A stretch of DNA of 54,331 nt from a virus: positions 1 through 54,331 of IMG/VR virus record IMGVR_UViG_3300048928_000352. The stretch is one strand, 5' to 3'. Under the pieces are notes generated by a model, which ran no database searches, was not told where the DNA came from, and worked only from the letters and a program-made list of their open reading frames with translations. Shown piece after piece: positions 1-54,331 of this stretch; within the stretch, counting starts at the first letter, position 1, and every line of letters starts with the position of its first letter. Both the position numbers and the translations under genes were made by a program.

Positions 1-99
1 CAGGGCTCGCGAGGTTCGGGAGCGATAGTCTGCAGGCCAGGCTAAAAGCCCGCAGCATCCCAAACCGCGCGAGAGTCTACCAGCTTGCACGCGTCTGCG

Positions 100-2691
100 T
101 TATATCCGAGTCTTCAGTGCATATAACATTTCGAGCGCTTTTCGCGGGGTCAAGTCGTCCACGTCAAGTTTAGCCAACTCATCCAGCACCGGATGAGGCA
201 GGCTGGCGAACATGTCGCTCTGGTGTGGCGCGCTGGGTTTGTTGCTGGCTTTGGCCGGGCTGGCCACGGGAATCTCGTGGGGCAGGGCGGTTTCTTCCAG
301 GCGGCTCAGGTGTTCGCGGGCGCGAGTGATCACCTCACTTGGCACGCCCGCCAGCTGCGCCACGGCCAGGCCGTAACTCTGGCTCGCCGGCCCGGGCAAC
401 ACGTGGTGCAGGAACACGATACGCTCGTTGTGCTCGGTGGCATTGAGGTGCACGTTGGCTACCAGCGGCTCGTTTTCCGGCAGCACGGTCAGCTCGAAAT
501 AATGCGTCGCGAACAGCGTATACGCCCGCAGGTGCGCCAATCGCTCGGCCGCCGCCCAGGCCAGGGACAGGCCGTCGAAGGTGCTGGTGCCGCGGCCCAC
601 TTCGTCCATCAGCACCAGGCTGCGTTCGGTGGCGTTGTGCAGGATGTTGGCGGTTTCGCTCATTTCCACCATAAAGGTCGAACGGCCACCGGCCAGGTCA
701 TCGCTGGAGCCGATCCGGGTGAAGATGCGGTCCACCAGGGACAGTTCGCAACTGGCCGCCGGCACGAAGCTGCCGATATGGGCCAGCAGTACGATCAATG
801 CGGTCTGACGCATGTAGGTGGATTTACCGCCCATGTTCGGACCGGTGATCACCAGCATGCGGGTGTCGTCGTCCAGCGACAGATCGTTGGCGACGAACGG
901 CGTGGTCAGAACCTGCTCCACCACCGGGTGGCGACCTTGCACGATGCGCATGCACGGCTCGCTGACAAATCGCGGGCAGTTCAGGTCAAGGTTCAGGGCA
1001 CGCTCGGCCAGGTTGCTCAGTACATCCAGTTCGGCCAGGGCGGCGGCTGTATCCTGCAACGGCGCCAGCTTGTCGATCAAGCTTTCGAGCAAGGCTTCAT
1101 AGAGCATCTTCTCCCGAGCCAGGGCGCGGCTTTTGGCCGACAGCGCCTTGTCTTCGAACTCTTTAAGTTCCGGGGTGATAAAGCGCTCGGCGCCCTTGAG
1201 GGTCTGGCGCCGCTGGTAATCGATCGGCGCCTGCTCGGCCTGCTTGCTCGGCAACTCAATAAAGTAGCCGTGCACGCGGTTGTAGCCGACTTTCAGGTTG
1301 GCGAGGCCCGTGCGGGCTTTTTCGCGGGCTTCCAGGTCGATCAGGAACTGCCCGGCGTTCTCGCTCAGGGATTGCAGTTCGTCCAGCTCGGTGTCGTAAC
1401 CGGTTTTCAACACGCCACCGTCACGGATGATCGCGGGCGGGTTGTCGATGATGGCTTTTTCCAGCAGCGCCGCCAGTTCCGGGTAGGTGCTGGTGGTGAC
1501 GGCAAGCTGCTGCAGGTGCGGTGCTTCCAGTTCGGTCATCGCCGCTTGCAGTTGCGGCAGGGCGCCGAGGGCATCCCGCAGGCGTGCCAGGTCGCGGGGC
1601 CGCGCGTTGCGCAGGCCGATCCGCGCCAGGATCCGCTCGATATCCCCGATTTCCTTGAGCTGCGGTTGCAGCTTTTCAAAGCGGTATTGATCCAGCAGGC
1701 ACGTAATAGAGGTTTGACGGGCTTGCAGCACGGTTAAATCCCGCAACGGACGGTTCAACCAGCGGGTCAGCAAGCGGCTGCCCATGGCGGTCTGGCAACG
1801 GTCGACCACCGATTGCAGGGTGTTGTCGCGACCGCCCGCCAGGTTGGTGTCCAGTTCCAGGTTGCGACGGCTGGCGCCATCGAGCACCACGGTGTCGTCG
1901 AGGCGTTCATGACGCAGGCTGCGCAAATGCGGCAGGGCGGTGCGCTGGGTTTCCTTGGCATAGCTGAGCAGGCAACCGGCAGCGCCGATGGCCAGGGTCA
2001 GAGTCTCGCAACCGAAGCCCTTGAGGTCTTGCACGGAGAATTGCTGGCACAGGCTTTTCAGCGCTGAATCACGCTCGAAATCCCACGGCGCGCGACGCTT
2101 GGTCCCACGACGACGTTCCGCCGGCAGATCCTTTGGCCAGTCATCCGGAATCATCAACTCCACCGGGTTGACGCGCTCCAGTTCCGCCAGCAGGTTTTCC
2201 CAGCCCTTGATTTCCAACACCGTGAAATTGCCACTGGTGATGTCCAGCACCGCCAGGCCGAACAACCGCTCATCCCCCAGCACCGCCGCGATCAGGTTGT
2301 CGCGACGCTCATCCAGCAGCGCCTCATCACTCACCGTACCCGGCGTAATGATGCGCACCACCTGGCGTTCCACCGGACCTTTGCTGGTGGCCGGGTCGCC
2401 GATCTGCTCACAGATCACCACCGACTCGCCCAGCTTCACCAGCTTGACCAGGTAACCTTCCAACGAATGATAAGGAATCCCGCACATCGGAATCGCCTGC
2501 CCGGCCGACTGCCCGCGCGCGGTCAGGGTGATATCCAGCAACTTGGCGGCCTTCTTCGCGTCTTCATAGAAGATCTCGTAGAAGTCGCCCATGCGGTAGA
2601 ACATCAACTGATCAGGGTGCTGGTTTTTCAGGCGCCAGTACTGCTGCATCATCGGGGTGTGGGAGGATAGATCTGAAATTGCTCTATTCAT
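100..2691 (-). CDS. mutS: DNA mismatch repair protein MutS
   Basis: MutS recognises base mismatches and small loops and starts methyl-independent (in Pseudomonas) mismatch repair together with MutL. The 863 residues match the usual Pseudomonas length. The mismatch-reading Phe-x-Glu lies in [10 protein letters not shown] (F37, E39), the Walker A is GPNMGGKST at about residue 617 and the Walker B/signature is [14 protein letters not shown] at about 690. I place the start at the ATG at 2691 ([10 protein letters not shown]); the frame stays open upstream to 2841, but the extra residues are not MutS-like. The first ten codons and all upstream DNA come from the prophage: the join is at 2651-2662. 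The upstream SD is weak and I see no convincing sigma-70 promoter between 2692 and 2925, so expression in this lysogen may differ from wild type. Family assignment is certain; the start and its origin are inferred. Confidence 0.97.
2651..2662. other. attL core (left prophage junction inside mutS)
   Basis: The sequence ATCGGGGTGTGG recurs exactly at 45629-45640. On the minus strand it encodes part of the SHTPM segment of MutS. To its left the reading continues as MutS body; to its right are the codons [10 protein letters not shown]. Similarity between the two junctions extends imperfectly on both sides, as expected when attP imitates the target gene. Confidence 0.75.
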
Positions 2692-2720
2692 CAGGTACTT
2701 AGTAGGACGTTGATTTTGGT

Positions 2721-2738
2721 GTGGGGCAAAAATGGGGC
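2721..2738. repeat. Left copy of 18-bp arm-type repeat (candidate integrase arm site)
   Basis: GTGGGGCAAAAATGGGGC, itself a tandem of TGGGGC spaced by five A residues, is found exactly again at 45489-45506. It lies 58 bp inside the left junction. Paired direct repeats inside both ends fit arm-type binding sites of a lambda-type integrase; this is inference from position and pairing. Confidence 0.6.
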
Positions 2739-2925
2739 TTTCTGTACATGAAACAAGCACTTTATCTACGAGTGGCAGTGCTTTTCTATGCGGTGATTTG
2801 ATAGTCTTGCGCAGCGAAAGCCTAACACGAAGACTGAACAAGGTTTCTAGCGTGCACAGTTTTGCGAAGTCACGATTTTTTACGAATGCGTTGAGATAGG
2901 TTCCAGTAACCTGTCAAACAAATCG

Positions 2926-2971
2926 AAATTGCCTACGTAGCCAGCTTGGCTAGCGTTGTAGGCAATTTTTT
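2926..2971. terminator. Nested hairpin with T-run at prophage left end
   Basis: An 11-bp perfect outer stem (AAATTGCCTAC paired with GTAGGCAATTT) encloses a second perfect stem (TAGCC / GGCTA). Six T residues follow on the plus strand. It would stop rightward transcription; on the minus strand the T-run is poor. It separates mutS from the TPR gene. Confidence 0.65.
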
Positions 2972-3039
2972 GTGTTGTCTGCGGTCGGACGTCTATAGTC
3001 TATGCAGCGACAGGCAAGGAAAGCCAGCCAGGAGGGGAC

Positions 3040-3822
3040 ATGACATTACCCAAGACGAAAACGTCTGCTATCACCGCAAAAATCAATCTGCTGTTGAAAA
3101 AAGCGAGTGTTTCTCCGTTTGAAGTCAAATCGCTTCAACGGGAAATTGATACGCTGAAACAGATTGACGCGGGCGAGGCCTATATGCTAGGGGGTATGCT
3201 GTATTCGCTTGTTGGCGATTATGAGCAGTCTAAATTGCTTCACGAGAAAGCCTTGAAGCTTTCAAGTACAATTGTTGATTATGTAAATTATGCTGTTTCG
3301 ATGAAGCGACTCGGTCGTGTAACTGAGGCGTTAGCTCTTTATCTGAAGGTTACTGATATTAATCCAGCGGATAAGCATTATGTTGATAATGTACTTCAAT
3401 TAATGACTTTCTCTGGTGATTTCGAGAAGTTTGATTATGTACTTTCTCGATTCAAAAAATCTAATCCGTCTTTCAACTTTGATGAGATGTCTAACGTGTC
3501 AATCATTGAGTCCATTAGAGAACATCTTGCAAAAGTTGGTGTGCCGGAGTCTGAGTTTAAATTTGCCGGCTCTTTGGTTGAGTCTGTATTGATTGAATAC
3601 GGATACACCGCTAAGCAGCTGTTCGAAAAAATTGGCACATTTGATACTGAGCAGCATGTTTATGTTGAAATGGGAATTGAGGCTAAAAGCGCAAGCGATC
3701 TCGTGGCTATCAATAATAAAGTGGCTGAGTTGATCATTACTAGTGATCAGATTTCATGCTGGGATAGGTTGATATACAACATAGTCTCTTTTCATCAGCC
3801 TTTAAATATTGAAGCTGCTTAA
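3040..3822 (+). CDS. TPR-like repeat protein, partner of adjacent HEPN gene
   Basis: 260 residues, no signal peptide or membrane segment. Helical repeats at about residues 45-115 look like tetratricopeptide repeats: AYMLGGMLYSLVGDYEQSKL, then VDYVNYAVSMKRLGRVTEAL, then LYLKVTDINPADKHYV. The C-terminal half has no motif I recognise. A good SD (AGGAGG) precedes the ATG and a possible promoter (TTGTGT, 18 bp, TATAGT) lies at about 2970-3000. The gene is followed after 39 bp by a HEPN gene in the same direction. The pair is clearly more AT-rich than the phage core and sits between the attachment site and the integrase, a common place for accessory genes. A TPR scaffold with a HEPN effector suggests a defence or toxin role, but no function is shown by the sequence. 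Confidence 0.7.
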   Translation: MTLPKTKTSAITAKINLLLKKASVSPFEVKSLQREIDTLKQIDAGEAYMLGGMLYSLVGDYEQSKLLHEKALKLSSTIVDYVNYAVSMKRLGRVTEALALYLKVTDINPADKHYVDNVLQLMTFSGDFEKFDYVLSRFKKSNPSFNFDEMSNVSIIESIREHLAKVGVPESEFKFAGSLVESVLIEYGYTAKQLFEKIGTFDTEQHVYVEMGIEAKSASDLVAINNKVAELIITSDQISCWDRLIYNIVSFHQPLNIEAA

Positions 3823-3861
3823 TTAATAATAGTCAAGTCGCGTAATTAAGGGATTAATTAT

Positions 3862-4269
3862 ATGCCAGTCGTATTTGGTGATTTTTCTGGTGAGGCGCTT
3901 GAGTTACTTAAGTCTCCAGTGCCATCGGAAATCAAATGCAGAAATTCGGTTTCTAGAGCTTATTACGGTCTCTATCATAGTGCTCTCGCCTATGCTGATT
4001 CCGTGGCATTACCTCCTGTGAGCGCGACTTGTGGTCGAACGCACGATAAATTACGAACATTTTATTTTCAAGATATGTCGGCTGATATAGATGTTCGGTT
4101 AAAAAGGCGGCGTGTAGGATATCTCTTAAAGGTTCTGTCAGAGATGCGTTGCAAAGCGGATTATGAGCTTGATAAAACGATTTCACATATGGAAGCGGAA
4201 GCTCACTATGATCAGTGTTTGACTGCCATAGGTGTAATAAAAGTGTTGGAGGCTGCTAAGGCAGCCTAA
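3862..4269 (+). CDS. HEPN-domain protein
   Basis: 135 residues, all helical. SRAYYGLYHSALAYAD (about residues 33-48) and LSEMRCKADYELD (about 94-106) are the two signature helices of the HEPN fold (the YYxxxHxA and RxxADY patterns). HEPN proteins are often RNases or nucleotidyltransferase partners in toxin-antitoxin and abortive-infection systems. The catalytic R-x4-6-H is not obvious: the Arg of RCKADY is not followed by His at the usual place, so it may be a non-catalytic or ADY-type member. It follows the TPR gene with a short gap and shares its AT-rich composition. Likely co-transcribed with it and ended by the hairpin at 4271-4298. Confidence 0.75.
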   Translation: MPVVFGDFSGEALELLKSPVPSEIKCRNSVSRAYYGLYHSALAYADSVALPPVSATCGRTHDKLRTFYFQDMSADIDVRLKRRRVGYLLKVLSEMRCKADYELDKTISHMEAEAHYDQCLTAIGVIKVLEAAKAA

Positions 4270-4270
4270 C

Positions 4271-4298
4271 AATAAGAGCGGCGAATGCCGCTCTTATT
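4271..4298. terminator. Bidirectional terminator between HEPN gene and integrase
   Basis: An 11-bp perfect stem (AATAAGAGCGG / CCGCTCTTATT) with a 6-base loop, flanked by A and T tracts, lies between two convergent genes and touches the integrase stop codon. Confidence 0.8.
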
Positions 4299-5539
4299 TA
4301 TTTTGTTTTGATAATGCTTTGCCAGATTTTGCTCATTTCCGATTCAGATTCGTCATCCATCCACTTCGCATAAACCTCGACAAGCATGGTGAAGTCTTTA
4401 TGGCCCATTTGCTTGGCGATGAAAGCGATGTTTCCACGAGCGGTAAGGCACCAACATGCATAGGTATGGCGTGTTTGGTACGGTCGACGTGGACGGATGC
4501 CAGAGCGTTTCTGGATCGCTGCCCACTTTGTATTCCAAGCGGTAGGGACGTACCAAGAATTGATAGCCCTCTTGCGTGCCTGGGTCGCTGGAGACAGCAG
4601 TGGGGTTATCTTTTCGTGCCGGCTCTCATGCCTATTCTGGAATACTTCGATAGGTCGCTGGGGGTGATCCGCAACAAGCGACATCAGAACTTGGCATGCT
4701 TCGACTGCTGGCGGCATCAAGAGTACTGAGCGGGGTTTACCTGTTTTGGGCACCTTGAACGTACCGTTGGCGGTAATGGCTCGGGTGATGTTGATCATCC
4801 CTGCGTCCAGGTCGATGTCTTCAACCGCCAGCGCACATAGCTCACCTGGTCGAAGCCCGGTATACACGGCCAAGGTAATTGCCGCAGCGTCCTGGGGGTG
4901 GAGGCATCCTTTATCGACCAGTAGCTGGAATTCGTCACGAGTAAGCGGATCCGGCTCTTGGCCTTGCATTGCGAACCGATTGCAGGCCTCCGACAGCCCC
5001 TTGCGACAGTAGCCGTTGCTCTCGCACCACGCCAGAAAACCGGAGAATGTCGCCAGATAATGGTTAACGGTAGACGGTGCTCGATCTGCGATCAGTAACG
5101 TCCGCAGCAGCTGAATATCTTCGGGCAGCAAAATGCCGGCGAGACGATTCACTCCGACCAGGCCAACGCATATGTCCAGGGCATAGCTGTACTTTTCCTC
5201 GGTCATCGGCGTGATGTCGACAGCCTTAAGCGGTTTATATCGCTCCAGCAGTGCCCCAAGCTTTTCGTCCTTGGCGCTGCTGTAGTTGGTCGCGTGCTTG
5301 GAGTTAGGAAAGTGCCTGCCATAGTCAAAGTGACCGGTTTTGATCTCATGAAGAATTGCCGCCCTTAAAAGGGCGGCATGTTTGATATTGGCTTTGGTGA
5401 TCGGAAGGCCGAGGGATTCGCGGCAGCGTATACGCCGCCACATGAACACTACGCGCAGGTTGCCGCCGTGTATCTCTATCCCCTTGTGTTTTGCCAGCTC
5501 GGTTTCTAGGCCGCTTCCTGAGGTGCGCTCTCGGCCCAC
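4298..5539 (-). CDS. int: Tyrosine-type phage integrase
   Basis: 413 residues. The N-terminal part (GIEIHGGNLRVVFMWRRIRC) fits the DUF3596-type arm-binding domain, followed by a core-binding region around residues 90-185. Catalytic motifs are TGLRPGEL (Arg, about 228), PYQTRHTYA (RH box) and MGHKDFTMLVEVYAKW (His and the Tyr nucleophile). It recombines attP with a site inside the mutS 5' end. It is last in the leftward early operon and overlaps the excisionase gene by 34 bp, so both would be made together. Unlike lambda int it is not next to the att site: the TPR/HEPN pair separates them by about 1.6 kb. Confidence 0.95.
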   Translation of the reverse strand: MGRERTSGSGLETELAKHKGIEIHGGNLRVVFMWRRIRCRESLGLPITKANIKHAALLRAAILHEIKTGHFDYGRHFPNSKHATNYSSAKDEKLGALLERYKPLKAVDITPMTEEKYSYALDICVGLVGVNRLAGILLPEDIQLLRTLLIADRAPSTVNHYLATFSGFLAWCESNGYCRKGLSEACNRFAMQGQEPDPLTRDEFQLLVDKGCLHPQDAAAITLAVYTGLRPGELCALAVEDIDLDAGMINITRAITANGTFKVPKTGKPRSVLLMPPAVEACQVLMSLVADHPQRPIEVFQNRHESRHEKITPLLSPATQARKRAINSWYVPTAWNTKWAAIQKRSGIRPRRPYQTRHTYACWCLTARGNIAFIAKQMGHKDFTMLVEVYAKWMDDESESEMSKIWQSIIKTK

Positions 5540-5703
5540 TTGTCATACTCCGTCATGTTGATAGCGATGCGGCCGTCGGGCGTCTTACGCCAGATGCGGC
5601 CTTGGGCCCAGGTGCCGTTTTTCACTTTGTGGCGGATGGCGTCTTCGCTGTAGCCCGTCAGTTCAGAGGCGCGGCTGATCATTACCCATCTAGGAAGACT
5701 CAT
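5506..5703 (-). CDS. xis: Excisionase (Xis), winged-helix
   Basis: 65 residues with the helix-turn-helix segment WVMISRASELTGYSEDAIRH and a following beta-wing region (GTWAQGRIWRKTPDGR), the pattern of small excisionases that usually precede DUF3596-type integrases. It overlaps int by 34 bp and its ATG overlaps the stop of the upstream gene (ATGA). Role: directs integrase to excision by bending attL/attR DNA. Confidence 0.88.
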   Translation of the reverse strand: MSLPRWVMISRASELTGYSEDAIRHKVKNGTWAQGRIWRKTPDGRIAINMTEYDKWAESAPQEAA

Positions 5704-5987
5704 TGAGTGGCGTCCTGTGTGGTGTTTAGACTTGGGCTTTGGTTACAGAGCCCCTGAATGCGTAACGCATCAATCTCTTCTTCTAGTGCCTCTTCTCGGG
5801 CTAACGATTTGGAATGTCTGACTTTGAGAAGATCAAGCTCATCTCTCAGCGCAATTTCACGACGATGTGCGGCATCACGCTGCTCGATTGAATTCCCAAA
5901 TGACGTTGTGACGAAGTAGTTCTTGTCTCGGATGGCGTCTAGAAATGCATCTGGAGGGGCATAGAGGACTATGGTTATTTCGCTCAT
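5700..5987 (-). CDS. Hypothetical early protein with C-terminal coiled coil
   Basis: 95 residues from the ATG at 5987, which has an SD (GGTGAG) just upstream; a longer form from 6005 is less likely. The middle (about 35-75: RREIALRDELDLLKVRHSKS and on) is charged and predicted helical, likely a short coiled coil. The family is not recognised. The gene is coupled to xis by an ATGA overlap and belongs to the leftward operon. Confidence 0.65.
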   Translation of the reverse strand: MSEITIVLYAPPDAFLDAIRDKNYFVTTSFGNSIEQRDAAHRREIALRDELDLLKVRHSKSLAREEALEEEIDALRIQGLCNQSPSLNTTQDATQ

Positions 5988-6262
5988 GAACTCACCTTCG
6001 TCCACGGTCCAGGTACGCGAGCTGGTTTTTGTTTCTTTTGGAAGGCATCCAGTTCTTTAGTTCGCAGCTTTCGGGCGTTGTTCAACAGTACTAAAAGGCG
6101 GTCACGTTCCGCGCTTTTTATGGCTTTAAAATCAACACTCGCGGCTAGATATCCGACGAAAAAACGCTCAGCGCTAAGCAGCTCAGCCGTCGTTTCAGCC
6201 GTCCTAACGCTCGAGGCCATATAACGCAGATACCAATAATCAACTCCAGCATGTCTGGTCAT
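5984..6262 (-). CDS. Hypothetical early protein
   Basis: 92 residues, rich in Arg and Lys, helical, without motifs I recognise. Its ATG overlaps the upstream stop (ATGA) and its 3' end overlaps the next start by a few bases, so it is translationally coupled on both sides. Supported as real by this tight packing in the leftward operon. Confidence 0.6.
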   Translation of the reverse strand: MTRHAGVDYWYLRYMASSVRTAETTAELLSAERFFVGYLAASVDFKAIKSAERDRLLVLLNNARKLRTKELDAFQKKQKPARVPGPWTKVSS

Positions 6263-6525
6263 AGGGAACCCCCGGTAATCTGGTGAGAGAGCGTATACCC
6301 CACGGCAGGCTGCGCGAGCGTGTGTTTCTGAGCGTCTAGCGTTGCATCAGCGAGCGCTGCCCCGCGCAGCTTTTCGTGGGGTATAAGTGCCTCTGCTGTG
6401 GCGCTGGACGGAGCAATAATGCCTGCTGCTGCGCAGCAGAGACTGTTTGTTTCTAGTGTGTCGACGCCATCTGCAGCGCGGAGCAAAGCGTGCAGGGCAT
6501 TGGCGTTGTCCTGGTGGTTCTTCAT
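6259..6525 (-). CDS. Hypothetical early protein
   Basis: 88 residues, Ala-rich, no recognised domain. It fits exactly between two ATGA overlaps (at 6522-6525 and 6259-6262), which is the best evidence that it is translated. Role unknown. Confidence 0.55.
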   Translation of the reverse strand: MKNHQDNANALHALLRAADGVDTLETNSLCCAAAGIIAPSSATAEALIPHEKLRGAALADATLDAQKHTLAQPAVGYTLSHQITGGSL

Positions 6526-7064
6526 GCCGCTTTCCTCCGGTGTTCAATAACGAGTTGGTCCATCAGCCGCTGGTGGTAGGTGTTGCGTGCTTCTGCGGCA
6601 GGCCATGGACGGATGGTTTCAACCATGGGCTCGATGCCGACCAAACAATCCCAGATAGCCGGATCGGTTGGCATGAGGTCGCGGCGCTCGGTGGCCAGCG
6701 CAATGAGGTCAGCTTGGTGTATGCATGCGGGTAGATCTAAGGCCAGGTCGAAGCGCTCACAGATGCGCCCCCAAACGACGTCCTCAAATCCTCGGTAGTC
6801 GGGCATCCACTGCTTGAGTGGCCGGGTCATATCGCCCAGGTACGCCTCGGTCGCATCGTGGAGCAGGGCCGCCAACTTGTGTTCTTCCGGCACCAGCTCG
6901 GCGACGATGCAGCTGTGTTGTGCCACGCTGTAAAACTCGCGAGTGTGGCCGTTGAACCGACACAGGTGGGCCAAAGAGTGCGATATGTCGCGTGGGTCGA
7001 TCATGTCGGCGTCTGGCTCGTACAGGTTGAAGTGCTTGCCGGTGAAGGTGAGGATGAAGTTCAT
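6522..7064 (-). CDS. HD-domain phosphohydrolase (YfbR-like nucleotidase)
   Basis: 180 residues. The metal-binding HD pattern is plain: SVAQHS (about residue 48), ALLHDATEAYLGD (about 68) and a later Asp (HQADLIA). Such phage HD proteins, related to the 5'-deoxynucleotidase YfbR, remove phosphate from nucleoside monophosphates and are thought to adjust nucleotide pools during replication. It is packed into the leftward early operon with ATGA overlaps on both sides. The exact substrate cannot be told. Confidence 0.8.
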   Translation of the reverse strand: MNFILTFTGKHFNLYEPDADMIDPRDISHSLAHLCRFNGHTREFYSVAQHSCIVAELVPEEHKLAALLHDATEAYLGDMTRPLKQWMPDYRGFEDVVWGRICERFDLALDLPACIHQADLIALATERRDLMPTDPAIWDCLVGIEPMVETIRPWPAAEARNTYHQRLMDQLVIEHRRKAA

Positions 7065-7459
7065 GCTGCATCCTCCAGCGTGAACGGATCCATCAGGGCA
7101 GCCATGCTCAGAGCCTTGTCGCGTAAGGCTAGTGCTTGCGTTGCCTGGTTCTCGGATCCCACTGCTCGGAAGGTGTCAGCCGCAAGCTTCAGCTTTTCGG
7201 CGATGGCTAACAGAGTGAGTCGATCTTGTGGTTGAAGATCCAAGATAAGTTGCAGGCGCCGGCATCGTTCGGTGACTTGCTCAAGTTCGGTAGCGCTTGC
7301 TGACTCGTCCTGGTCCATCCCTTCCATAAAGCCCTGAGCGTGGCCATCGTCATAGCCCTCAGCTCGACCATCCGTTAAGCCGCCCTTGTAGCCGACCCAG
7401 TAGAGGATCCCAAGCGCGATAACGATGCTGATCAGTGCGTATATTTGAATTGCAGTCAT
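7061..7459 (-). CDS. Membrane-anchored hypothetical protein
   Basis: 132 residues. Residues 5-23 (QIYALISIVIALGILYWVGY) form one hydrophobic segment, followed by a Gly/Asp-rich linker (DGRAEGYDDGHAQGFMEGMD) and a helical charged domain. This suggests an N-terminally anchored inner-membrane protein with a cytoplasmic C-terminus. The family is not recognised. Coupled to the HD gene by an ATGA overlap. Confidence 0.65.
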   Translation of the reverse strand: MTAIQIYALISIVIALGILYWVGYKGGLTDGRAEGYDDGHAQGFMEGMDQDESASATELEQVTERCRRLQLILDLQPQDRLTLLAIAEKLKLAADTFRAVGSENQATQALALRDKALSMAALMDPFTLEDAA

Positions 7460-7506
7460 GTGGTGTGCTCCTGGTGTTGTTGGCTGGTGGTGGCAGCCGT
7501 TGGGGG

Positions 7507-7833
7507 TTATTGGCCTTGCTCGGTTGAGTCGATTTCTGGACGCGGCATGTCTTCATCTGCTCGGTAAGCGCGGATGTCGATCAGGGCGGCTACGTGTTTG
7601 ATGTGGGCGTACCTCAATGCCTTGGCGCTGTGGTCCAGAGTGGTCACCGGCAGTTGGATGCGACCGGCGTTGATCGCCTCGATGAATGTCTTTTCATTGA
7701 GGTTCTTGAAGTAGTGCACGCGCAGCTTTTCCAGTGGGATAAGCACGTCTCCGAAGAGTTGATGCAGCATCTCGACGGTCGCGCTATCTGGCGCGGGTTG
7801 CAGCCGCAGCGGTGTTTGACTGGTGTTGCTCAT
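7507..7833 (-). CDS. PrtN-like transcription activator
   Basis: 108 residues from the ATG at 7833; a longer form from 7881 would overlap the upstream gene. Residues 20-85 follow the PrtN (pyocin activator) pattern: LIPLEKLRVHYFKNLNEKTF, then AGRIQLPVTTLDHSAKALR, then HIKHVAALIDIRA. In P. aeruginosa PrtN turns on pyocin genes after RecA-driven loss of PrtR. Here the gene is in the leftward early operon, under the CI-type repressor, so it could be a delayed activator of this prophage or act on the neighbouring tailocin. The match is by eye. Confidence 0.7.
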   Translation of the reverse strand: MSNTSQTPLRLQPAPDSATVEMLHQLFGDVLIPLEKLRVHYFKNLNEKTFIEAINAGRIQLPVTTLDHSAKALRYAHIKHVAALIDIRAYRADEDMPRPEIDSTEQGQ

Positions 7834-8002
7834 TGGCCTCGGCCTCCTTGCGTTTGAGTCGTGATGGATGGTTCCAGGCATTCAGGCAATGACGCTTGGT
7901 CAGCTCCCGCAGATGCTCCGGCACTTCGAGGAGCGCGGCGTTGCGCTCCTCGCGTGTGCGCATGGCGACGATCTGCCGGGCGTACTCCCTAGGCCACGTC
8001 AC
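7784..8002 (-). CDS. Hypothetical early protein (GTG start)
   Basis: About 72 residues starting VTWPREYARQIVAMRTREER, from a GTG at 8002 that overlaps the stop of the upstream gene; the same frame continues upstream only through sequence belonging to that gene. Basic and helical; the EHLRELTKRHCLNAW stretch is typical of small phage proteins of this position, but no function is known to me. It overlaps the PrtN-like gene by about 50 bp. Confidence 0.55.
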   Translation of the reverse strand: MTWPREYARQIVAMRTREERNAALLEVPEHLRELTKRHCLNAWNHPSRLKRKEAEANEQHQSNTAAAATRAR

Positions 8003-8273
8003 GGTTGTCTGCCGGGATGGCCGGCAGTTTGAGCCCCAGTTGCTCGGCGAGCCAGGGCATGCCGGCTTGCCGGACCTTGGTCGATTGGCTGTACTGCATG
8101 CCGGCAGTCTCGTGGTACCAGTTGCCGTTCTTGATCCGAAGGTACTCACGGTCCCGGACGGGGAAGGCCGGCAAGTTGCGGTCGTTGATCAAGCCCTTTT
8201 CACGCATGAGCGCGATCAGCTTTGGGCGGGTGAGGCCGAAGTACTTGGCGGCTTTTTCAAGGCTACGTTCCAT
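7989..8273 (-). CDS. KilAC-type antirepressor/DNA-binding domain protein
   Basis: 94 residues. ERSLEKAAKYFGLTRPKLIA followed by MREKGLINDRNLPAFP and WYHETAGMQY is the usual layout of the phage antirepressor C-terminal (KilAC/ANT) domain. In larger antirepressors it follows a BRO or Rha domain; here it stands alone. It may bind DNA or the phage repressor. It is third in the leftward operon, so it is made early after derepression. Confidence 0.75.
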   Translation of the reverse strand: MERSLEKAAKYFGLTRPKLIALMREKGLINDRNLPAFPVRDREYLRIKNGNWYHETAGMQYSQSTKVRQAGMPWLAEQLGLKLPAIPADNRDVA

Positions 8274-8282
8274 CGCGGCCTC

Positions 8283-8873
8283 CTAGGCTGCATGCGCGGC
8301 AGGTGTCGCTGCTGCGGCCAAGTGGTTGATGGATTCGACGACCATGACGTACAGCTCGACGTCGGTCCCGTATACCGTGAAGCACTTAGTGCGGGGCGAC
8401 TTCACGCCGATGCCCATGATCGTGGTGATGCCGGATCGGGTTTTGTTGCGGTGAACAGCCAGGTAAATGGGCTGATCGAAGCCCAAGTCGAGGCTGATCG
8501 ATCCGCCGGTGCGTACCAGTTCGAACACTTGTTGCTTGTGTTCAACATCAAACGCGCCATAGCGGCGGTTTGCGTGGAGAGCCTGCTGTGATTCAGGCAG
8601 TGCGGTGGGATCGGTCGGCCCGTTGGCGATTTCTTCGATGAAGTCGGCCAGTTTGAGGTGCATTTTTTTGCTGTTGGTCAGGGTCAGCGTGTGGCGTTCG
8701 GTGCCCAGTTCAACGGTGAAGTGCGTGTCCGCTTTGCTGCGTTCGACTTTCAGGCGGAAAGCCAGCACATCGCGCCGTGGCGTGGTGCGCAGCGTGTGAT
8801 TGAAAGTCTCGCTGAGATTGACCTGGGCATGCAGCAGGGCAAGGGTACGGTTGTCGAGTTTGAACTTGCTCAT
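8283..8873 (-). CDS. Hypothetical early protein
   Basis: 196 residues, mixed alpha/beta, no signal peptide. Features such as TEVELGT-like strands (HFTVELGTERHTLTLTNSKK) and DLGFDQPIYLAVHR suggest a beta-rich fold with a possible nucleic-acid role, but I recognise no family. The start at 8873 overlaps the stop of the 58-residue gene upstream (ATGA), so it is the second gene of the leftward operon. Confidence 0.6.
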   Translation of the reverse strand: MSKFKLDNRTLALLHAQVNLSETFNHTLRTTPRRDVLAFRLKVERSKADTHFTVELGTERHTLTLTNSKKMHLKLADFIEEIANGPTDPTALPESQQALHANRRYGAFDVEHKQQVFELVRTGGSISLDLGFDQPIYLAVHRNKTRSGITTIMGIGVKSPRTKCFTVYGTDVELYVMVVESINHLAAAATPAAHAA

Positions 8874-9046
8874 GCTGCGTGCCCTCCGCCGTTAGGATCG
8901 AACTGTGCGGGCGCAGTGCGCTCTTTCAGCTTGGGTTTGGATGCGATGAAGGTGCAGCCGCAAACTTGCGCCAGGCGGCGAATTTCGAAGATGCGGAAGG
9001 GGTTAGCTGCGGCCGGGTGGACGTGCAGGGTGGCTGTGGTGTGCAT
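8870..9046 (-). CDS. Small hypothetical protein, first gene of leftward operon
   Basis: 58 residues from the ATG at 9046, which has GAGG seven bases upstream; an earlier in-frame ATG at 9118 would lie inside the promoter/operator and is rejected. It starts MHTTATLHVHPAAANPFRIF and contains EIRRLAQVCGCTF, a possible short HTH. First gene after the operator-covered promoter at 9083-9111. Confidence 0.55.
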   Translation of the reverse strand: MHTTATLHVHPAAANPFRIFEIRRLAQVCGCTFIASKPKLKERTAPAQFDPNGGGHAA

Positions 9047-9082
9047 AGTTTTGCCTCGCTCTGTGGTGGAAGAGTGAGGACA

Positions 9083-9111
9083 AATATCAACCGTCTGTTG
9101 ATTTTTGTCAA
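9083..9111 (-). promoter_or_regulatory. Leftward early promoter (PL-like)
   Basis: On the minus strand TTGACA (9111-9106) is followed after 16-17 bp by TGATAT/GATATT. Two repressor sites, 9086-9102 and 9110-9126, cover it, so it should be silent in the lysogen. Confidence 0.65.
9086..9102. promoter_or_regulatory. Repressor operator OL1
   Basis: ATCAAC-CGTCT-GTTGAT, a perfect 6-5-6 inverted repeat, the same form as the sites at 12055-12071 and 12111-12127. It overlaps the -10 of the leftward promoter. Confidence 0.75.
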
Positions 9112-9126
9112 CAACCAAAGGTTGAT
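9110..9126. promoter_or_regulatory. Repressor operator OL2
   Basis: AACAAC-CAAAG-GTTGAT, one mismatch from the consensus ATCAAC-N5-GTTGAT. It overlaps the -35 of the leftward promoter, 7 bp from OL1. Confidence 0.65.
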
Positions 9127-9229
9127 ATCTATTGAGGCGTCTAAATGCGCATTAAGTAATGGCCATTTGGTTGCACGTAATTTCAGTTCCCTATAGATTG
9201 TGGGATCGCACATAATTCGGTGCATATCG

Positions 9230-9235
9230 TATAAT
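9230..9235 (+). promoter_or_regulatory. -10 of the HEPN/AAA operon promoter
   Basis: A consensus TATAAT lies 36 bp before the HEPN start, outside the repressor sites; the -35 is weak (around TCGCAC). A small inverted repeat (GCAC...GTGC) just upstream might bind a regulator. Expression in the lysogenic state is therefore likely. Confidence 0.5.
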
Positions 9236-9271
9236 TAACTACGTGCGGTTTGATTAGGGAAGAGGTTTTCA

Positions 9272-9787
9272 ATGGCGGTGCCTAGGGGATTAAAAGAGCC
9301 ACACGTTTTGTTAGCTTCAGGGAATCCGAAAAAACTGATAAGAAATTTGGCTCTTATTTTGAGTCCTATTGAACTTCAAAAGATTCAAAATGAAGTTGAT
9401 AATAATGTGATTTCTCTTTACGCACTTGGAATTGGTCACTATGAATTTGCTATGGCGATTCCAGTGCGAGAATGGCGTCAAAATATTTCAAGGTTGTATT
9501 ATGCGGCATATAATATCAAGAGAGCCGTTTCGTTGAAGAATGAGGGGCTTTTTTCTACAGACTCCTCTGATCATACGAAAATCGATATTCTACCTGATAG
9601 CTTTGACAATGTAGCGACTTATAGAAGCCGCCTCAAGGCTCTTAGAGATGATAGGAATTTAAGTGATTACAGTCACGCGGCGGCTGAAGCAGATTTGCTT
9701 TATGGAGTTGCGGTTTCAAGAACGATGGTTTCAGATTTTGTACAAGATGCTAAAAAATTCTTATTGGATAATGGAGTTCAAGTATGA
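9272..9787 (+). CDS. HEPN-domain protein, candidate RNase effector paired with AAA ATPase
   Basis: 171 residues, mostly helical. WRQNISRLYYAAYNIKRAVS (about 68-87) and LKALRDDRNLSDYSHAAAEA (about 127-146) are the HEPN signature helices. The second contains R-N-x5-H (RNLSDYSH), which fits the R-x4-6-H catalytic motif of HEPN ribonucleases. About 60 N-terminal residues ahead of the domain are not recognised. SD GAAGAGG precedes the ATG. The stop overlaps the start of the ATPase gene (ATGA), so the two are made together. The pair is AT-rich and lies between the leftward promoter and cI, the slot of rexAB in lambda. A role in abortive infection or superinfection exclusion is inferred. Confidence 0.75.
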   Translation: MAVPRGLKEPHVLLASGNPKKLIRNLALILSPIELQKIQNEVDNNVISLYALGIGHYEFAMAIPVREWRQNISRLYYAAYNIKRAVSLKNEGLFSTDSSDHTKIDILPDSFDNVATYRSRLKALRDDRNLSDYSHAAAEADLLYGVAVSRTMVSDFVQDAKKFLLDNGVQV

Positions 9788-11325
9788 GCGTTAGAGATGA
9801 CATTGATACAGCACTGCAAGATGTCGTTTCTCTTTTTGCCAAACGGCTCAGTTCAGTAAAATTTGATTATCATCTTAAAGATCGGCCTGATGGTGAGTAT
9901 GTGGTTTTTGAAGTGGCAAATATTACTGGCCGATTTTACTCTATTGTAAATGATGTTAACTCGGCTCTTGATGATGATCATTTGTTTAAAGATAGGGTCA
10001 TCATTCAGGAGCGGTCTAAAAAGCCAGCTAATATTTTTGAAATGCCTGAGATGATGCTCTTAAAGAAAGAACTGACTCAAAGTTTGACTGTGCATAGAAA
10101 CACATTTAAGCAGGATTTTTTCAGCAGGTATATTCCTTCCGTATCAAATTCGGAAGATGATATTGTTAGTCGTGCTAATTTTGTGGTCTATGGGCGTAGG
10201 GGTGCAGGTAAGTCTAGCTTGTTAGCTTACGCGATGCATACGGCGGAAAAAGAGGCTCTTCCGTTTGTTTGGATTGCCATGCAGACTTACAGCGGTCGCG
10301 CAGATATTCAGGCGGTTTTTAGCGTTTTATCTGAAATATTTCACGAAGTTAAACCATTTGCCAGTGATGTAGAATCAGTAAGTGAATTTGAAAAGCTTGT
10401 AGTTGGACTGAGTGAGGAAGACTCGGATAAGGGCCTTAGTAGTAAGCTAGACAGATTAATCCCTAGAGCAAGGAATATTCTTGCAAGTGTTGCAAGCTAT
10501 GATACACCTCTTACAGTGTTTATTGATGATATTCACTTGTTGGATGAAGCCCTTCAGCCTAAATTGTTGAGCGTGCTGTATTCGCTTGCTAGAGACAATA
10601 GCGTTTATATAAAGGTTTCCGGAATAGAACCGTTAACGCGCACTTGGGATGGTGCTGCCAGTATCGGGATGCAGTCGCCGCACGATATACAGGTGATACG
10701 TCTGGATCACAACTTGACTATGCCGCATCTTTCTCGTGATCATATCAAGCGGATTCTTGAGGGGCATGCGAAATACTGTGGGTTTCCGTCGATATCATAT
10801 ATGGTAGATGATAAAGCCATTTCTCGACTGGTTCTTTCTGCTGCTGCAGTTCCACGAGATGCACTTAGTTTGTTTTCTCAAGCTATTATTAAGTCGAGCG
10901 TCAAGAAGCAAAAGTCTGTATCTATTACTAGTATAAATTCTGCTGCTTCTGAAAGTATCGAGGATAAATTTCGAGATTTGGAGCTAGGTGTTAACTATGA
11001 TAAGAGTGAAATAGCAAATCTTCTTGAGAAGGTGAAGAAGTTTTGCCTAGAAGAGAAAAAAATTACGGCGTTTTTAGTTAGGATTGATAATTCTAGTCCT
11101 GGATATGCCCTAGTGCTAAAACTTGCAGCTCTGCGCTTCGCTCATGTCCTCCATGAAGGTATTACACCTGAAGCTGCAGGGAAGAGATATATTGCGCTAA
11201 TGTTGGACTTTGGGTTTTATGTAGGAATTCGAACTGCAAGAAGTTTAAAAATGTTTATGGAGGAGCCAGTTGTGCTTCTAGCGAAAGATTTAAGGAAGCT
11301 TCCTATATTTAAGCCGGATGCATAA
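9784..11325 (+). CDS. AAA/STAND-type P-loop ATPase, partner of HEPN protein
   Basis: 513 residues. Walker A VYGRRGAGKSSLLAY is at about residue 136, Walker B LTVFIDDIHLLDEAL at about 242, and an arginine/sensor region follows (IKVSGIEPLTRTWDG). The fold reads as an Orc/Cdc6-like or STAND ATPase: an N-terminal domain of about 125 residues, the ATPase core to about 360, and a C-terminal helical, winged-helix-like part. No helicase or nuclease motif is seen. It starts inside the stop of the HEPN gene. An ATPase sensor coupled to a HEPN nuclease is a known design of phage-defence modules, but I cannot match this pair to a named system. It converges with cI and ends 12 bp from it. Confidence 0.75.
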   Translation: MSVRDDIDTALQDVVSLFAKRLSSVKFDYHLKDRPDGEYVVFEVANITGRFYSIVNDVNSALDDDHLFKDRVIIQERSKKPANIFEMPEMMLLKKELTQSLTVHRNTFKQDFFSRYIPSVSNSEDDIVSRANFVVYGRRGAGKSSLLAYAMHTAEKEALPFVWIAMQTYSGRADIQAVFSVLSEIFHEVKPFASDVESVSEFEKLVVGLSEEDSDKGLSSKLDRLIPRARNILASVASYDTPLTVFIDDIHLLDEALQPKLLSVLYSLARDNSVYIKVSGIEPLTRTWDGAASIGMQSPHDIQVIRLDHNLTMPHLSRDHIKRILEGHAKYCGFPSISYMVDDKAISRLVLSAAAVPRDALSLFSQAIIKSSVKKQKSVSITSINSAASESIEDKFRDLELGVNYDKSEIANLLEKVKKFCLEEKKITAFLVRIDNSSPGYALVLKLAALRFAHVLHEGITPEAAGKRYIALMLDFGFYVGIRTARSLKMFMEEPVVLLAKDLRKLPIFKPDA

Positions 11326-11337
11326 GCGTCCTACAAG

Positions 11338-12063
11338 TCACTCTGGTAGAAAAGCTCCGACTACTTTTCCGCATATATGAGTCTCCTCCGTAATATCAAT
11401 GATTGGATATTGCGGATTGATAGGCCTTAAATACTGACGACCCGCATCTTCCACTAAAATTTTGAATGTGGCTTCATTGGTGCGTGGGACTCTGGCTATT
11501 ACACGATCACCAGTTTTCGTTTCAGCCTCAGGATCAACAAAAATAATGCAACCTGTGGGGTAACTGCGACCTGGTCCAGGATTCGTCATTGAGTCCCCCA
11601 AAACTTTCAATGCATAACCACTTCTGCTAATTGGAACAGGACAAGATAGCCAGGACTCGCCATCGTGCTGCTCAAAGTTTGCCTCGCACCACGCACCAGC
11701 TTGCACCCATGAAATCAATGGCACCTTTCCAAATCGGTCAGTTACCTCACGGATGTTAGTCTCATCCGATAAACCTATTCGGTGGACGTTACTTTCTCCT
11801 GTTTGCTCTTTGGGCAGCACGCCATATTCCAGCCACTCCCGCCTGACCTTCAGCCATGAGCAGAGCACAGCCATGCTGTCAGCCTCTGGTATAGAGTCGC
11901 CATTCAGCCACTTGCTGATCGCTTGAGTGCTTTTCTCAGCCCCAACCTTCACTAAATGCGCGTGAATATCCACACCCCGTCCCCGGGTGCGTACACCGGC
12001 ATCGTTGAGTGCTTCGTGAAGGCGCGCCGTGAAAGCCGCCCGTAGTTCGTTCTTATCAACCAT
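11338..12063 (-). CDS. cI: CI-type repressor with S24 (LexA-like) self-cleaving domain
   Basis: 241 residues. An N-terminal HTH (about 15-70, ending STQAISKWLNGDSIPEADSM) is followed by a LexA-type peptidase: cleavage site VQAGAW (Ala-Gly, about residue 125), Ser in LGDSMTNP and Lys in EATFKILV. It keeps the prophage silent and should be cut when RecA is active, linking induction to DNA damage. An operator (12055-12071) covers its own start codon and a second lies 40 bp upstream, so it is probably autoregulated. Its direction is opposite to the Cro-like gene, as in lambda. Confidence 0.92.
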   Translation of the reverse strand: MVDKNELRAAFTARLHEALNDAGVRTRGRGVDIHAHLVKVGAEKSTQAISKWLNGDSIPEADSMAVLCSWLKVRREWLEYGVLPKEQTGESNVHRIGLSDETNIREVTDRFGKVPLISWVQAGAWCEANFEQHDGESWLSCPVPISRSGYALKVLGDSMTNPGPGRSYPTGCIIFVDPEAETKTGDRVIARVPRTNEATFKILVEDAGRQYLRPINPQYPIIDITEETHICGKVVGAFLPE

Positions 12064-12071
12064 GAGTTGAT
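12055..12071. promoter_or_regulatory. Repressor operator over the cI start codon
   Basis: ATCAAC-CATGA-GTTGAT, a perfect 6-5-6 inverted repeat. The central CAT is the cI start codon on the minus strand, so bound repressor would block its own gene directly. Confidence 0.75.
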
Positions 12072-12084
12072 ACTCTCACAGGGC

Positions 12085-12112
12085 TTGCGCAATAGTCAGT
12101 TGATGTTAATAT
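12085..12112 (+). promoter_or_regulatory. Rightward early promoter (PR-like)
   Basis: TTGCGC, 16 bp, TAATAT, directed to the Cro-like gene. The operator at 12111-12127 begins at the end of the -10. Confidence 0.55.
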
Positions 12113-12127
12113 CAACCGCGAGTTGAT
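12111..12127. promoter_or_regulatory. Repressor operator at the rightward promoter
   Basis: ATCAAC-CGCGA-GTTGAT, perfect 6-5-6 inverted repeat. An inverted arrangement of the same half sites (GTTGAT...ATCAAC) overlaps it at 12099-12116. Confidence 0.75.
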
Positions 12128-12141
12128 AAATGGAGGTTGCC

Positions 12142-12402
12142 ATGTTGGACCCCGCAGATTTTCCGAACGCCATCGCGTTTGCATTTGAAGCAGTAGGCGG
12201 CATTGGTGCCGCCGCCAAGGTGTGTGAAAGGAGTTATCAGGCGCTCAATAAATGGCGCTTGGCTGCCAGCCTTCCACGCACCGATTACACCGGTGAAACC
12301 CACTACGCGAAGCTTCTAGCGACCGCTGCAGAACAGAAGGGCAACGCGTTTGATGCTGCTTGGTTGCTCAATGCGTCGGCCCCGCAGAAAGCCACAGTGT
12401 AG
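12142..12402 (+). CDS. Cro/YdaS-like regulator
   Basis: 86 residues from the ATG at 12142, chosen because GGAGG lies five bases upstream; an ATG 12 bp earlier has no SD. IAFAFEAVGGIGAAAKVCER followed by SYQALNKWRLAASLPRTDYT is the YdaS/Cro helix-turn-helix layout used by phages to choose lytic growth. It is divergent from cI and first in the rightward early transcript. Confidence 0.8.
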   Translation: MLDPADFPNAIAFAFEAVGGIGAAAKVCERSYQALNKWRLAASLPRTDYTGETHYAKLLATAAEQKGNAFDAAWLLNASAPQKATV

Positions 12403-12730
12403 ATAGAAAAAAGGCGACCCAAGGGCCGCCCAGTTCCTCCCGGCACACACCACCACAGTGCTGTCGGGTCGCGATAAAGGTAGGAGGGCACACCACATGC
12501 AAACCACCTCCCTTTATCGCGCTACCAAGACACGGATGTCTTGGGTTGCTGCCTTTTCCACCACAGATTAGGCAGCTGTTGCGCCAGAGGTGAACAACGG
12601 ATTGTTCGCCTCGGCACGGTGCCGGTTCGATCCCTAGATCTAGCCGGCGTTTTGGGCCCTTTCAAGCCACGCGGCAAATGTATCACCACTGCATGTCGCG
12701 GGGCACTGGCAACCTTGTAGGAATAATGCC
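12403..12730. other. Gene-poor stretch after cro, with long inverted repeat
   Basis: No convincing gene. An imperfect inverted repeat spans about 12469-12525 (CGCGATAAAGG...GGAGG against CCTCCCTTTATCGCG) and would fold into a long hairpin; a 24-codon reading frame (MQTTSLYRATKTR...) begins within it. The stretch might hold a small RNA or the rightward early terminator. Confidence 0.4.
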
Positions 12731-13249
12731 ATGAGCCGAATAGCTTTAAGCTGTGTTGATCGAGCGCAAAGGGAAGTCCTGACGCTCGAATTAGCCCTGT
12801 ACCACGCCGCACGGGACTATCCCGGCGGTGCCGCTGCAATCGCCGCCACCACCGGCCGTAATGCCACCACGCTGCAGCACAAGCTGTCTCCCACCCATCC
12901 GTCTCACACCGTGAACATCCAGGAGTTCGGCGAGATCCTCGAACTGACCAAGGACCGCCGCATTCTTGATGCGGTGCATGCCCTGGTCGGCGATACCACA
13001 TGGCAGGAGCTGGCTGAAACCTATGCCAGTGACATGCCCGAAACGCTCACCACGGGTATTGCCTCGTACTTCCGGCAGGTGGCTGATTTGGCGGATACGT
13101 GGGCCAAGAGCATTGGCGACGGTGTCGTCAGCGATCAGGAACTGGCCGAGATTCGCCTGCAGGTGTTTCGCGGTATTCAGGGGCTGTTGGGGATGCTCAA
13201 CCGGGCCACATACGTTAACCAGACTACGCGGGGTACTGACCGTGGCTGA
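12731..13249 (+). CDS. cII: CII-like phage regulatory protein
   Basis: 172 residues. The N-terminal half (ALYHAARDYPGGAAAIAA, TTLQHKLSPTHPSHTVNI, EFGEILELTKDRRILDAV) is the pattern of the phage regulatory CII family (CP76/P2-type), a HTH regulator involved in the lysis-lysogeny choice and found before the replication genes in many Pseudomonas prophages. The C-terminal part is helical (ADLADTWAKSIGDGVVSDQE). It overlaps the next gene by 8 bp. Confidence 0.82.
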   Translation: MSRIALSCVDRAQREVLTLELALYHAARDYPGGAAAIAATTGRNATTLQHKLSPTHPSHTVNIQEFGEILELTKDRRILDAVHALVGDTTWQELAETYASDMPETLTTGIASYFRQVADLADTWAKSIGDGVVSDQELAEIRLQVFRGIQGLLGMLNRATYVNQTTRGTDRG

Positions 13250-13469
13250 CGTTATCGATTTTGCCAACGACCTGGTGCAAGAGCGGATGGATCAGGCGCT
13301 TGCAGCACGCAGTGCCAATAAAACGGCTACAGCTGCACATTCGTTCATGTTCTGTGAAAGCTGCGACACGCCGATCCCGCTAGCACGCCGTGTTGCGATC
13401 CCTGGTTGCACCCAGTGTGTGACCTGCCAGTCCATCGACGAAGCCAGGAAGGCCCGCCATGCTCGATGA
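13242..13469 (+). CDS. TraR/DksA-type zinc-finger protein
   Basis: 75 residues from a GTG at 13242 (start VADVIDFANDLVQERMDQAL). Four cysteines (FCESCDTP ... GCTQCVTCQ) form the C4 zinc finger of the TraR/DksA family, whose phage members bind RNA polymerase in the secondary channel. It overlaps both the CII-like gene and the primase gene by about ten bases, so translation is coupled. Too short for the full DksA coiled coil, as is usual in TraR. Confidence 0.82.
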   Translation: MADVIDFANDLVQERMDQALAARSANKTATAAHSFMFCESCDTPIPLARRVAIPGCTQCVTCQSIDEARKARHAR

Positions 13470-15675
13470 GGTACTCAATCAATTCTCTGATTACGGGTTG
13501 GAACCTGATCAACCCTTAGTGTTCGGCAAGCTGACCCGTTGCAAAACCTCCCAGGATAAGGGCAAGGAAAAAAACGGCTGGTACGTGGTCCACGAGCATC
13601 TCACCGAGAAGAACGGAACGTTGATCTTCGGCAGCTTCGGTGATTGGCGGTCCGGTGAGTCTCAGAAGATCAAGGTCAAGGCTGGACGTATGAGCCCTGA
13701 GGAGCGCGAAGTCATGCGCGCTCGCCAGGAAGAGGCCAAGCGCAAGGCTGCCGAGGTCGCGGCGAATGCCTCACGTCGAGCGGCCAGCCGTGCAGCGGCT
13801 CTGTTCAAGCGCATGCCCGAGAAGGGTAAGAGCGCCTACCTGGATCGCAAGCAAATCGTCGGCTTCAAGGTTCGCTATGCGCCACGTACCGGCGCATTTT
13901 TGGTGCCTATGTGCAACGTTCGCGACCAGATCGTCGGCCTGCAGGTGATCTTCCCGGAAAAGCAAGAAGACACCGGGCGTGACAAGGCCTACTGGCCTTA
14001 CGGCATGTCGAAAGAGGGCGCCTTCCACTTGATCGGTCCGCACCCTGAACCGGGTGAGCCGGTGCTGGTGTGTGAGGGTTACGCCACGGGCGCCAGCCTG
14101 CACATGGCGACTTCGCTGACGGTTGCCATCGCCTTCGATGCTGGCAACCTGTTGCCGGTCTCCAAGGCCATGCGCGAGCGCTTCCCAGGCTGCCCACTGA
14201 TCATCTGTCGCGATGACGACTGGAAGACCAAACGCCCCAATGGCGATCCTTGGAACCCCGGCGAAGAGAAGGCCAGCAACGCCGCACTGATTGTCGGTGG
14301 CCAGGTAGTCGCCCCCGTCTTCTCCGGCGAACGTGAAATCAAGTGGACCGACTTCAACGACTTGCACATCGCCGAAGGGTTGGAGGCCGTACGCCGCCAG
14401 GTGCTGGCGGTCGTCAAGCCTCCTGCAGCTGGTGGTTGGAAGGACCAGCTTGCTCGTACCGAAAACGGCTCCCTGATCGCGCACATGCAAAACGTCGAGC
14501 TGATCCTGGGCAATGACGAACGCTGGGCGGGCGTCATCGGCTACAGCGTGTTCAGCTCCAAGATCGTCAAGCTGCGGTCCGCGCCCTTTGGCGGCGGTGC
14601 CGGTGATTGGGCCGACATCGACGACATGCGGGTGATGAAGTGGCTTGCGCAGCAGTACAACTTGCGGGTCAAGGCGTCCCATGTGATCGAAGCGGTCAGC
14701 GTGGTAGCCCACGATCACGCCTTCCACCCGGTGCGTGAGTACTTGGAGAAGCTTGAATGGGATCGCGTGCCACGCATTGAAACCTGGCTAACCGACGTGC
14801 TGGGTGTCCAAGCCAGTGAGTATTCGGCCAAGGTCGGTAAGCGTTGGCTCATTTCGGCGGTCGCCCGTGTGATGCGCCCAGGCTGCAAGGCAGACTCGGT
14901 GATGATCCTCGAAGGCGGGCAGGGCGCCGGTAAGTCCACGGCCATGGGCGTGCTAGGTGGCGAGTGGTTCATGGACACTCCCTTTGCCCTCGGCGACAAG
15001 GACAGCTTCCAGGCGATTCGCGGCAAGTGGATCGTCGAACTGGGGGAGCTGGACAGTTTTAACAAGGCTGAAAGCACCAAGGCGAAACAGTTCTTCTCTG
15101 CGTCCACCGACACCTACCGCGAAAGCTACGGCCGCAGAACGAATGACGTGCCACGCCAGTGTGTTTTCGTGGGCACCACCAACCAAGAGGAATACCTCAA
15201 GGACGCCACGGGCAACCGTCGTTACTGGCCAGTGTTCTGCAACAAGGTCGATTTGGAGCAACTGCGCGAGATCCGCGACCAGCTTTGGGCAGAGGCGCTG
15301 TTCTGCTTTGAAGCGGGCGATATCTGGTGGGTGAATAAGGACGAATCCAAGATGTTCGCCGAGGCTCAAGACGAGCGCTTTGTGGTGGATGAATGGGAAG
15401 GGCCAATCCTGGCCTGGATGGAAGAGTCGCAGATCGGGGAAACCGCTACCGGCAACGAGATCCTGACCCAGGCGCTGAAGCTTGACTTCGGCCATTGGGG
15501 CAAGCCCGAGCAGATGCGGGTTGGCGCGATCATGCACCGGCTGGGTTGGCGCAAGCGGCGAATGCCGGCATTGCCGAAAAGCGGCGTGCGGCCGTGGGCC
15601 TATGAAAAACCTGCGGGCTGGGGGCGTTCGCCTGCGTTGCAACAGTCGGTGATTGAGGAGCCTTGCTTTGATTAA
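13459..15675 (+). CDS. Phage primase/helicase (Toprim + VirE-type ATPase)
   Basis: 738 residues. A Toprim domain is centred on EPVLVCEGYATGASLHMAT (about 197-215), with the acidic CRDDDW at about 250. The C-terminal half is a VirE/D5-like P-loop ATPase: Walker A LEGGQGAGKST (about 484-494), acidic VELGELDSF (about 528-536) and FVGTTNQEEYL followed by GNRRYWPV. The protein is expected to make primers and unwind DNA at the phage origin. It is the only replication gene seen, so the phage probably relies on host polymerase. No N-terminal zinc-binding motif is visible. Confidence 0.9.
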   Translation: MLDEVLNQFSDYGLEPDQPLVFGKLTRCKTSQDKGKEKNGWYVVHEHLTEKNGTLIFGSFGDWRSGESQKIKVKAGRMSPEEREVMRARQEEAKRKAAEVAANASRRAASRAAALFKRMPEKGKSAYLDRKQIVGFKVRYAPRTGAFLVPMCNVRDQIVGLQVIFPEKQEDTGRDKAYWPYGMSKEGAFHLIGPHPEPGEPVLVCEGYATGASLHMATSLTVAIAFDAGNLLPVSKAMRERFPGCPLIICRDDDWKTKRPNGDPWNPGEEKASNAALIVGGQVVAPVFSGEREIKWTDFNDLHIAEGLEAVRRQVLAVVKPPAAGGWKDQLARTENGSLIAHMQNVELILGNDERWAGVIGYSVFSSKIVKLRSAPFGGGAGDWADIDDMRVMKWLAQQYNLRVKASHVIEAVSVVAHDHAFHPVREYLEKLEWDRVPRIETWLTDVLGVQASEYSAKVGKRWLISAVARVMRPGCKADSVMILEGGQGAGKSTAMGVLGGEWFMDTPFALGDKDSFQAIRGKWIVELGELDSFNKAESTKAKQFFSASTDTYRESYGRRTNDVPRQCVFVGTTNQEEYLKDATGNRRYWPVFCNKVDLEQLREIRDQLWAEALFCFEAGDIWWVNKDESKMFAEAQDERFVVDEWEGPILAWMEESQIGETATGNEILTQALKLDFGHWGKPEQMRVGAIMHRLGWRKRRMPALPKSGVRPWAYEKPAGWGRSPALQQSVIEEPCFD

Positions 15676-16033
15676 GCGAATCGACGAGATGCTCAAGCTG
15701 TGGGCGCAGGATCTGCATTCGCCTTTGCCGGAGAACACTGGCGGGCCGAGTGGCGGCAACATGATCGCTATGCTGATGGAGTGCAAGGGTGAGCTGATAC
15801 GCGGCACTCGCGGCAGTCGGGTGCTGCTGGATGAATCGGTGGATATCGAGCTGATCGTCAAGAAGCACCTGCCGCCCCGTCTTGCCCTGGTCGTTTGGGA
15901 GCACTACTGCAACCATGAAAGCTTTCTCTCGCAGAAGCTGTTGCACTGCGCCTGCAGCACAAGAACCTATTACATGCGACTCCATGACGCCCATGTGTTC
16001 ATTCAAGGGATGCTGATGGGGAAAGCTGCATGA
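15668..16033 (+). CDS. Candidate late antiterminator (Q-like) / late regulator
   Basis: About 121 residues from a TTG at 15668 with GAGGAG seven bases upstream; it overlaps the primase end by 8 bp. MIKRIDEMLKLWAQDL at the start and SQKLLHCACSTRTYYMRLHD near the end resemble phage Q/ArpU-type late regulators, where a HTH-like C-terminus is common. The position, last gene before the intrinsic terminator and holin that open the late operon, is where Q lies in lambda. The assignment rests mostly on position. Confidence 0.5.
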   Translation: MIKRIDEMLKLWAQDLHSPLPENTGGPSGGNMIAMLMECKGELIRGTRGSRVLLDESVDIELIVKKHLPPRLALVVWEHYCNHESFLSQKLLHCACSTRTYYMRLHDAHVFIQGMLMGKAA

Positions 16034-16560
16034 CCCTCGGCGTCACTTCGCGTGCCTCTGTCCTACTGTCCGGCCTTGTCCGACTCGCATTTAGCGCAGT
16101 TGGACAGGCGCAGGCCGCGCCGATACTGGGCTGTCCTACCGTCCAACCTTCACCCGCCCCACGCACACATGAGTCTAGCGGGCACGTAATCGCGCCCATG
16201 GCGCGCACGCGTGCTTTTAGCTTTCTCTCTATACACAAGAGAAAGTTAAATAAGGTAGGACAGTTGGGCGAAGCCCCGAATTTAGGCGCCTGTAGCTGTC
16301 CTACTTCGATTCTGAATAGTGGGACAGGCAGGACAGGGCACCAGAAGCGGTAGCCGATTGAATGCGTTGTCCCTGTGTTGCACCTGCGTCATACCTGTAT
16401 TGCACCCGTATTGCGCCATGGCATTAAAACCCGCTTGCTGCCAGTAAAATCCACCTGTAAAAAGTACCCATCTTCGATAGGTGCGACCGCAAGCAGCGGG
16501 ACTCACCACCACACTAAACCCGGCCGTCGCGCCGGGTTTTTGCGTTTATGGGGTAGGGCG
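16034..16560. other. Gene-poor repeat-rich stretch before the late operon
   Basis: No supported gene. The 9-mer CTGTCCTAC occurs at 16058, 16131 and 16296, and inverted (GTAGGACAG) at 16255; the last two form an inverted repeat. A separate hairpin is at 16221-16245 (CTTTCTCT / AGAGAAAG). Candidates are a replication origin, a late promoter region or a packaging signal. The end holds the terminator at 16516-16541. Confidence 0.5.
16516..16541 (+). terminator. Terminator ahead of prophage holin
   Basis: AAACCCGGC / GCCGGGTTT stem with T-run, 20 bp before the holin start. With a Q-like gene just upstream, it is a natural antitermination target. Confidence 0.75.
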
Positions 16561-16905
16561 ATGACGAACGAGCAGCAAGCGCTTATTGATATGCCGATCT
16601 GGATGGTGATCGTGCTGTCCCTGGTCGGCGGGATATCGGGCGAGGCATGGCGGGCAGACAAAGCCGGTGTAAGCGGCTGGTCATTGATTCGCCGGTTGCT
16701 CCTCCGGTCTGGTGCCTGCGTGGTCTGCGGGCTCTCAACCATGATGTTGCTGCATGCATCGGGCATGTCGGTATTGGCGGCGGGCAGCATTGGCTGTCTC
16801 ACTGCAATGGCCGGCGCCGATGTCGCCATAGGCCTTTACGAACGCTGGGCCGCTAAACGGTTGGGCGTGTGCGATGTGCCGCCCTCGGGGAGCGGTCAGG
16901 CTTGA
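16561..16905 (+). CDS. Phage holin (prophage copy)
   Basis: 114 residues starting MTNEQQALIDMPIWMVIVLS. Hydrophobic helices lie at about 11-30 (PIWMVIVLSLVGGISGEAW) and 55-100 (SGACVVCGLSTMMLLHASGM and GSIGCLTAMAGADVAIGLY). It would make the membrane hole that lets endolysin out. The tailocin copy at 48266-48604 is homologous along its full length (for example CLTAMAGADVAIGLYERWAA in both). It opens the late operon. The start is set by the match to that copy. Confidence 0.85.
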   Translation: MTNEQQALIDMPIWMVIVLSLVGGISGEAWRADKAGVSGWSLIRRLLLRSGACVVCGLSTMMLLHASGMSVLAAGSIGCLTAMAGADVAIGLYERWAAKRLGVCDVPPSGSGQA

Positions 16906-17111
16906 TGGTCTGGAGGCCACGTAATACGTGGCTTGCAGGGGAGTGCGTCAAAATGGTGCGCCGAAAAGTCGCCGGGGACCCTGGGAGCATTCGAGGGACA
17001 CGGGGCATGAAACCCGCGGGAAAGCGTTAGCGGCAGGCCCGCCAGCTTACTGAAATTCAATCCATTGAAATTGAAAGGTTTCCATTGAAAAGCCGTTGAA
17101 AAGGAGGGCTT

Positions 17112-17714
17112 ATGACGGATCCACTGTTCCTGTCTAAAAGCGCTTTCGCGGTTCGCATCGGCAGGACGCCGAGCTACATCACTTGGCTGAAAGACAACAA
17201 CCGCCTGGTGCTTTCGCCGGATGGCAAGAAGGTGGACGTGCTGGCGACTGAAGCGCTGATCCTCGAAACCGCCGACCCCAGCAAGGCTGCCGTCGCGGCT
17301 CGACACCAGCAGGACCGGATCCAGCGTGACGTTTACAGTCAACTGTCCCCCCTGGTCGAGCCGACTAACACGGCTGCGCCGCAGCAGCCTATCTCCGGCG
17401 GTGCGAAGGGCCACGACTTCCAGAAAGCTCGCGCCATGCGCGAACACAACCTGGCGCAACTGGCCGAGATCGAGTTGCACAAGGCTCAGGGCTCGCTGGT
17501 CGCCAGGGACGCGGTAGAGCTTGGTGCCTACAACGCGGGGCGACATCTGCGTGACCAGTTGTTCGGCCTGCTGCCCCAACTGTCCCACAAGCTGGCAGCC
17601 ATGACCGACCCCTGGGACATCGAAAAACACCTGACGGCGACACTCCGTAAATCACTGGAAGAGGCTGAACGCATGTCCTCGTCCGATCTTGAACGAGCGA
17701 TGACGACGAGCTGA
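17112..17714 (+). CDS. Terminase small subunit
   Basis: 200 residues. An N-terminal DNA-binding region (SKSAFAVRIGRTPSYITWLK) resembles Nu1-type HTH, followed by a basic helical part (KARAMREHNLAQLAEIELHK) and a C-terminal segment that likely contacts the large subunit. It recognises phage DNA for packaging. SD AGGAGG lies upstream; the terminase large gene follows after 3 bp. Confidence 0.82.
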   Translation: MTDPLFLSKSAFAVRIGRTPSYITWLKDNNRLVLSPDGKKVDVLATEALILETADPSKAAVAARHQQDRIQRDVYSQLSPLVEPTNTAAPQQPISGGAKGHDFQKARAMREHNLAQLAEIELHKAQGSLVARDAVELGAYNAGRHLRDQLFGLLPQLSHKLAAMTDPWDIEKHLTATLRKSLEEAERMSSSDLERAMTTS

Positions 17715-17717
17715 CCT

Positions 17718-19742
17718 ATGACCACGGAATTCCCTGACGGTGACCGTGCGTACCGTGAGGCGTATTTCCGTGGGCTACGACCCGACCCAGACCTCTGGAT
17801 CGACGAGTGGGCCGACGAGTACATGCGCATCCCGCGAGACACTGGCGCGCCTGAACCTGGCCAGTACCGCACCGACCGGACGCCCTATGCCCGAGAGCCG
17901 ATGCGGTGCCTGTCACCGGCGCACCCCTGCCGGCGAGTGGTCACCATGGTGGCTTCGCAGTTGATGAAAACGCAGATCGCCTTGAACTGGATGGGTGGCC
18001 TGATCCATATGGCCCCGTCCAACATCTTGGCGTTGTTGCCCAGCCTGGGCCTGTCCAAGCGTGTTTCCGGGCGGATAAGCAAAACGATCAAGGCAACCCC
18101 GGAGCTGGCAAAGCGGGTAGCGGCCAGCCGCTCGCGGGATGCCCGCAATACCATGGACACCAAGGAGTTCGAGGGCGGCGCCTTGTATGTCACGACGGCG
18201 GGCTCTGCGGCCAACCTGTCCGAGCTGTCGGCGCGCTACATCTACGGCGACGAGGTTGACCGGTGGGAGAACGACGTCGGCCAGGAAGGTGACCCTATCG
18301 TTCTGGCGGAAACGCGGGCGACCAACTTTGGCCGCAACGCGAAGATCTACTTCTCCAGCTCGCCGACGATCAAGGGCGCCTCGCGGATCTCGGACCTGTT
18401 CGAGTCCAGTGACCAGCGTTACTACTACGTGCCATGCCCCACCTGCGGGCATATGCAGGTGCTTGAGTGGGAGCGGTTGCTCTACAGCAAGGACTACAGC
18501 ACGGTTCACTACCAGTGCGCCGCGCCAGAATGTGATGTGCTGATCGAGGAGCATCACAAGACCGACATGCTGGCCCGTGGTGAGTGGCGTGCCCATGGCA
18601 GCGGCGACGGCAAGACGGTCGGTTTCCACCTGAACGCGCTCTATTCGCCGATTGGTTGGAAGGACTGGGCCTCTCTTGCCGAGGAGTTCGAAGACGCCAA
18701 GAAGGCCCAGGCCAAGGGCGACATGGGCTTGATGCAGGTGTTCTACAACACCCGTCTCGCCAAGGTATGGGACAGCGCGCAAGAGCAGACCAAGGCCGAG
18801 GTGTTGGTCGCTCGGGCACGACTGGAGACCTACACCCTCGGCAGTATGCCGGCGGGCGTACTAATGCTGACCGGCGCCGTCGACGTTCAGGCCAACCGCC
18901 TGGAGCTGATGGTAATGGGCTTCGGCGTCGGCATGGAACGTTGGGTAGTCGACCACCAGGTAATCTGGGGCGACCCTGCCGATGAGCGCACGTGGGCGGT
19001 GTTGGACGAGAAACTCAAGGTTCGATACCGCCATCCCTGCGGCGTCGGTTTGGCGATCCTGGCGACGGGCGTCGACTCCGGCGGTCATCACACTGACGAG
19101 GTATACCAGTTCTGCCGTGTGCGACGCTGGCGCAATATCTTCGCCATCAAGGGCGCGAGCAAGCCTGGCAAGCCGGTGATTGCTCAGCGGCCATCCATGG
19201 TCGACGTGACTTGGAAGGGCCAGACCGAACGCGGCGGCGCCGAGCTGTGGTTTGTCGGCACCGACACCGCGAAGGACTGGATCTACAACCGCTACGCCTT
19301 CGAGGATGGCCCTGGCTCGCTGCACTTTGCCAACGACCTGCCGGACGAGTTTTTCGCCCAGTGCGTTGCCGAGCGCAAGGTCGCCCGATACGTCAAAGGC
19401 TATAAGCGTATCGAGTGGGTCAAGGGCAAGGCAGAGCGCAACGAAGCGCTCGACCTGATGGTGTACTGCCTGGCAATGGCGCACTACCTCGGCATCAACC
19501 GGTACCAGGAACACGACTGGGAGCGGGTGCGACAAGCGCTGGCTCAGTCCGGTTTGTTCGACGATGTGGTGGGCGTAAAGCCGGTGCAGGGCGAACGCGT
19601 CGACGCTGACGACACAACGGCACCGGTTGCGGCGCGTCAGTCGCTTCCATCACCGGCACCGGTTGCACCTGTCGCCCAATCGCGACCTGCCGCACCCCCG
19701 CAACGCCGTCGTTCCACCAGCGGCTATCTGAAGAGAAATTGA
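17718..19742 (+). CDS. Terminase large subunit (GpA family)
   Basis: 674 residues. The ATPase has a modified Walker A (VASQLMKTQIALNW, about residue 77) and a Walker B (YIYGDEVDRW, about 172), as in lambda gpA. The nuclease region holds LATGVDSGGHHTDEV (about 448-462) and later acidic residues (ALDLMVYCLAMAHYL near 585). A Cys-rich patch (CPTCGHMQ ... CAAPECD) at about 240-275 is also typical. It cuts concatemers and drives DNA into the head. The C-terminal 60 residues are Pro/Ala-rich. Confidence 0.95.
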   Translation: MTTEFPDGDRAYREAYFRGLRPDPDLWIDEWADEYMRIPRDTGAPEPGQYRTDRTPYAREPMRCLSPAHPCRRVVTMVASQLMKTQIALNWMGGLIHMAPSNILALLPSLGLSKRVSGRISKTIKATPELAKRVAASRSRDARNTMDTKEFEGGALYVTTAGSAANLSELSARYIYGDEVDRWENDVGQEGDPIVLAETRATNFGRNAKIYFSSSPTIKGASRISDLFESSDQRYYYVPCPTCGHMQVLEWERLLYSKDYSTVHYQCAAPECDVLIEEHHKTDMLARGEWRAHGSGDGKTVGFHLNALYSPIGWKDWASLAEEFEDAKKAQAKGDMGLMQVFYNTRLAKVWDSAQEQTKAEVLVARARLETYTLGSMPAGVLMLTGAVDVQANRLELMVMGFGVGMERWVVDHQVIWGDPADERTWAVLDEKLKVRYRHPCGVGLAILATGVDSGGHHTDEVYQFCRVRRWRNIFAIKGASKPGKPVIAQRPSMVDVTWKGQTERGGAELWFVGTDTAKDWIYNRYAFEDGPGSLHFANDLPDEFFAQCVAERKVARYVKGYKRIEWVKGKAERNEALDLMVYCLAMAHYLGINRYQEHDWERVRQALAQSGLFDDVVGVKPVQGERVDADDTTAPVAARQSLPSPAPVAPVAQSRPAAPPQRRRSTSGYLKRN

Positions 19743-19743
19743 T

Positions 19744-19950
19744 ATGTCGTTTACCCCGAAGCACCTCGAAGTCATCGAGCGCGCCATCGCACGCGGTGAA
19801 AAGACCGTGCGCTACAGCGACCGCACGGTGGAATACCGCTCCATCGACGAACTGCTCAAGGCCCGCGACGAGATTCGCACGTCGCTGATCCAGGCCGCCG
19901 GACCCCGCTCTCGCGTGGTTCGGCTTACCCACGGAGGCAAAGGGATCTGA
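19744..19950 (+). CDS. gpW-like head-tail joining protein
   Basis: 68 residues. FTPKHLEVIERAIARGEKTV and ...DELLKARDEIRT are typical of lambda W-type proteins that close the filled head below the portal. Position between the terminase and portal genes, with a 1-bp overlap with the portal start, matches lambda order. Confidence 0.8.
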   Translation: MSFTPKHLEVIERAIARGEKTVRYSDRTVEYRSIDELLKARDEIRTSLIQAAGPRSRVVRLTHGGKGI

Positions 19951-21431
19951 TGGCCCGACAATTTCCGACGCTCTCGCGTAGTGGATTCTTGCTTCCGTCG
20001 AACATCAAGGCCAGTTACGAAGGCGCCGGGGAGGGCCGCCGTTCGGCGAGCTGGGAAGCCAGCGACAACGGCATTAACAGCATCAACACTCCGGCGCTGC
20101 GAAACCTGCGCGCCCGTTCGCGGGCGGCGGTGCGCAATGATCCATACGCCTTCAATGTCATCGACAAGCGTGTCAGCAATCTGATCGGCACCGGCATTAC
20201 ACCCCGGCCGACAACCGATGACGCAGCGTTGCGGAAGGTGAAGCAACAGCTGTGGGATGACTGGGTGGACGAAGCGGACGCTGACGAGCTAACTGACTTC
20301 TACGGCATGCAAGCGCTGGTCGCTCGCACCGTTGAAACCGCCGGCGAGTGCTTTGTTCGGTTACGTCCTCGCAGCCTGGATGAAGGGTTGGCGGTACCGT
20401 TGCAGTTGCAGACCCTGGCTCCGGAATTCGTCCCACACGATAAGTTCGAGACCACCAAAAACGGCAACATCATCCGCGCCGGGATTGAGTTCAATCCGGC
20501 CGGCAAGCGCGTGGCTTATTGGATGTATCGCTCGCACCCTCGCGATTCTTCATCGTTGAACAGCGGTTACAACCAATTGGTGCGAGTTCCAGCTTCGCAG
20601 GTGTTGCACATCTTTGAACCGGTGGAACCTGGCCAGTTGCGAGGTGTTCCGCGCTTGGCGCCGGTGCTGAAGCGTCTTCGCAGTTTGGACAACTACGATG
20701 ATGCCGTGTTGTTCCGCCAAGAGGTTGCCAACCTGTTCGCAGGTTTCATTAGCAGGCCGCCGCCCGATGCAGGGCAAACACCCCGTGATCCTGTCACCGG
20801 GCAATTACTGGTCACCGACCGCGACGGTTTCACACCGATGGTCGCGCTGGAGCCCGGCACCATGCAGGAGCTGGCACCTGGTGAGGAGGTCGAGTTCTCC
20901 AAGCCACCGGACGCCGGCAACAACTACCCGGATTTTATGCGGCAGCAACTTATGGCCGCGGCGGCAGGTTCGGGCACGCCCTACGAGATCCTCACCGGCG
21001 ACATGCGGGAGGTTAACGATAGGGCGCTACGGGTTGTACTCAACGAGTTCCGGCGGCGCCTGGAGCAGCTGCAATTTGGCGTTTATGTGCATCAGCTCTG
21101 TCGCCCGGTGCGGGCAGCATGGATGGACATGGCGGTGTTATCTGGCGCCTTTGTGCTGGAGGACTACGCGCAACGGCGTCGCGAATACCTGCGCACGCGT
21201 TGGGTACCGCAGGGCTGGGCCTACATTCAGCCGGTGCAGGACGTTCAGGCGCGGCGGATGGAAGTGCAGGCGGGTTTCGCCTCTCGCAGCGAGATGGTGT
21301 TGCGCACCGGCTATGACGCGGAAACGGTCGACGCGGAAAACGCCGCCGACCTCGCCAGGGCTACAGACCTCGGCCTCAACTACACGACTCTTGAAGCCAT
21401 CGAAGTGATCGATGACAAGGAACAACCATGA
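19950..21431 (+). CDS. Portal protein (lambda gpB family)
   Basis: 493 residues. Landmarks are LRARSRAAVRNDPYAFNVID near the N-terminus, HIFEPVEPGQLRGVPRLAPV (about 211-230) and SGTPYEILTGDMREVNDRAL (about 345-364), all standard for lambda-type portals. It forms the twelve-part ring at the DNA-entry vertex. It overlaps the protease gene by 4 bp (ATGA). Confidence 0.95.
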   Translation: MARQFPTLSRSGFLLPSNIKASYEGAGEGRRSASWEASDNGINSINTPALRNLRARSRAAVRNDPYAFNVIDKRVSNLIGTGITPRPTTDDAALRKVKQQLWDDWVDEADADELTDFYGMQALVARTVETAGECFVRLRPRSLDEGLAVPLQLQTLAPEFVPHDKFETTKNGNIIRAGIEFNPAGKRVAYWMYRSHPRDSSSLNSGYNQLVRVPASQVLHIFEPVEPGQLRGVPRLAPVLKRLRSLDNYDDAVLFRQEVANLFAGFISRPPPDAGQTPRDPVTGQLLVTDRDGFTPMVALEPGTMQELAPGEEVEFSKPPDAGNNYPDFMRQQLMAAAAGSGTPYEILTGDMREVNDRALRVVLNEFRRRLEQLQFGVYVHQLCRPVRAAWMDMAVLSGAFVLEDYAQRRREYLRTRWVPQGWAYIQPVQDVQARRMEVQAGFASRSEMVLRTGYDAETVDAENAADLARATDLGLNYTTLEAIEVIDDKEQP

Positions 21432-22570
21432 GTAAAAAAGCGCTACCGCGCATCTATGACAAGGCTGGCAAGCAGGTAAAAGTCACGGATAAAAGTTGGT
21501 ACACCCTCAGGGCTAGCGGCGAAGCCGAGCAACACGCTATCGAAGTGTTCGTATACGGCGAGATCGGTACCTGGGGCGTTACCGCCAATCAGTTCGTACA
21601 GGACTTGCGCGCCATGGATAACGGCGTCTCACCTGTAATCGTCGCGTTCAACAGTATTGGTGGTGACCTGTTCGACGGGCTGGCGATCCACAACGCGCTG
21701 TCGCGCTTGGGAGAGCGCTGTACCGGTCGTATTGACGCCCTGGCAGCCAGCGCGGCCAGTGTTGCCGTCTGCGGCGCTCACCGGGTGGTGATCGCGGCCA
21801 ACGCCATGTTGATGATCCACAACCCCTACACCTATACCGGTGGTGATGCCGAAGATTTCCGTCGGGTCGCTGATGTACTGGACCAGACCCTGGAGTCGAT
21901 TATCGCGGCCTACAAGTCAAAGGCGCCGGATATCGACGAGGCCGAGCTGCGGCGTATGGTCAACGCTGAGACTTGGCTCACAGCCAATGAGGCGGTGGCG
22001 TTGGGCCTGGCGGATGAGGTGGGTGATGGTCTCAAGGTCAAAGCCTGTCTCGGCCAGGGCAGTGTGCTGCAGCGGTTCCAGCATGCGCCGGCCGAGCTAC
22101 TCGCGCAGATGGATGAAGAGCCCGAGGTGGATCCGCCAGAGCCTGGTGATCCACCGGAACCGGCGCCCGTGCTGGATGCGGCCATGCTGGCGCTGATGGT
22201 CACTCAGGGGTGTGCGGCGGCGGGCATCAGCAACCTGGTGGATCCGCTGCTCGCGACTACCAAGCTGGAAAGCGAAGCGGTGGTCCAGGCTGCGCTGACC
22301 AGGGCGAAAGCGCTTCACGGTCTTTGTGTCGCGGCACGACTGCCGGAACTGACCGGTGAGTTTATCTCAGCGGGCTTGGACGAAGCCGCTGTAAGGGCTC
22401 GCCTGTTCGACAAACTGGTGGGCAATGGTGGCGGCTTTGAGATCGACAACAGCCTGCCGCTGGACGATGACCCAGCACCCACTATCAAGGCCAAACAGGC
22501 TGACCCCAACGCGATCTGGGCTTCCCGTCAGGCGGCGCAGAACGGCAACTCGAAAGGAGCAAGAACATGA
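21428..22570 (+). CDS. Prohead protease (ClpP/S14 type) with possible scaffold C-terminus
   Basis: 380 residues. The N-terminal 200 residues are ClpP-like: NSIGGDLFDGLAIHNAL, the Ser in ALAASAASVAV (about residue 108) and the His in MLMIHNP (about 131). Past about residue 225 is a Pro/Glu-rich linker (EEPEVDPPEPGDPPEPAP) and a helical tail of about 130 residues that may serve as internal scaffold, as Nu3 does inside lambda C. It matures the capsid. The stop overlaps the decoration gene start. Confidence 0.88.
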   Translation: MSKKALPRIYDKAGKQVKVTDKSWYTLRASGEAEQHAIEVFVYGEIGTWGVTANQFVQDLRAMDNGVSPVIVAFNSIGGDLFDGLAIHNALSRLGERCTGRIDALAASAASVAVCGAHRVVIAANAMLMIHNPYTYTGGDAEDFRRVADVLDQTLESIIAAYKSKAPDIDEAELRRMVNAETWLTANEAVALGLADEVGDGLKVKACLGQGSVLQRFQHAPAELLAQMDEEPEVDPPEPGDPPEPAPVLDAAMLALMVTQGCAAAGISNLVDPLLATTKLESEAVVQAALTRAKALHGLCVAARLPELTGEFISAGLDEAAVRARLFDKLVGNGGGFEIDNSLPLDDDPAPTIKAKQADPNAIWASRQAAQNGNSKGART

Positions 22571-22905
22571 AAACTGAATCGATGCATGCAGGTGAGTTCC
22601 TGCTGTCCGAAGGCGCCGGCAATATTTCCCGCGAAGCGATCAACGTCGCGGCAGGTGCAGCCCTGGAGCCAGGCCAGATCCTTGGCTTGGTCACCCTCAC
22701 TGGCGAGTTTGCCCCGTACCACCCAGCCGCCGAGGACGGCACCGAGAACGCCATCGCGATCCTCTATGGGCCGCTGGGTGAATCCGATGTGCCCCGGCGT
22801 GGTCGCGCCATCGTACGGCTGGCCGAGGTCAGCGAAGCGCACTTGACCGGACTCGACCCCGCCGCCGAAAAGGCCCTGGCCGCCCATTTCGTGATCGTCC
22901 GCTAA
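22567..22905 (+). CDS. Head decoration protein (gpD family)
   Basis: 112 residues. LLSEGAGNISREAINVAA, LEPGQILGLVT and GRAIVRLAEVSEAHLTGLD match the gpD-type trimer that stabilises expanded lambda-like capsids. It starts four bases inside the protease stop (ATGA) and is followed by a hairpin linker before the capsid gene. Confidence 0.9.
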   Translation: MKTESMHAGEFLLSEGAGNISREAINVAAGAALEPGQILGLVTLTGEFAPYHPAAEDGTENAIAILYGPLGESDVPRRGRAIVRLAEVSEAHLTGLDPAAEKALAAHFVIVR

Positions 22906-22925
22906 GGCGTTCACCTCATATATCC

Positions 22926-22958
22926 ATCCCGCAGAGTGCGGGATTTTTCGTTTCTGGA
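22926..22958 (+). repeat. Hairpin linker L1 (stem, T-run, SD)
   Basis: ATCCCGCA / TGCGGGAT stem and T-run, running into TTTCTGGAG, the SD of the capsid gene. The same design recurs at 26039, 30542, 36825 and, in the tailocin, 53292. Confidence 0.6.
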
Positions 22959-22967
22959 GAGTGCCCC

Positions 22968-23963
22968 ATGGCCGATATCGCCATTTTTGAAGACGATGCG
23001 TTCAGCGTCTCCTCGCTGACCGCTGCAATCAATGAACAGGAATACTTGCCGGGCCGCATCAGCAGCCTTGGCCTTTTCCGCGAAGAGGGCATCAGCACGT
23101 TGACCGTGCAGATCGAGAAAGACGGCGACACCCTGGCCCTGGTGCCATCGGGCGAACGCGGCACCTCGGGCCTGGTGGTTGGCGGGACCAAGCGCACGTT
23201 GATCCCATTCAACACTGTGCACCTGCCAGAGCGCTTCACCATCAAGGCTGACGAGATCCAGGGCATTCGCGCCTTCGGTACCCGCAGCGAATTGCAGGCC
23301 GTGCAGGATGTGGTCAACAAGCGCCTGGCGAAGGCCCGACGACAGCTGGATGCCACCCACGAATTCCAGCGCATGGGCGCGTTGAACGGTCAGGTGCTGG
23401 ACGCCGATGGCAAGACGGTTCTGTTGGACATTTATAAATCCTTCGGTGTGAATCGTCAGAAGCTTCAGATGGGCTTGAACAGTCCAGACACCGAGCTGCG
23501 GGTCAAATGCGGCGAAGCGTTGGACATGCAGGAGGAAGCCCTCGGCAGCGTCACCAGTAGCGGCTCCCGCGCGATGTGTGGCAAGAACTTCTGGAACAAG
23601 CTCATCGTGCATAAGTCGGTAAAGGAGACCTACCTCAACACCATGCAGGCCGCGTCCCTGCGTGGCGATGCCCGTGAAAGCTTCGAGTTCGGTGGGATCG
23701 TCTGGGAGCGTTATCGCGGCAAGGTGGCCGGTGTTGCGTTCGTCCACGACGACAAGGCCCTACTGATCCCAGAGGGCGTGCCGGATCTGTATATCTCGTC
23801 CTTCGCGCCGGCCGACTACATGGAAACGGTCAACACCCAGGGCATCCCGTACTACAGCAAGATCGAGCCGCTGCCGTTCAACAAAGGCGTTGCCGGTGAA
23901 GCCCAATCCAACCCGCTGCACCTGTGCACGCGGCCTCGGGCGCAGATCCTGCTGGAGATGTGA
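22968..23963 (+). CDS. Major capsid protein (gpE family)
   Basis: 331 residues. FEDDAFSVSSLTAAINEQEY at the start, the E-loop region around SGERGTSGLVVGG, and the C-terminal SNPLHLCTRPRAQILLEM are typical of lambda E-type (HK97-fold) coat proteins. It is preceded by its own hairpin-SD linker, which may allow higher expression than its neighbours. Confidence 0.95.
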   Translation: MADIAIFEDDAFSVSSLTAAINEQEYLPGRISSLGLFREEGISTLTVQIEKDGDTLALVPSGERGTSGLVVGGTKRTLIPFNTVHLPERFTIKADEIQGIRAFGTRSELQAVQDVVNKRLAKARRQLDATHEFQRMGALNGQVLDADGKTVLLDIYKSFGVNRQKLQMGLNSPDTELRVKCGEALDMQEEALGSVTSSGSRAMCGKNFWNKLIVHKSVKETYLNTMQAASLRGDARESFEFGGIVWERYRGKVAGVAFVHDDKALLIPEGVPDLYISSFAPADYMETVNTQGIPYYSKIEPLPFNKGVAGEAQSNPLHLCTRPRAQILLEM

Positions 23964-23965
23964 TT

Positions 23966-24286
23966 GTGGCCTTCCGCGATCTGATCGACGACATCGACGA
24001 CGTGGTCTTTGAAACCCTGGGCGACAGTGCGGTGATCGAAGGTCGCGCCGAGCCGGTGCTGGGGATGTTCTCGGCACCCTGGAAACAGCCCCAGTTCGGC
24101 AAGCTCAACACCGGTCTGCGGGAGCCGCGCTTTGAGATCCGCGTCAAGGATTCGGACGGGTTGGTGAAAGGCTTACGGGTCAGTGTTGATCTGCCGGCGT
24201 TGGATGGCGGCGGCGACTATGACCTGCTCCAGCTCGAACCTGACGGTAATGGCCTGGTGGCCTTGATCTTGAGGAAACGGCCATGA
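23966..24286 (+). CDS. Head-tail attachment protein (FII-like)
   Basis: About 106 residues from the GTG at 23966, three bases after the capsid stop. The start MAFRDLIDDIDDVVFETLGD and short beta-rich body match lambda FII-like adaptors, which form the surface to which tails bind. It overlaps the gpZ gene by 4 bp (ATGA). Confidence 0.78.
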   Translation: MAFRDLIDDIDDVVFETLGDSAVIEGRAEPVLGMFSAPWKQPQFGKLNTGLREPRFEIRVKDSDGLVKGLRVSVDLPALDGGGDYDLLQLEPDGNGLVALILRKRP

Positions 24287-24939
24287 GTGTCGGCAGCCAT
24301 ACCCAGCAGAAACGTGACGGAGGGATGCTCAACATCCAGCCGTCGGCGGTTCATGTTCAGGCTCTGAAAGAGTTCGGCGAGCTGGTGCCCAAGGCAGCGG
24401 CGGCGGCCCAGCGGCGTGCAATCAACAAGACAATCCGTTGGCTGCGCACCCACATTGCACGGGCTGTCGGCAAGCAGGAGCGGATCGCCATCGGCGCTGT
24501 CCGGCAACGTCTTCGGGCGTATCCGGTGACCGGCGGCGATATGCGCGGCAAGTTGTGGTTCGGCATCAATGCCATTGAAGCCAGCCGCACTGGCCGGGCA
24601 CGGCAAACCGGCGCAGGTGTTTCGGTTGCCGGTCGGCGTTACAAAGGGGCTTTCTTCAAGAAGGTCTACGGCAGTAACGCGGATATCTGGATTCGCACGT
24701 CCAGCAAACACTTCAATACCACCGATTACCCGGATGCCGCTCAGGGTGGCAGACGCTCGGGCTTTGTCGAGGAAAACGACAACCGTTTCCCCCTGGCTAA
24801 AGCCAAGGTGTCGTTGGAGCAAGTGCGACCGCACTTCGATGCCTGGGTGAAACGTGCCGATGAACGCCTGCTGGAGATCCTCACGCAGGAACTCAACTTT
24901 GAACTGCAGAAGTATTTGAAGGGGACGCCGCGTGTCTGA
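24283..24939 (+). CDS. Minor tail protein Z-like / tail completion protein
   Basis: 218 residues. VPKAAAAAQRRAINKTIRWL, then FFKKVYGSNADIWIRTSSKH, is the pattern of the lambda gpZ family, which joins the tail tube end to the head. It overlaps the next gene by 8 bp. Confidence 0.82.
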   Translation: MSVGSHTQQKRDGGMLNIQPSAVHVQALKEFGELVPKAAAAAQRRAINKTIRWLRTHIARAVGKQERIAIGAVRQRLRAYPVTGGDMRGKLWFGINAIEASRTGRARQTGAGVSVAGRRYKGAFFKKVYGSNADIWIRTSSKHFNTTDYPDAAQGGRRSGFVEENDNRFPLAKAKVSLEQVRPHFDAWVKRADERLLEILTQELNFELQKYLKGTPRV

Positions 24940-25462
24940 CGAAACGTTGAGCCTCGACCAACTTTATCAAGCTATTGAGCAGCACTTGCAGCAACATCTA
25001 CCAGGTGTTCAAAGCGTTGCGGCGTGGCCGAACATTGAGGATCACATTGCCTTGCCGGCGGTGTTCCTGGAGATGTCTGAGATCGAGCCAGGTACTGATC
25101 TCGGAACGGGTGAAACCACCCTGGTTTGCAAGTTCGAAGCGCGGATCATTGTTGACCCGATTAGGCCCGATCATCACCGCCAGGTTGTGCAGCTAGCGAC
25201 CCAACTGATTGTGTTGTTGCGGGCGCAGAACTGGGGCCTGGAAGTCGAATGTGCTGAGTTTATCCAAGCGGTACAGGACTGGACCCGCCCTGAGCTGGAT
25301 GGCTACACCGTCTGGCTTGTGGAGTGGAATCAGACGATTTATCTCGGTACCGAAGAATGGCCTTGGCCGGATGAGCCCCCGGGCACGCTGCTAATCGGTG
25401 TCAGCCCGGACATCGGCCCGGGCAGCCGAGATCAGTACGTCGCGCCGGAGCGCTTGGAATGA
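24932..25462 (+). CDS. Tail terminator-like protein
   Basis: 176 residues. Placement between gpZ and the baseplate genes, and the motif YTVWLVEWNQTIYLG, which resembles YDTWTVSFTQTLYIG in the tailocin protein at 48627-49142, suggest a tail-end or connector protein. Function inferred from position and this similarity. Confidence 0.55.
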   Translation: MSDETLSLDQLYQAIEQHLQQHLPGVQSVAAWPNIEDHIALPAVFLEMSEIEPGTDLGTGETTLVCKFEARIIVDPIRPDHHRQVVQLATQLIVLLRAQNWGLEVECAEFIQAVQDWTRPELDGYTVWLVEWNQTIYLGTEEWPWPDEPPGTLLIGVSPDIGPGSRDQYVAPERLE

Positions 25463-26022
25463 GTTACACCAGCGGCGAGAGCGACCGCATGATCGCCGCC
25501 ATGTTGATGGATTGCGTGGTGGCCGCCGTCGATACCACCGCATCACCGCCTGTTGTACGTGTCAGGGCGGGGGAGTGGACCAGTGCGTGGGTACGTTGGC
25601 ACAGCGTAGCCGCCGGTAAGGCGCGCCACTGGCGAGTGCCCAGCCTGGGCGAGCAGGGCAAGTTGTTCAGTCCCAGCGGCAACCCGGCGATGGGCACGTT
25701 TATCCCAGGCTTGTACGGGGATGCAGGCCCGCCGCCGGACAATCGCGATCACGTCGAGGTGTGGCGCTTTGACGATGGCGGCTCGCTGGTCTACGACTGG
25801 CAGGCCAGTAGCTACAGCATCACGCTGCCTTCCGGGACCGTCACCATCAAGGTCGGCGACACCGTAGCCACCGTCACTGAAAGCGCCGTCACGGTGGTGG
25901 CCGGGGATATCGGACTCACCGGCAATGTGACGATCACCGGGCCACTGACAGTGTCGGGTGATATCAACGGCGCCGGCAAGATCATTGACGCGGGCGGCAA
26001 TACCGCGAACCACAAACACTGA
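25459..26022 (+). CDS. Baseplate assembly protein V (spike)
   Basis: 187 residues. An OB-fold-like N-terminus is followed by a beta-helical C-terminus made of repeating TITLPSG/VTITGPL/VSGDI strands. It ends in NTANHKH: the H-x-H pair is the iron-binding tip of P2 gpV-type spikes. It is the membrane-piercing needle of the contractile tail. Starts four bases inside the previous gene. Confidence 0.9.
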   Translation: MSYTSGESDRMIAAMLMDCVVAAVDTTASPPVVRVRAGEWTSAWVRWHSVAAGKARHWRVPSLGEQGKLFSPSGNPAMGTFIPGLYGDAGPPPDNRDHVEVWRFDDGGSLVYDWQASSYSITLPSGTVTIKVGDTVATVTESAVTVVAGDIGLTGNVTITGPLTVSGDINGAGKIIDAGGNTANHKH

Positions 26023-26038
26023 TTCATCGTTTATTTCT

Positions 26039-26071
26039 GCCCGCCATGTGCGGGCGTTTTCATTTCTGGAG
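26039..26071 (+). repeat. Hairpin linker L2
   Basis: GCCCGC / GCGGGC stem then TTTTCATTTCTGGAG, the SD of the next gene. Confidence 0.55.
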
Positions 26072-26078
26072 TGCCCTT

Positions 26079-26321
26079 ATGAATAAGCCAAAGCCGGACG
26101 AGCAGCCGCCCGTGGGCCAGCCATTGGTGGCGAAGGTAGAGCCGCCACCGAAATCCCCCGATCTGCCTCGGACCTTTCGCGACAAGGTGTTTACCTCGCG
26201 AACCTTGATATCGCCTGAAGGCCAGAGCCTCGCCGTCGCCAAAGGGCTGGTGATAGCCACCACCCCAGATCAATACCAGTTCCTCCAACGTCACCCTGAC
26301 CTCGAACCCGTGCCGGAGTAG
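26079..26321 (+). CDS. Hypothetical protein between baseplate V and W
   Basis: 80 residues starting MNKPKPDEQPPVGQPLVAKV, with a Pro-rich N-terminal third and a mixed C-terminal part (SRTLISPEGQSLAVAKGLVI). No family recognised. It has its own hairpin-SD linker and lies inside the baseplate cluster, 5 bp ahead of gpW, so a baseplate or tail role is likely. The tailocin cluster has no gene in this place. Confidence 0.6.
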   Translation: MNKPKPDEQPPVGQPLVAKVEPPPKSPDLPRTFRDKVFTSRTLISPEGQSLAVAKGLVIATTPDQYQFLQRHPDLEPVPE

Positions 26322-26326
26322 CCCAG

Positions 26327-26653
26327 ATGATCGGAATGGATCGCCACACTGGGCAGCCCATCTCCGGCATCGAGCATCTGCAGCAGTCGATTGAAGACAT
26401 TTTGACAACGCCACTGGGCAGCCGCCGGCACCGGCCGGACTACGGCAGCCAGTTGCGGCGTTTTGTCGACCTGCCCGTCACCGAGGGCTGGAAAAGCGCG
26501 GTGCAGGCTGAAGTGGCCCGGGCGCTGGGGCGTTGGGAGCCTCGGCTGAGCATTAGCCAGGTTCGAGTGGTGGCCGTATTGGATGGCCGCATCGAGTTTG
26601 AACTCAAGGGCCTGTTCAAAGGCGATAACGCGCTAGTGAGGGTCACCGCATGA
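26327..26653 (+). CDS. Baseplate protein W (gp25-like)
   Basis: 108 residues. MIGMDRHTGQPISGIEHLQQ and TTPLGSRRHRPDYGSQLRR are the conserved signature of gpW/gp25 wedge proteins. The tailocin has a homologue at 49767. Overlaps gpJ by 4 bp. Confidence 0.92.
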   Translation: MIGMDRHTGQPISGIEHLQQSIEDILTTPLGSRRHRPDYGSQLRRFVDLPVTEGWKSAVQAEVARALGRWEPRLSISQVRVVAVLDGRIEFELKGLFKGDNALVRVTA

Positions 26654-27537
26654 GCACCGTGGATTTATCAGCGCTGCCGGCGCCGCCTGTGCTGGAGGAA
26701 CTCGACTTTGAGCAAGCCTACGCTGAGGAGCTGGCCGCGTTTCGTTTGTACATGGGCGATAACTGGACCGCCGAGCTGGAAAGCGATCCGGTGGTCAAAC
26801 TGTTGGAGCTGGGTGTCTACCGCCGCATTCAGAACCGGGCACGGGTGAACGATGGGGCCAAGGCGCTGCTGTTGGCTTACGCCATTGATGGGGATCTCGA
26901 TCAACTCGCTGGCAACGTCCGTCTGAAACGCCTGGTGATTCAGGAAGAAAACCTCAACACCGTCCCCCCGACACCCCGGGTGATGGAATCCAACGATGCT
27001 CTGCGCGAGCGGGTGCAGCTGGTGTACGAAGGGCTGACAACGGCCGGCCCGCGTAACAGCTACATCCTGCATGCCCGCAACGCGTCGGCGCTGGTGGCCG
27101 ATGCTACCGCTGAAAGCCCGTCTCCCGCGGAGGTGGTGGTCACGGTGCTGCACCTGCAGGGCAATGGCGTGGCCGAGCAGCCGCTGCTGGATGTGGTCAT
27201 GAGATACCTCAGTGATGACGACATTCGGCCTGTTGGGGATCGCCTCACCGTGCAGAGCGCTGAGGTCATTGAATACCGCATTGACGCAGTGCTGCACATG
27301 GCCGGCACCGGCTCGGAAAACGAAGCAATTCTGGCTGCGGCTGAGCAGCGCCTGGCGGGCTGGGTCAATCCTCGGCGGCGGCTTGGCGTTGAAGTGCCAC
27401 GTTCGGCCATTGATGCGCAGTTGCACATCAGCGGTGTTGGCCGGGTGGACCTCCTCGATTGGCAGGACATCAAGCCTACCAAGTACCAGGCGGCTTACTG
27501 CGTTGGCTTTACCGTCAAGCAGGGAGGCACGCCATGA
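26650..27537 (+). CDS. Baseplate protein J
   Basis: 295 residues. The conserved N-terminus (LEELDFEQAYAEELAAFRLY) and the C-terminal VGRVDLLDWQDIKPTKYQAA are standard for P2 gpJ, the wedge protein at the edge of the baseplate. Its stop overlaps the gpI start. The tailocin homologue is at 50096. Confidence 0.92.
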   Translation: MSTVDLSALPAPPVLEELDFEQAYAEELAAFRLYMGDNWTAELESDPVVKLLELGVYRRIQNRARVNDGAKALLLAYAIDGDLDQLAGNVRLKRLVIQEENLNTVPPTPRVMESNDALRERVQLVYEGLTTAGPRNSYILHARNASALVADATAESPSPAEVVVTVLHLQGNGVAEQPLLDVVMRYLSDDDIRPVGDRLTVQSAEVIEYRIDAVLHMAGTGSENEAILAAAEQRLAGWVNPRRRLGVEVPRSAIDAQLHISGVGRVDLLDWQDIKPTKYQAAYCVGFTVKQGGTP

Positions 27538-28223
27538 AGAGCCTGCTACCGATTAACAGCACTCAGCTAGAACGGGCCATTGAAGCGGCCACCGACGAAG
27601 TCACCGATGTTCCGTTGCGCAAACTATACAACCCCGATACCTGCCCGGCGCATTTGCTGCACCAATTGGCCTGGGCCTGGTCGGTGGACCGCTGGGACAA
27701 CAAATGGTCGGAAGCAGTCAAGCGCTCGGCCATCCGCTCGGCGTTCTACGTACATGCCCACAAGGGCACCATTGGAGCGTTACGCCGGGTGGTTGAGCCG
27801 CTGGGCTATCTGATCGAAGTGCTGGAATGGTGGCAGACAACGCCCAAGGGGGGGCCGGGTACCTTCGCGTTGAAGGTGGGTGTGCTGGAAACCGGTATCA
27901 CCGAAGAGATGTATCAGGAACTGACCTGGTTGATTGACGACGCTAAGCCAGTCAGTCGGCACATGACTGGCCTGGCGATCAGCCTGGAAACCACTGGGCG
28001 CATAACCATCTTCGCCAGCGCGTACGACGGCGATGAGATCGACGTCTATCCGCCCGTGCTGCAGGACATTGAAGTCACTGGCGTTATCGGTGGCGGAGGG
28101 CGTGAGCATTCCATTGACGCGCTGGATATTTACCCGCCGTCACCGGGCGTTATCTCTGTTGACTGTGTGATCGGGGTGTCTGCCCGCGAACATTCCATAG
28201 ACTTTTTGGACGTATACCGATGA
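27534..28223 (+). CDS. Tail protein I (baseplate)
   Basis: 229 residues from the ATG at 27534, which overlaps the gpJ stop. LLPINSTQLERAIEAATDEV and HLLHQLAWAWSVDRWDNKW are the gpI signature. The last 60 residues hold two similar segments (HSIDALDIYP and HSIDFLDVYR), a small internal repeat. Connects baseplate wedges to the fibre. Confidence 0.9.
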   Translation: MKSLLPINSTQLERAIEAATDEVTDVPLRKLYNPDTCPAHLLHQLAWAWSVDRWDNKWSEAVKRSAIRSAFYVHAHKGTIGALRRVVEPLGYLIEVLEWWQTTPKGGPGTFALKVGVLETGITEEMYQELTWLIDDAKPVSRHMTGLAISLETTGRITIFASAYDGDEIDVYPPVLQDIEVTGVIGGGGREHSIDALDIYPPSPGVISVDCVIGVSAREHSIDFLDVYR

Positions 28224-30109
28224 TTGATGCCAATTCAAAGTTCTACGCCATCCTGACTGCGGTCGGGGAGGCCAAGCAGGTAAAGGCCGATGCTGGTTTG
28301 CTGACCTGGAAAATCACCCACATGGCGGTGGGCGATGCCAATGGCACCGACCCCCTGCCAGACCGCTTGCAGAAAGTATTGATCAACGAGCGACGCCGAG
28401 CGCCGTTGAACTCCTTGGCACCGGATCCGGCCAACTCGGCCATCTTGGTTGCTGAGCAGGTTATTCCCGCCGATGAGGGCGGCTTCTGGGTTCGGGAGCT
28501 GGGGCTGTTTGATTCCGATGGCGATCTGGTGGCAGTCGCCAACTGCGCGCCGAGCTTCAAGCCTAAGCTGTCTCAAGGATCAGGTCGTACGCAAACTCTG
28601 CGTATGAACTTTGTGGTCAGCAGCTCAAATAACATTGTGCTGACCATTGACCCGGCAGTGGTTCTGGCAACACGGAAGTATGTCGACGACTCGGTAGCGA
28701 ACGCGGTCAACCGGCTGGATGCCAAGCAGTCGGTCCTGGTTGCAACAACCACCCCGATGGTGCTGGCTGGCATTCAGGAGATTGATGGGCTGGCAGTGCC
28801 AGCGGGATCTCGTGTGCTGGTTAAAGATCAGGATCAGGCGAAGGATAATGGCCTGTACCTGGTGAGCGCTGATAGTTGGATACGCACAGTTGATGCCGAC
28901 AATAGCGAAAAGGTCTCGCCAGGGCTGCTGGTGACGGTAGAACGGGGTGCAGTGAATGCTGACACTATTTGGCAGCTTGTTACTGACGCGCCAATCGTAT
29001 TGGGCTCATCGTCCCTGACATTTCAATGGGCAGCAGGGCAGAACGCGCCTACTGCTCCCATCGATGATCGTTCTAAGCGGCTGGCAAATACAGAGTCAGT
29101 TTGTCGGCAGATTGAAAGCTCCAACCAGAGTTTTCCAGCGCACGTATACCGCAAGAATCGATTGATCAATGGCAACTTCGATATCTGGCAGCGCGGAACG
29201 GCAGGCTTAGTTGGCGACCTGTCGGGTTCACCCCAGGCAGTCTATGGCCCTGATCGTTGGGTTGTTTACATGCCAGCAAATTCAGCCGCAACCTGGGAAA
29301 GAATCGCCTTTGAACCAGGTGCGGGATTCAACGAAGGGCGTTACGCCTTAAGGGTCTCGCGCTCAGGTAGTAGTGACGGTGTAAACCTCAGTCAGCGCAT
29401 AGAGGGCGTAGAAACCTTCGCAGGTAAAACCGTCACGGTCTCTTTCTATCTGCGTTCGTCCATAAGTCATAAATGCGGCGTGCTTTTGCGCCAGGCATTT
29501 GGTCTGGGTGGATCTGAGGGTGGTGTAGCTGCTGGTACAGAGGTGACCCTTACGACAGCGTTCAAGAAGCATGTCGTCACGTTAGACGTGCCAGCCATTA
29601 CCGGCAAAAAAAGGGGCTCGGAGGGTGACTACCTTGAACTTGTGTTTGGAAGTTTGGGCAAGGGAACGTATACGCTGGATATCGCATCTGTACAGCTTGA
29701 AGCTGGGTTTGTTGCCACTGACTTTGAATTGAGGCCGTTGGCTGAAGAGTTGATGTTGTGCCAGCGGTACTACGAAAAGACCTTCTCCCAAAATATCGCT
29801 CCGAAAAATGGTGTCGATGTTTCTGGCTCGTTAATCTCAATTGTATATGCCGGTCAAAATGGCCCAGGTAGCCAGCCGGTTGGACATTGGGTATTCAGGG
29901 TGGAAAAACGTACCACTCCCAGTATCAGGCTTTACAGACCGATGGGTGATGGACCTGACGGACAATGGCGCTCGGGTAGCAATAGCATCTCAAGTGCAAA
30001 TGCACGCGCCTTGATTGTTGGCACGCGTCAAGCGTCAGTTGATAACAGTGATGTCGGCATCACTCCCCAAACCTATTACATTCATGCCACGGCCGATGCC
30101 GAGCTTTAG
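28220..30109 (+). CDS. Tail fibre protein (gpH-like)
   Basis: 629 residues. The N-terminal 150 residues (KFYAILTAVGEAKQVKADAG, WVRELGLFDSDGDLVAVAN) are the baseplate-attachment domain of P2 H-type fibres. A region at 170-275 (GSRVLVKDQDQAKDNGLYLV) is a repeat often seen in fibre shafts. From about 310 (NRLINGNFDIWQRGTAG) a carbohydrate-binding-like receptor domain begins. It decides host range. Composition becomes more AT-rich toward the 3' end. Confidence 0.9.
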   Translation: MIDANSKFYAILTAVGEAKQVKADAGLLTWKITHMAVGDANGTDPLPDRLQKVLINERRRAPLNSLAPDPANSAILVAEQVIPADEGGFWVRELGLFDSDGDLVAVANCAPSFKPKLSQGSGRTQTLRMNFVVSSSNNIVLTIDPAVVLATRKYVDDSVANAVNRLDAKQSVLVATTTPMVLAGIQEIDGLAVPAGSRVLVKDQDQAKDNGLYLVSADSWIRTVDADNSEKVSPGLLVTVERGAVNADTIWQLVTDAPIVLGSSSLTFQWAAGQNAPTAPIDDRSKRLANTESVCRQIESSNQSFPAHVYRKNRLINGNFDIWQRGTAGLVGDLSGSPQAVYGPDRWVVYMPANSAATWERIAFEPGAGFNEGRYALRVSRSGSSDGVNLSQRIEGVETFAGKTVTVSFYLRSSISHKCGVLLRQAFGLGGSEGGVAAGTEVTLTTAFKKHVVTLDVPAITGKKRGSEGDYLELVFGSLGKGTYTLDIASVQLEAGFVATDFELRPLAEELMLCQRYYEKTFSQNIAPKNGVDVSGSLISIVYAGQNGPGSQPVGHWVFRVEKRTTPSIRLYRPMGDGPDGQWRSGSNSISSANARALIVGTRQASVDNSDVGITPQTYYIHATADAEL

Positions 30110-30117
30110 GAGGCTTA

Positions 30118-30495
30118 ATGAGTTACCGGCTCACCGATAATCCCGATACCGTTATTCAGCTATCCGACGGAGCAACTGTTCCGCGTGGGCATCGGTTTTG
30201 GGTTGATTATGAAGAGTGGTTGAAGTCTGGCGGAGCGCCTGAACCGGCATTTCTACTTGATCCCGCTATCGCCGAAAGAGTGTGGCGTGACGCTGAGATA
30301 GAAGGCGTCAAGTGGCTACGTGAGCGCCATCGTGATGAAGTCGATTCTGCTCGCCCAACCACGCTAACGGTCGAACAGTCGGGGGAGTTGCTGGATTACG
30401 TGCAGGCGCTACGTGATTGGCCTCAATCCCCAAAATTTCCGACCGTAAGGCATCGGCCTAAAAAGCCAGACTGGATCGCACTGCAGACTCAATAA
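30118..30495 (+). CDS. Tail fibre assembly chaperone
   Basis: 125 residues. The C-terminal half (LTVEQSGELLDYVQALRDWP followed by PKFPTVRHRPKKPDW) is typical of phage tail-assembly chaperone/XkdW-like proteins found directly after the fibre gene. It helps the fibre trimerise. The tailocin equivalent at 53006 ends in the same style (YRKALRDIPEQ ... WPALPTFL). Confidence 0.82.
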   Translation: MSYRLTDNPDTVIQLSDGATVPRGHRFWVDYEEWLKSGGAPEPAFLLDPAIAERVWRDAEIEGVKWLRERHRDEVDSARPTTLTVEQSGELLDYVQALRDWPQSPKFPTVRHRPKKPDWIALQTQ

Positions 30496-30541
30496 CGCGC
30501 CGCATCGTCGGGGCGTTTTTGTACCCACTGTTTAACCCTCT

Positions 30542-30580
30542 AAAGCCTCGCACATGCGGGGCTTTGTCATTTCTGGAGAA
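30542..30580 (+). repeat. Hairpin linker L3
   Basis: Stem AAAGCCTCGCA / TGCGGGGCTTT, then TCATTTCTGGAG, the SD of the sheath gene. Nearly identical to L4 at 36825. A smaller GC hairpin with T5 (about 30497-30521) lies just before it and probably ends the fibre transcript. Confidence 0.65.
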
Positions 30581-30588
30581 CTCGCACT

Positions 30589-31761
30589 ATGGCCTCTTCC
30601 GGTCGTTTTCACGGCGTTACCGTCACCCTGGTGGATACCGGGGCACGGACCATTGCGCTGCCGTCGTCGTCCATCATCGGACTGTGCGACACATTTACAG
30701 TGTTGCCCACGGCGTCCGCAAAACCCAACGAGCTGACGCTGATCACAAGCGAGCGAGAAGCGGTAGCCGCTTGGGGTGAAGACTCAGCGATCACGCGTGC
30801 ATGCAAGGCTATTTTCGTCCGTGCGAAAGCCGTGGTTATCGGCTGCGGTGTCGCCAAAGTTGAAGACCCTGCCCAGCAGACCTCCTCAATTATCGGCGGT
30901 GTCCTGACGTCGGGGCAGCGTACCGGCATGCAGGCGTTGTTGGACGGCAAAAGCCGCTTCAACGCACAGCCGCGGCTGCTGATTGCCCCGGGTCACACCG
31001 CGACCCAGGCGGTTGCTACTGCGCTGGACGCGTTAGCCGGCAAGCTGCGGGCCATGGCAATTCTCGATGGGCCGAACACCACTGATGAGGCTGCCATGGC
31101 CTACGCCCAGGAGTTCGGCAGCAAGCGCTGTTTCCTGGTCGATCCGGGTGTGCAGTTGTGGGACACGCTGCAGAGCAAAACCGTCAACGCGCCGGCCTCG
31201 GCCTTCGCCGCTGGTTTGTTCGCTTGGACGGATGCTGAGTACGGCTTCTGGTCATCGCCGTCGAACAAAGAGTTCGTTGGCATTACCGGCACCTCGCGTC
31301 CAGTCGAGTTTCTGGATGGTGACGAAACCTGCCGGGCCAACCTGCTCAACAACGCCAATATCACCACGATCATCCGTGACGGCGGCTACCGCTTGTGGGG
31401 TAACCGCACGCTGTCGGCGGATCCGAAGTGGGCGTTTGTCACCCGTGTTCGCACCGTCGATATCGTCATGGACGCGATCCTGGCCGGGCACAAGTGGGCG
31501 GTCGACCGTGGAATCACCAAGACCTACATCAAGGATGTGACCGACGGCCTGCAGGCGTTCATGCAGGACCTGAAAAACCAAGGCGCGGTGATCAACTTCG
31601 AGGTGTTCGCCGACACCGAGCTAAACACGGTCAGCCAGTTGGAGCAGGGCAAGGTGTACTGGAACATTCGCTTCACCGACGTGCCGCCTGCCGAGAACCC
31701 GATTTTCCGGGTCGAGGTCACCAATCAGTGGCTCACCGAAGTCCTGGAAACCGCCGCCTAA
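30589..31761 (+). CDS. Tail sheath protein (gpFI-like)
   Basis: 390 residues. SSSIIGLCDTFTVLPTASAK near the start, a central KRCFLVDPGVQLWD region, FWSSPSNKEFVGITGTSRPV and YIKDVTDGLQAFMQDLKNQG near the end match P2-type sheaths. It contracts to drive the tube. Preceded by linker L3. Confidence 0.94.
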   Translation: MASSGRFHGVTVTLVDTGARTIALPSSSIIGLCDTFTVLPTASAKPNELTLITSEREAVAAWGEDSAITRACKAIFVRAKAVVIGCGVAKVEDPAQQTSSIIGGVLTSGQRTGMQALLDGKSRFNAQPRLLIAPGHTATQAVATALDALAGKLRAMAILDGPNTTDEAAMAYAQEFGSKRCFLVDPGVQLWDTLQSKTVNAPASAFAAGLFAWTDAEYGFWSSPSNKEFVGITGTSRPVEFLDGDETCRANLLNNANITTIIRDGGYRLWGNRTLSADPKWAFVTRVRTVDIVMDAILAGHKWAVDRGITKTYIKDVTDGLQAFMQDLKNQGAVINFEVFADTELNTVSQLEQGKVYWNIRFTDVPPAENPIFRVEVTNQWLTEVLETAA

Positions 31762-31773
31762 GGAGGCCGCTCA

Positions 31774-32277
31774 ATGATTCCTCAAGTGCTTTACAACACC
31801 AACCTGTTCGTCGACGGCATCAACTTCACCGGCGACGTACCCAGCCTGGGCTTGCCCAAGCTGGTAGTTAAGACCGACGAGTATCGGGGCGGCGGGATGG
31901 CAGGCCCCATCGAGATGGACGTCGGCCTGGAAAAAATGGAGGCCACATTCACCACTAACGGCGTACGCCGCGAAGCGATGAAGTTTTTCGGGCTGGCGGA
32001 TCAAACCGCCTTCAACGGCGTTTATCGCGGTTCCTTCAAAGGGCAAAAGGGGCAGACCACTGCGGTGGTGGCGACCTTGCGCGGGATGCTCAAAGAGCTG
32101 GACCCAGGCGACTGGAAACCGGGTGACAAAGCCGAGTTCAAATACTCGATTGCGGTCAGCTACTACAAGCTGGAAATCGCTGGCCGCCTCATCTACGAAA
32201 TCGACATGGTTGCTGCGATCCGCGTGATCGACGGTGTGGATCAACTGGCCTCCATGCGCGGCGACCTGGGCCTCTAA
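31774..32277 (+). CDS. Tail tube protein (gpFII-like)
   Basis: 167 residues. MIPQVLYNTNLFVDGINFTG, KMEATFTTNGVRREAMKFFG and AAIRVIDGVDQLASMRGDLG are typical of P2 FII, the inner tube subunit. Directly follows sheath, the usual order. Confidence 0.93.
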   Translation: MIPQVLYNTNLFVDGINFTGDVPSLGLPKLVVKTDEYRGGGMAGPIEMDVGLEKMEATFTTNGVRREAMKFFGLADQTAFNGVYRGSFKGQKGQTTAVVATLRGMLKELDPGDWKPGDKAEFKYSIAVSYYKLEIAGRLIYEIDMVAAIRVIDGVDQLASMRGDLGL

Positions 32278-32289
32278 GGAATTAATCGA

Positions 32290-32598
32290 ATGGCTACCCC
32301 TGAACTGAAAAAGCTTCCCACGTGGCTGAAGCTGACCGCCGAACACGCAACAATCACCCTGTCCCGGCCTTCCGAGGTCAATGGCGTCAAGGTCGATACC
32401 TTGACCATTCGCTCACCCACGGTGCGCGAAGTGCGTGCCGCAGATCGTGCCTCGGGCGACGACGAAGAGCAGCGCGAACTGATGCTGTTCGCCGGTCTTT
32501 GCGAAGCCGGTCAGCAGGATCTGGAGGGCCTGAAGCTGGTGGACTACCACCGCCTGCAGGCCGGTTATTTTCGCCTGGTGCAGGACGACGGGGTTTAA
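32290..32598 (+). CDS. Tail assembly chaperone E (frame 0 product)
   Basis: 102 residues. It is the P2 gpE / Mu gp41-type protein that coats the tape measure before the tube forms (LTIRSPTVREVRAADRASGD). The last codons are GAC GAC GGG GTT TAA. GGGG TTT at the end is a likely slippery site, see 32594-32710. Confidence 0.88.
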   Translation: MATPELKKLPTWLKLTAEHATITLSRPSEVNGVKVDTLTIRSPTVREVRAADRASGDDEEQRELMLFAGLCEAGQQDLEGLKLVDYHRLQAGYFRLVQDDGV

Positions 32599-32710
32599 CC
32601 CGACGCTGCTGAAACTGGCGGCCAAGCGCTTGGCAGGGGAAACCGGATTTTCCGCCGCCGAGATCCAGGCCATGCCGTTTGCCGAGATGGTCTGGTGGCT
32701 CTCGGATTGA
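32594..32710 (+). CDS. E' extension, made by -2/+1 ribosomal frameshift
   Basis: Frame starting at TTT 32594 reads FNPTLLKLAAKRLAGETGFS and ends EMVWWLSD before a stop at 32708-32710; FSAAEIQAMPFAEMVWWL is the conserved GpE' pattern. The frame opens only at 32534 and contains no ATG or GTG before the conserved part, so it must be entered by shifting from gene E at GGGGTTT (32590-32596). Geometry is -2 or +1, as in Mu (GGGGCGA), not the -1 of P2 and lambda. The fusion would be about 140 residues. Confidence 0.75.
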   Translation, partial: FNPTLLKLAAKRLAGETGFSAAEIQAMPFAEMVWWLSD

Positions 32711-32748
32711 GCCACCCGCCGTAATCACTCGCTACAGGGAGCCACGAC

Positions 32749-35700
32749 ATGGCAAATAAACTCGCGCTCGGCCTGGTGATTGGCGGCGCCGTCAGCTCTA
32801 CGGTTGGCACCGCGTTCAAGGATGTCCAGGGGCGAATTAAACAGCTCGAAGCCCAAGGCGCCAAGGCTCGGGTGCTGCAGCGCACGATTGGCGACACTAT
32901 CCGTCTGCGGGAAGAATGGAAGAAGGCCAACGACAGCGGCGCCGCTGGTGCCAGCACGTTGCTGCGCAAATTGGAATCCAACCTCAGCACCCTGAAGAAG
33001 CAGGGTGTCGAGGTACGCAATCTTGCCAAGGCTTACCAGAGCATGGAGCAAGTCGCCCGTAAGGCTGATCTGAAAGCCACCGGGTACTCTCAAATCAAGG
33101 AGGGCAAAGAGGGGCTTACTGGCACGCTGGGCAAGGCGGCGGCCGCGACTGCGCTAATCGCTATTCCCACCAAGGTTTCGGCCAACTATCAGACGCAAAT
33201 TCGGCAAATGGCGTTGTGGGCACACACCGCCGGAACGGACGCCGAACAGCAGATGGCCGACAAAATCAGTGAAGTGGCCGCGAAAAAGGGCATGGGCCAG
33301 CAGGCTTTGGCCCGGGCGGTCGGTGGCTTGATCGAGAAGGGTATCGACTGGGAGGAGTCGGTGGACTATGCACCGCTGATTGCTGACCTGGTCGACGGGC
33401 AAGGCATGGAAGCGGAAACCATCGCCACCTTGTTCAGCGCCTTCAAGGAGGCCGGGGTCAAGAAGGAAGACATGGGCGCCATGCTGGGCCAGGTGGCGGC
33501 TGCTGGTGACATTGGCGCCTTCGGCCCCAAGGACATGGCCAAGTACATGCCGGCATTGCTCGGTACGATCAAGCGTTTGGGCATGGAAGGCCCAGAGGCC
33601 GTGCGTTTCCTCGGTGCGAGTTTGCAGTCGCAGTTCTCGCAAACCCAGGACGCGGCAGCGGCCGCGACCAACATGAACAATCTGCTCAACGCAGTGATCA
33701 GCAGCACCAGCCAGGAGCGGTTCGCGAAGCAGGGTTATGACCTGGCGGGCTCGATCTTGGCGGCTACCAAAAGCGGCAAGGCGTCCAATCCGGTCGAAGC
33801 CTTCATCATGCTCAGCGAGCAGTTGATCCAAAAACAGGATCCGGCCACGGCTAAGAAGGTCTCGGCGCTCAAGGCCAAGATCAAGGCGTCCAAGGACGGC
33901 AGCGCCGAGGAAGAGCAGGCGATGGTCGCGCTGATTCAGGCGGCTGGCTTGGCGAACATCGTCAGTGACCAGAGTGCCAGTGACGGCCTGCTCGCGCAGA
34001 TCAAGTACGGCAGCACGATCAAAGACAACATGACCACCATCAAGGAAACGGATGGTAAAGCCAAGATCGAGGCCGACGCTGCAAAGGCTCGCGAGACTTC
34101 CAATTCAAAATGGAGTGCGGCGACATCGAGCATGGAAGCGTCGATGACCAGCATCGGTAATGCGTTGCGGCCGCTCACTGACCTGGCAGCGGATGGGCTG
34201 ACGAAGGTCGGCAATAGCATTGCCAAGCTGGCGGATGAGTTTCCGAAGATTGTCAGTGGCACCACTGTGGCAGTGGGCGCTGTAGGGACCGTCGTGGCTG
34301 CCTTCCAGGCTTTCAAGGTCGGCAAAGGCCTTATCAACCTTGCTCGGGGGACGCTGGGTGGTAAGCGGGATGAGGTGCAAAAAGTCTTTGTTACCAATGC
34401 CGAAGATGGCGCTGGCGCCGGTGACGGCAACCCCGCACCGAAGGGCAAGGCCGGCCTCGCGTTGGCGTTGGTAGAAACAGGGCTGAAGGCAGTAGCCACC
34501 GTGAGGGGAAATGGGGCTGATGACGGGGATACGCGGGAGGGTGGCGACAATCCGGATTCTGATAAACCTGCCGGCGGCTTTGACGTGGTGTCGACTGGGT
34601 TGAAGGTGGTGTCACTGATTCAAGAGGCCGCCGGCGGAGACGGGGAAGGGGGTGGTGATAGCGGCGGGAATAATGATGATGGAATCAAAAAGGTTTTCGT
34701 CGTCAACGCCGCAGCAATGGGGGGAGGCGGCGGTGCGGGGCCGCAACGCCGAAGCGGTCGCCGGGGTGGCAGGCCTCCACGGCGTCGCCCGTCGAGGCCT
34801 CCGCGTCCAAGGCCACCCGTGCCGCCCCCAGTTCCACCGGTACCACCCAGACCTAGCGTTGCTTCCAGGCTGACAGCGGTGGCTGGCAAGGTTGGAAAGG
34901 TGGGCAAGTTGATACCTGGCGGCGCGTTGATGGAATCCGGGGCAATGGTCCTCAACACCTTCCAGACGGCGCAAACTCAGGATGAGAAAGCGCAGGGCTA
35001 TGGAGAGGCCGCCGGATCGCTAGCAGGCACTATGGCTGGCGCTGCAGCGGGTGCTGCGATTGGATCGGTGGTGCCAATTATCGGTACCGCCGTAGGCGGG
35101 TTGATTGGCGCTTATCTTGGCAGCATGGGAGGCCAGGAGGTAGGCGGCTGGGCTGGGCTTTCGCTATTTGGTAGCGATAAACCCGAAGAGCCTACCGCAC
35201 CCATTACGCCGCTGTTGATGGCGCCGAGGCCAGGTCCGGCAGTACCCAGTCTCGCGACGATGGCGAATAGTTTTGCTGCTCGGCAACCTGCCTTGGTTGA
35301 GTCTGCACAGGCTGAGCAGGGCATTGGAAAGGCTGTTGCTCCTGTCGTACCTGTCACGCAACCGTTGGCTCAGCTGGTTCCCACGTCGGACAACCGCGCT
35401 GTCGAAATACAAGCTCGTCCGCAGCCTCTAATCGAGGCAGTAGCACGGAAGCCAGCAGCCCCGCTGATGATGCCGATGGGGCCAGCATTAGGTGACGTCA
35501 CTCGTTCGTTGGCGGCGCCTGTCGCCTCCAAACCCGCGAACCTGGTTATTCAAGCGCCTCCTGCGCCCAAACCAGACCCTGCACGTGTGGACCAGAAGTT
35601 CAGCTACTCGCTGAGCATGCCGGTCACGGTCGAGGGCGATGCCAAGGATCCGCAACAGTTCGTTCAGCAACTTATGCCCTTGATGCAACGGGCACTCAGT

Positions 35701-35754
35701 GATGCCGCTCAGCAAGAAGCTCGGCGCAATCTTTACGACGATGCCCATACATAA
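32749..35754 (+). CDS. Tail tape measure protein
   Basis: 1001 residues. It sets tail length and forms the inner core. The N-terminal 150 residues are helical; SANYQTQIRQMALWAHTAGT (about 146) is a typical start of the conserved P2 gpT core. Hydrophobic segments around 500-520 (VSGTTVAVGAVGTVVAAFQA) and 755-790 (AGTMAGAAAGAAIGSVVPII) may insert in the host membrane. Residues 660-715 are an unusual Gly/Arg/Pro block (RRSGRRGGRPPRRRPSRPPR). Two related segments, KVFVTNAEDGAGAG (about 545) and KVFVVNAAAMGGGG (about 647), suggest an internal duplication. Confidence 0.93.
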   Translation: MANKLALGLVIGGAVSSTVGTAFKDVQGRIKQLEAQGAKARVLQRTIGDTIRLREEWKKANDSGAAGASTLLRKLESNLSTLKKQGVEVRNLAKAYQSMEQVARKADLKATGYSQIKEGKEGLTGTLGKAAAATALIAIPTKVSANYQTQIRQMALWAHTAGTDAEQQMADKISEVAAKKGMGQQALARAVGGLIEKGIDWEESVDYAPLIADLVDGQGMEAETIATLFSAFKEAGVKKEDMGAMLGQVAAAGDIGAFGPKDMAKYMPALLGTIKRLGMEGPEAVRFLGASLQSQFSQTQDAAAAATNMNNLLNAVISSTSQERFAKQGYDLAGSILAATKSGKASNPVEAFIMLSEQLIQKQDPATAKKVSALKAKIKASKDGSAEEEQAMVALIQAAGLANIVSDQSASDGLLAQIKYGSTIKDNMTTIKETDGKAKIEADAAKARETSNSKWSAATSSMEASMTSIGNALRPLTDLAADGLTKVGNSIAKLADEFPKIVSGTTVAVGAVGTVVAAFQAFKVGKGLINLARGTLGGKRDEVQKVFVTNAEDGAGAGDGNPAPKGKAGLALALVETGLKAVATVRGNGADDGDTREGGDNPDSDKPAGGFDVVSTGLKVVSLIQEAAGGDGEGGGDSGGNNDDGIKKVFVVNAAAMGGGGGAGPQRRSGRRGGRPPRRRPSRPPRPRPPVPPPVPPVPPRPSVASRLTAVAGKVGKVGKLIPGGALMESGAMVLNTFQTAQTQDEKAQGYGEAAGSLAGTMAGAAAGAAIGSVVPIIGTAVGGLIGAYLGSMGGQEVGGWAGLSLFGSDKPEEPTAPITPLLMAPRPGPAVPSLATMANSFAARQPALVESAQAEQGIGKAVAPVVPVTQPLAQLVPTSDNRAVEIQARPQPLIEAVARKPAAPLMMPMGPALGDVTRSLAAPVASKPANLVIQAPPAPKPDPARVDQKFSYSLSMPVTVEGDAKDPQQFVQQLMPLMQRALSDAAQQEARRNLYDDAHT

Positions 35755-35763
35755 GGAGGGAGC

Positions 35764-36609
35764 ATGGAATACCTGGAGCAGATGCAGTCCGGCTTCAAAT
35801 ACCTGGTCAGTGCGGGCGAGGCGGGCCGACGCAGTCTGGACGGGATGCTCGGGCCGGTGAATGGTGCGATCAGTGAAATCACCGGCGCCGCCGCTGAACT
35901 TGAAAATCTGCCATTCATTCCTGACGGTGTTGGGGACAAGTTGCAGCGGCTTATGCGCGGGGTCGGTGCGGCTCAAGCCAAGGTCGGCGCAGTGGTGGAA
36001 ACATACAGCCGCGCTTCCAGGGCCGCGTCGCAGATTGACGAACGGCTCGGCGTGCTGAAAGAGCAAGCCGCCAAGGCGGGCGCCGCGATCAATCAGGTGG
36101 CAGGCAAGGTCAGCCCATCGCTGGCAAACATCTTTCCGACTGAAGCGCTGGGGCTGTCACAGACTCCGCTCGCTGAGGCCGTGAAGCCGTTCCCGCACCT
36201 ATTGATCATTCATCCGCTCAAACCCAACACCCAGCCGTACTACTTCAATTTGGATACAGCAGCCTTTGATGAGCTGCGCCGGCAGACGGAGTTTCGTTGG
36301 GCCTCGCAAGAGCGCCTTAGCCGCCGGCCGGCGCAGCAAGCCATCGGCATGGGTGAAGAAAAAATGACTCTCAAGGGTTCCATCTTTCCCGGCTTCAAGG
36401 GTGGACTCAAGCAACTGGACACCCTGCGCAGTATCGGTGCCCAGTTGCTTCCGCTGACGCTCACTACGGGCTACGGAGAAGTGCTGGGCACCTGGTGTTT
36501 AAAGACCTTGGAGGAAGAGCAGAGCGCCCTGCTGCAGGGCGGGATTCCGCGCAAACAAGTATTCACCCTGGAGTTTGTACGTTATGGCGATGACCTGCAG
36601 AACGTCTGA
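35764..36609 (+). CDS. Tail protein U (gpU-like)
   Basis: 281 residues, longer than P2 gpU (159). The C-terminal 135 residues (LLIIHPLKPNTQPYYFNLDT to QVFTLEFVRYGDDLQ) are gpU; the first 140 residues are a helical extension with coiled-coil character. gpU caps the tube end. The X gene starts inside its last codons. Confidence 0.88.
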   Translation: MEYLEQMQSGFKYLVSAGEAGRRSLDGMLGPVNGAISEITGAAAELENLPFIPDGVGDKLQRLMRGVGAAQAKVGAVVETYSRASRAASQIDERLGVLKEQAAKAGAAINQVAGKVSPSLANIFPTEALGLSQTPLAEAVKPFPHLLIIHPLKPNTQPYYFNLDTAAFDELRRQTEFRWASQERLSRRPAQQAIGMGEEKMTLKGSIFPGFKGGLKQLDTLRSIGAQLLPLTLTTGYGEVLGTWCLKTLEEEQSALLQGGIPRKQVFTLEFVRYGDDLQNV

Positions 36610-36790
36610 CGGCGACGTGCTGGATACCTTGTGCAATCAGTTTTACGGGCACCTGAACGGCACGGTGGAGGCCGTGCTGGCTCACAACCAAGGGTTGGCC
36701 GACCAGCCGCAACCGCTTAAGGCCGGATTGCTGATTGTCTTTCCGGACCTTCCACCAGTCACGGACGAAACGGTGCAGCTGTGGGATTGA
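36590..36790 (+). CDS. Tail protein X
   Basis: 66 residues from the ATG at 36590 (MTCRTSDGDVLDTLCNQFYG); an ATG at 36584 is also possible. GDVLDTLCNQFYGHLNGTVE is the LysM-like gpX pattern of P2, ending DETVQLWD. Thought to help bind peptidoglycan or complete the tail. It overlaps gpU by 20 bp. Confidence 0.88.
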   Translation: MTCRTSDGDVLDTLCNQFYGHLNGTVEAVLAHNQGLADQPQPLKAGLLIVFPDLPPVTDETVQLWD

Positions 36791-36824
36791 TGGTGGTGAG
36801 TCAAACATTTGAGTAGCTGTTCAT

Positions 36825-36866
36825 GACAAAGCCTCGCACTGCGGGGCTTTGTCGTTTCTAGGGTAT
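36825..36866 (+). repeat. Hairpin linker L4
   Basis: Stem GACAAAGCCTCGCA / GCGGGGCTTTGTC followed by GTTTCTAGGG, the SD of gpD. Very close to L3. Confidence 0.65.
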
Positions 36867-36870
36867 TGAG

Positions 36871-37911
36871 ATGAAACCAACTTTTAGAATTGTTGCTGAC
36901 GGGACGGATATCACGGCCCTGATCAACGACCGCCTGCTGTGCCTGCGCACCGTCGATAAACCTGGCATGGAGTCGGATGACTTCGAGTTGCGTATCGATG
37001 ACCGCGACGGTGCGGTGTCATTGCCCAAACGCGGTGCCGGCATTGAGATCTACCTGGGCTACGCCGGCAACAGTCTGACGCGCCTCGGCCGCTACGTCGT
37101 AGATGAGGTCGAAGCATCCGGCCCGCCGGACACCATCGTGATTCGCGGTAAAGCCAGCGACATGCGTGGATCCGGCAAAACTACCCGCACCGGTAGTTGG
37201 GAAAACGTCACCCTCGCGCAGATCGTCGCTGACGTGGCGGCTCGTAATGGCTGGCAACCGGTCTGTTCCATCACCACGGTAGTGCCCCGGGTCGACCAGA
37301 TCGGCGAGTCCGACTTCAACTTCATCACTCGTCTGTCCAAGCAATACGACTGCACCGCCAAGGTCGCTGACGGCAAGTTGCTGGTGATGCAGCGTCAGGC
37401 GGGCCAGAGCGCGAGTGGCAAAACTCTAGGTGTAGTCACCATCACGAAAAGCGACGTCAGCCGCTGGCAGTTTCGTTTCGCTGACCGAACCACGCAAAAG
37501 GCCGTAAAGACGCGCTACCAGAACAAGAAGAACGGCGAACTGGTGACGCTGGAGCTGGGAAACGATGACGCGCCGGAAGGCATGCCGCCGGTCCATACCG
37601 ACCGACATATCCATCCCAACAAGTCTGCAGCGGAACAGGCTGCCAAGGCGCGGCTGAATGCGTTCAACCGTTCTACGGCAGCGGTTCGACTGGAGATGGT
37701 GGGGCGCACCGACCTGTTCGCCGAGCGCCACATCAATGCGCAGGGCTTCAAGGACGGATTGGATGGGGACTTTCTCGTGGACTCGGTGGAACAGGTGTTC
37801 ACCCAGGCCGGCTGGTCCACCACGGTCGAGTGTAATGCCGGTAAAAAAGGCAAAGCCAAGGCCAAAGGGAAGAAAGAGAAAAAGCCGCTCACCGTGCTGA
37901 CGGTGCCGTGA
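36871..37911 (+). CDS. Late control/tail protein D (gpD-like, hub)
   Basis: 346 residues. FELRIDDRDGAVSLPKRGAG, IGESDFNFITRLSKQYDCTA and AEQAAKARLNAFNRSTAAVR mark the P2 gpD/T4 gp27 hub family, which holds the spike. The Lys-rich end (KKGKAKAKGKKEKK) is usual in Pseudomonas members. Despite the name, it is structural. Confidence 0.93.
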   Translation: MKPTFRIVADGTDITALINDRLLCLRTVDKPGMESDDFELRIDDRDGAVSLPKRGAGIEIYLGYAGNSLTRLGRYVVDEVEASGPPDTIVIRGKASDMRGSGKTTRTGSWENVTLAQIVADVAARNGWQPVCSITTVVPRVDQIGESDFNFITRLSKQYDCTAKVADGKLLVMQRQAGQSASGKTLGVVTITKSDVSRWQFRFADRTTQKAVKTRYQNKKNGELVTLELGNDDAPEGMPPVHTDRHIHPNKSAAEQAAKARLNAFNRSTAAVRLEMVGRTDLFAERHINAQGFKDGLDGDFLVDSVEQVFTQAGWSTTVECNAGKKGKAKAKGKKEKKPLTVLTVP

Positions 37912-37959
37912 TCGCTTGACGCACTTGCCCGATCCGCAACGATAAACTCAGGAGGCGTC

Positions 37960-38523
37960 ATGCCCATCACCGAGCAAAAACTTCAACGCATCATGCCCAA
38001 CGCCCGCCGCCAAGCGGGCGTTTTTGTATCTGCCTTAAACGCAGCGATGACCAACAGGATGATCGATACACCCAAGCGCCAGGCCGCATTCCTCGCCCAG
38101 GTCGGACACGAATCGGGTCAGCTGCAGTACGTACGCGAACTGGGCAGCGATCAGTACCTCAGCAAATACGACACCGGCTCTCTGGCGGCCAAGCTCGGCA
38201 ATACCCCGGAAGCCGATGGGGACGGTCAGCGTTACCGTGGCCGTGGGTTGATCCAGATCACCGGGCACGATAACTACCTGCGTTGCAGCCTGGCGCTGTT
38301 CGGTGATGAACGATTGTTGCGCACACCGGAGCTGCTCGAGCAGCCGCAATGGGCGGCAGAGTCGGCGGCGTGGTTCTGGTCGGTGAACGGGTTGAATGCC
38401 CTAGCGGATCAGGAGCAGTTCAACACCATCACCCGCCGGATCAATGGCGGCCTCAATGGCCTGGAGGATCGGCTGCAGCTGTGGGCCAGGGCGAGGGCGG
38501 TGTTATGCGTTTCTTCGATCTGA
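37960..38523 (+). CDS. Endolysin, GH19 chitinase/lysozyme type
   Basis: 187 residues. FLAQVGHESGQLQYVRELGS carries the catalytic Glu (about residue 51); GDGQRYRGRGLIQITGHDNY and the C-terminal NTITRRINGG complete the GH19 pattern. It cuts peptidoglycan during lysis and needs the holin for export (no signal peptide). The Rz gene starts inside its end. Confidence 0.93.
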   Translation: MPITEQKLQRIMPNARRQAGVFVSALNAAMTNRMIDTPKRQAAFLAQVGHESGQLQYVRELGSDQYLSKYDTGSLAAKLGNTPEADGDGQRYRGRGLIQITGHDNYLRCSLALFGDERLLRTPELLEQPQWAAESAAWFWSVNGLNALADQEQFNTITRRINGGLNGLEDRLQLWARARAVLCVSSI

Positions 38524-39047
38524 TCCCCGCGCAGTTCCGTTTCGCTGCCGTCGGCGTGCTGTTGTTGATGGTGATTGCCGGATCTGCTGCGTTGGCCTGG
38601 ACAGCCCAGGACTGGCGTTATGGCCGCGAGCTGGAGCGCCAGGCCCGGCTGCAGGCGGACACCCTTAACGAGTTATCCCAAGCGTCTGCCTCCGTGCAGC
38701 GTACCGAGCAGGACAAGCGCCTGGCTCTGGAGCAGCGTCTGCAGAACAAAGACGAAACCCACTACAAGGAATTGACCGATGAGCAAACCAAGCAGGCTCG
38801 TCTGCGTGATCGGCTGGCTACTGCTGATCTGCGGCTGTCAGTCGTACTCGCCGCCACCGAAACCACCGGCAGCTATTCAATGTCAGCCACCACCGCCACC
38901 GGCCGCGTGGTTCATGGCACCACAAGAGCCCGACTTGACCCAGCGCATGCTCAACGAATTATCGGAATCACCGATACCGGCGACCAAGGATTGATCGCCC
39001 TGCGGGCCTGTCAGGCTTACGCAAAAGAAGTTTCCACACCGAAGTAA
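38505..39047 (+). CDS. i-spanin (Rz-like)
   Basis: 180 residues from the ATG at 38505, overlapping the endolysin by 19 bp. One membrane helix at about 12-31 (AAVGVLLLMVIAGSAALAW), then a long coiled coil (RELERQARLQADTLNELSQA, RTEQDKRLALEQRLQNKDET). It anchors in the inner membrane and joins Rz1 across the periplasm to fuse membranes. The end (GLIALRACQAYAK) is typical. Confidence 0.88.
   Translation: MRFFDLIPAQFRFAAVGVLLLMVIAGSAALAWTAQDWRYGRELERQARLQADTLNELSQASASVQRTEQDKRLALEQRLQNKDETHYKELTDEQTKQARLRDRLATADLRLSVVLAATETTGSYSMSATTATGRVVHGTTRARLDPAHAQRIIGITDTGDQGLIALRACQAYAKEVSTPK
38779..38994 (+). CDS. o-spanin lipoprotein (Rz1-like), embedded in Rz
   Basis: 71 residues, read in another frame entirely within Rz. 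LVCVIGWLLLICGCQSY is a lipoprotein signal with the lipobox Cys at about residue 20, and the mature part is Pro-rich (PPPKPPAAIQCQPPPPPAA), the hallmark of Rz1. It sits in the outer membrane and contacts Rz. Confidence 0.9.
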   Translation: MSKPSRLVCVIGWLLLICGCQSYSPPPKPPAAIQCQPPPPPAAWFMAPQEPDLTQRMLNELSESPIPATKD

Positions 39048-39163
39048 AAGGAGCGGCCGGGTAGGATGCGTCAACATCCAACCCCGGCCACCTTTCCCGC
39101 AGCTTGCCCCTGCAAGTCCAGCCAAGGCTCCTGCTTCGTGCACAAAGCGGAGCGAGCCTAGCA

Positions 39164-39179
39164 CTGTTTATCCATACAG
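39164..39179 (+). promoter_or_regulatory. LexA box upstream of dam
   Basis: CTGT-TTATCCAT-ACAG, an exact CTGT-N8-ACAG SOS box, 18 bp before the dam start. It implies DNA-damage induction of the methylase. Confidence 0.7.
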
Positions 39180-39197
39180 CAAAGGTCTTGCTTTTAT

Positions 39198-39992
39198 ATG
39201 TCCACACCCATCATCCCCTGGATGGGCGGCAAACGCCGCCTGGCCGACCGCCTTATCCCGCTCTTCCCGCCGCACGAATGCTACGTCGAAGTCTTTGCCG
39301 GCGGTGCCGCGCTCTACTTCATGCGTCCCCAGGCCGCGCCAGTTGAAGTCCTCAACGACATCAACGGCGACCTGGTGACGCTGTACCGCGTTGTGCAGAA
39401 CCACCTGGAAGAATTCGTGCGCCAGTTCAAATGGGCGCTCAGTTCCCGCCAGGTTTTCGAGTGGCAGAAGATGACCCGCCCTGAAACCCTCACCGACATC
39501 CAGCGCGCCGCCCGTTTTTTTTACCTGCAGCACCATGCCTTCGCCGGCAAGGTTACGGGGCAGACGTTTGGTACCGCAACCACAGGCCCGGCAATCAACC
39601 TGCTGCGGATCGAGGAAAACCTCTCGGCTGCCTGGCAACGGCTCTCTGGCACCTACGTTGAAAACCTGCCCTGGTTGGACTGCGCTGAACGCTACGACCG
39701 TGCCCACACCTTCCACTACATGGATCCGCCTTACTGGCAGACGGCGGGCTATGGCGTGGATTTTCCGTTTGAGAATTACGAGCGCATGGCTGACTTCATG
39801 CGGCGCTGCAAGGGGAAGGTGATGGTCAGCATCAATGACCATCCTGACATTCGGCAGGTGTTCGAGGGCTTTCACTTTGAGACGCTCGATATCCGCTATT
39901 GCAATACCAATCAGCGTCAGGGAAAGGCTGAGGTTAGCGGTGAACTGGTGATCATGAACTGGGAGCCGGCCGCACTGGGAGGGCTGTTCTGA
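39198..39992 (+). CDS. dam: DNA adenine methylase (Dam/D12 class)
   Basis: 264 residues. PWMGGKRRLADRLIPLFP (motif X), VEVFAGGAALYFMRP (SAM-binding) and HYMDPPYWQT (catalytic DPPY) identify an N6-adenine methyltransferase of the Dam/D12 class; the target is probably GATC but cannot be read from sequence. Pseudomonas chromosomes normally lack Dam, so lysogeny could change the host methylation pattern. A LexA box lies in front of it. It converges with the SRAP gene, 5 bp apart. Confidence 0.92.
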   Translation: MSTPIIPWMGGKRRLADRLIPLFPPHECYVEVFAGGAALYFMRPQAAPVEVLNDINGDLVTLYRVVQNHLEEFVRQFKWALSSRQVFEWQKMTRPETLTDIQRAARFFYLQHHAFAGKVTGQTFGTATTGPAINLLRIEENLSAAWQRLSGTYVENLPWLDCAERYDRAHTFHYMDPPYWQTAGYGVDFPFENYERMADFMRRCKGKVMVSINDHPDIRQVFEGFHFETLDIRYCNTNQRQGKAEVSGELVIMNWEPAALGGLF

Positions 39993-39997
39993 TAGCG

Positions 39998-40699
39998 TCA
40001 AACATCCTTGGATGGCACCGGCAGCAGTAAATCAGCTCCCTGGTTTTTCACGCTCCCTACTGCTTTACCAACGGCATACCACTCAAAGTCATCCGCAGGC
40101 TGGCAACATTCCTTTGCTATTTCCTCAGCCCGGGCTGGGGGAAGGTTGGGGTCAATCCATTCCCTGGCGTGCTCAGGTGTCAGCACTAACGGCTTGCGGT
40201 CGTGAACGTCCACCATGCCCTGATCACTGGCGGCGGTGATGATCACGAACCCATCGCCGTCGTGCGGATCCAGGCCAGGATGAATTTGGGCAAGCGCGCC
40301 AAAGAACATGGGCTTCTGACTCTTCAGGCGAATGAAGTAGGGCTGCTTTTTCTTCGGATCGTCAGGGTCTTTGACCCACTCGTACCACCCTTCACTTGGC
40401 ACCAGGGCTCGGCCATTCGGCCAAAGTTGCTTGAAGAACTTTCCCGTGGTGACCGTCTCTACACGGGCGTTGATCGGATCGGGGCGCTTGCCCTTGGCCC
40501 AGAACGGCGCCCATCCCCATTTGACTGCATCGATATGCAGCCCATCTTCTGCTGCGTGCAGTAACTGCACCCGTGTCGACGGGGCGACGTTGTAGCGATC
40601 AATAGGCTGAGCGTCGTAACCGCTGAACAGCTCTATCTGGGGGCTCAGTTCTTCAATGAAGATCGCCATTCCTTCGTACTGCACGAATCGTCCGCACAT
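39998..40699 (-). CDS. SRAP-domain protein (YedK/HMCES-type)
   Basis: 233 residues starting MCGRF, with the catalytic Cys2 exposed after Met removal. Other family residues are visible: Asn in YNVAPSTR, Glu in PSEGWYEW and His in DVHDRKPLVL. It covalently shields abasic sites in single-stranded DNA. It is divergent from umuD, and the LexA box at 40765 lies between them, so both may answer to SOS. I start at 40699 because Cys2 must be second; two codons further upstream (MR) would bury it. Confidence 0.93.
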   Translation of the reverse strand: MCGRFVQYEGMAIFIEELSPQIELFSGYDAQPIDRYNVAPSTRVQLLHAAEDGLHIDAVKWGWAPFWAKGKRPDPINARVETVTTGKFFKQLWPNGRALVPSEGWYEWVKDPDDPKKKQPYFIRLKSQKPMFFGALAQIHPGLDPHDGDGFVIITAASDQGMVDVHDRKPLVLTPEHAREWIDPNLPPARAEEIAKECCQPADDFEWYAVGKAVGSVKNQGADLLLPVPSKDV

Positions 40700-40764
40700 A
40701 CGCACCTCTCCGCCTGTCGAAATCCCCTACAGAAAAATTGACCGCAAGCGTGCTACAAAGTTAA

Positions 40765-40780
40765 CTGTACATTCATACAG
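40765..40780. promoter_or_regulatory. LexA box between SRAP gene and umuD
   Basis: CTGT-ACATTCAT-ACAG, an exact SOS box, 20 bp before umuD and 65 bp before the SRAP start. Confidence 0.8.
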
Positions 40781-40800
40781 TATCTGTAAAAGGCCGTATC

Positions 40801-41226
40801 ATGAGCTTCACCATTTTAGGTCCTATCGCTGAGGCAGGCGCGAAGCTGCCTATGTGTTCGTTCCAGGTACCGGCCGGCTTTCCTTCGCCGGCAGCGGATC
40901 ATATCGAGCAGCACATCTCATTGGATGAGGTCCTGAATATCCGCGCACCGCATGTGTACCTGGTAGCCATCACCGGGGAAAGCATGCAAGGGATTGGTAT
41001 TTTTGAAGGCGATCTCGCGGTGGTGGATCGTGCCATTGAGCCGGCTCACGGGCATGTGGTGGTGGCTCTGCTGAACAATGAACCCGTCTGCAAGCGCCTA
41101 TGTAAGCGCGGCCGGGAGGTGATCCTTTTATCAGAGAACCCCAAATACCCGGCGCGTTATGTGCTTGAAGGCGATGAGCTCTCAATCTGGGGTGTGATCA
41201 CCAGCACAGTGCGCAGCCATGTCTAA
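40801..41226 (+). CDS. umuD: UmuD-like self-cleaving polymerase V subunit
   Basis: 141 residues. The self-cleavage site lies in [12 protein letters not shown] (Ala-Gly, about residue 25), the active Ser in [11 protein letters not shown] and Lys in EPVCKRLC. After RecA-driven cutting, UmuD' joins UmuC as the error-prone DNA polymerase V. The stop overlaps the umuC start by 8 bp. LexA box upstream. Confidence 0.94.
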
Positions 41227-42496
41227 GCAAGAACCGACCTTTGCACTGATCGACTGCAACAGCTTTTATGCCAGTTGCGAGCGGGTGTTCCGGCCGGACC
41301 TGGCGAAGGTGCCCATCGTGGTGCTGAGCAACAACGACGGCTGTGTCATCGCGCGCAGTTACGACGCGAAGCCGTTCATCAAGATGGGCGAGCCGTATTT
41401 TCAGATCAAACACAAGCTCAAGCAACACGGCATTGTGCCGTTCTCCTCCAACTATGCGCTGTACGGCGACATAAGCGAACGCGTGATGAGCCTGATCGAG
41501 TCACTGGTGCCGGCAGTTGAGGTTTACAGCATTGATGAGGCCTTCGCCGATATGACCGGTGTCGGTGGTTTGGATGCCTTAGGCCGGCAAATCCGCGCCC
41601 AGGTACTTCGCTGCACCGGCATACCTGTTGGTGTGGGCATAGCTCATACAAAGACCCTGGCGAAGCTGGCAAACCACACCGCGAAGCGCCTGCAATCGCA
41701 GACCGGTGGTGTGGTCAATATCACCGACCCAGTTAAGCGGGACTGGGTGCTGCGTAATACGAACGTGGCGGAGGTGTGGGGCGTTGGCAGAAAGATGAAA
41801 CTTCACCTCGATACGATGGGTATAAAGTCTGCAATGGACTTGGCTAAGGCGGACCCGTGGACGCTTCGCAAGAAGTTCAGTGTTGTGATCGAGAAGACGG
41901 CCAGGGAGCTGGGCGGCACGCCTTGCTTGGAGCTGGACGAGCCGGATCCGCCAAAGCAGGAGATCTGCTGCAGTCGGATGTTCGGCCAGCGGCTGACGGA
42001 GCTGCCGCCTATCAAAGAGGCGGTGGCCACCTACATGATGCGAGCTTCTGAGAAGCTTCGCGGCCAGAACTCGCTGTGCAAGAAGGTGCGCGTGAGCATC
42101 CGTACCGGCATGTTCAATCCGGAAGAGGCGAAATACGCCAATGGTGTGGTGGTAGATATGCCTTACCCCACTGACGACGTTCGCCTGCTAACCCAGGCGG
42201 CGGTAGGGGCGCTTGATCGTATATTTCGACCAGGCTTCAAATACAGCAAGGCCGAGGTGATGCTGATCGACCTGTGCCAGCCTGGCGAGTACACGGACGA
42301 TCTGTTCGCGGTGTCTCAGCCAGCCGAGGCCACCAGATTGATGACCGTGCTGGACCAGATCAATGACAGGTGGGGAAGGGGAACGCTGCGGTCGGCCAGT
42401 GTGCCGACGAAGCCAGTCTGGGGGATGCGCCGGGAGATGATGAGCCAGAGCTACACCACGAAGCTCGATCAGCTTTGGTCGGTAGCCTGCAAGTAG
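41219..42496 (+). CDS. umuC: UmuC-like error-prone DNA polymerase V
   Basis: 425 residues, Y-family polymerase. [18 protein letters not shown] (first catalytic Asp), [14 protein letters not shown] and [13 protein letters not shown] (second acidic pair) are complete, and the little-finger domain continues to the end with the usual MWxV-like [14 protein letters not shown]. It copies past DNA lesions with many errors. Together with umuD under LexA control, it gives the lysogen a second SOS mutator, notable beside the altered mutS. Confidence 0.95.
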
Positions 42497-42521
42497 TGGG
42501 GCGCCCAACGCCTGATTAACT

Positions 42522-42731
42522 TCACTCGGGCGACATGAGGACCGCCAGAGTTAGCTTGATGAACTCTTCGTTCTCGTCGATGGTGTGCAGAGCGCCGCGT
42601 ATGTTCTCAGCCACATCGGCGGAGCCACGCTGCTCGACCCAGTTCGATAGCTCTAGGATGGAGGCTTCGAGGGCCAGTTGGTTTTCGTACAGTTTGGAGA
42701 GCAGGGAGGGGAGCAAGTCTGAGTTGGGCAT
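42522..42731 (-). CDS. Small hypothetical protein
   Basis: 69 residues from the ATG at 42731 (MPNSDLLPSLLSKLYENQLA), acidic and helical, with VAENIRGALHTIDENEEFIK near the end. No family I can name; small proteins of this kind are frequent in Pseudomonas mobile DNA. A start further upstream (42839) lacks support. Stands alone between umuC and the TetR gene. Confidence 0.55.
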   Translation of the reverse strand: MPNSDLLPSLLSKLYENQLALEASILELSNWVEQRGSADVAENIRGALHTIDENEEFIKLTLAVLMSPE

Positions 42732-42856
42732 CGGCGTTCCTCTGGTGGAGTGAACAGCGTAGCAGCAGGCATACGAAGCTGTTTCCCACCAAGCTTTAGG
42801 GGCAAACGACCGGCTGCTGCCGGAACAGCGCTCGCGCAAGACATTGCATATAAGGA

Positions 42857-43504
42857 TTACTGACCTTCCCCATTAGAAATTAGCATTCCCCTGATAATTG
42901 TCTCGCCATGCTGTTTGGCAAGTGCCTGCAGGTCGGGAGCATAGGGACTGGATAAACCAAACATCTCTCGGAAGAGCGCTCCCGCAACCAGTGGCCCCAA
43001 TACTGAAAAAGCGTAAAGAGCCGGGTCACCAGGACGAATCTCTCCGCGCTGCTGCGCCTCGCTGATGATTCCCGTAATCAGCTGCAGCATCTTCGTAACA
43101 ACGTTGTCGTGCCAAATCGTTGCGAGGTCAGGAAAGGTTCTGCTTTCGCTGATCACGAGCCTAGCCAGAGCTGGAACTCGGCTATTACCGATTCGACCGG
43201 CTGCGCTGTTTAGCATAAGAGGTACCAGTTCTCGCAGCGTCCCTTCAAACCCCAGAGAGATCTGCTGAATACTTTGCAGATGGAGAGAGACTGAGTGCTG
43301 CACAACTGCGCGAAATAGATCCTCTTTGGTGGCAAAGTAACGGTAGAGCGTACCTTTGACCACGCCGGCCCGTTTGGCGACGTCGCTGAGCTTAGTAGCC
43401 GCGAACCCGCTCTCCGCAAATACATCCAATGCCGCCTCAATAATTTCAGCGGGCCGCGCATCCTTGCGCCGTTGCCATTTGGGTTGGGTGTCCGTCGAGT
43501 CCAT
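42857..43504 (-). CDS. TetR-family transcription regulator
   Basis: 215 residues. The N-terminal HTH is clear: EIIEAALDVFAESGFAATKL, SDVAKRAGVVKGTLYRYFAT (about 18-60). The C-terminal ligand domain is AcrR-like. It is downstream of and in the same direction as the FAD monooxygenase, 17 bp apart, so both probably come from the promoter at about 45060-45100, where a 24-bp palindrome (45066-45089) is the likely binding site. It would be released by the substrate of the monooxygenase. Confidence 0.9.
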   Translation of the reverse strand: MDSTDTQPKWQRRKDARPAEIIEAALDVFAESGFAATKLSDVAKRAGVVKGTLYRYFATKEDLFRAVVQHSVSLHLQSIQQISLGFEGTLRELVPLMLNSAAGRIGNSRVPALARLVISESRTFPDLATIWHDNVVTKMLQLITGIISEAQQRGEIRPGDPALYAFSVLGPLVAGALFREMFGLSSPYAPDLQALAKQHGETIIRGMLISNGEGQ

Positions 43505-43521
43505 TGCCTATCCTGACGTCT

Positions 43522-45048
43522 TTAAACCGGCAGTATAATGCTGTGTTCGCTAAAATACCGGCTTAACGTGGCTGAGTCCCCATTGGGATCCGCCAGGGCT
43601 ACATAGGTATCAGGCCGCAACAGATAAGCAGCATTTTTTGCCAATCCGGCGTTCTGGTACTCCCGCTGCCAAGCAAAAATATGCAGGGACATGTTTTGCT
43701 TTTTGCACCAATCCACCAAGTCCGCCTTCGGTTCCCCGTAGACATGGACTTGCCATTGGATTGCAGTAAGACAGTCGTAGTTATCAGCGCCGGACAAAGG
43801 CACCCAAGGCAAACGATCACCGCCTTGCACTTTACCTGCAGTTCCCTGACTCAGAGGGCTCTCGTGGTAATTCAACGTCGTCTGGGAAACCATTTGGAAC
43901 ATGTATTCGCGGACGTTTTCACTCTTGTACGCGACGCTCGCGAAAATTGGAGCGATCCGTGTTCGCACAAAGTCGGCGAAGCCGCCCTGAGCGGTGGCGA
44001 ACGTGAATAACTTATCAGTTGTCTCAACAAGCCTACGGGCGAACGCCTGGCGCTCGACCTGATAACTATCGAGCAGAAAGTCAGACGCCGTACCTTTCAC
44101 CACAGCTGCTAGCTTCCATGCCAAGTTGATTGCGTCCAGGATGCCGGTGTTCATGCCTTGACCACCTGCCGGGCTATGTACGTGGGCAGCGTCTCCAAGA
44201 AGAAATGCTCTGCCACGTCGGAACTGATCCGTGACGCGATGATGAACGCGATAAGTAGAAAACCAATTCACGTCGCTGATCTTGATGTTCAGGCCATTAA
44301 TAGCCTCATGGCCCACATCAGCAAATGTTAGAGTTTCCGGATGTTCAGCACGTTCGTCTCGGACGATGCCAATCAGGCGGTATCGATCAGCTTCGCCATA
44401 GGACATGACCATCACAAACTCGGATTTATCAAAAGCAATATGCGCTTCCCCAGCAGGTTCCACGCCACTGGCTGTGACATCCGCGACGTAGAAAAGCTGT
44501 TTGTAAGTTCCGCCTTCGAACCCGCTGCCTATCTCATGGCGAACAAGCGACCGAGCACCGTCGCATCCGGCGAGATAAAGCGCTGTGAAAGGTTCACCGT
44601 GACCATCAGCATGCTTCAAGATCGCAGTGATTTGGTTGCCATTATCCTCGAAGGACAACAGCTCGGTCTGGCGTTCTACTTCGACCCCAAGTGACTGGAG
44701 TTGCTTCACGAGTAGACGCTCATGGTGATCTTGGGGGTAAACCAGCACAAACGGATAGGGTGAAATCTCTCCGCCTGCATCGATCAGTGGGATGCGGGCC
44801 TTCCGGCTGCCTCGTGCCCACATGTTCATGGCGGGTGTTTTATAGCCGGCCTCAATGACCGCATCGGCCATGCTGAGCTGGCGATACAACTCCAGAGTGC
44901 GTGCCTGAACTGCCATGGCACGAGAGGTTTCACCCGGGCCGCTACTTTTATCGATGATCCTGACGGCGACCCCTTGCTTAGTGAGCCACAGCGCTAGAGC
45001 CAACCCCGTAGGGCCGGCTCCAACAATGAGAACGTCGGTTTGTGCCAT
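43522..45048 (-). CDS. FAD-dependent aromatic monooxygenase (PheA/TfdB type)
   Basis: 508 residues. DVLIVGAGPTGLALALWLTK is the FAD-binding Rossmann motif, YLAGCDGARSLVRHEIG the DG motif, and GRAFLLGDAAHVHSPAGGQG the second FAD (GD) motif. It is of the flavin hydroxylase class that acts on phenols, polyketides or antibiotics such as rifampicin; the C-terminal 130 residues are thioredoxin-like as in phenol hydroxylases. The substrate is not known. As prophage cargo with its own TetR gene it could give the host a catabolic or resistance trait. Confidence 0.9.
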   Translation of the reverse strand: MAQTDVLIVGAGPTGLALALWLTKQGVAVRIIDKSSGPGETSRAMAVQARTLELYRQLSMADAVIEAGYKTPAMNMWARGSRKARIPLIDAGGEISPYPFVLVYPQDHHERLLVKQLQSLGVEVERQTELLSFEDNGNQITAILKHADGHGEPFTALYLAGCDGARSLVRHEIGSGFEGGTYKQLFYVADVTASGVEPAGEAHIAFDKSEFVMVMSYGEADRYRLIGIVRDERAEHPETLTFADVGHEAINGLNIKISDVNWFSTYRVHHRVTDQFRRGRAFLLGDAAHVHSPAGGQGMNTGILDAINLAWKLAAVVKGTASDFLLDSYQVERQAFARRLVETTDKLFTFATAQGGFADFVRTRIAPIFASVAYKSENVREYMFQMVSQTTLNYHESPLSQGTAGKVQGGDRLPWVPLSGADNYDCLTAIQWQVHVYGEPKADLVDWCKKQNMSLHIFAWQREYQNAGLAKNAAYLLRPDTYVALADPNGDSATLSRYFSEHSIILPV

Positions 45049-45065
45049 GATCTAACCTCACAAAT

Positions 45066-45089
45066 ATTAATGACCTTGAGGTCATTAAT
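45066..45089. promoter_or_regulatory. 24-bp palindrome, likely TetR operator
   Basis: Two perfect 11-bp arms (ATTAATGACCT and its complement) around a 2-bp centre, 18 bp upstream of the monooxygenase start. Position, symmetry and length fit a TetR-family operator. Confidence 0.75.
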
Positions 45090-45488
45090 GTTCCGAAAGT
45101 GCAGCAATGTCAATGATCCGTCACGTTCGACGGAATATTTCCGCACATCCAAATGCCCCCGCCGGACTGCCATGCGGGATAGATAAAGTGGTAAGAAAGT
45201 GATGCGGAGTTTTCTGTAGCGCGCTACAAGGCACGTATTACGGGGCCTTTAGGATTAATGGCTGCAATCCATCATCGGACGCGTTGGGGAGGGCAGCTCT
45301 TGTAAGGGGTGGGGAGTGTCGGCTAGACATCGGGACATCGGGCACCTCATGCAGGTGGGAAGAGAGGCAGATACTACACAAACGCTATTACATCCGCTTT
45401 TGGCCGAATACTGCCTGTCAGAGGGATTGGTTTGCCATCGTTAAGATTACTGGCGGGACCGTAAGTCTTGGAGGAACATCTGGCGACG

Positions 45489-45506
45489 GTGGGGCAAAAA
45501 TGGGGC
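45489..45506. repeat. Right copy of 18-bp arm-type repeat
   Basis: Exact second copy of GTGGGGCAAAAATGGGGC, 122 bp inside the right junction, in the same orientation as the left copy. See 2721-2738. Confidence 0.6.
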
Positions 45507-45628
45507 AAACCGTACGCCAATCCATGCCATTCAATGCCCATCATGCATTTGTCCATGCAGTAGAGCTATGCGCTGAGCCTCAATAAACACATGGGGTTGG
45601 GGCTTAACGACCGAAATACTCCAGCACA

Positions 45629-45640
45629 ATCGGGGTGTGG
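45629..45640. other. attR core (right prophage junction, orphan mutS start)
   Basis: Second copy of ATCGGGGTGTGG. Read on the minus strand from an ATG at about 45656, codons give MTDLSSHTP, the N-terminus usual for Pseudomonas MutS, preceded by an SD-like AGGAAGAG. After the core the frame runs only eight more codons (IVLEYFGR) to a stop in prophage DNA. This is read as the native mutS 5' end cut off by integration. Confidence 0.75.
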
Positions 45641-45839
45641 CTGGAAAGGTCGGTCATACGCGGGGTTCAGCTCTTCCTGTCGATTTTTGGCAAGGGTAAA
45701 TAGGCTAATGGTACATTGATTTTTTATGCATTGTGGGCGGCTATACGATGTTGAATTCTCGCTACGAGCCTTATAAACGATGTGTTTGTCCTATGGTTTA
45801 CGATAGAAACCAAGGCAGATCGGGTTCGGTTGATCAATA

Positions 45840-45871
45840 AAAAAACCCGACGCTGGGTCGGGTTCTTTATT
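45840..45871. terminator. Terminator after zeta-toxin operon
   Basis: AAAAACCCGAC / GTCGGGTT stem, with A-tract on the left and T-rich sequence on the right; works as a terminator for the leftward zeta operon, and possibly both ways. Confidence 0.7.
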
Positions 45872-45889
45872 GCAGTGCCTTAGTAGATG

Positions 45890-46060
45890 TCAGGCTCGTT
45901 TTGCCTCAGCTGCCATCAATACAAGGTTCTGCTGTTTGGTCGCTTCGGTCAGCACTTCGCTGTATACGCGCTTTTTTTGATCAGATTTAGCGTTACGAAT
46001 AAAGTCGGCAAAGGGGCTTTTTGCACCTTTGGTCAAGCCCAGCTTGATCGAAATCATCAT
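45890..46060 (-). CDS. Small protein partnered with zeta-like kinase
   Basis: 56 residues (MMISIKLGLTKGAKSPFADF ... LMAAEAKRA), basic, helical. Its ATG overlaps the stop of the zeta-like gene (TAATG) and an SD (AGGAG) lies within the end of that gene. The tight coupling suggests an antitoxin or accessory factor, although classic epsilon antitoxins are encoded upstream and are longer. Role inferred only from position. Confidence 0.65.
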   Translation of the reverse strand: MMISIKLGLTKGAKSPFADFIRNAKSDQKKRVYSEVLTEATKQQNLVLMAAEAKRA

Positions 46061-46827
46061 TACGCTCCTGATGGTTGCCCGAGTCTGGCCTCAAGATCGG
46101 CCCGCGTGTGTCGCTCAGGAATATGGTAGTCAATTTTTTCGACACCGGCTTTGTACAATCGTCCCGAGTTGTCAATGTGCTTGAGCAGCAAATCCACGTG
46201 GATATCGCCGCCGTACTCTAGCTTAAGTGCGTTGACGACGTCACGTGCGGCAAAGTACTGGTCGATGAAATGCTCTTTACGAATCCTTCTTCCTTCTGAT
46301 TCTTCGCGAGCTTTGACGAAGTCCCAAGCGAGCATCGGATCCTGGTAGACGTACAGAATCTGTACGAACCTGCCTTTTCTTAAGGAACGATCCACATTCC
46401 GCCTGGCAACATCAATGTTTGAAAATGTTCCGTCAAGGAGGAACGACTGCTGTTGGTCCATCGCAAAATCCAGAATCTTCTCCACCAAAATAGAAACCCC
46501 TTTCTGGAATAACCAGGAGTTACCGCCGGTATAGGCAACAAATTCGCTACGAAGCTCATCGGGGTCAATTCGAAGGATCGGGGTGTCGGCAAAAAGATTC
46601 ACGAGCGCGATTGATGCCTCGGTTTTTCCTGCACCCGGTGAGCCGGCCATGTAGACCGATACAGGCGCCTCTTCCGGAGGATAGATAGCTTTGTCGGTCA
46701 GACGCCTGGCAATCATTTTCTTGTTTGAGCGAGCAAAGCGCAGCGCTTCGTCTGAGACTTCCTGCTCTGAGTGCGTCATGACTTTTCTGATTGGATCTGC
46801 AAAGTGCGTCATCAACAAACCCAGCAT
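46060..46827 (-). CDS. Zeta-toxin family kinase
   Basis: 255 residues. Walker A VYMAGSPGAGKTEASIAL (about residues 58-75), the DPDELRSEF segment with the substrate-side Asp (about 93), and SFLLDGTFSN (about 128) match PF06414 zeta toxins, which phosphorylate UDP-N-acetylglucosamine or related substrates and stop wall synthesis. An in-frame ATG 15 bp later (MTHFADP) may be the true start. It lies outside the prophage junction, between it and the tailocin repressor, and diverges from the latter. Confidence 0.85.
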   Translation of the reverse strand: MLGLLMTHFADPIRKVMTHSEQEVSDEALRFARSNKKMIARRLTDKAIYPPEEAPVSVYMAGSPGAGKTEASIALVNLFADTPILRIDPDELRSEFVAYTGGNSWLFQKGVSILVEKILDFAMDQQQSFLLDGTFSNIDVARRNVDRSLRKGRFVQILYVYQDPMLAWDFVKAREESEGRRIRKEHFIDQYFAARDVVNALKLEYGGDIHVDLLLKHIDNSGRLYKAGVEKIDYHIPERHTRADLEARLGQPSGA

Positions 46828-46892
46828 TTTTCCGATAGGCGCAGGTTAGCATGCGAGGCAGACCACAAATGGTTAGGTAAAAATCTGCAATC

Positions 46893-46918
46893 AATGCATT
46901 AAATATGCAAATTAGCAT
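46893..46918. promoter_or_regulatory. Candidate tailocin repressor site upstream of its own gene
   Basis: AATGCATT (46893-46900) and ATGC-AAATTA-GCAT (46905-46918) resemble the ATGCAT palindromes of 47757-47827. Position fits autoregulation, and control of the divergent zeta gene. Confidence 0.5.
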
Positions 46919-46954
46919 TTGCCAAGCATCAAAACTGCCTGCACTATCCGCGTT

Positions 46955-47669
46955 ATGCAAAAACGCAACGTTTCTATCGTCTTAAGAGAGCTGCTGGACC
47001 GCGACCGGATCTCCCCCACGGAGCTTCACCGGCGTACCGGCGTGCCTCAATCCACGTTGTCCCGGATCCTCAGCGGCAAGATCGTCGATCCGTCGGACAA
47101 GCACATCTCACGCATTGCCGATTACTTTCAGGTCAGCACCGATCAGTTGCGCGGGCGCGCAGGGCTGGTGCCGGCGCGGTCGGACGAGCGTGACCCGATG
47201 CATTCGGAACTCAAGGACATAAGCCTGTGGGACGACGACACGCCCGTTAATGATGACGAGGTGTCGATCCCCTTTCTGCGCGAGGTTGAATTGGCTGCTG
47301 GATCAGGAAGAGAAGGCCAGCCTGCGATTCGGCAAGCGCAGCCTGCGGCATAACGGTGTGCAGTTCGACCAGGCCAAGTGCGTCACGGTGCGTGGCAACA
47401 GTATGTTGCCGGTGCTGCGTGACGGCGCGACCGTCGGCGTCAACGCCGGCAAGTGCGGGATTGGTGACATCGTCGACGGCGACCTGTATGCCATCAACCA
47501 CAATGGCCAACTGCGGGTGAAACAGCTCTATCGCCTGCCTTCGGGGATTCGCCTGCGCAGCTTCAACCGCGATGAACACCCGGATGAGGACTACAGCTTC
47601 CAGGACATCCAGGATGAGCAGATCAGCATCCTCGGTCACGTCTTCTGGTGGGGCATGTACGCCCGCTAA
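46955..47669 (+). pseudogene. Tailocin repressor (PrtR/CI-type), frameshifted
   Basis: Two fragments in different frames make one LexA/CI-type repressor. Fragment 1 (46955-47353) has the HTH (TELHRRTGVPQSTLSRILSG, about 24-43) and reaches REVELAAGSG, which contains the Ala-Gly cleavage pair, then runs into unrelated residues and a stop. Fragment 2 takes over at about 47310 (EKASLRFGKRSL) and holds the peptidase Ser (VRGNSMLPV), the Lys (LRVKQLYRL) and ends GHVFWWGMYAR at 47669. The shift needs +1 or loss of a number of bases equal to 2 modulo 3; the hinge after the cleavage site also looks short, which suggests a small deletion. The protein made would lack dimerisation and self-cleavage. Confidence 0.85.
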
Positions 47670-47756
47670 CCCCTCTTCGTAAGACAAAGCCCGCCAATGA
47701 GCGGGCTTTTTTTCGTCCGTGCAAAACCACCAAACCCTTTGCCCATAAGGCTGCGA

Positions 47757-47770
47757 ATGCATCCATGCAT
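47757..47770. promoter_or_regulatory. Tailocin operator A
   Basis: ATGCAT-CC-ATGCAT, upstream of the tailocin promoter. Confidence 0.6.
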
Positions 47771-47787
47771 ATGCACTGCAAAAAATA

Positions 47788-47803
47788 AATGCATTTGTGC
47801 ATT
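47788..47803. promoter_or_regulatory. Tailocin operator B
   Basis: AATGCA-TTTG-TGCATT, ending at the -35 of the promoter. Confidence 0.6.
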
Positions 47804-47830
47804 GACTGTATATGCATACATGCATATTCT
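47802..47830 (+). promoter_or_regulatory. Tailocin late promoter
   Basis: TTGACT, 17 bp, TATTCT, with operator C filling the spacer. It is directed toward the leader and holin. Confidence 0.65.
47810..47827. promoter_or_regulatory. Tailocin operator C
   Basis: ATATGCAT-AC-ATGCATAT, a perfect palindrome lying between the -35 and -10. Confidence 0.7.
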
Positions 47831-48265
47831 TCATCTCAAGCCAGCCAAGAAGGCCTGGTGGAGGCGGCAAGGATGCTGCCAAGGAAGACAAGGACGTTAC
47901 GCAACACCGGCAAGGACGCCATCGAAGCGATGGCACGGATGCCAGGCAACACCGGCAAGGATGCCGACGCTCTTTAGTTTCAAACCGCTTCAAGAACAGG
48001 CAGCGATGAACCGGCCTTAACGGTTCAGAGGGTTGGCAACTGGCCCGGGTGTGCAGCGTAAAGCACCAGAAGCAGTTATCCGGCAGACAGGGATCGTGGT
48101 CGGAAAAACATTGAGGAAAGAACCGTACCGCGCCAGTAGCGCCGAAAGTTCGAGGACAGCATTACTGAAAAGCCCGGGCAACCGGGCTTTTTGGAATGCC
48201 TACCTATAAATGGAATTACCCAAAACCCGGCACTGCGCCGGTAATGCTCAGCCAGGAGGCGTGAC
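47831..48265 (+). other. Tailocin leader region
   Basis: About 430 bp with no supported gene. A 20-bp direct repeat (GCAACACCGGCAAGGACGCC at 47901-47920, one mismatch at 47946-47965, 45 bp apart) lies near the 5' end and a terminator at 48168-48192. Length and layout suggest an antitermination leader. Confidence 0.5.
48168..48192 (+). terminator. Terminator ahead of tailocin holin
   Basis: AAAAGCCCGG / CCGGGCTTTT stem with a GCAA loop and T-run, 74 bp before the holin start; it parallels the terminator before the prophage holin. Confidence 0.8.
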
Positions 48266-48604
48266 ATGACAAACGAGCAGCAAGCGTTAGCGGAAATGCC
48301 TATCTGGTTAGTGATCGCACTGGCCCTGATCGGCGGTGTCTCCGGAGAAATGTGGCGCGCCGACAAGGAGGGCGCCCGCGGTTGGTCGCTGGTGCGGCGC
48401 CTGGCCCTGCGTTCCGGGGCCTGCATGGTGTGCGGGGTGTCAGCCCTGATGCTGTGCTACGCCGCCGGCATGTCGATCTGGACGGCCGGCGCCATTGGTT
48501 GCCTGACCGCCATGGCCGGTGCCGACGTGGCCATCGGCCTTTATGAACGCTGGGCAGCCAAGCGCATCGGCGTCAACGAAGGCCCCGGCCGGGACCCGCA
48601 GTAA
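48266..48604 (+). CDS. Holin (tailocin copy)
   Basis: 112 residues, two hydrophobic stretches (PIWLVIALALIGGVSGEMW at 12-30 and the region 55-100). Homologous from end to end to the prophage holin at 16561 (MTNEQQAL.. at the start and CLTAMAGADVAIGLYERWAA at the end are shared). SD AGGAGG precedes it. It lets the tailocin endolysin reach the wall so that particles are released by lysis. Confidence 0.88.
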   Translation: MTNEQQALAEMPIWLVIALALIGGVSGEMWRADKEGARGWSLVRRLALRSGACMVCGVSALMLCYAAGMSIWTAGAIGCLTAMAGADVAIGLYERWAAKRIGVNEGPGRDPQ

Positions 48605-48626
48605 CCGTTGCAAGGACGCGACTTAA

Positions 48627-49142
48627 ATGACACTCATCGAAAAACCTTCCCAACTGCCCCAGGCCATCAACGAGGCGTTGCGCGTTGCCTTTCCTAATCT
48701 GAAGGTCGGCAATCATCAGGACTTCCAGGGCACAACGGATAACACCGGCGTGTTGATCACGGTCGAAGGTAATGGCCCCGGCATTCGCTCCCGCGAAGGG
48801 CGCAAGGCCCACGCCCTGGGGATTTCACTCAAGGCTATGGTTGCCCCAGGTGCCTTGCCCTTTGATGCCTGCGACCTGGCCAGCCAACTGATGGACCTGG
48901 TGCTGGATAACCGCTGGAACCTGCCGCAGGAGCAGTGCGACCTGCCGAGCAATATCGTCGCTGCGCCCTCAATAGGCACCACCGCAGAAACGGACTACGA
49001 CACCTGGACCGTCAGCTTCACCCAAACCCTCTATATCGGACCGCCGCTGCTCAACGATCCCACAGGCCAACCGCTGTTCGCCTGCACCTGGGAAGTCTCG
49101 AACATCGACGACCCCGACCAATACAAGCCGCTGGCGGAGTAG
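48627..49142 (+). CDS. Tail terminator-like protein of tailocin
   Basis: 171 residues, mixed alpha/beta, FTQTLYIGPPLLNDPTG near the C-terminus. It lies between the holin and baseplate V, as does the counterpart at 24932 in the prophage, with which it shares the YDTWTVSFTQTLYIG motif. Likely caps the tube. Function inferred. Confidence 0.6.
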   Translation: MTLIEKPSQLPQAINEALRVAFPNLKVGNHQDFQGTTDNTGVLITVEGNGPGIRSREGRKAHALGISLKAMVAPGALPFDACDLASQLMDLVLDNRWNLPQEQCDLPSNIVAAPSIGTTAETDYDTWTVSFTQTLYIGPPLLNDPTGQPLFACTWEVSNIDDPDQYKPLAE

Positions 49143-49145
49143 CCC

Positions 49146-49754
49146 ATGTTCGACGCGCTGTTACGCATGCAACTGGGGCCGATTGTCGAGCGACTGGCGG
49201 AAATGGAAAACCAGCTCGAAGACCTGTATCGACGCGCTGAAAGTTTCTGCCGCATCGGCGTGTGCCAGGAGGTCGACGCCGCCAGCAATACCTGCAAGGT
49301 CAGCCACGGCGAACTGCTCACCCCGGCCATTCGCTTTTTCAACCCCAGCGCCGGTGCGCAGACGGAAACCCGCATCCCGTCCGTGGGCGAGCAATGCTTG
49401 CTGCTCAACTACGGCGGCGGGGAGGGCGGGGCGCAATCGGTGGCCTTGTTCGGCTTGAACAGCGACCGGTTTCCGCCGGTCTCCAGCGTTCCGTCACTGA
49501 CCCGGCGCCGCCATCAAGACGGCACCCAAAGCGACTACGACGACGCCAGCCATACCTTCAACTGGATCAACGGCCCGACCACGTTCACCGGTTCCCGCGA
49601 ACAGGTCGACGTCAAGGTCGGCGCCGCCGGCCTGACGATGAATGCCCAGAGCATCACGCTGCAAGTCGGTGGTACCCGTCTGTTGCTGGATGCCGGCGGC
49701 GCGCACTTCAGCGGCCCGGTGGTGGATCACCAAGGCCGAGTCATCAGCCCCTGA
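49146..49754 (+). CDS. Baseplate assembly protein V of tailocin
   Basis: 202 residues. LLRMQLGPIVERLAEMENQL, then a gpV OB-fold (RIPSVGEQCLLLNYGGGEGG, VALFGLNSDRFPP) and a short beta-helical end. Unlike the prophage copy it does not end in H-x-H but in HQGRVISP, so the metal tip seems absent or supplied by another protein. Confidence 0.88.
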   Translation: MFDALLRMQLGPIVERLAEMENQLEDLYRRAESFCRIGVCQEVDAASNTCKVSHGELLTPAIRFFNPSAGAQTETRIPSVGEQCLLLNYGGGEGGAQSVALFGLNSDRFPPVSSVPSLTRRRHQDGTQSDYDDASHTFNWINGPTTFTGSREQVDVKVGAAGLTMNAQSITLQVGGTRLLLDAGGAHFSGPVVDHQGRVISP

Positions 49755-49766
49755 TAAGGACATCCC

Positions 49767-50099
49767 ATGATCGGAATCGATCGGAACACCGGGGCGGCCG
49801 TCGATGACTGGCTGCAATTCGTCCAGCGCGCCACCCGAGCGCTGACCACTCCCTTGGGCACTCGCCAGAAGCGCCCGCTGTACGGCTCGATGATCCCGCA
49901 ACTGCTCGGGCAAAACCTCGGCGATGACCTGCTGATTCTCGCCCAGAGCCATGCCGCCCAGGCGTTCTACAACCCGCAGAACGGCATCGCCGATTTCGAA
50001 CCGCAAGTCATCGTCGCCAACCGTCAGGGCGCCGGCCTGTTGCTGCGCTTCGCCGGCACCTGGAAAAACCGCAAACAAACCTTCGAGGTGGTGACATGA
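49767..50099 (+). CDS. Baseplate protein W of tailocin
   Basis: 110 residues, MIGIDRNTGAAVDDWLQFVQ and TTPLGTRQKRPLYGSMIPQL signature of gp25-like wedge proteins. Overlaps gpJ by 4 bp. Confidence 0.92.
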   Translation: MIGIDRNTGAAVDDWLQFVQRATRALTTPLGTRQKRPLYGSMIPQLLGQNLGDDLLILAQSHAAQAFYNPQNGIADFEPQVIVANRQGAGLLLRFAGTWKNRKQTFEVVT

Positions 50100-51091
50100 G
50101 CATGCTGATACCCGGCCAGAATCAGTTGGCTGAGCCAGCGATCATTGCCGTCGATGAATTCGAGCCACTGTTGGCGGAGTTCAAGGCGTTTGTCGTTGAT
50201 TACGTCGCGACTCGTGCGCCGGAAAATGCCGCCAAGCTCAAGGTCAGCCTGGAGAACGAAAGCGAGCTGCTGACGTTGGCGCTGGAAGCTTTTTGCGTTC
50301 GCCTGCAAACCCACGAGCGTAAATACAACGCCCGCATCAAGCAGATGCTGGCGTGGTGGGCCACCGGCAGTAACCTTGACGCACGCCTTGCCGACATGGG
50401 CCTGGAGCGTCAAGTGCTCGACCCTGGTGACCCGGCGGCTTTCCCGCCCGTGCCGCCGACGTTGGAGAGCGACGACGACGCCCGCCTGCGTTATTACCTG
50501 GCGCCACACGCACCCGCAGCAGGCTCGCGGATGCAGTATCGCCGGGAGGTTTTCACCCTCGGTGAGCGTCCATCGGTGAAAGTGCAAAGTGCTACGCCGG
50601 GTGTGGTGACGGTCACTTATACCTTCGACCCGGACGGCTACGCGGCGCGGGTCAAGGATGGCAACGGCCGTCGCACCGCGCCTGGCGAAGTGATGGTCAC
50701 CGTCCTGTCCCGAGACGGGGATGGCACACCCTCTGAGGATCTACTCGAGGGTGTACGCCGGCATTTCGCCCGGCCTGATGTACGACCGGAAACGGATCTC
50801 GTCTCGGTGCAGGGCGCACAAATCCTGCGTTACAAAATCCGCGTGGTGGCAAAGATCAACGCCGGCCCGGACTCCGGGCTCACTCAAGTCGCCGCCCAGA
50901 AACTGCTGCAAGACTATGCAGAGTCTTGCCATCGCCTGGAAGGGCGGGTGGACCCGAGCTGGATCGACTACGCCATCCACTCGGCGGGCGCTGCGCAACT
51001 GCAAATTCTTGAGCCGCTGGAGCCGATCGTCACCACGGCATTCCAGGCCCCGTATTGCACGGGTGTCGAGGTGGAGGTGCGCACCCTATGA
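50096..51091 (+). CDS. Baseplate protein J of tailocin
   Basis: 331 residues; PAIIAVDEFEPLLAEFKAFV and LRYYLAPHAPAAGSRMQYRR are typical gpJ parts, as is the end EPIVTTAFQAPYCTGVEVEV. It is longer than the prophage gpJ by 36 residues and clearly divergent from it. Overlaps gpI by 4 bp. Confidence 0.92.
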   Translation: MSMLIPGQNQLAEPAIIAVDEFEPLLAEFKAFVVDYVATRAPENAAKLKVSLENESELLTLALEAFCVRLQTHERKYNARIKQMLAWWATGSNLDARLADMGLERQVLDPGDPAAFPPVPPTLESDDDARLRYYLAPHAPAAGSRMQYRREVFTLGERPSVKVQSATPGVVTVTYTFDPDGYAARVKDGNGRRTAPGEVMVTVLSRDGDGTPSEDLLEGVRRHFARPDVRPETDLVSVQGAQILRYKIRVVAKINAGPDSGLTQVAAQKLLQDYAESCHRLEGRVDPSWIDYAIHSAGAAQLQILEPLEPIVTTAFQAPYCTGVEVEVRTL

Positions 51092-51816
51092 ACGAACCAA
51101 AAGGCAGCTTGCTGCCCGCCAACAGTTCGCCGTTGGAGAAGGCACTGGACCTGGGGTTCGGGCAGTTGCTCGACCGGGTCACACCACCTTTTCCCGCCTT
51201 GATGAACCCGCTGCAAACCCCGGTTGAATTCCTTCCCTACCTGGCCGCTGATCGCGGCGTCAGTGAATGGGATGCCGCTGCCAGCGAGTCGGAGAAGCGC
51301 CTCACTGTGGCCTTGTCGTGGCAGATCCAGCGTCAGGCCGGTACGCCCAAGGCGCTGAGCTACGCGGTTGAGTCACTGGGATTCACCCCCAACATCAGCG
51401 CCTGGTATCAACAGCGGCCAACCGGTCTGCCTTACACCTTTGATGTGCAGGCAATCATCGGTCGCAGTTGGTCCAGTGGCGATCACAACCGTTTGATCCG
51501 CCGCATCAACGCGGCCAAGAGCGAGCGGGACCTGGCCACCATCACCATCGTGCACGAGACCTCCCAGGGTTTACGTGTCGCTGCAACCGCTGATCCAGGA
51601 TTGAGCATCGGCGATGAGAGCCAGCCCGGGGCATTACCCGAGGTGAAGCTTCACGGGGTACTTGCTTGTAGCAGCGTGGCGCACACACCGCTCAGCGATG
51701 GCGAGTTGGAGCTGTGCGGCGTACTGCCTGAACTCGGGCTGGCGGCCCGGCTTAACAGTGCCGGGGTTGCCCGGCACTACACCATTAACGACTACGACCT
51801 CAGGGCGCAGCCATGA
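51088..51816 (+). CDS. Tail protein I of tailocin
   Basis: 242 residues from the ATG at 51088, four bases inside the gpJ end. LLPANSSPLEKALDLGFGQL and ...LPYLAADRGVSEWDAAASES follow the gpI pattern. The C-terminal 60 residues are repetitive (LPEVKLHGVLACSSV and GELELCGVLPELG). Overlaps the fibre gene by 4 bp. Confidence 0.9.
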   Translation: MNEPKGSLLPANSSPLEKALDLGFGQLLDRVTPPFPALMNPLQTPVEFLPYLAADRGVSEWDAAASESEKRLTVALSWQIQRQAGTPKALSYAVESLGFTPNISAWYQQRPTGLPYTFDVQAIIGRSWSSGDHNRLIRRINAAKSERDLATITIVHETSQGLRVAATADPGLSIGDESQPGALPEVKLHGVLACSSVAHTPLSDGELELCGVLPELGLAARLNSAGVARHYTINDYDLRAQP

Positions 51817-52346
51817 CAGATGAAATTACACGCCTGGTGCGCTTCACCTCCAAGGGATTGGATGAAGTGCTGCAGGCAAAGAACCAGGGCTTGAAAGGCG
51901 AGATCACCCACATTGGCGCCGGTACTGGCCGCTACAACCCCGACGGCACCGAAGTTGCCCTGCGTGACGAGCGTCAACGGGTCGCCATTGTGGACTACGA
52001 GGACTTGGGCGACCGACAACTCAGGATGGCCGCGCTGTTTGATGGCGAGGCTGAGTATGAGATTGGCGAGTTCGGTTTTTATCTCGCCAGTGGCACGTTG
52101 TTGGCGGTGTATTCCGTTGCAGGAAAGTTGCTGACGTATAAAGCGGCGGCGGCTCGGGTGCTGCAGAAGTTCACGTTGGATATTTCGCCGTTGCCGGCGG
52201 ACAGCGTCACTATAGTTGTGGGGAGTGACAACCTAAATATTTTGTTGGGGGAGGATATTGCAGTACTTGCGACAGCGAATATTGACAACATGGCTCGTCA
52301 TACTGAATTGCTGTTTCGTGTGATGTCACTGGAATCAGGCCGATAA
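51813..52346 (+). CDS. Tail fibre, attachment part
   Basis: 177 residues. ITRLVRFTSKGLDEVLQAKN and YEIGEFGFYLASGTLLAVYS form the baseplate-attachment domain of gpH-like fibres. The protein stops where a shaft and receptor domain normally continue; those appear to be on the next gene (52374). The 3' part is AT-rich. Either a natural two-piece fibre or a fibre that lost its middle. Confidence 0.8.
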   Translation: MTDEITRLVRFTSKGLDEVLQAKNQGLKGEITHIGAGTGRYNPDGTEVALRDERQRVAIVDYEDLGDRQLRMAALFDGEAEYEIGEFGFYLASGTLLAVYSVAGKLLTYKAAAARVLQKFTLDISPLPADSVTIVVGSDNLNILLGEDIAVLATANIDNMARHTELLFRVMSLESGR

Positions 52347-52373
52347 GGCATAAATAGTTAAGGAGTTTTAAAC

Positions 52374-52994
52374 GTGAGTCTAGAAACGACTATTACATCG
52401 CTAGTGACGGCGGCGAATAATTTGACCACCGCCGTCAATGGAAAAATCGGTAGTATCAATGCGACGATGGCCGGTGCGTTGGCGCAGTTTAATGAGTGGC
52501 GTAGCCTAAAGGATGTGGAGGGGGATCCGAACTATCCTGGGACCATTCGCAGCACCATTCTTCAGGGCCATGTTTACGGCACCGGTGGTGTCTACGAGGC
52601 GCAGTCGATAGGTGATTTCGTGTCTACGGACTTGGGGTCGAGCGTCAATGTCTATATGCATTTCAAAATTCCATTGAACCTCAACATCAACTCAGAAATG
52701 TTCTGGTTCAATATCAAAGGTTACAGCTACGGCACGGCGAAAATTATCGATGAAACGTTAGTTGGGTATTGCTATCAACCGAACCGAACACTGCACAATG
52801 CCTCAACCTTCGGCAATATGACACCTGCTGTCTACGTTGATGCTAATGGCAATATTGTGATGCGGATTTTGATACCCAATATTTATTACACCACGGTCCG
52901 TATTGACACTATGCGAGTGGGTAATGGCCGTCTGTTTAATTTGGGTGATATTAAGACCAAGGTTTCGCTGGCTGATACCGTGGTTTTTAGTTAA
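52374..52994 (+). CDS. Probable receptor-binding fibre part of tailocin
   Basis: 206 residues. A helical N-terminus (LETTITSLVTAANNLTTAVN) could trimerise and the rest is beta-rich (INATMAGALAQFNEWRSLKD, GDFVSTDLGSSVNVYMHFKI) without a known fold. It is AT-rich and lies exactly where host-specificity domains sit, before the chaperone. It starts 27 bp after the attachment part, with SD AAGGAG. Function inferred from position. Confidence 0.65.
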   Translation: MSLETTITSLVTAANNLTTAVNGKIGSINATMAGALAQFNEWRSLKDVEGDPNYPGTIRSTILQGHVYGTGGVYEAQSIGDFVSTDLGSSVNVYMHFKIPLNLNINSEMFWFNIKGYSYGTAKIIDETLVGYCYQPNRTLHNASTFGNMTPAVYVDANGNIVMRILIPNIYYTTVRIDTMRVGNGRLFNLGDIKTKVSLADTVVFS

Positions 52995-53005
52995 GGAGAG
53001 AGAAC

Positions 53006-53263
53006 ATGTCTGAGACATTTAACGCCGAGAATCCAGCGGCTGGTATTGCGGTACCGACACCTGAAATTGAATGGGCAGCCGTTCGTTCTCGTCGCGATCA
53101 ACTATTGCGCGCAACTGACTTCACTCAATTGCCGGACTATCCAGCGACCGACGTGCAGCGAACAGACGTAGCGTCATATCGCAAGGCGTTGCGTGATATT
53201 CCTGAACAGGTGGCAGAGCCTTCGAAGCTTGTATGGCCCGCACTACCCACCTTCCTGAAATAG
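53006..53263 (+). CDS. Tail fibre chaperone of tailocin
   Basis: 85 residues; IEWAAVRSRRDQLLRATDFT, then YRKALRDIPEQVAEPSKLVW are the conserved core of phage tail-assembly chaperones (Phage_tail_APC type). It follows the fibre as in the prophage and ends WPALPTFLK. A terminator (about 53267-53287) comes right after. Confidence 0.85.
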   Translation: MSETFNAENPAAGIAVPTPEIEWAAVRSRRDQLLRATDFTQLPDYPATDVQRTDVASYRKALRDIPEQVAEPSKLVWPALPTFLK

Positions 53264-53266
53264 CCC

Positions 53267-53287
53267 ACCGCGAAAGCGGTTTTTTTT
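53267..53287 (+). terminator. Terminator after fibre chaperone
   Basis: ACCGC-GAAA-GCGGT stem followed by seven more T residues; a second, larger hairpin (53292-53322) follows at once. Confidence 0.75.
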
Positions 53288-53291
53288 CACC

Positions 53292-53338
53292 CGCCCAAAG
53301 CCCCTCTCGCAGGGGCTTTGGCGTTTTCCACCCGGAGA
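53292..53338 (+). repeat. Hairpin linker L5 (tailocin)
   Basis: CGCCAAAGCCCCT-like stem, T-run and then CCCGGAG as SD; same design as prophage linkers L1-L4, again ahead of a sheath operon. Confidence 0.55.
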
Positions 53339-53347
53339 ATTCCACTC

Positions 53348-53521
53348 ATGTTCAACCGCCAAACCTACACCGTCCTCATTCCATTCCCCACCGGCAACGG
53401 CCACTGGTCTACCGCCGGCGAGGAACTGGAACTGCTGGACGTCGAAGCATCCGCCCTGCGCACCGCTGGCCGCCTGGAACTGACCAGCGTCCTCAACTCC
53501 ACCCCCAAGAAGGCTGACTAA
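53348..53521 (+). CDS. DUF2635-type small tail protein
   Basis: 57 residues starting MFNRQTYTVLIPFPTGNGHW. Short proteins of this kind (DUF2635) regularly precede the sheath gene in Mu-type and tailocin clusters. Function unknown. The sheath gene begins 2 bp later. Confidence 0.7.
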   Translation: MFNRQTYTVLIPFPTGNGHWSTAGEELELLDVEASALRTAGRLELTSVLNSTPKKAD

Positions 53522-53523
53522 CC

Positions 53524-54331
53524 ATGGCTGAGGTTTTGAACTTCGAGCACAACGGCATCACCGTGAATGCCACCGAATCCCCCGAGGCCATGGGTGGCCT
53601 GGGCGACAACGTCATCGGCCTGGTGGGCACCGCCCCCAATGCCCATGCGTCGATCCCGAAAAACGCCCCGTTCCGCATCAACAGCTTCACCACCCAGGCG
53701 CTGCTGGACCCTACCGGCGCTGAAACCGGCACGCTGTTCCACGCCGTGTACCAGATCCTCAAAGTGGTCAAGGTGCCGGTCTACGTAGTGATCGTCGACG
53801 AGGGCACCACGCCGGCCGACACCCTCAATAACGTAATCGGCGGTGAAGAGCCGGTCACCGGCCGTAAACTGGGCCTCGCCGCCCTGGCCAGCGTCCCCGA
53901 AGACCTGACCATCATCGGCGCCCCGGGTTTCACCGGCACCAAAGCCGTGGCCGGCGAATTCGCCTCCTTCGGCAAGCGCATCAAGGCCCGTGTGGTGCTG
54001 GATGGCAAGGACGTAACCGTCGCCGACCAGGTGACCTACAGCGGCGAACTGGGCGGTGCCGACCTCGGTTTCGACCGCTGCCTGCTGGTGCACAACATGC
54101 CGTCGGTGTACTCCAAGGCTGCGAAGAAAAACGTGTTCCTGGCCCCGTCGTCCCTGGCCATCGCTGCACTGGCCAAGGTCAAGCAGTGGGAAAGCCCGGG
54201 CAATCAGGTGACCTTCGCCGAAGACGTTTCCCGCGTGGTTGAGTACAACATCCTCGACACCTCCACCGAAGGCGACCTGCTCAACCGTTACGGCGTGAGC
54301 TACTACGCCCGCACCATCCTCGGCGGTTTTT
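53524..54331 (+). CDS. Tail sheath protein of tailocin, 3' end outside window
   Basis: At least 269 residues, incomplete. AEVLNFEHNGITVNATESPE, VIGLVGTAPNAHASIPKNAP and DLTIIGAPGFTGTKAVAGEF match Pseudomonas R-type tailocin and Mu-like sheaths. Only weakly similar to the prophage sheath at 30589, so the two elements have separate tail origins. Confidence 0.93.
   Translation, partial: MAEVLNFEHNGITVNATESPEAMGGLGDNVIGLVGTAPNAHASIPKNAPFRINSFTTQALLDPTGAETGTLFHAVYQILKVVKVPVYVVIVDEGTTPADTLNNVIGGEEPVTGRKLGLAALASVPEDLTIIGAPGFTGTKAVAGEFASFGKRIKARVVLDGKDVTVADQVTYSGELGGADLGFDRCLLVHNMPSVYSKAAKKNVFLAPSSLAIAALAKVKQWESPGNQVTFAEDVSRVVEYNILDTSTEGDLLNRYGVSYYARTILGGF

Follow-up and report, generated by a model that had tools for sequence, protein, structure and literature searches.

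The stretch of DNA analyzed here (54,331 nt in its entirety, hereafter the window) ends in an R-tailocin cluster, situated at the mutS-tailocin locus of the Pseudomonas fluorescens group. Beside mutS, the genes for a PrtR-type repressor (prtR), a holin, baseplate proteins, a tail fiber, and a contractile sheath follow each other in order, all on the plus strand. Downstream of prtR lie the intact genes for the holin (Phage_holin_3_5, 48266–48604), a conserved tailocin protein of unknown function (phrog_1072, 48627–49142), a gpV-like baseplate spike (49146–49754), a gpW-like baseplate wedge (49767–50099), a baseplate J-like protein (50096–51091), and a Tail_P2_I-like protein (51088–51816, with its start inferred from relatives). 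The tail fiber gene (51813–52346) matches its relatives in length; the gene that comes after it (52374–52994) falls in a variable region. From holin to fiber, all seven open reading frames (ORFs) are full length and share 89–100% protein identity with the relatives L222 and L227. The contractile tail sheath gene (53524–54331) is intact up to the point where the record ends inside it, and the endolysin, the tape measure, and the rest of the cluster lie beyond that end. No capsid, portal, terminase, or integrase gene was found between 46955 and 54331, and the portal and terminase genes at 17–22 kb are those of a neighboring prophage.

This 43-kb prophage (2651–45640) is inserted within the 5' end of mutS and has a 12-bp repeat, ATCGGGGTGTGG, at its edges (2651–2662 and 45629–45640); in L003 and L006 the insertion site is empty. 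The prophage provides mutS with a new start and upstream region, and a mutS with a similarly supplied start lies nearby in 58 of the 75 loci with a related integrase, an element type that has been described before (PMC5296598). The same element that takes over the mutS start also carries umuD- and umuC-like error-prone repair genes (40801–42496). Between the prophage and prtR lies a zeta-toxin-like kinase gene (46060–46827), and this stretch of DNA also adjoins prtR in L003 and L006.

The prtR gene itself is split. Its frame starts at the ATG at 46955, opens with MQKRNVSIVL, and runs through REVELAAGSGR before it shifts and meets a stop codon at 47351–47353 (truncated frame 46955–47353, plus strand; MQKRNVSIVLRELLDRD...FLREVELAAGSGR, then out of the repressor frame). 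The resulting product would count 132 amino acids, namely 119 native residues followed by 13 foreign ones. It retains the N-terminal Cro/CI-type helix-turn-helix (HTH_3/HTH_26 at residues 10–65; PF13443 with E=3.5e-10 and PF01381 with E=3.2e-9) and, in the hinge, the conserved Ala115-Gly116 self-cleavage pair (47297–47302, plus strand), with the native part ending three residues past this pair. The remainder of the repressor (KASLRFGKRSL...MYAR) sits in another frame on the same strand (47313–47669, stop at 47667–47669) and comprises an intact S24 protease domain (PF00717, E=5.6e-17 on the enclosing ORF 47250–47669) with its residues Ser156 (47400–47402) and Lys196 (47520–47522). Ala115, Gly116, Ser156, and Lys196 are all invariant in an alignment of 13 diverse homologues. 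The Ser/Lys domain of a PrtR-type repressor is thus there in the DNA, but it is out of frame with the helix-turn-helix. Read in this way, the allele is a broken copy of a self-cleaving repressor of the PrtR type (LexA/CI-like, S24) and not a working member of that family. A single-sequence search of the Protein Data Bank with the repressor returned no match, and a profile search for solved relatives reached the HTH half only (lambda CI and P22 C2).

What breaks the frame is a clean deletion of 20 bp at 47311/47312 (plus strand) and not a one-base shift. Close homologues all encode about 244 residues, and the repressor region measures 712 nt in the window versus 732 nt in relatives; the identical 20-bp gap at 47312 appears against all six relatives that were aligned across the tailocin region. 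Since the deletion can be placed in three equivalent ways, its ends share a 2-nt GA microhomology. About seven residues past the Ala-Gly region are lost from the hinge. The original prediction, made from the letters of the window, had described a repressor broken just past its cleavage site, with a short hinge and a product reduced to its DNA-binding half, and all three of these points hold. The deletion does not reflect poor sequence quality overall: in the 5.4 kb compared with L222 the sole other gap is 1 nt long and lies in a noncoding A-run, and the seven tailocin ORFs are full length. In the sequence itself the deletion can be taken as real; its presence in living cells is possible, and so is its presence in the assembly only.

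Intact repressors are the rule among relatives, as the comparison with sister strains suggested in the original prediction makes clear. Among the first 160 loci fetched (viral contigs and species genomes), prtR is complete and uninterrupted in 159; the remaining one, L026, ends at a contig edge, yet it reads through the deletion site intact. L026 is at the same time the closest sister found (98.0% identity across 4,357 bases). In a broader draw of 299 Pseudomonas genomes, 205 gave a match at E <= 1e-40; among the matches listed for these 205, none has an internal stop. The 13 weakest of them were inspected again and are not broken prtR genes: each either matches at the C terminus and has another kind of N-terminal domain, or is a distant match over the full length. 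A second carrier of the deletion junction was not found in other viral contigs, nor did a search with a nearby 30-mer from the window find a near-identical record. Two near relatives, L230 (65% identity) and L231 (56% identity), encode a second full-length PrtR-like repressor elsewhere in the genome.

The event also appears to be young, as had been proposed. Compared with L083, the window shows 17 synonymous and 0 nonsynonymous codon differences across the stranded protease domain; compared with L002, the figures are 7 and 0. This half still has the appearance of a gene subject to selection, and such near-exclusively synonymous differences imply that the event is recent (or that the assembly is wrong here). 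Judged by these comparisons, the broken prtR is a loss-of-function allele private to this sequence, in a repressor family and system already known. As such it changes no general view. It does represent a natural truncation that parts the DNA-binding half of a tailocin repressor from its self-cleaving half.

The regulatory sites around the broken gene are retained. Four ATGC-N6-GCAT palindromes occur in the 54-kb window (1.8 expected), and all of them lie at prtR or the tailocin promoter: one 5' of prtR (ATGCAAATTAGCAT, 46905–46918) and three downstream of it (ATGCATCCATGCAT, 47757–47770; ATGCATTTGTGCAT, 47789–47802; ATGCATACATGCAT, 47812–47825). The latter group covers a putative tailocin promoter (TTGACT-17-TATTCT, 47802–47830, plus strand), of which one was found with 0.8 expected by chance and which is conserved in relatives. 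ATGCATTTGTGCAT abuts its -35 element, whereas ATGCATACATGCAT lies between -35 and -10 and overlaps the start of the -10 element. A terminator-like hairpin (47686–47709, plus strand) follows prtR. Homologous loci totaling 0.9 Mb contain 283 ATGC-N6-GCAT sites, 271 of them at prtR; across eight related whole genomes, a stricter form, ATGCATNNATGCAT, has most of its perfect matches at the prtR locus. Among the loci displayed, the positions relative to the start codon are nearly constant (-50, about +822, +853, and +876), with some strains being without a few of the sites. The four palindromes are probably PrtR operators. From their layout we infer, as the natural reading, that PrtR would directly repress both prtR and the tailocin promoter, without PrtN. 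Plant-associated Pseudomonas carry prtR but no prtN, and a 2023 review called their regulation unclear (PMC10598620); the presence of prtR without prtN makes direct repression plausible. The allele and the four conserved operator-like sites jointly offer a testable model of tailocin control in Pseudomonas without PrtN.

Cross-repression by the S24 repressor of the prophage (11338–12060) was considered as well and is not supported, as this protein and PrtR are not meaningfully similar. A leader of about 430 nt (47851–48265) with imperfect GGCAACACCGGCAAGGA-like repeats runs from the tailocin promoter to the holin gene. It differs by 0.7–1.7% from four close relatives, and nearly all flanking genes differ more. 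The leader has no Rfam match, and the Rfam and tRNA scans found nothing.

The closest described counterparts are the mutS-cinA tailocin loci of the P. fluorescens group (prophage 01 of Pf-5 and ssh6 of Q8r1-96; PMC2647930). They share the place beside mutS, the same repressor type, and the arrangement of prtR followed by the holin and tail genes. In the window, on the other hand, the repressor is truncated by the 20-bp deletion, and mutS and prtR are separated by the 43-kb prophage and the zeta-toxin gene. The PrtR of the Pseudomonas aeruginosa R/F pyocins is likewise a helix-turn-helix plus S24 self-cleaving repressor that is released through RecA (PMC8609362, PMC10598620). There, PrtR acts via the activator PrtN, whereas the operator layout described above points to the promoter being repressed directly. 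Lambda CI and LexA show the same build of an N-terminal helix-turn-helix domain, an Ala-Gly cleavage pair, and a Ser-Lys protease domain, and lambda also has several operator copies (putative ones in our case) across a promoter. Unlike in lambda CI and LexA, the two repressor halves no longer form one protein in the window.

We propose, with a probability of about 0.5, that the PrtR-type repressor was recently inactivated by the 20-bp deletion while the R-tailocin is otherwise intact, so that repression is lost or strongly weakened. Intact PrtR would bind the ATGC-N6-GCAT sites as a dimer joined through its C-terminal domain; one site would serve to repress prtR itself and the other three to repress the tailocin promoter. 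PrtR would be released when RecA-stimulated self-cleavage at Ala115-Gly116 parts the two halves. The truncated product is similar to the inactive fragment set free by SOS cleavage; the two are almost exactly the same, the truncated protein being the SOS-released N-terminal half plus 17 residues, and weak binding is thus to be expected. The tailocin would then be constitutively derepressed to some degree, DNA damage would no longer switch it properly, and the cell would pay a lysis cost. Owing to this cost, the allele probably does not last long, is buffered in part, or is offset by a change beyond the window. Critically speaking, full derepression of the holin gene should come at a very high price, and still the sequence exists. 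At high concentration, some DNA binding is retained by N-terminal pieces of LexA or lambda CI, and the loss of autorepression could raise the level of the fragment.

Two other explanations are equally unlikely. According to the first, the deletion is an assembly artifact, or it belongs to a minor variant within a mixed sample, and the repressor is intact in the cells themselves. Selection should act against a derepressed tailocin, no other occurrence of the junction was found, and the record is a contig of unstated quality from a virus collection. A clean loss of 20 bp is atypical of sequencing error, however; there are no coding indels elsewhere in the region, and the GA microhomology suits a real small deletion. 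According to the second, the allele is real but silent, the cell being protected by another PrtR-like repressor elsewhere or by a lesion in a lysis or structural gene outside the window. Two of eight near relatives, as noted above, encode a second full-length PrtR-like protein elsewhere in the genome (G001 at 56% and G035 at 65% identity), and the record stops inside the sheath gene, leaving room for such a lesion. The other six have no second copy, though, every visible tailocin gene is intact, and operators common to both repressors are an assumption only.

Less likely still is that the N-terminal half alone represses sufficiently, leaving the tailocin off and uninducible by SOS as nothing remains to be cleaved. 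The helix-turn-helix is intact, and three clustered sites combined with lost autorepression could offset weak dimerization. Self-cleaving repressors, however, work precisely because the same fragment is released in an inactive state, and the fragment here is only a few residues longer than the released one. The original prediction had left both outcomes standing, a tailocin that is leaky or fully on and one that is blocked with no SOS release possible, without choosing between these opposites. Because the fragment is so close to the SOS product and the operators and promoter are intact, loss of repression is to be favored over a permanent block.

With the deletion, a peculiar stretch of codons has lost its end. 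Among 155 distinct intact genes, codons 110–121 are the part of the gene that varies least synonymously (normalized entropy 0.11 versus a mean of 0.44), and none of 20,000 position shuffles reached an entropy as low. The rarest stretch by codon usage, codons 112–120, overlaps with it (GGA 5.6%, TCA 4.3%, and AGA 1.5% within their own amino acid). In the window this frozen rare-codon block occupies 47282–47311 (codons 110–119), whereas in intact relatives, where it codes for the cleavage site, it extends to codon 122. An RNA hairpin in the block is not supported, the structure being nothing unusual (z = 0.11), and neither is a role as a repeated recombination linker, with one copy per genome. 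That the block is a working nucleic-acid element (e.g., a pause or recoding site), from which the allele would yield some full-length repressor with a shortened hinge via +1 frameshifting, is very improbable; if true, the broken allele would be a poorly inducible switch rather than a dead one. Least probable of all is that low-level +1 frameshifting at the rare AGA codon by the junction (1.5% of Arg codons, with an AGGA-like stretch just 5' of it and an intact downstream half) would restore a full-length repressor with a short hinge, as there is no known slippery motif and a recent event accounts equally well for the intact downstream half. The same rare codons are found in most relatives at 82–84% identity but not in those at 75–78%; as a guess, the block might serve as a translation pause between the two domains.
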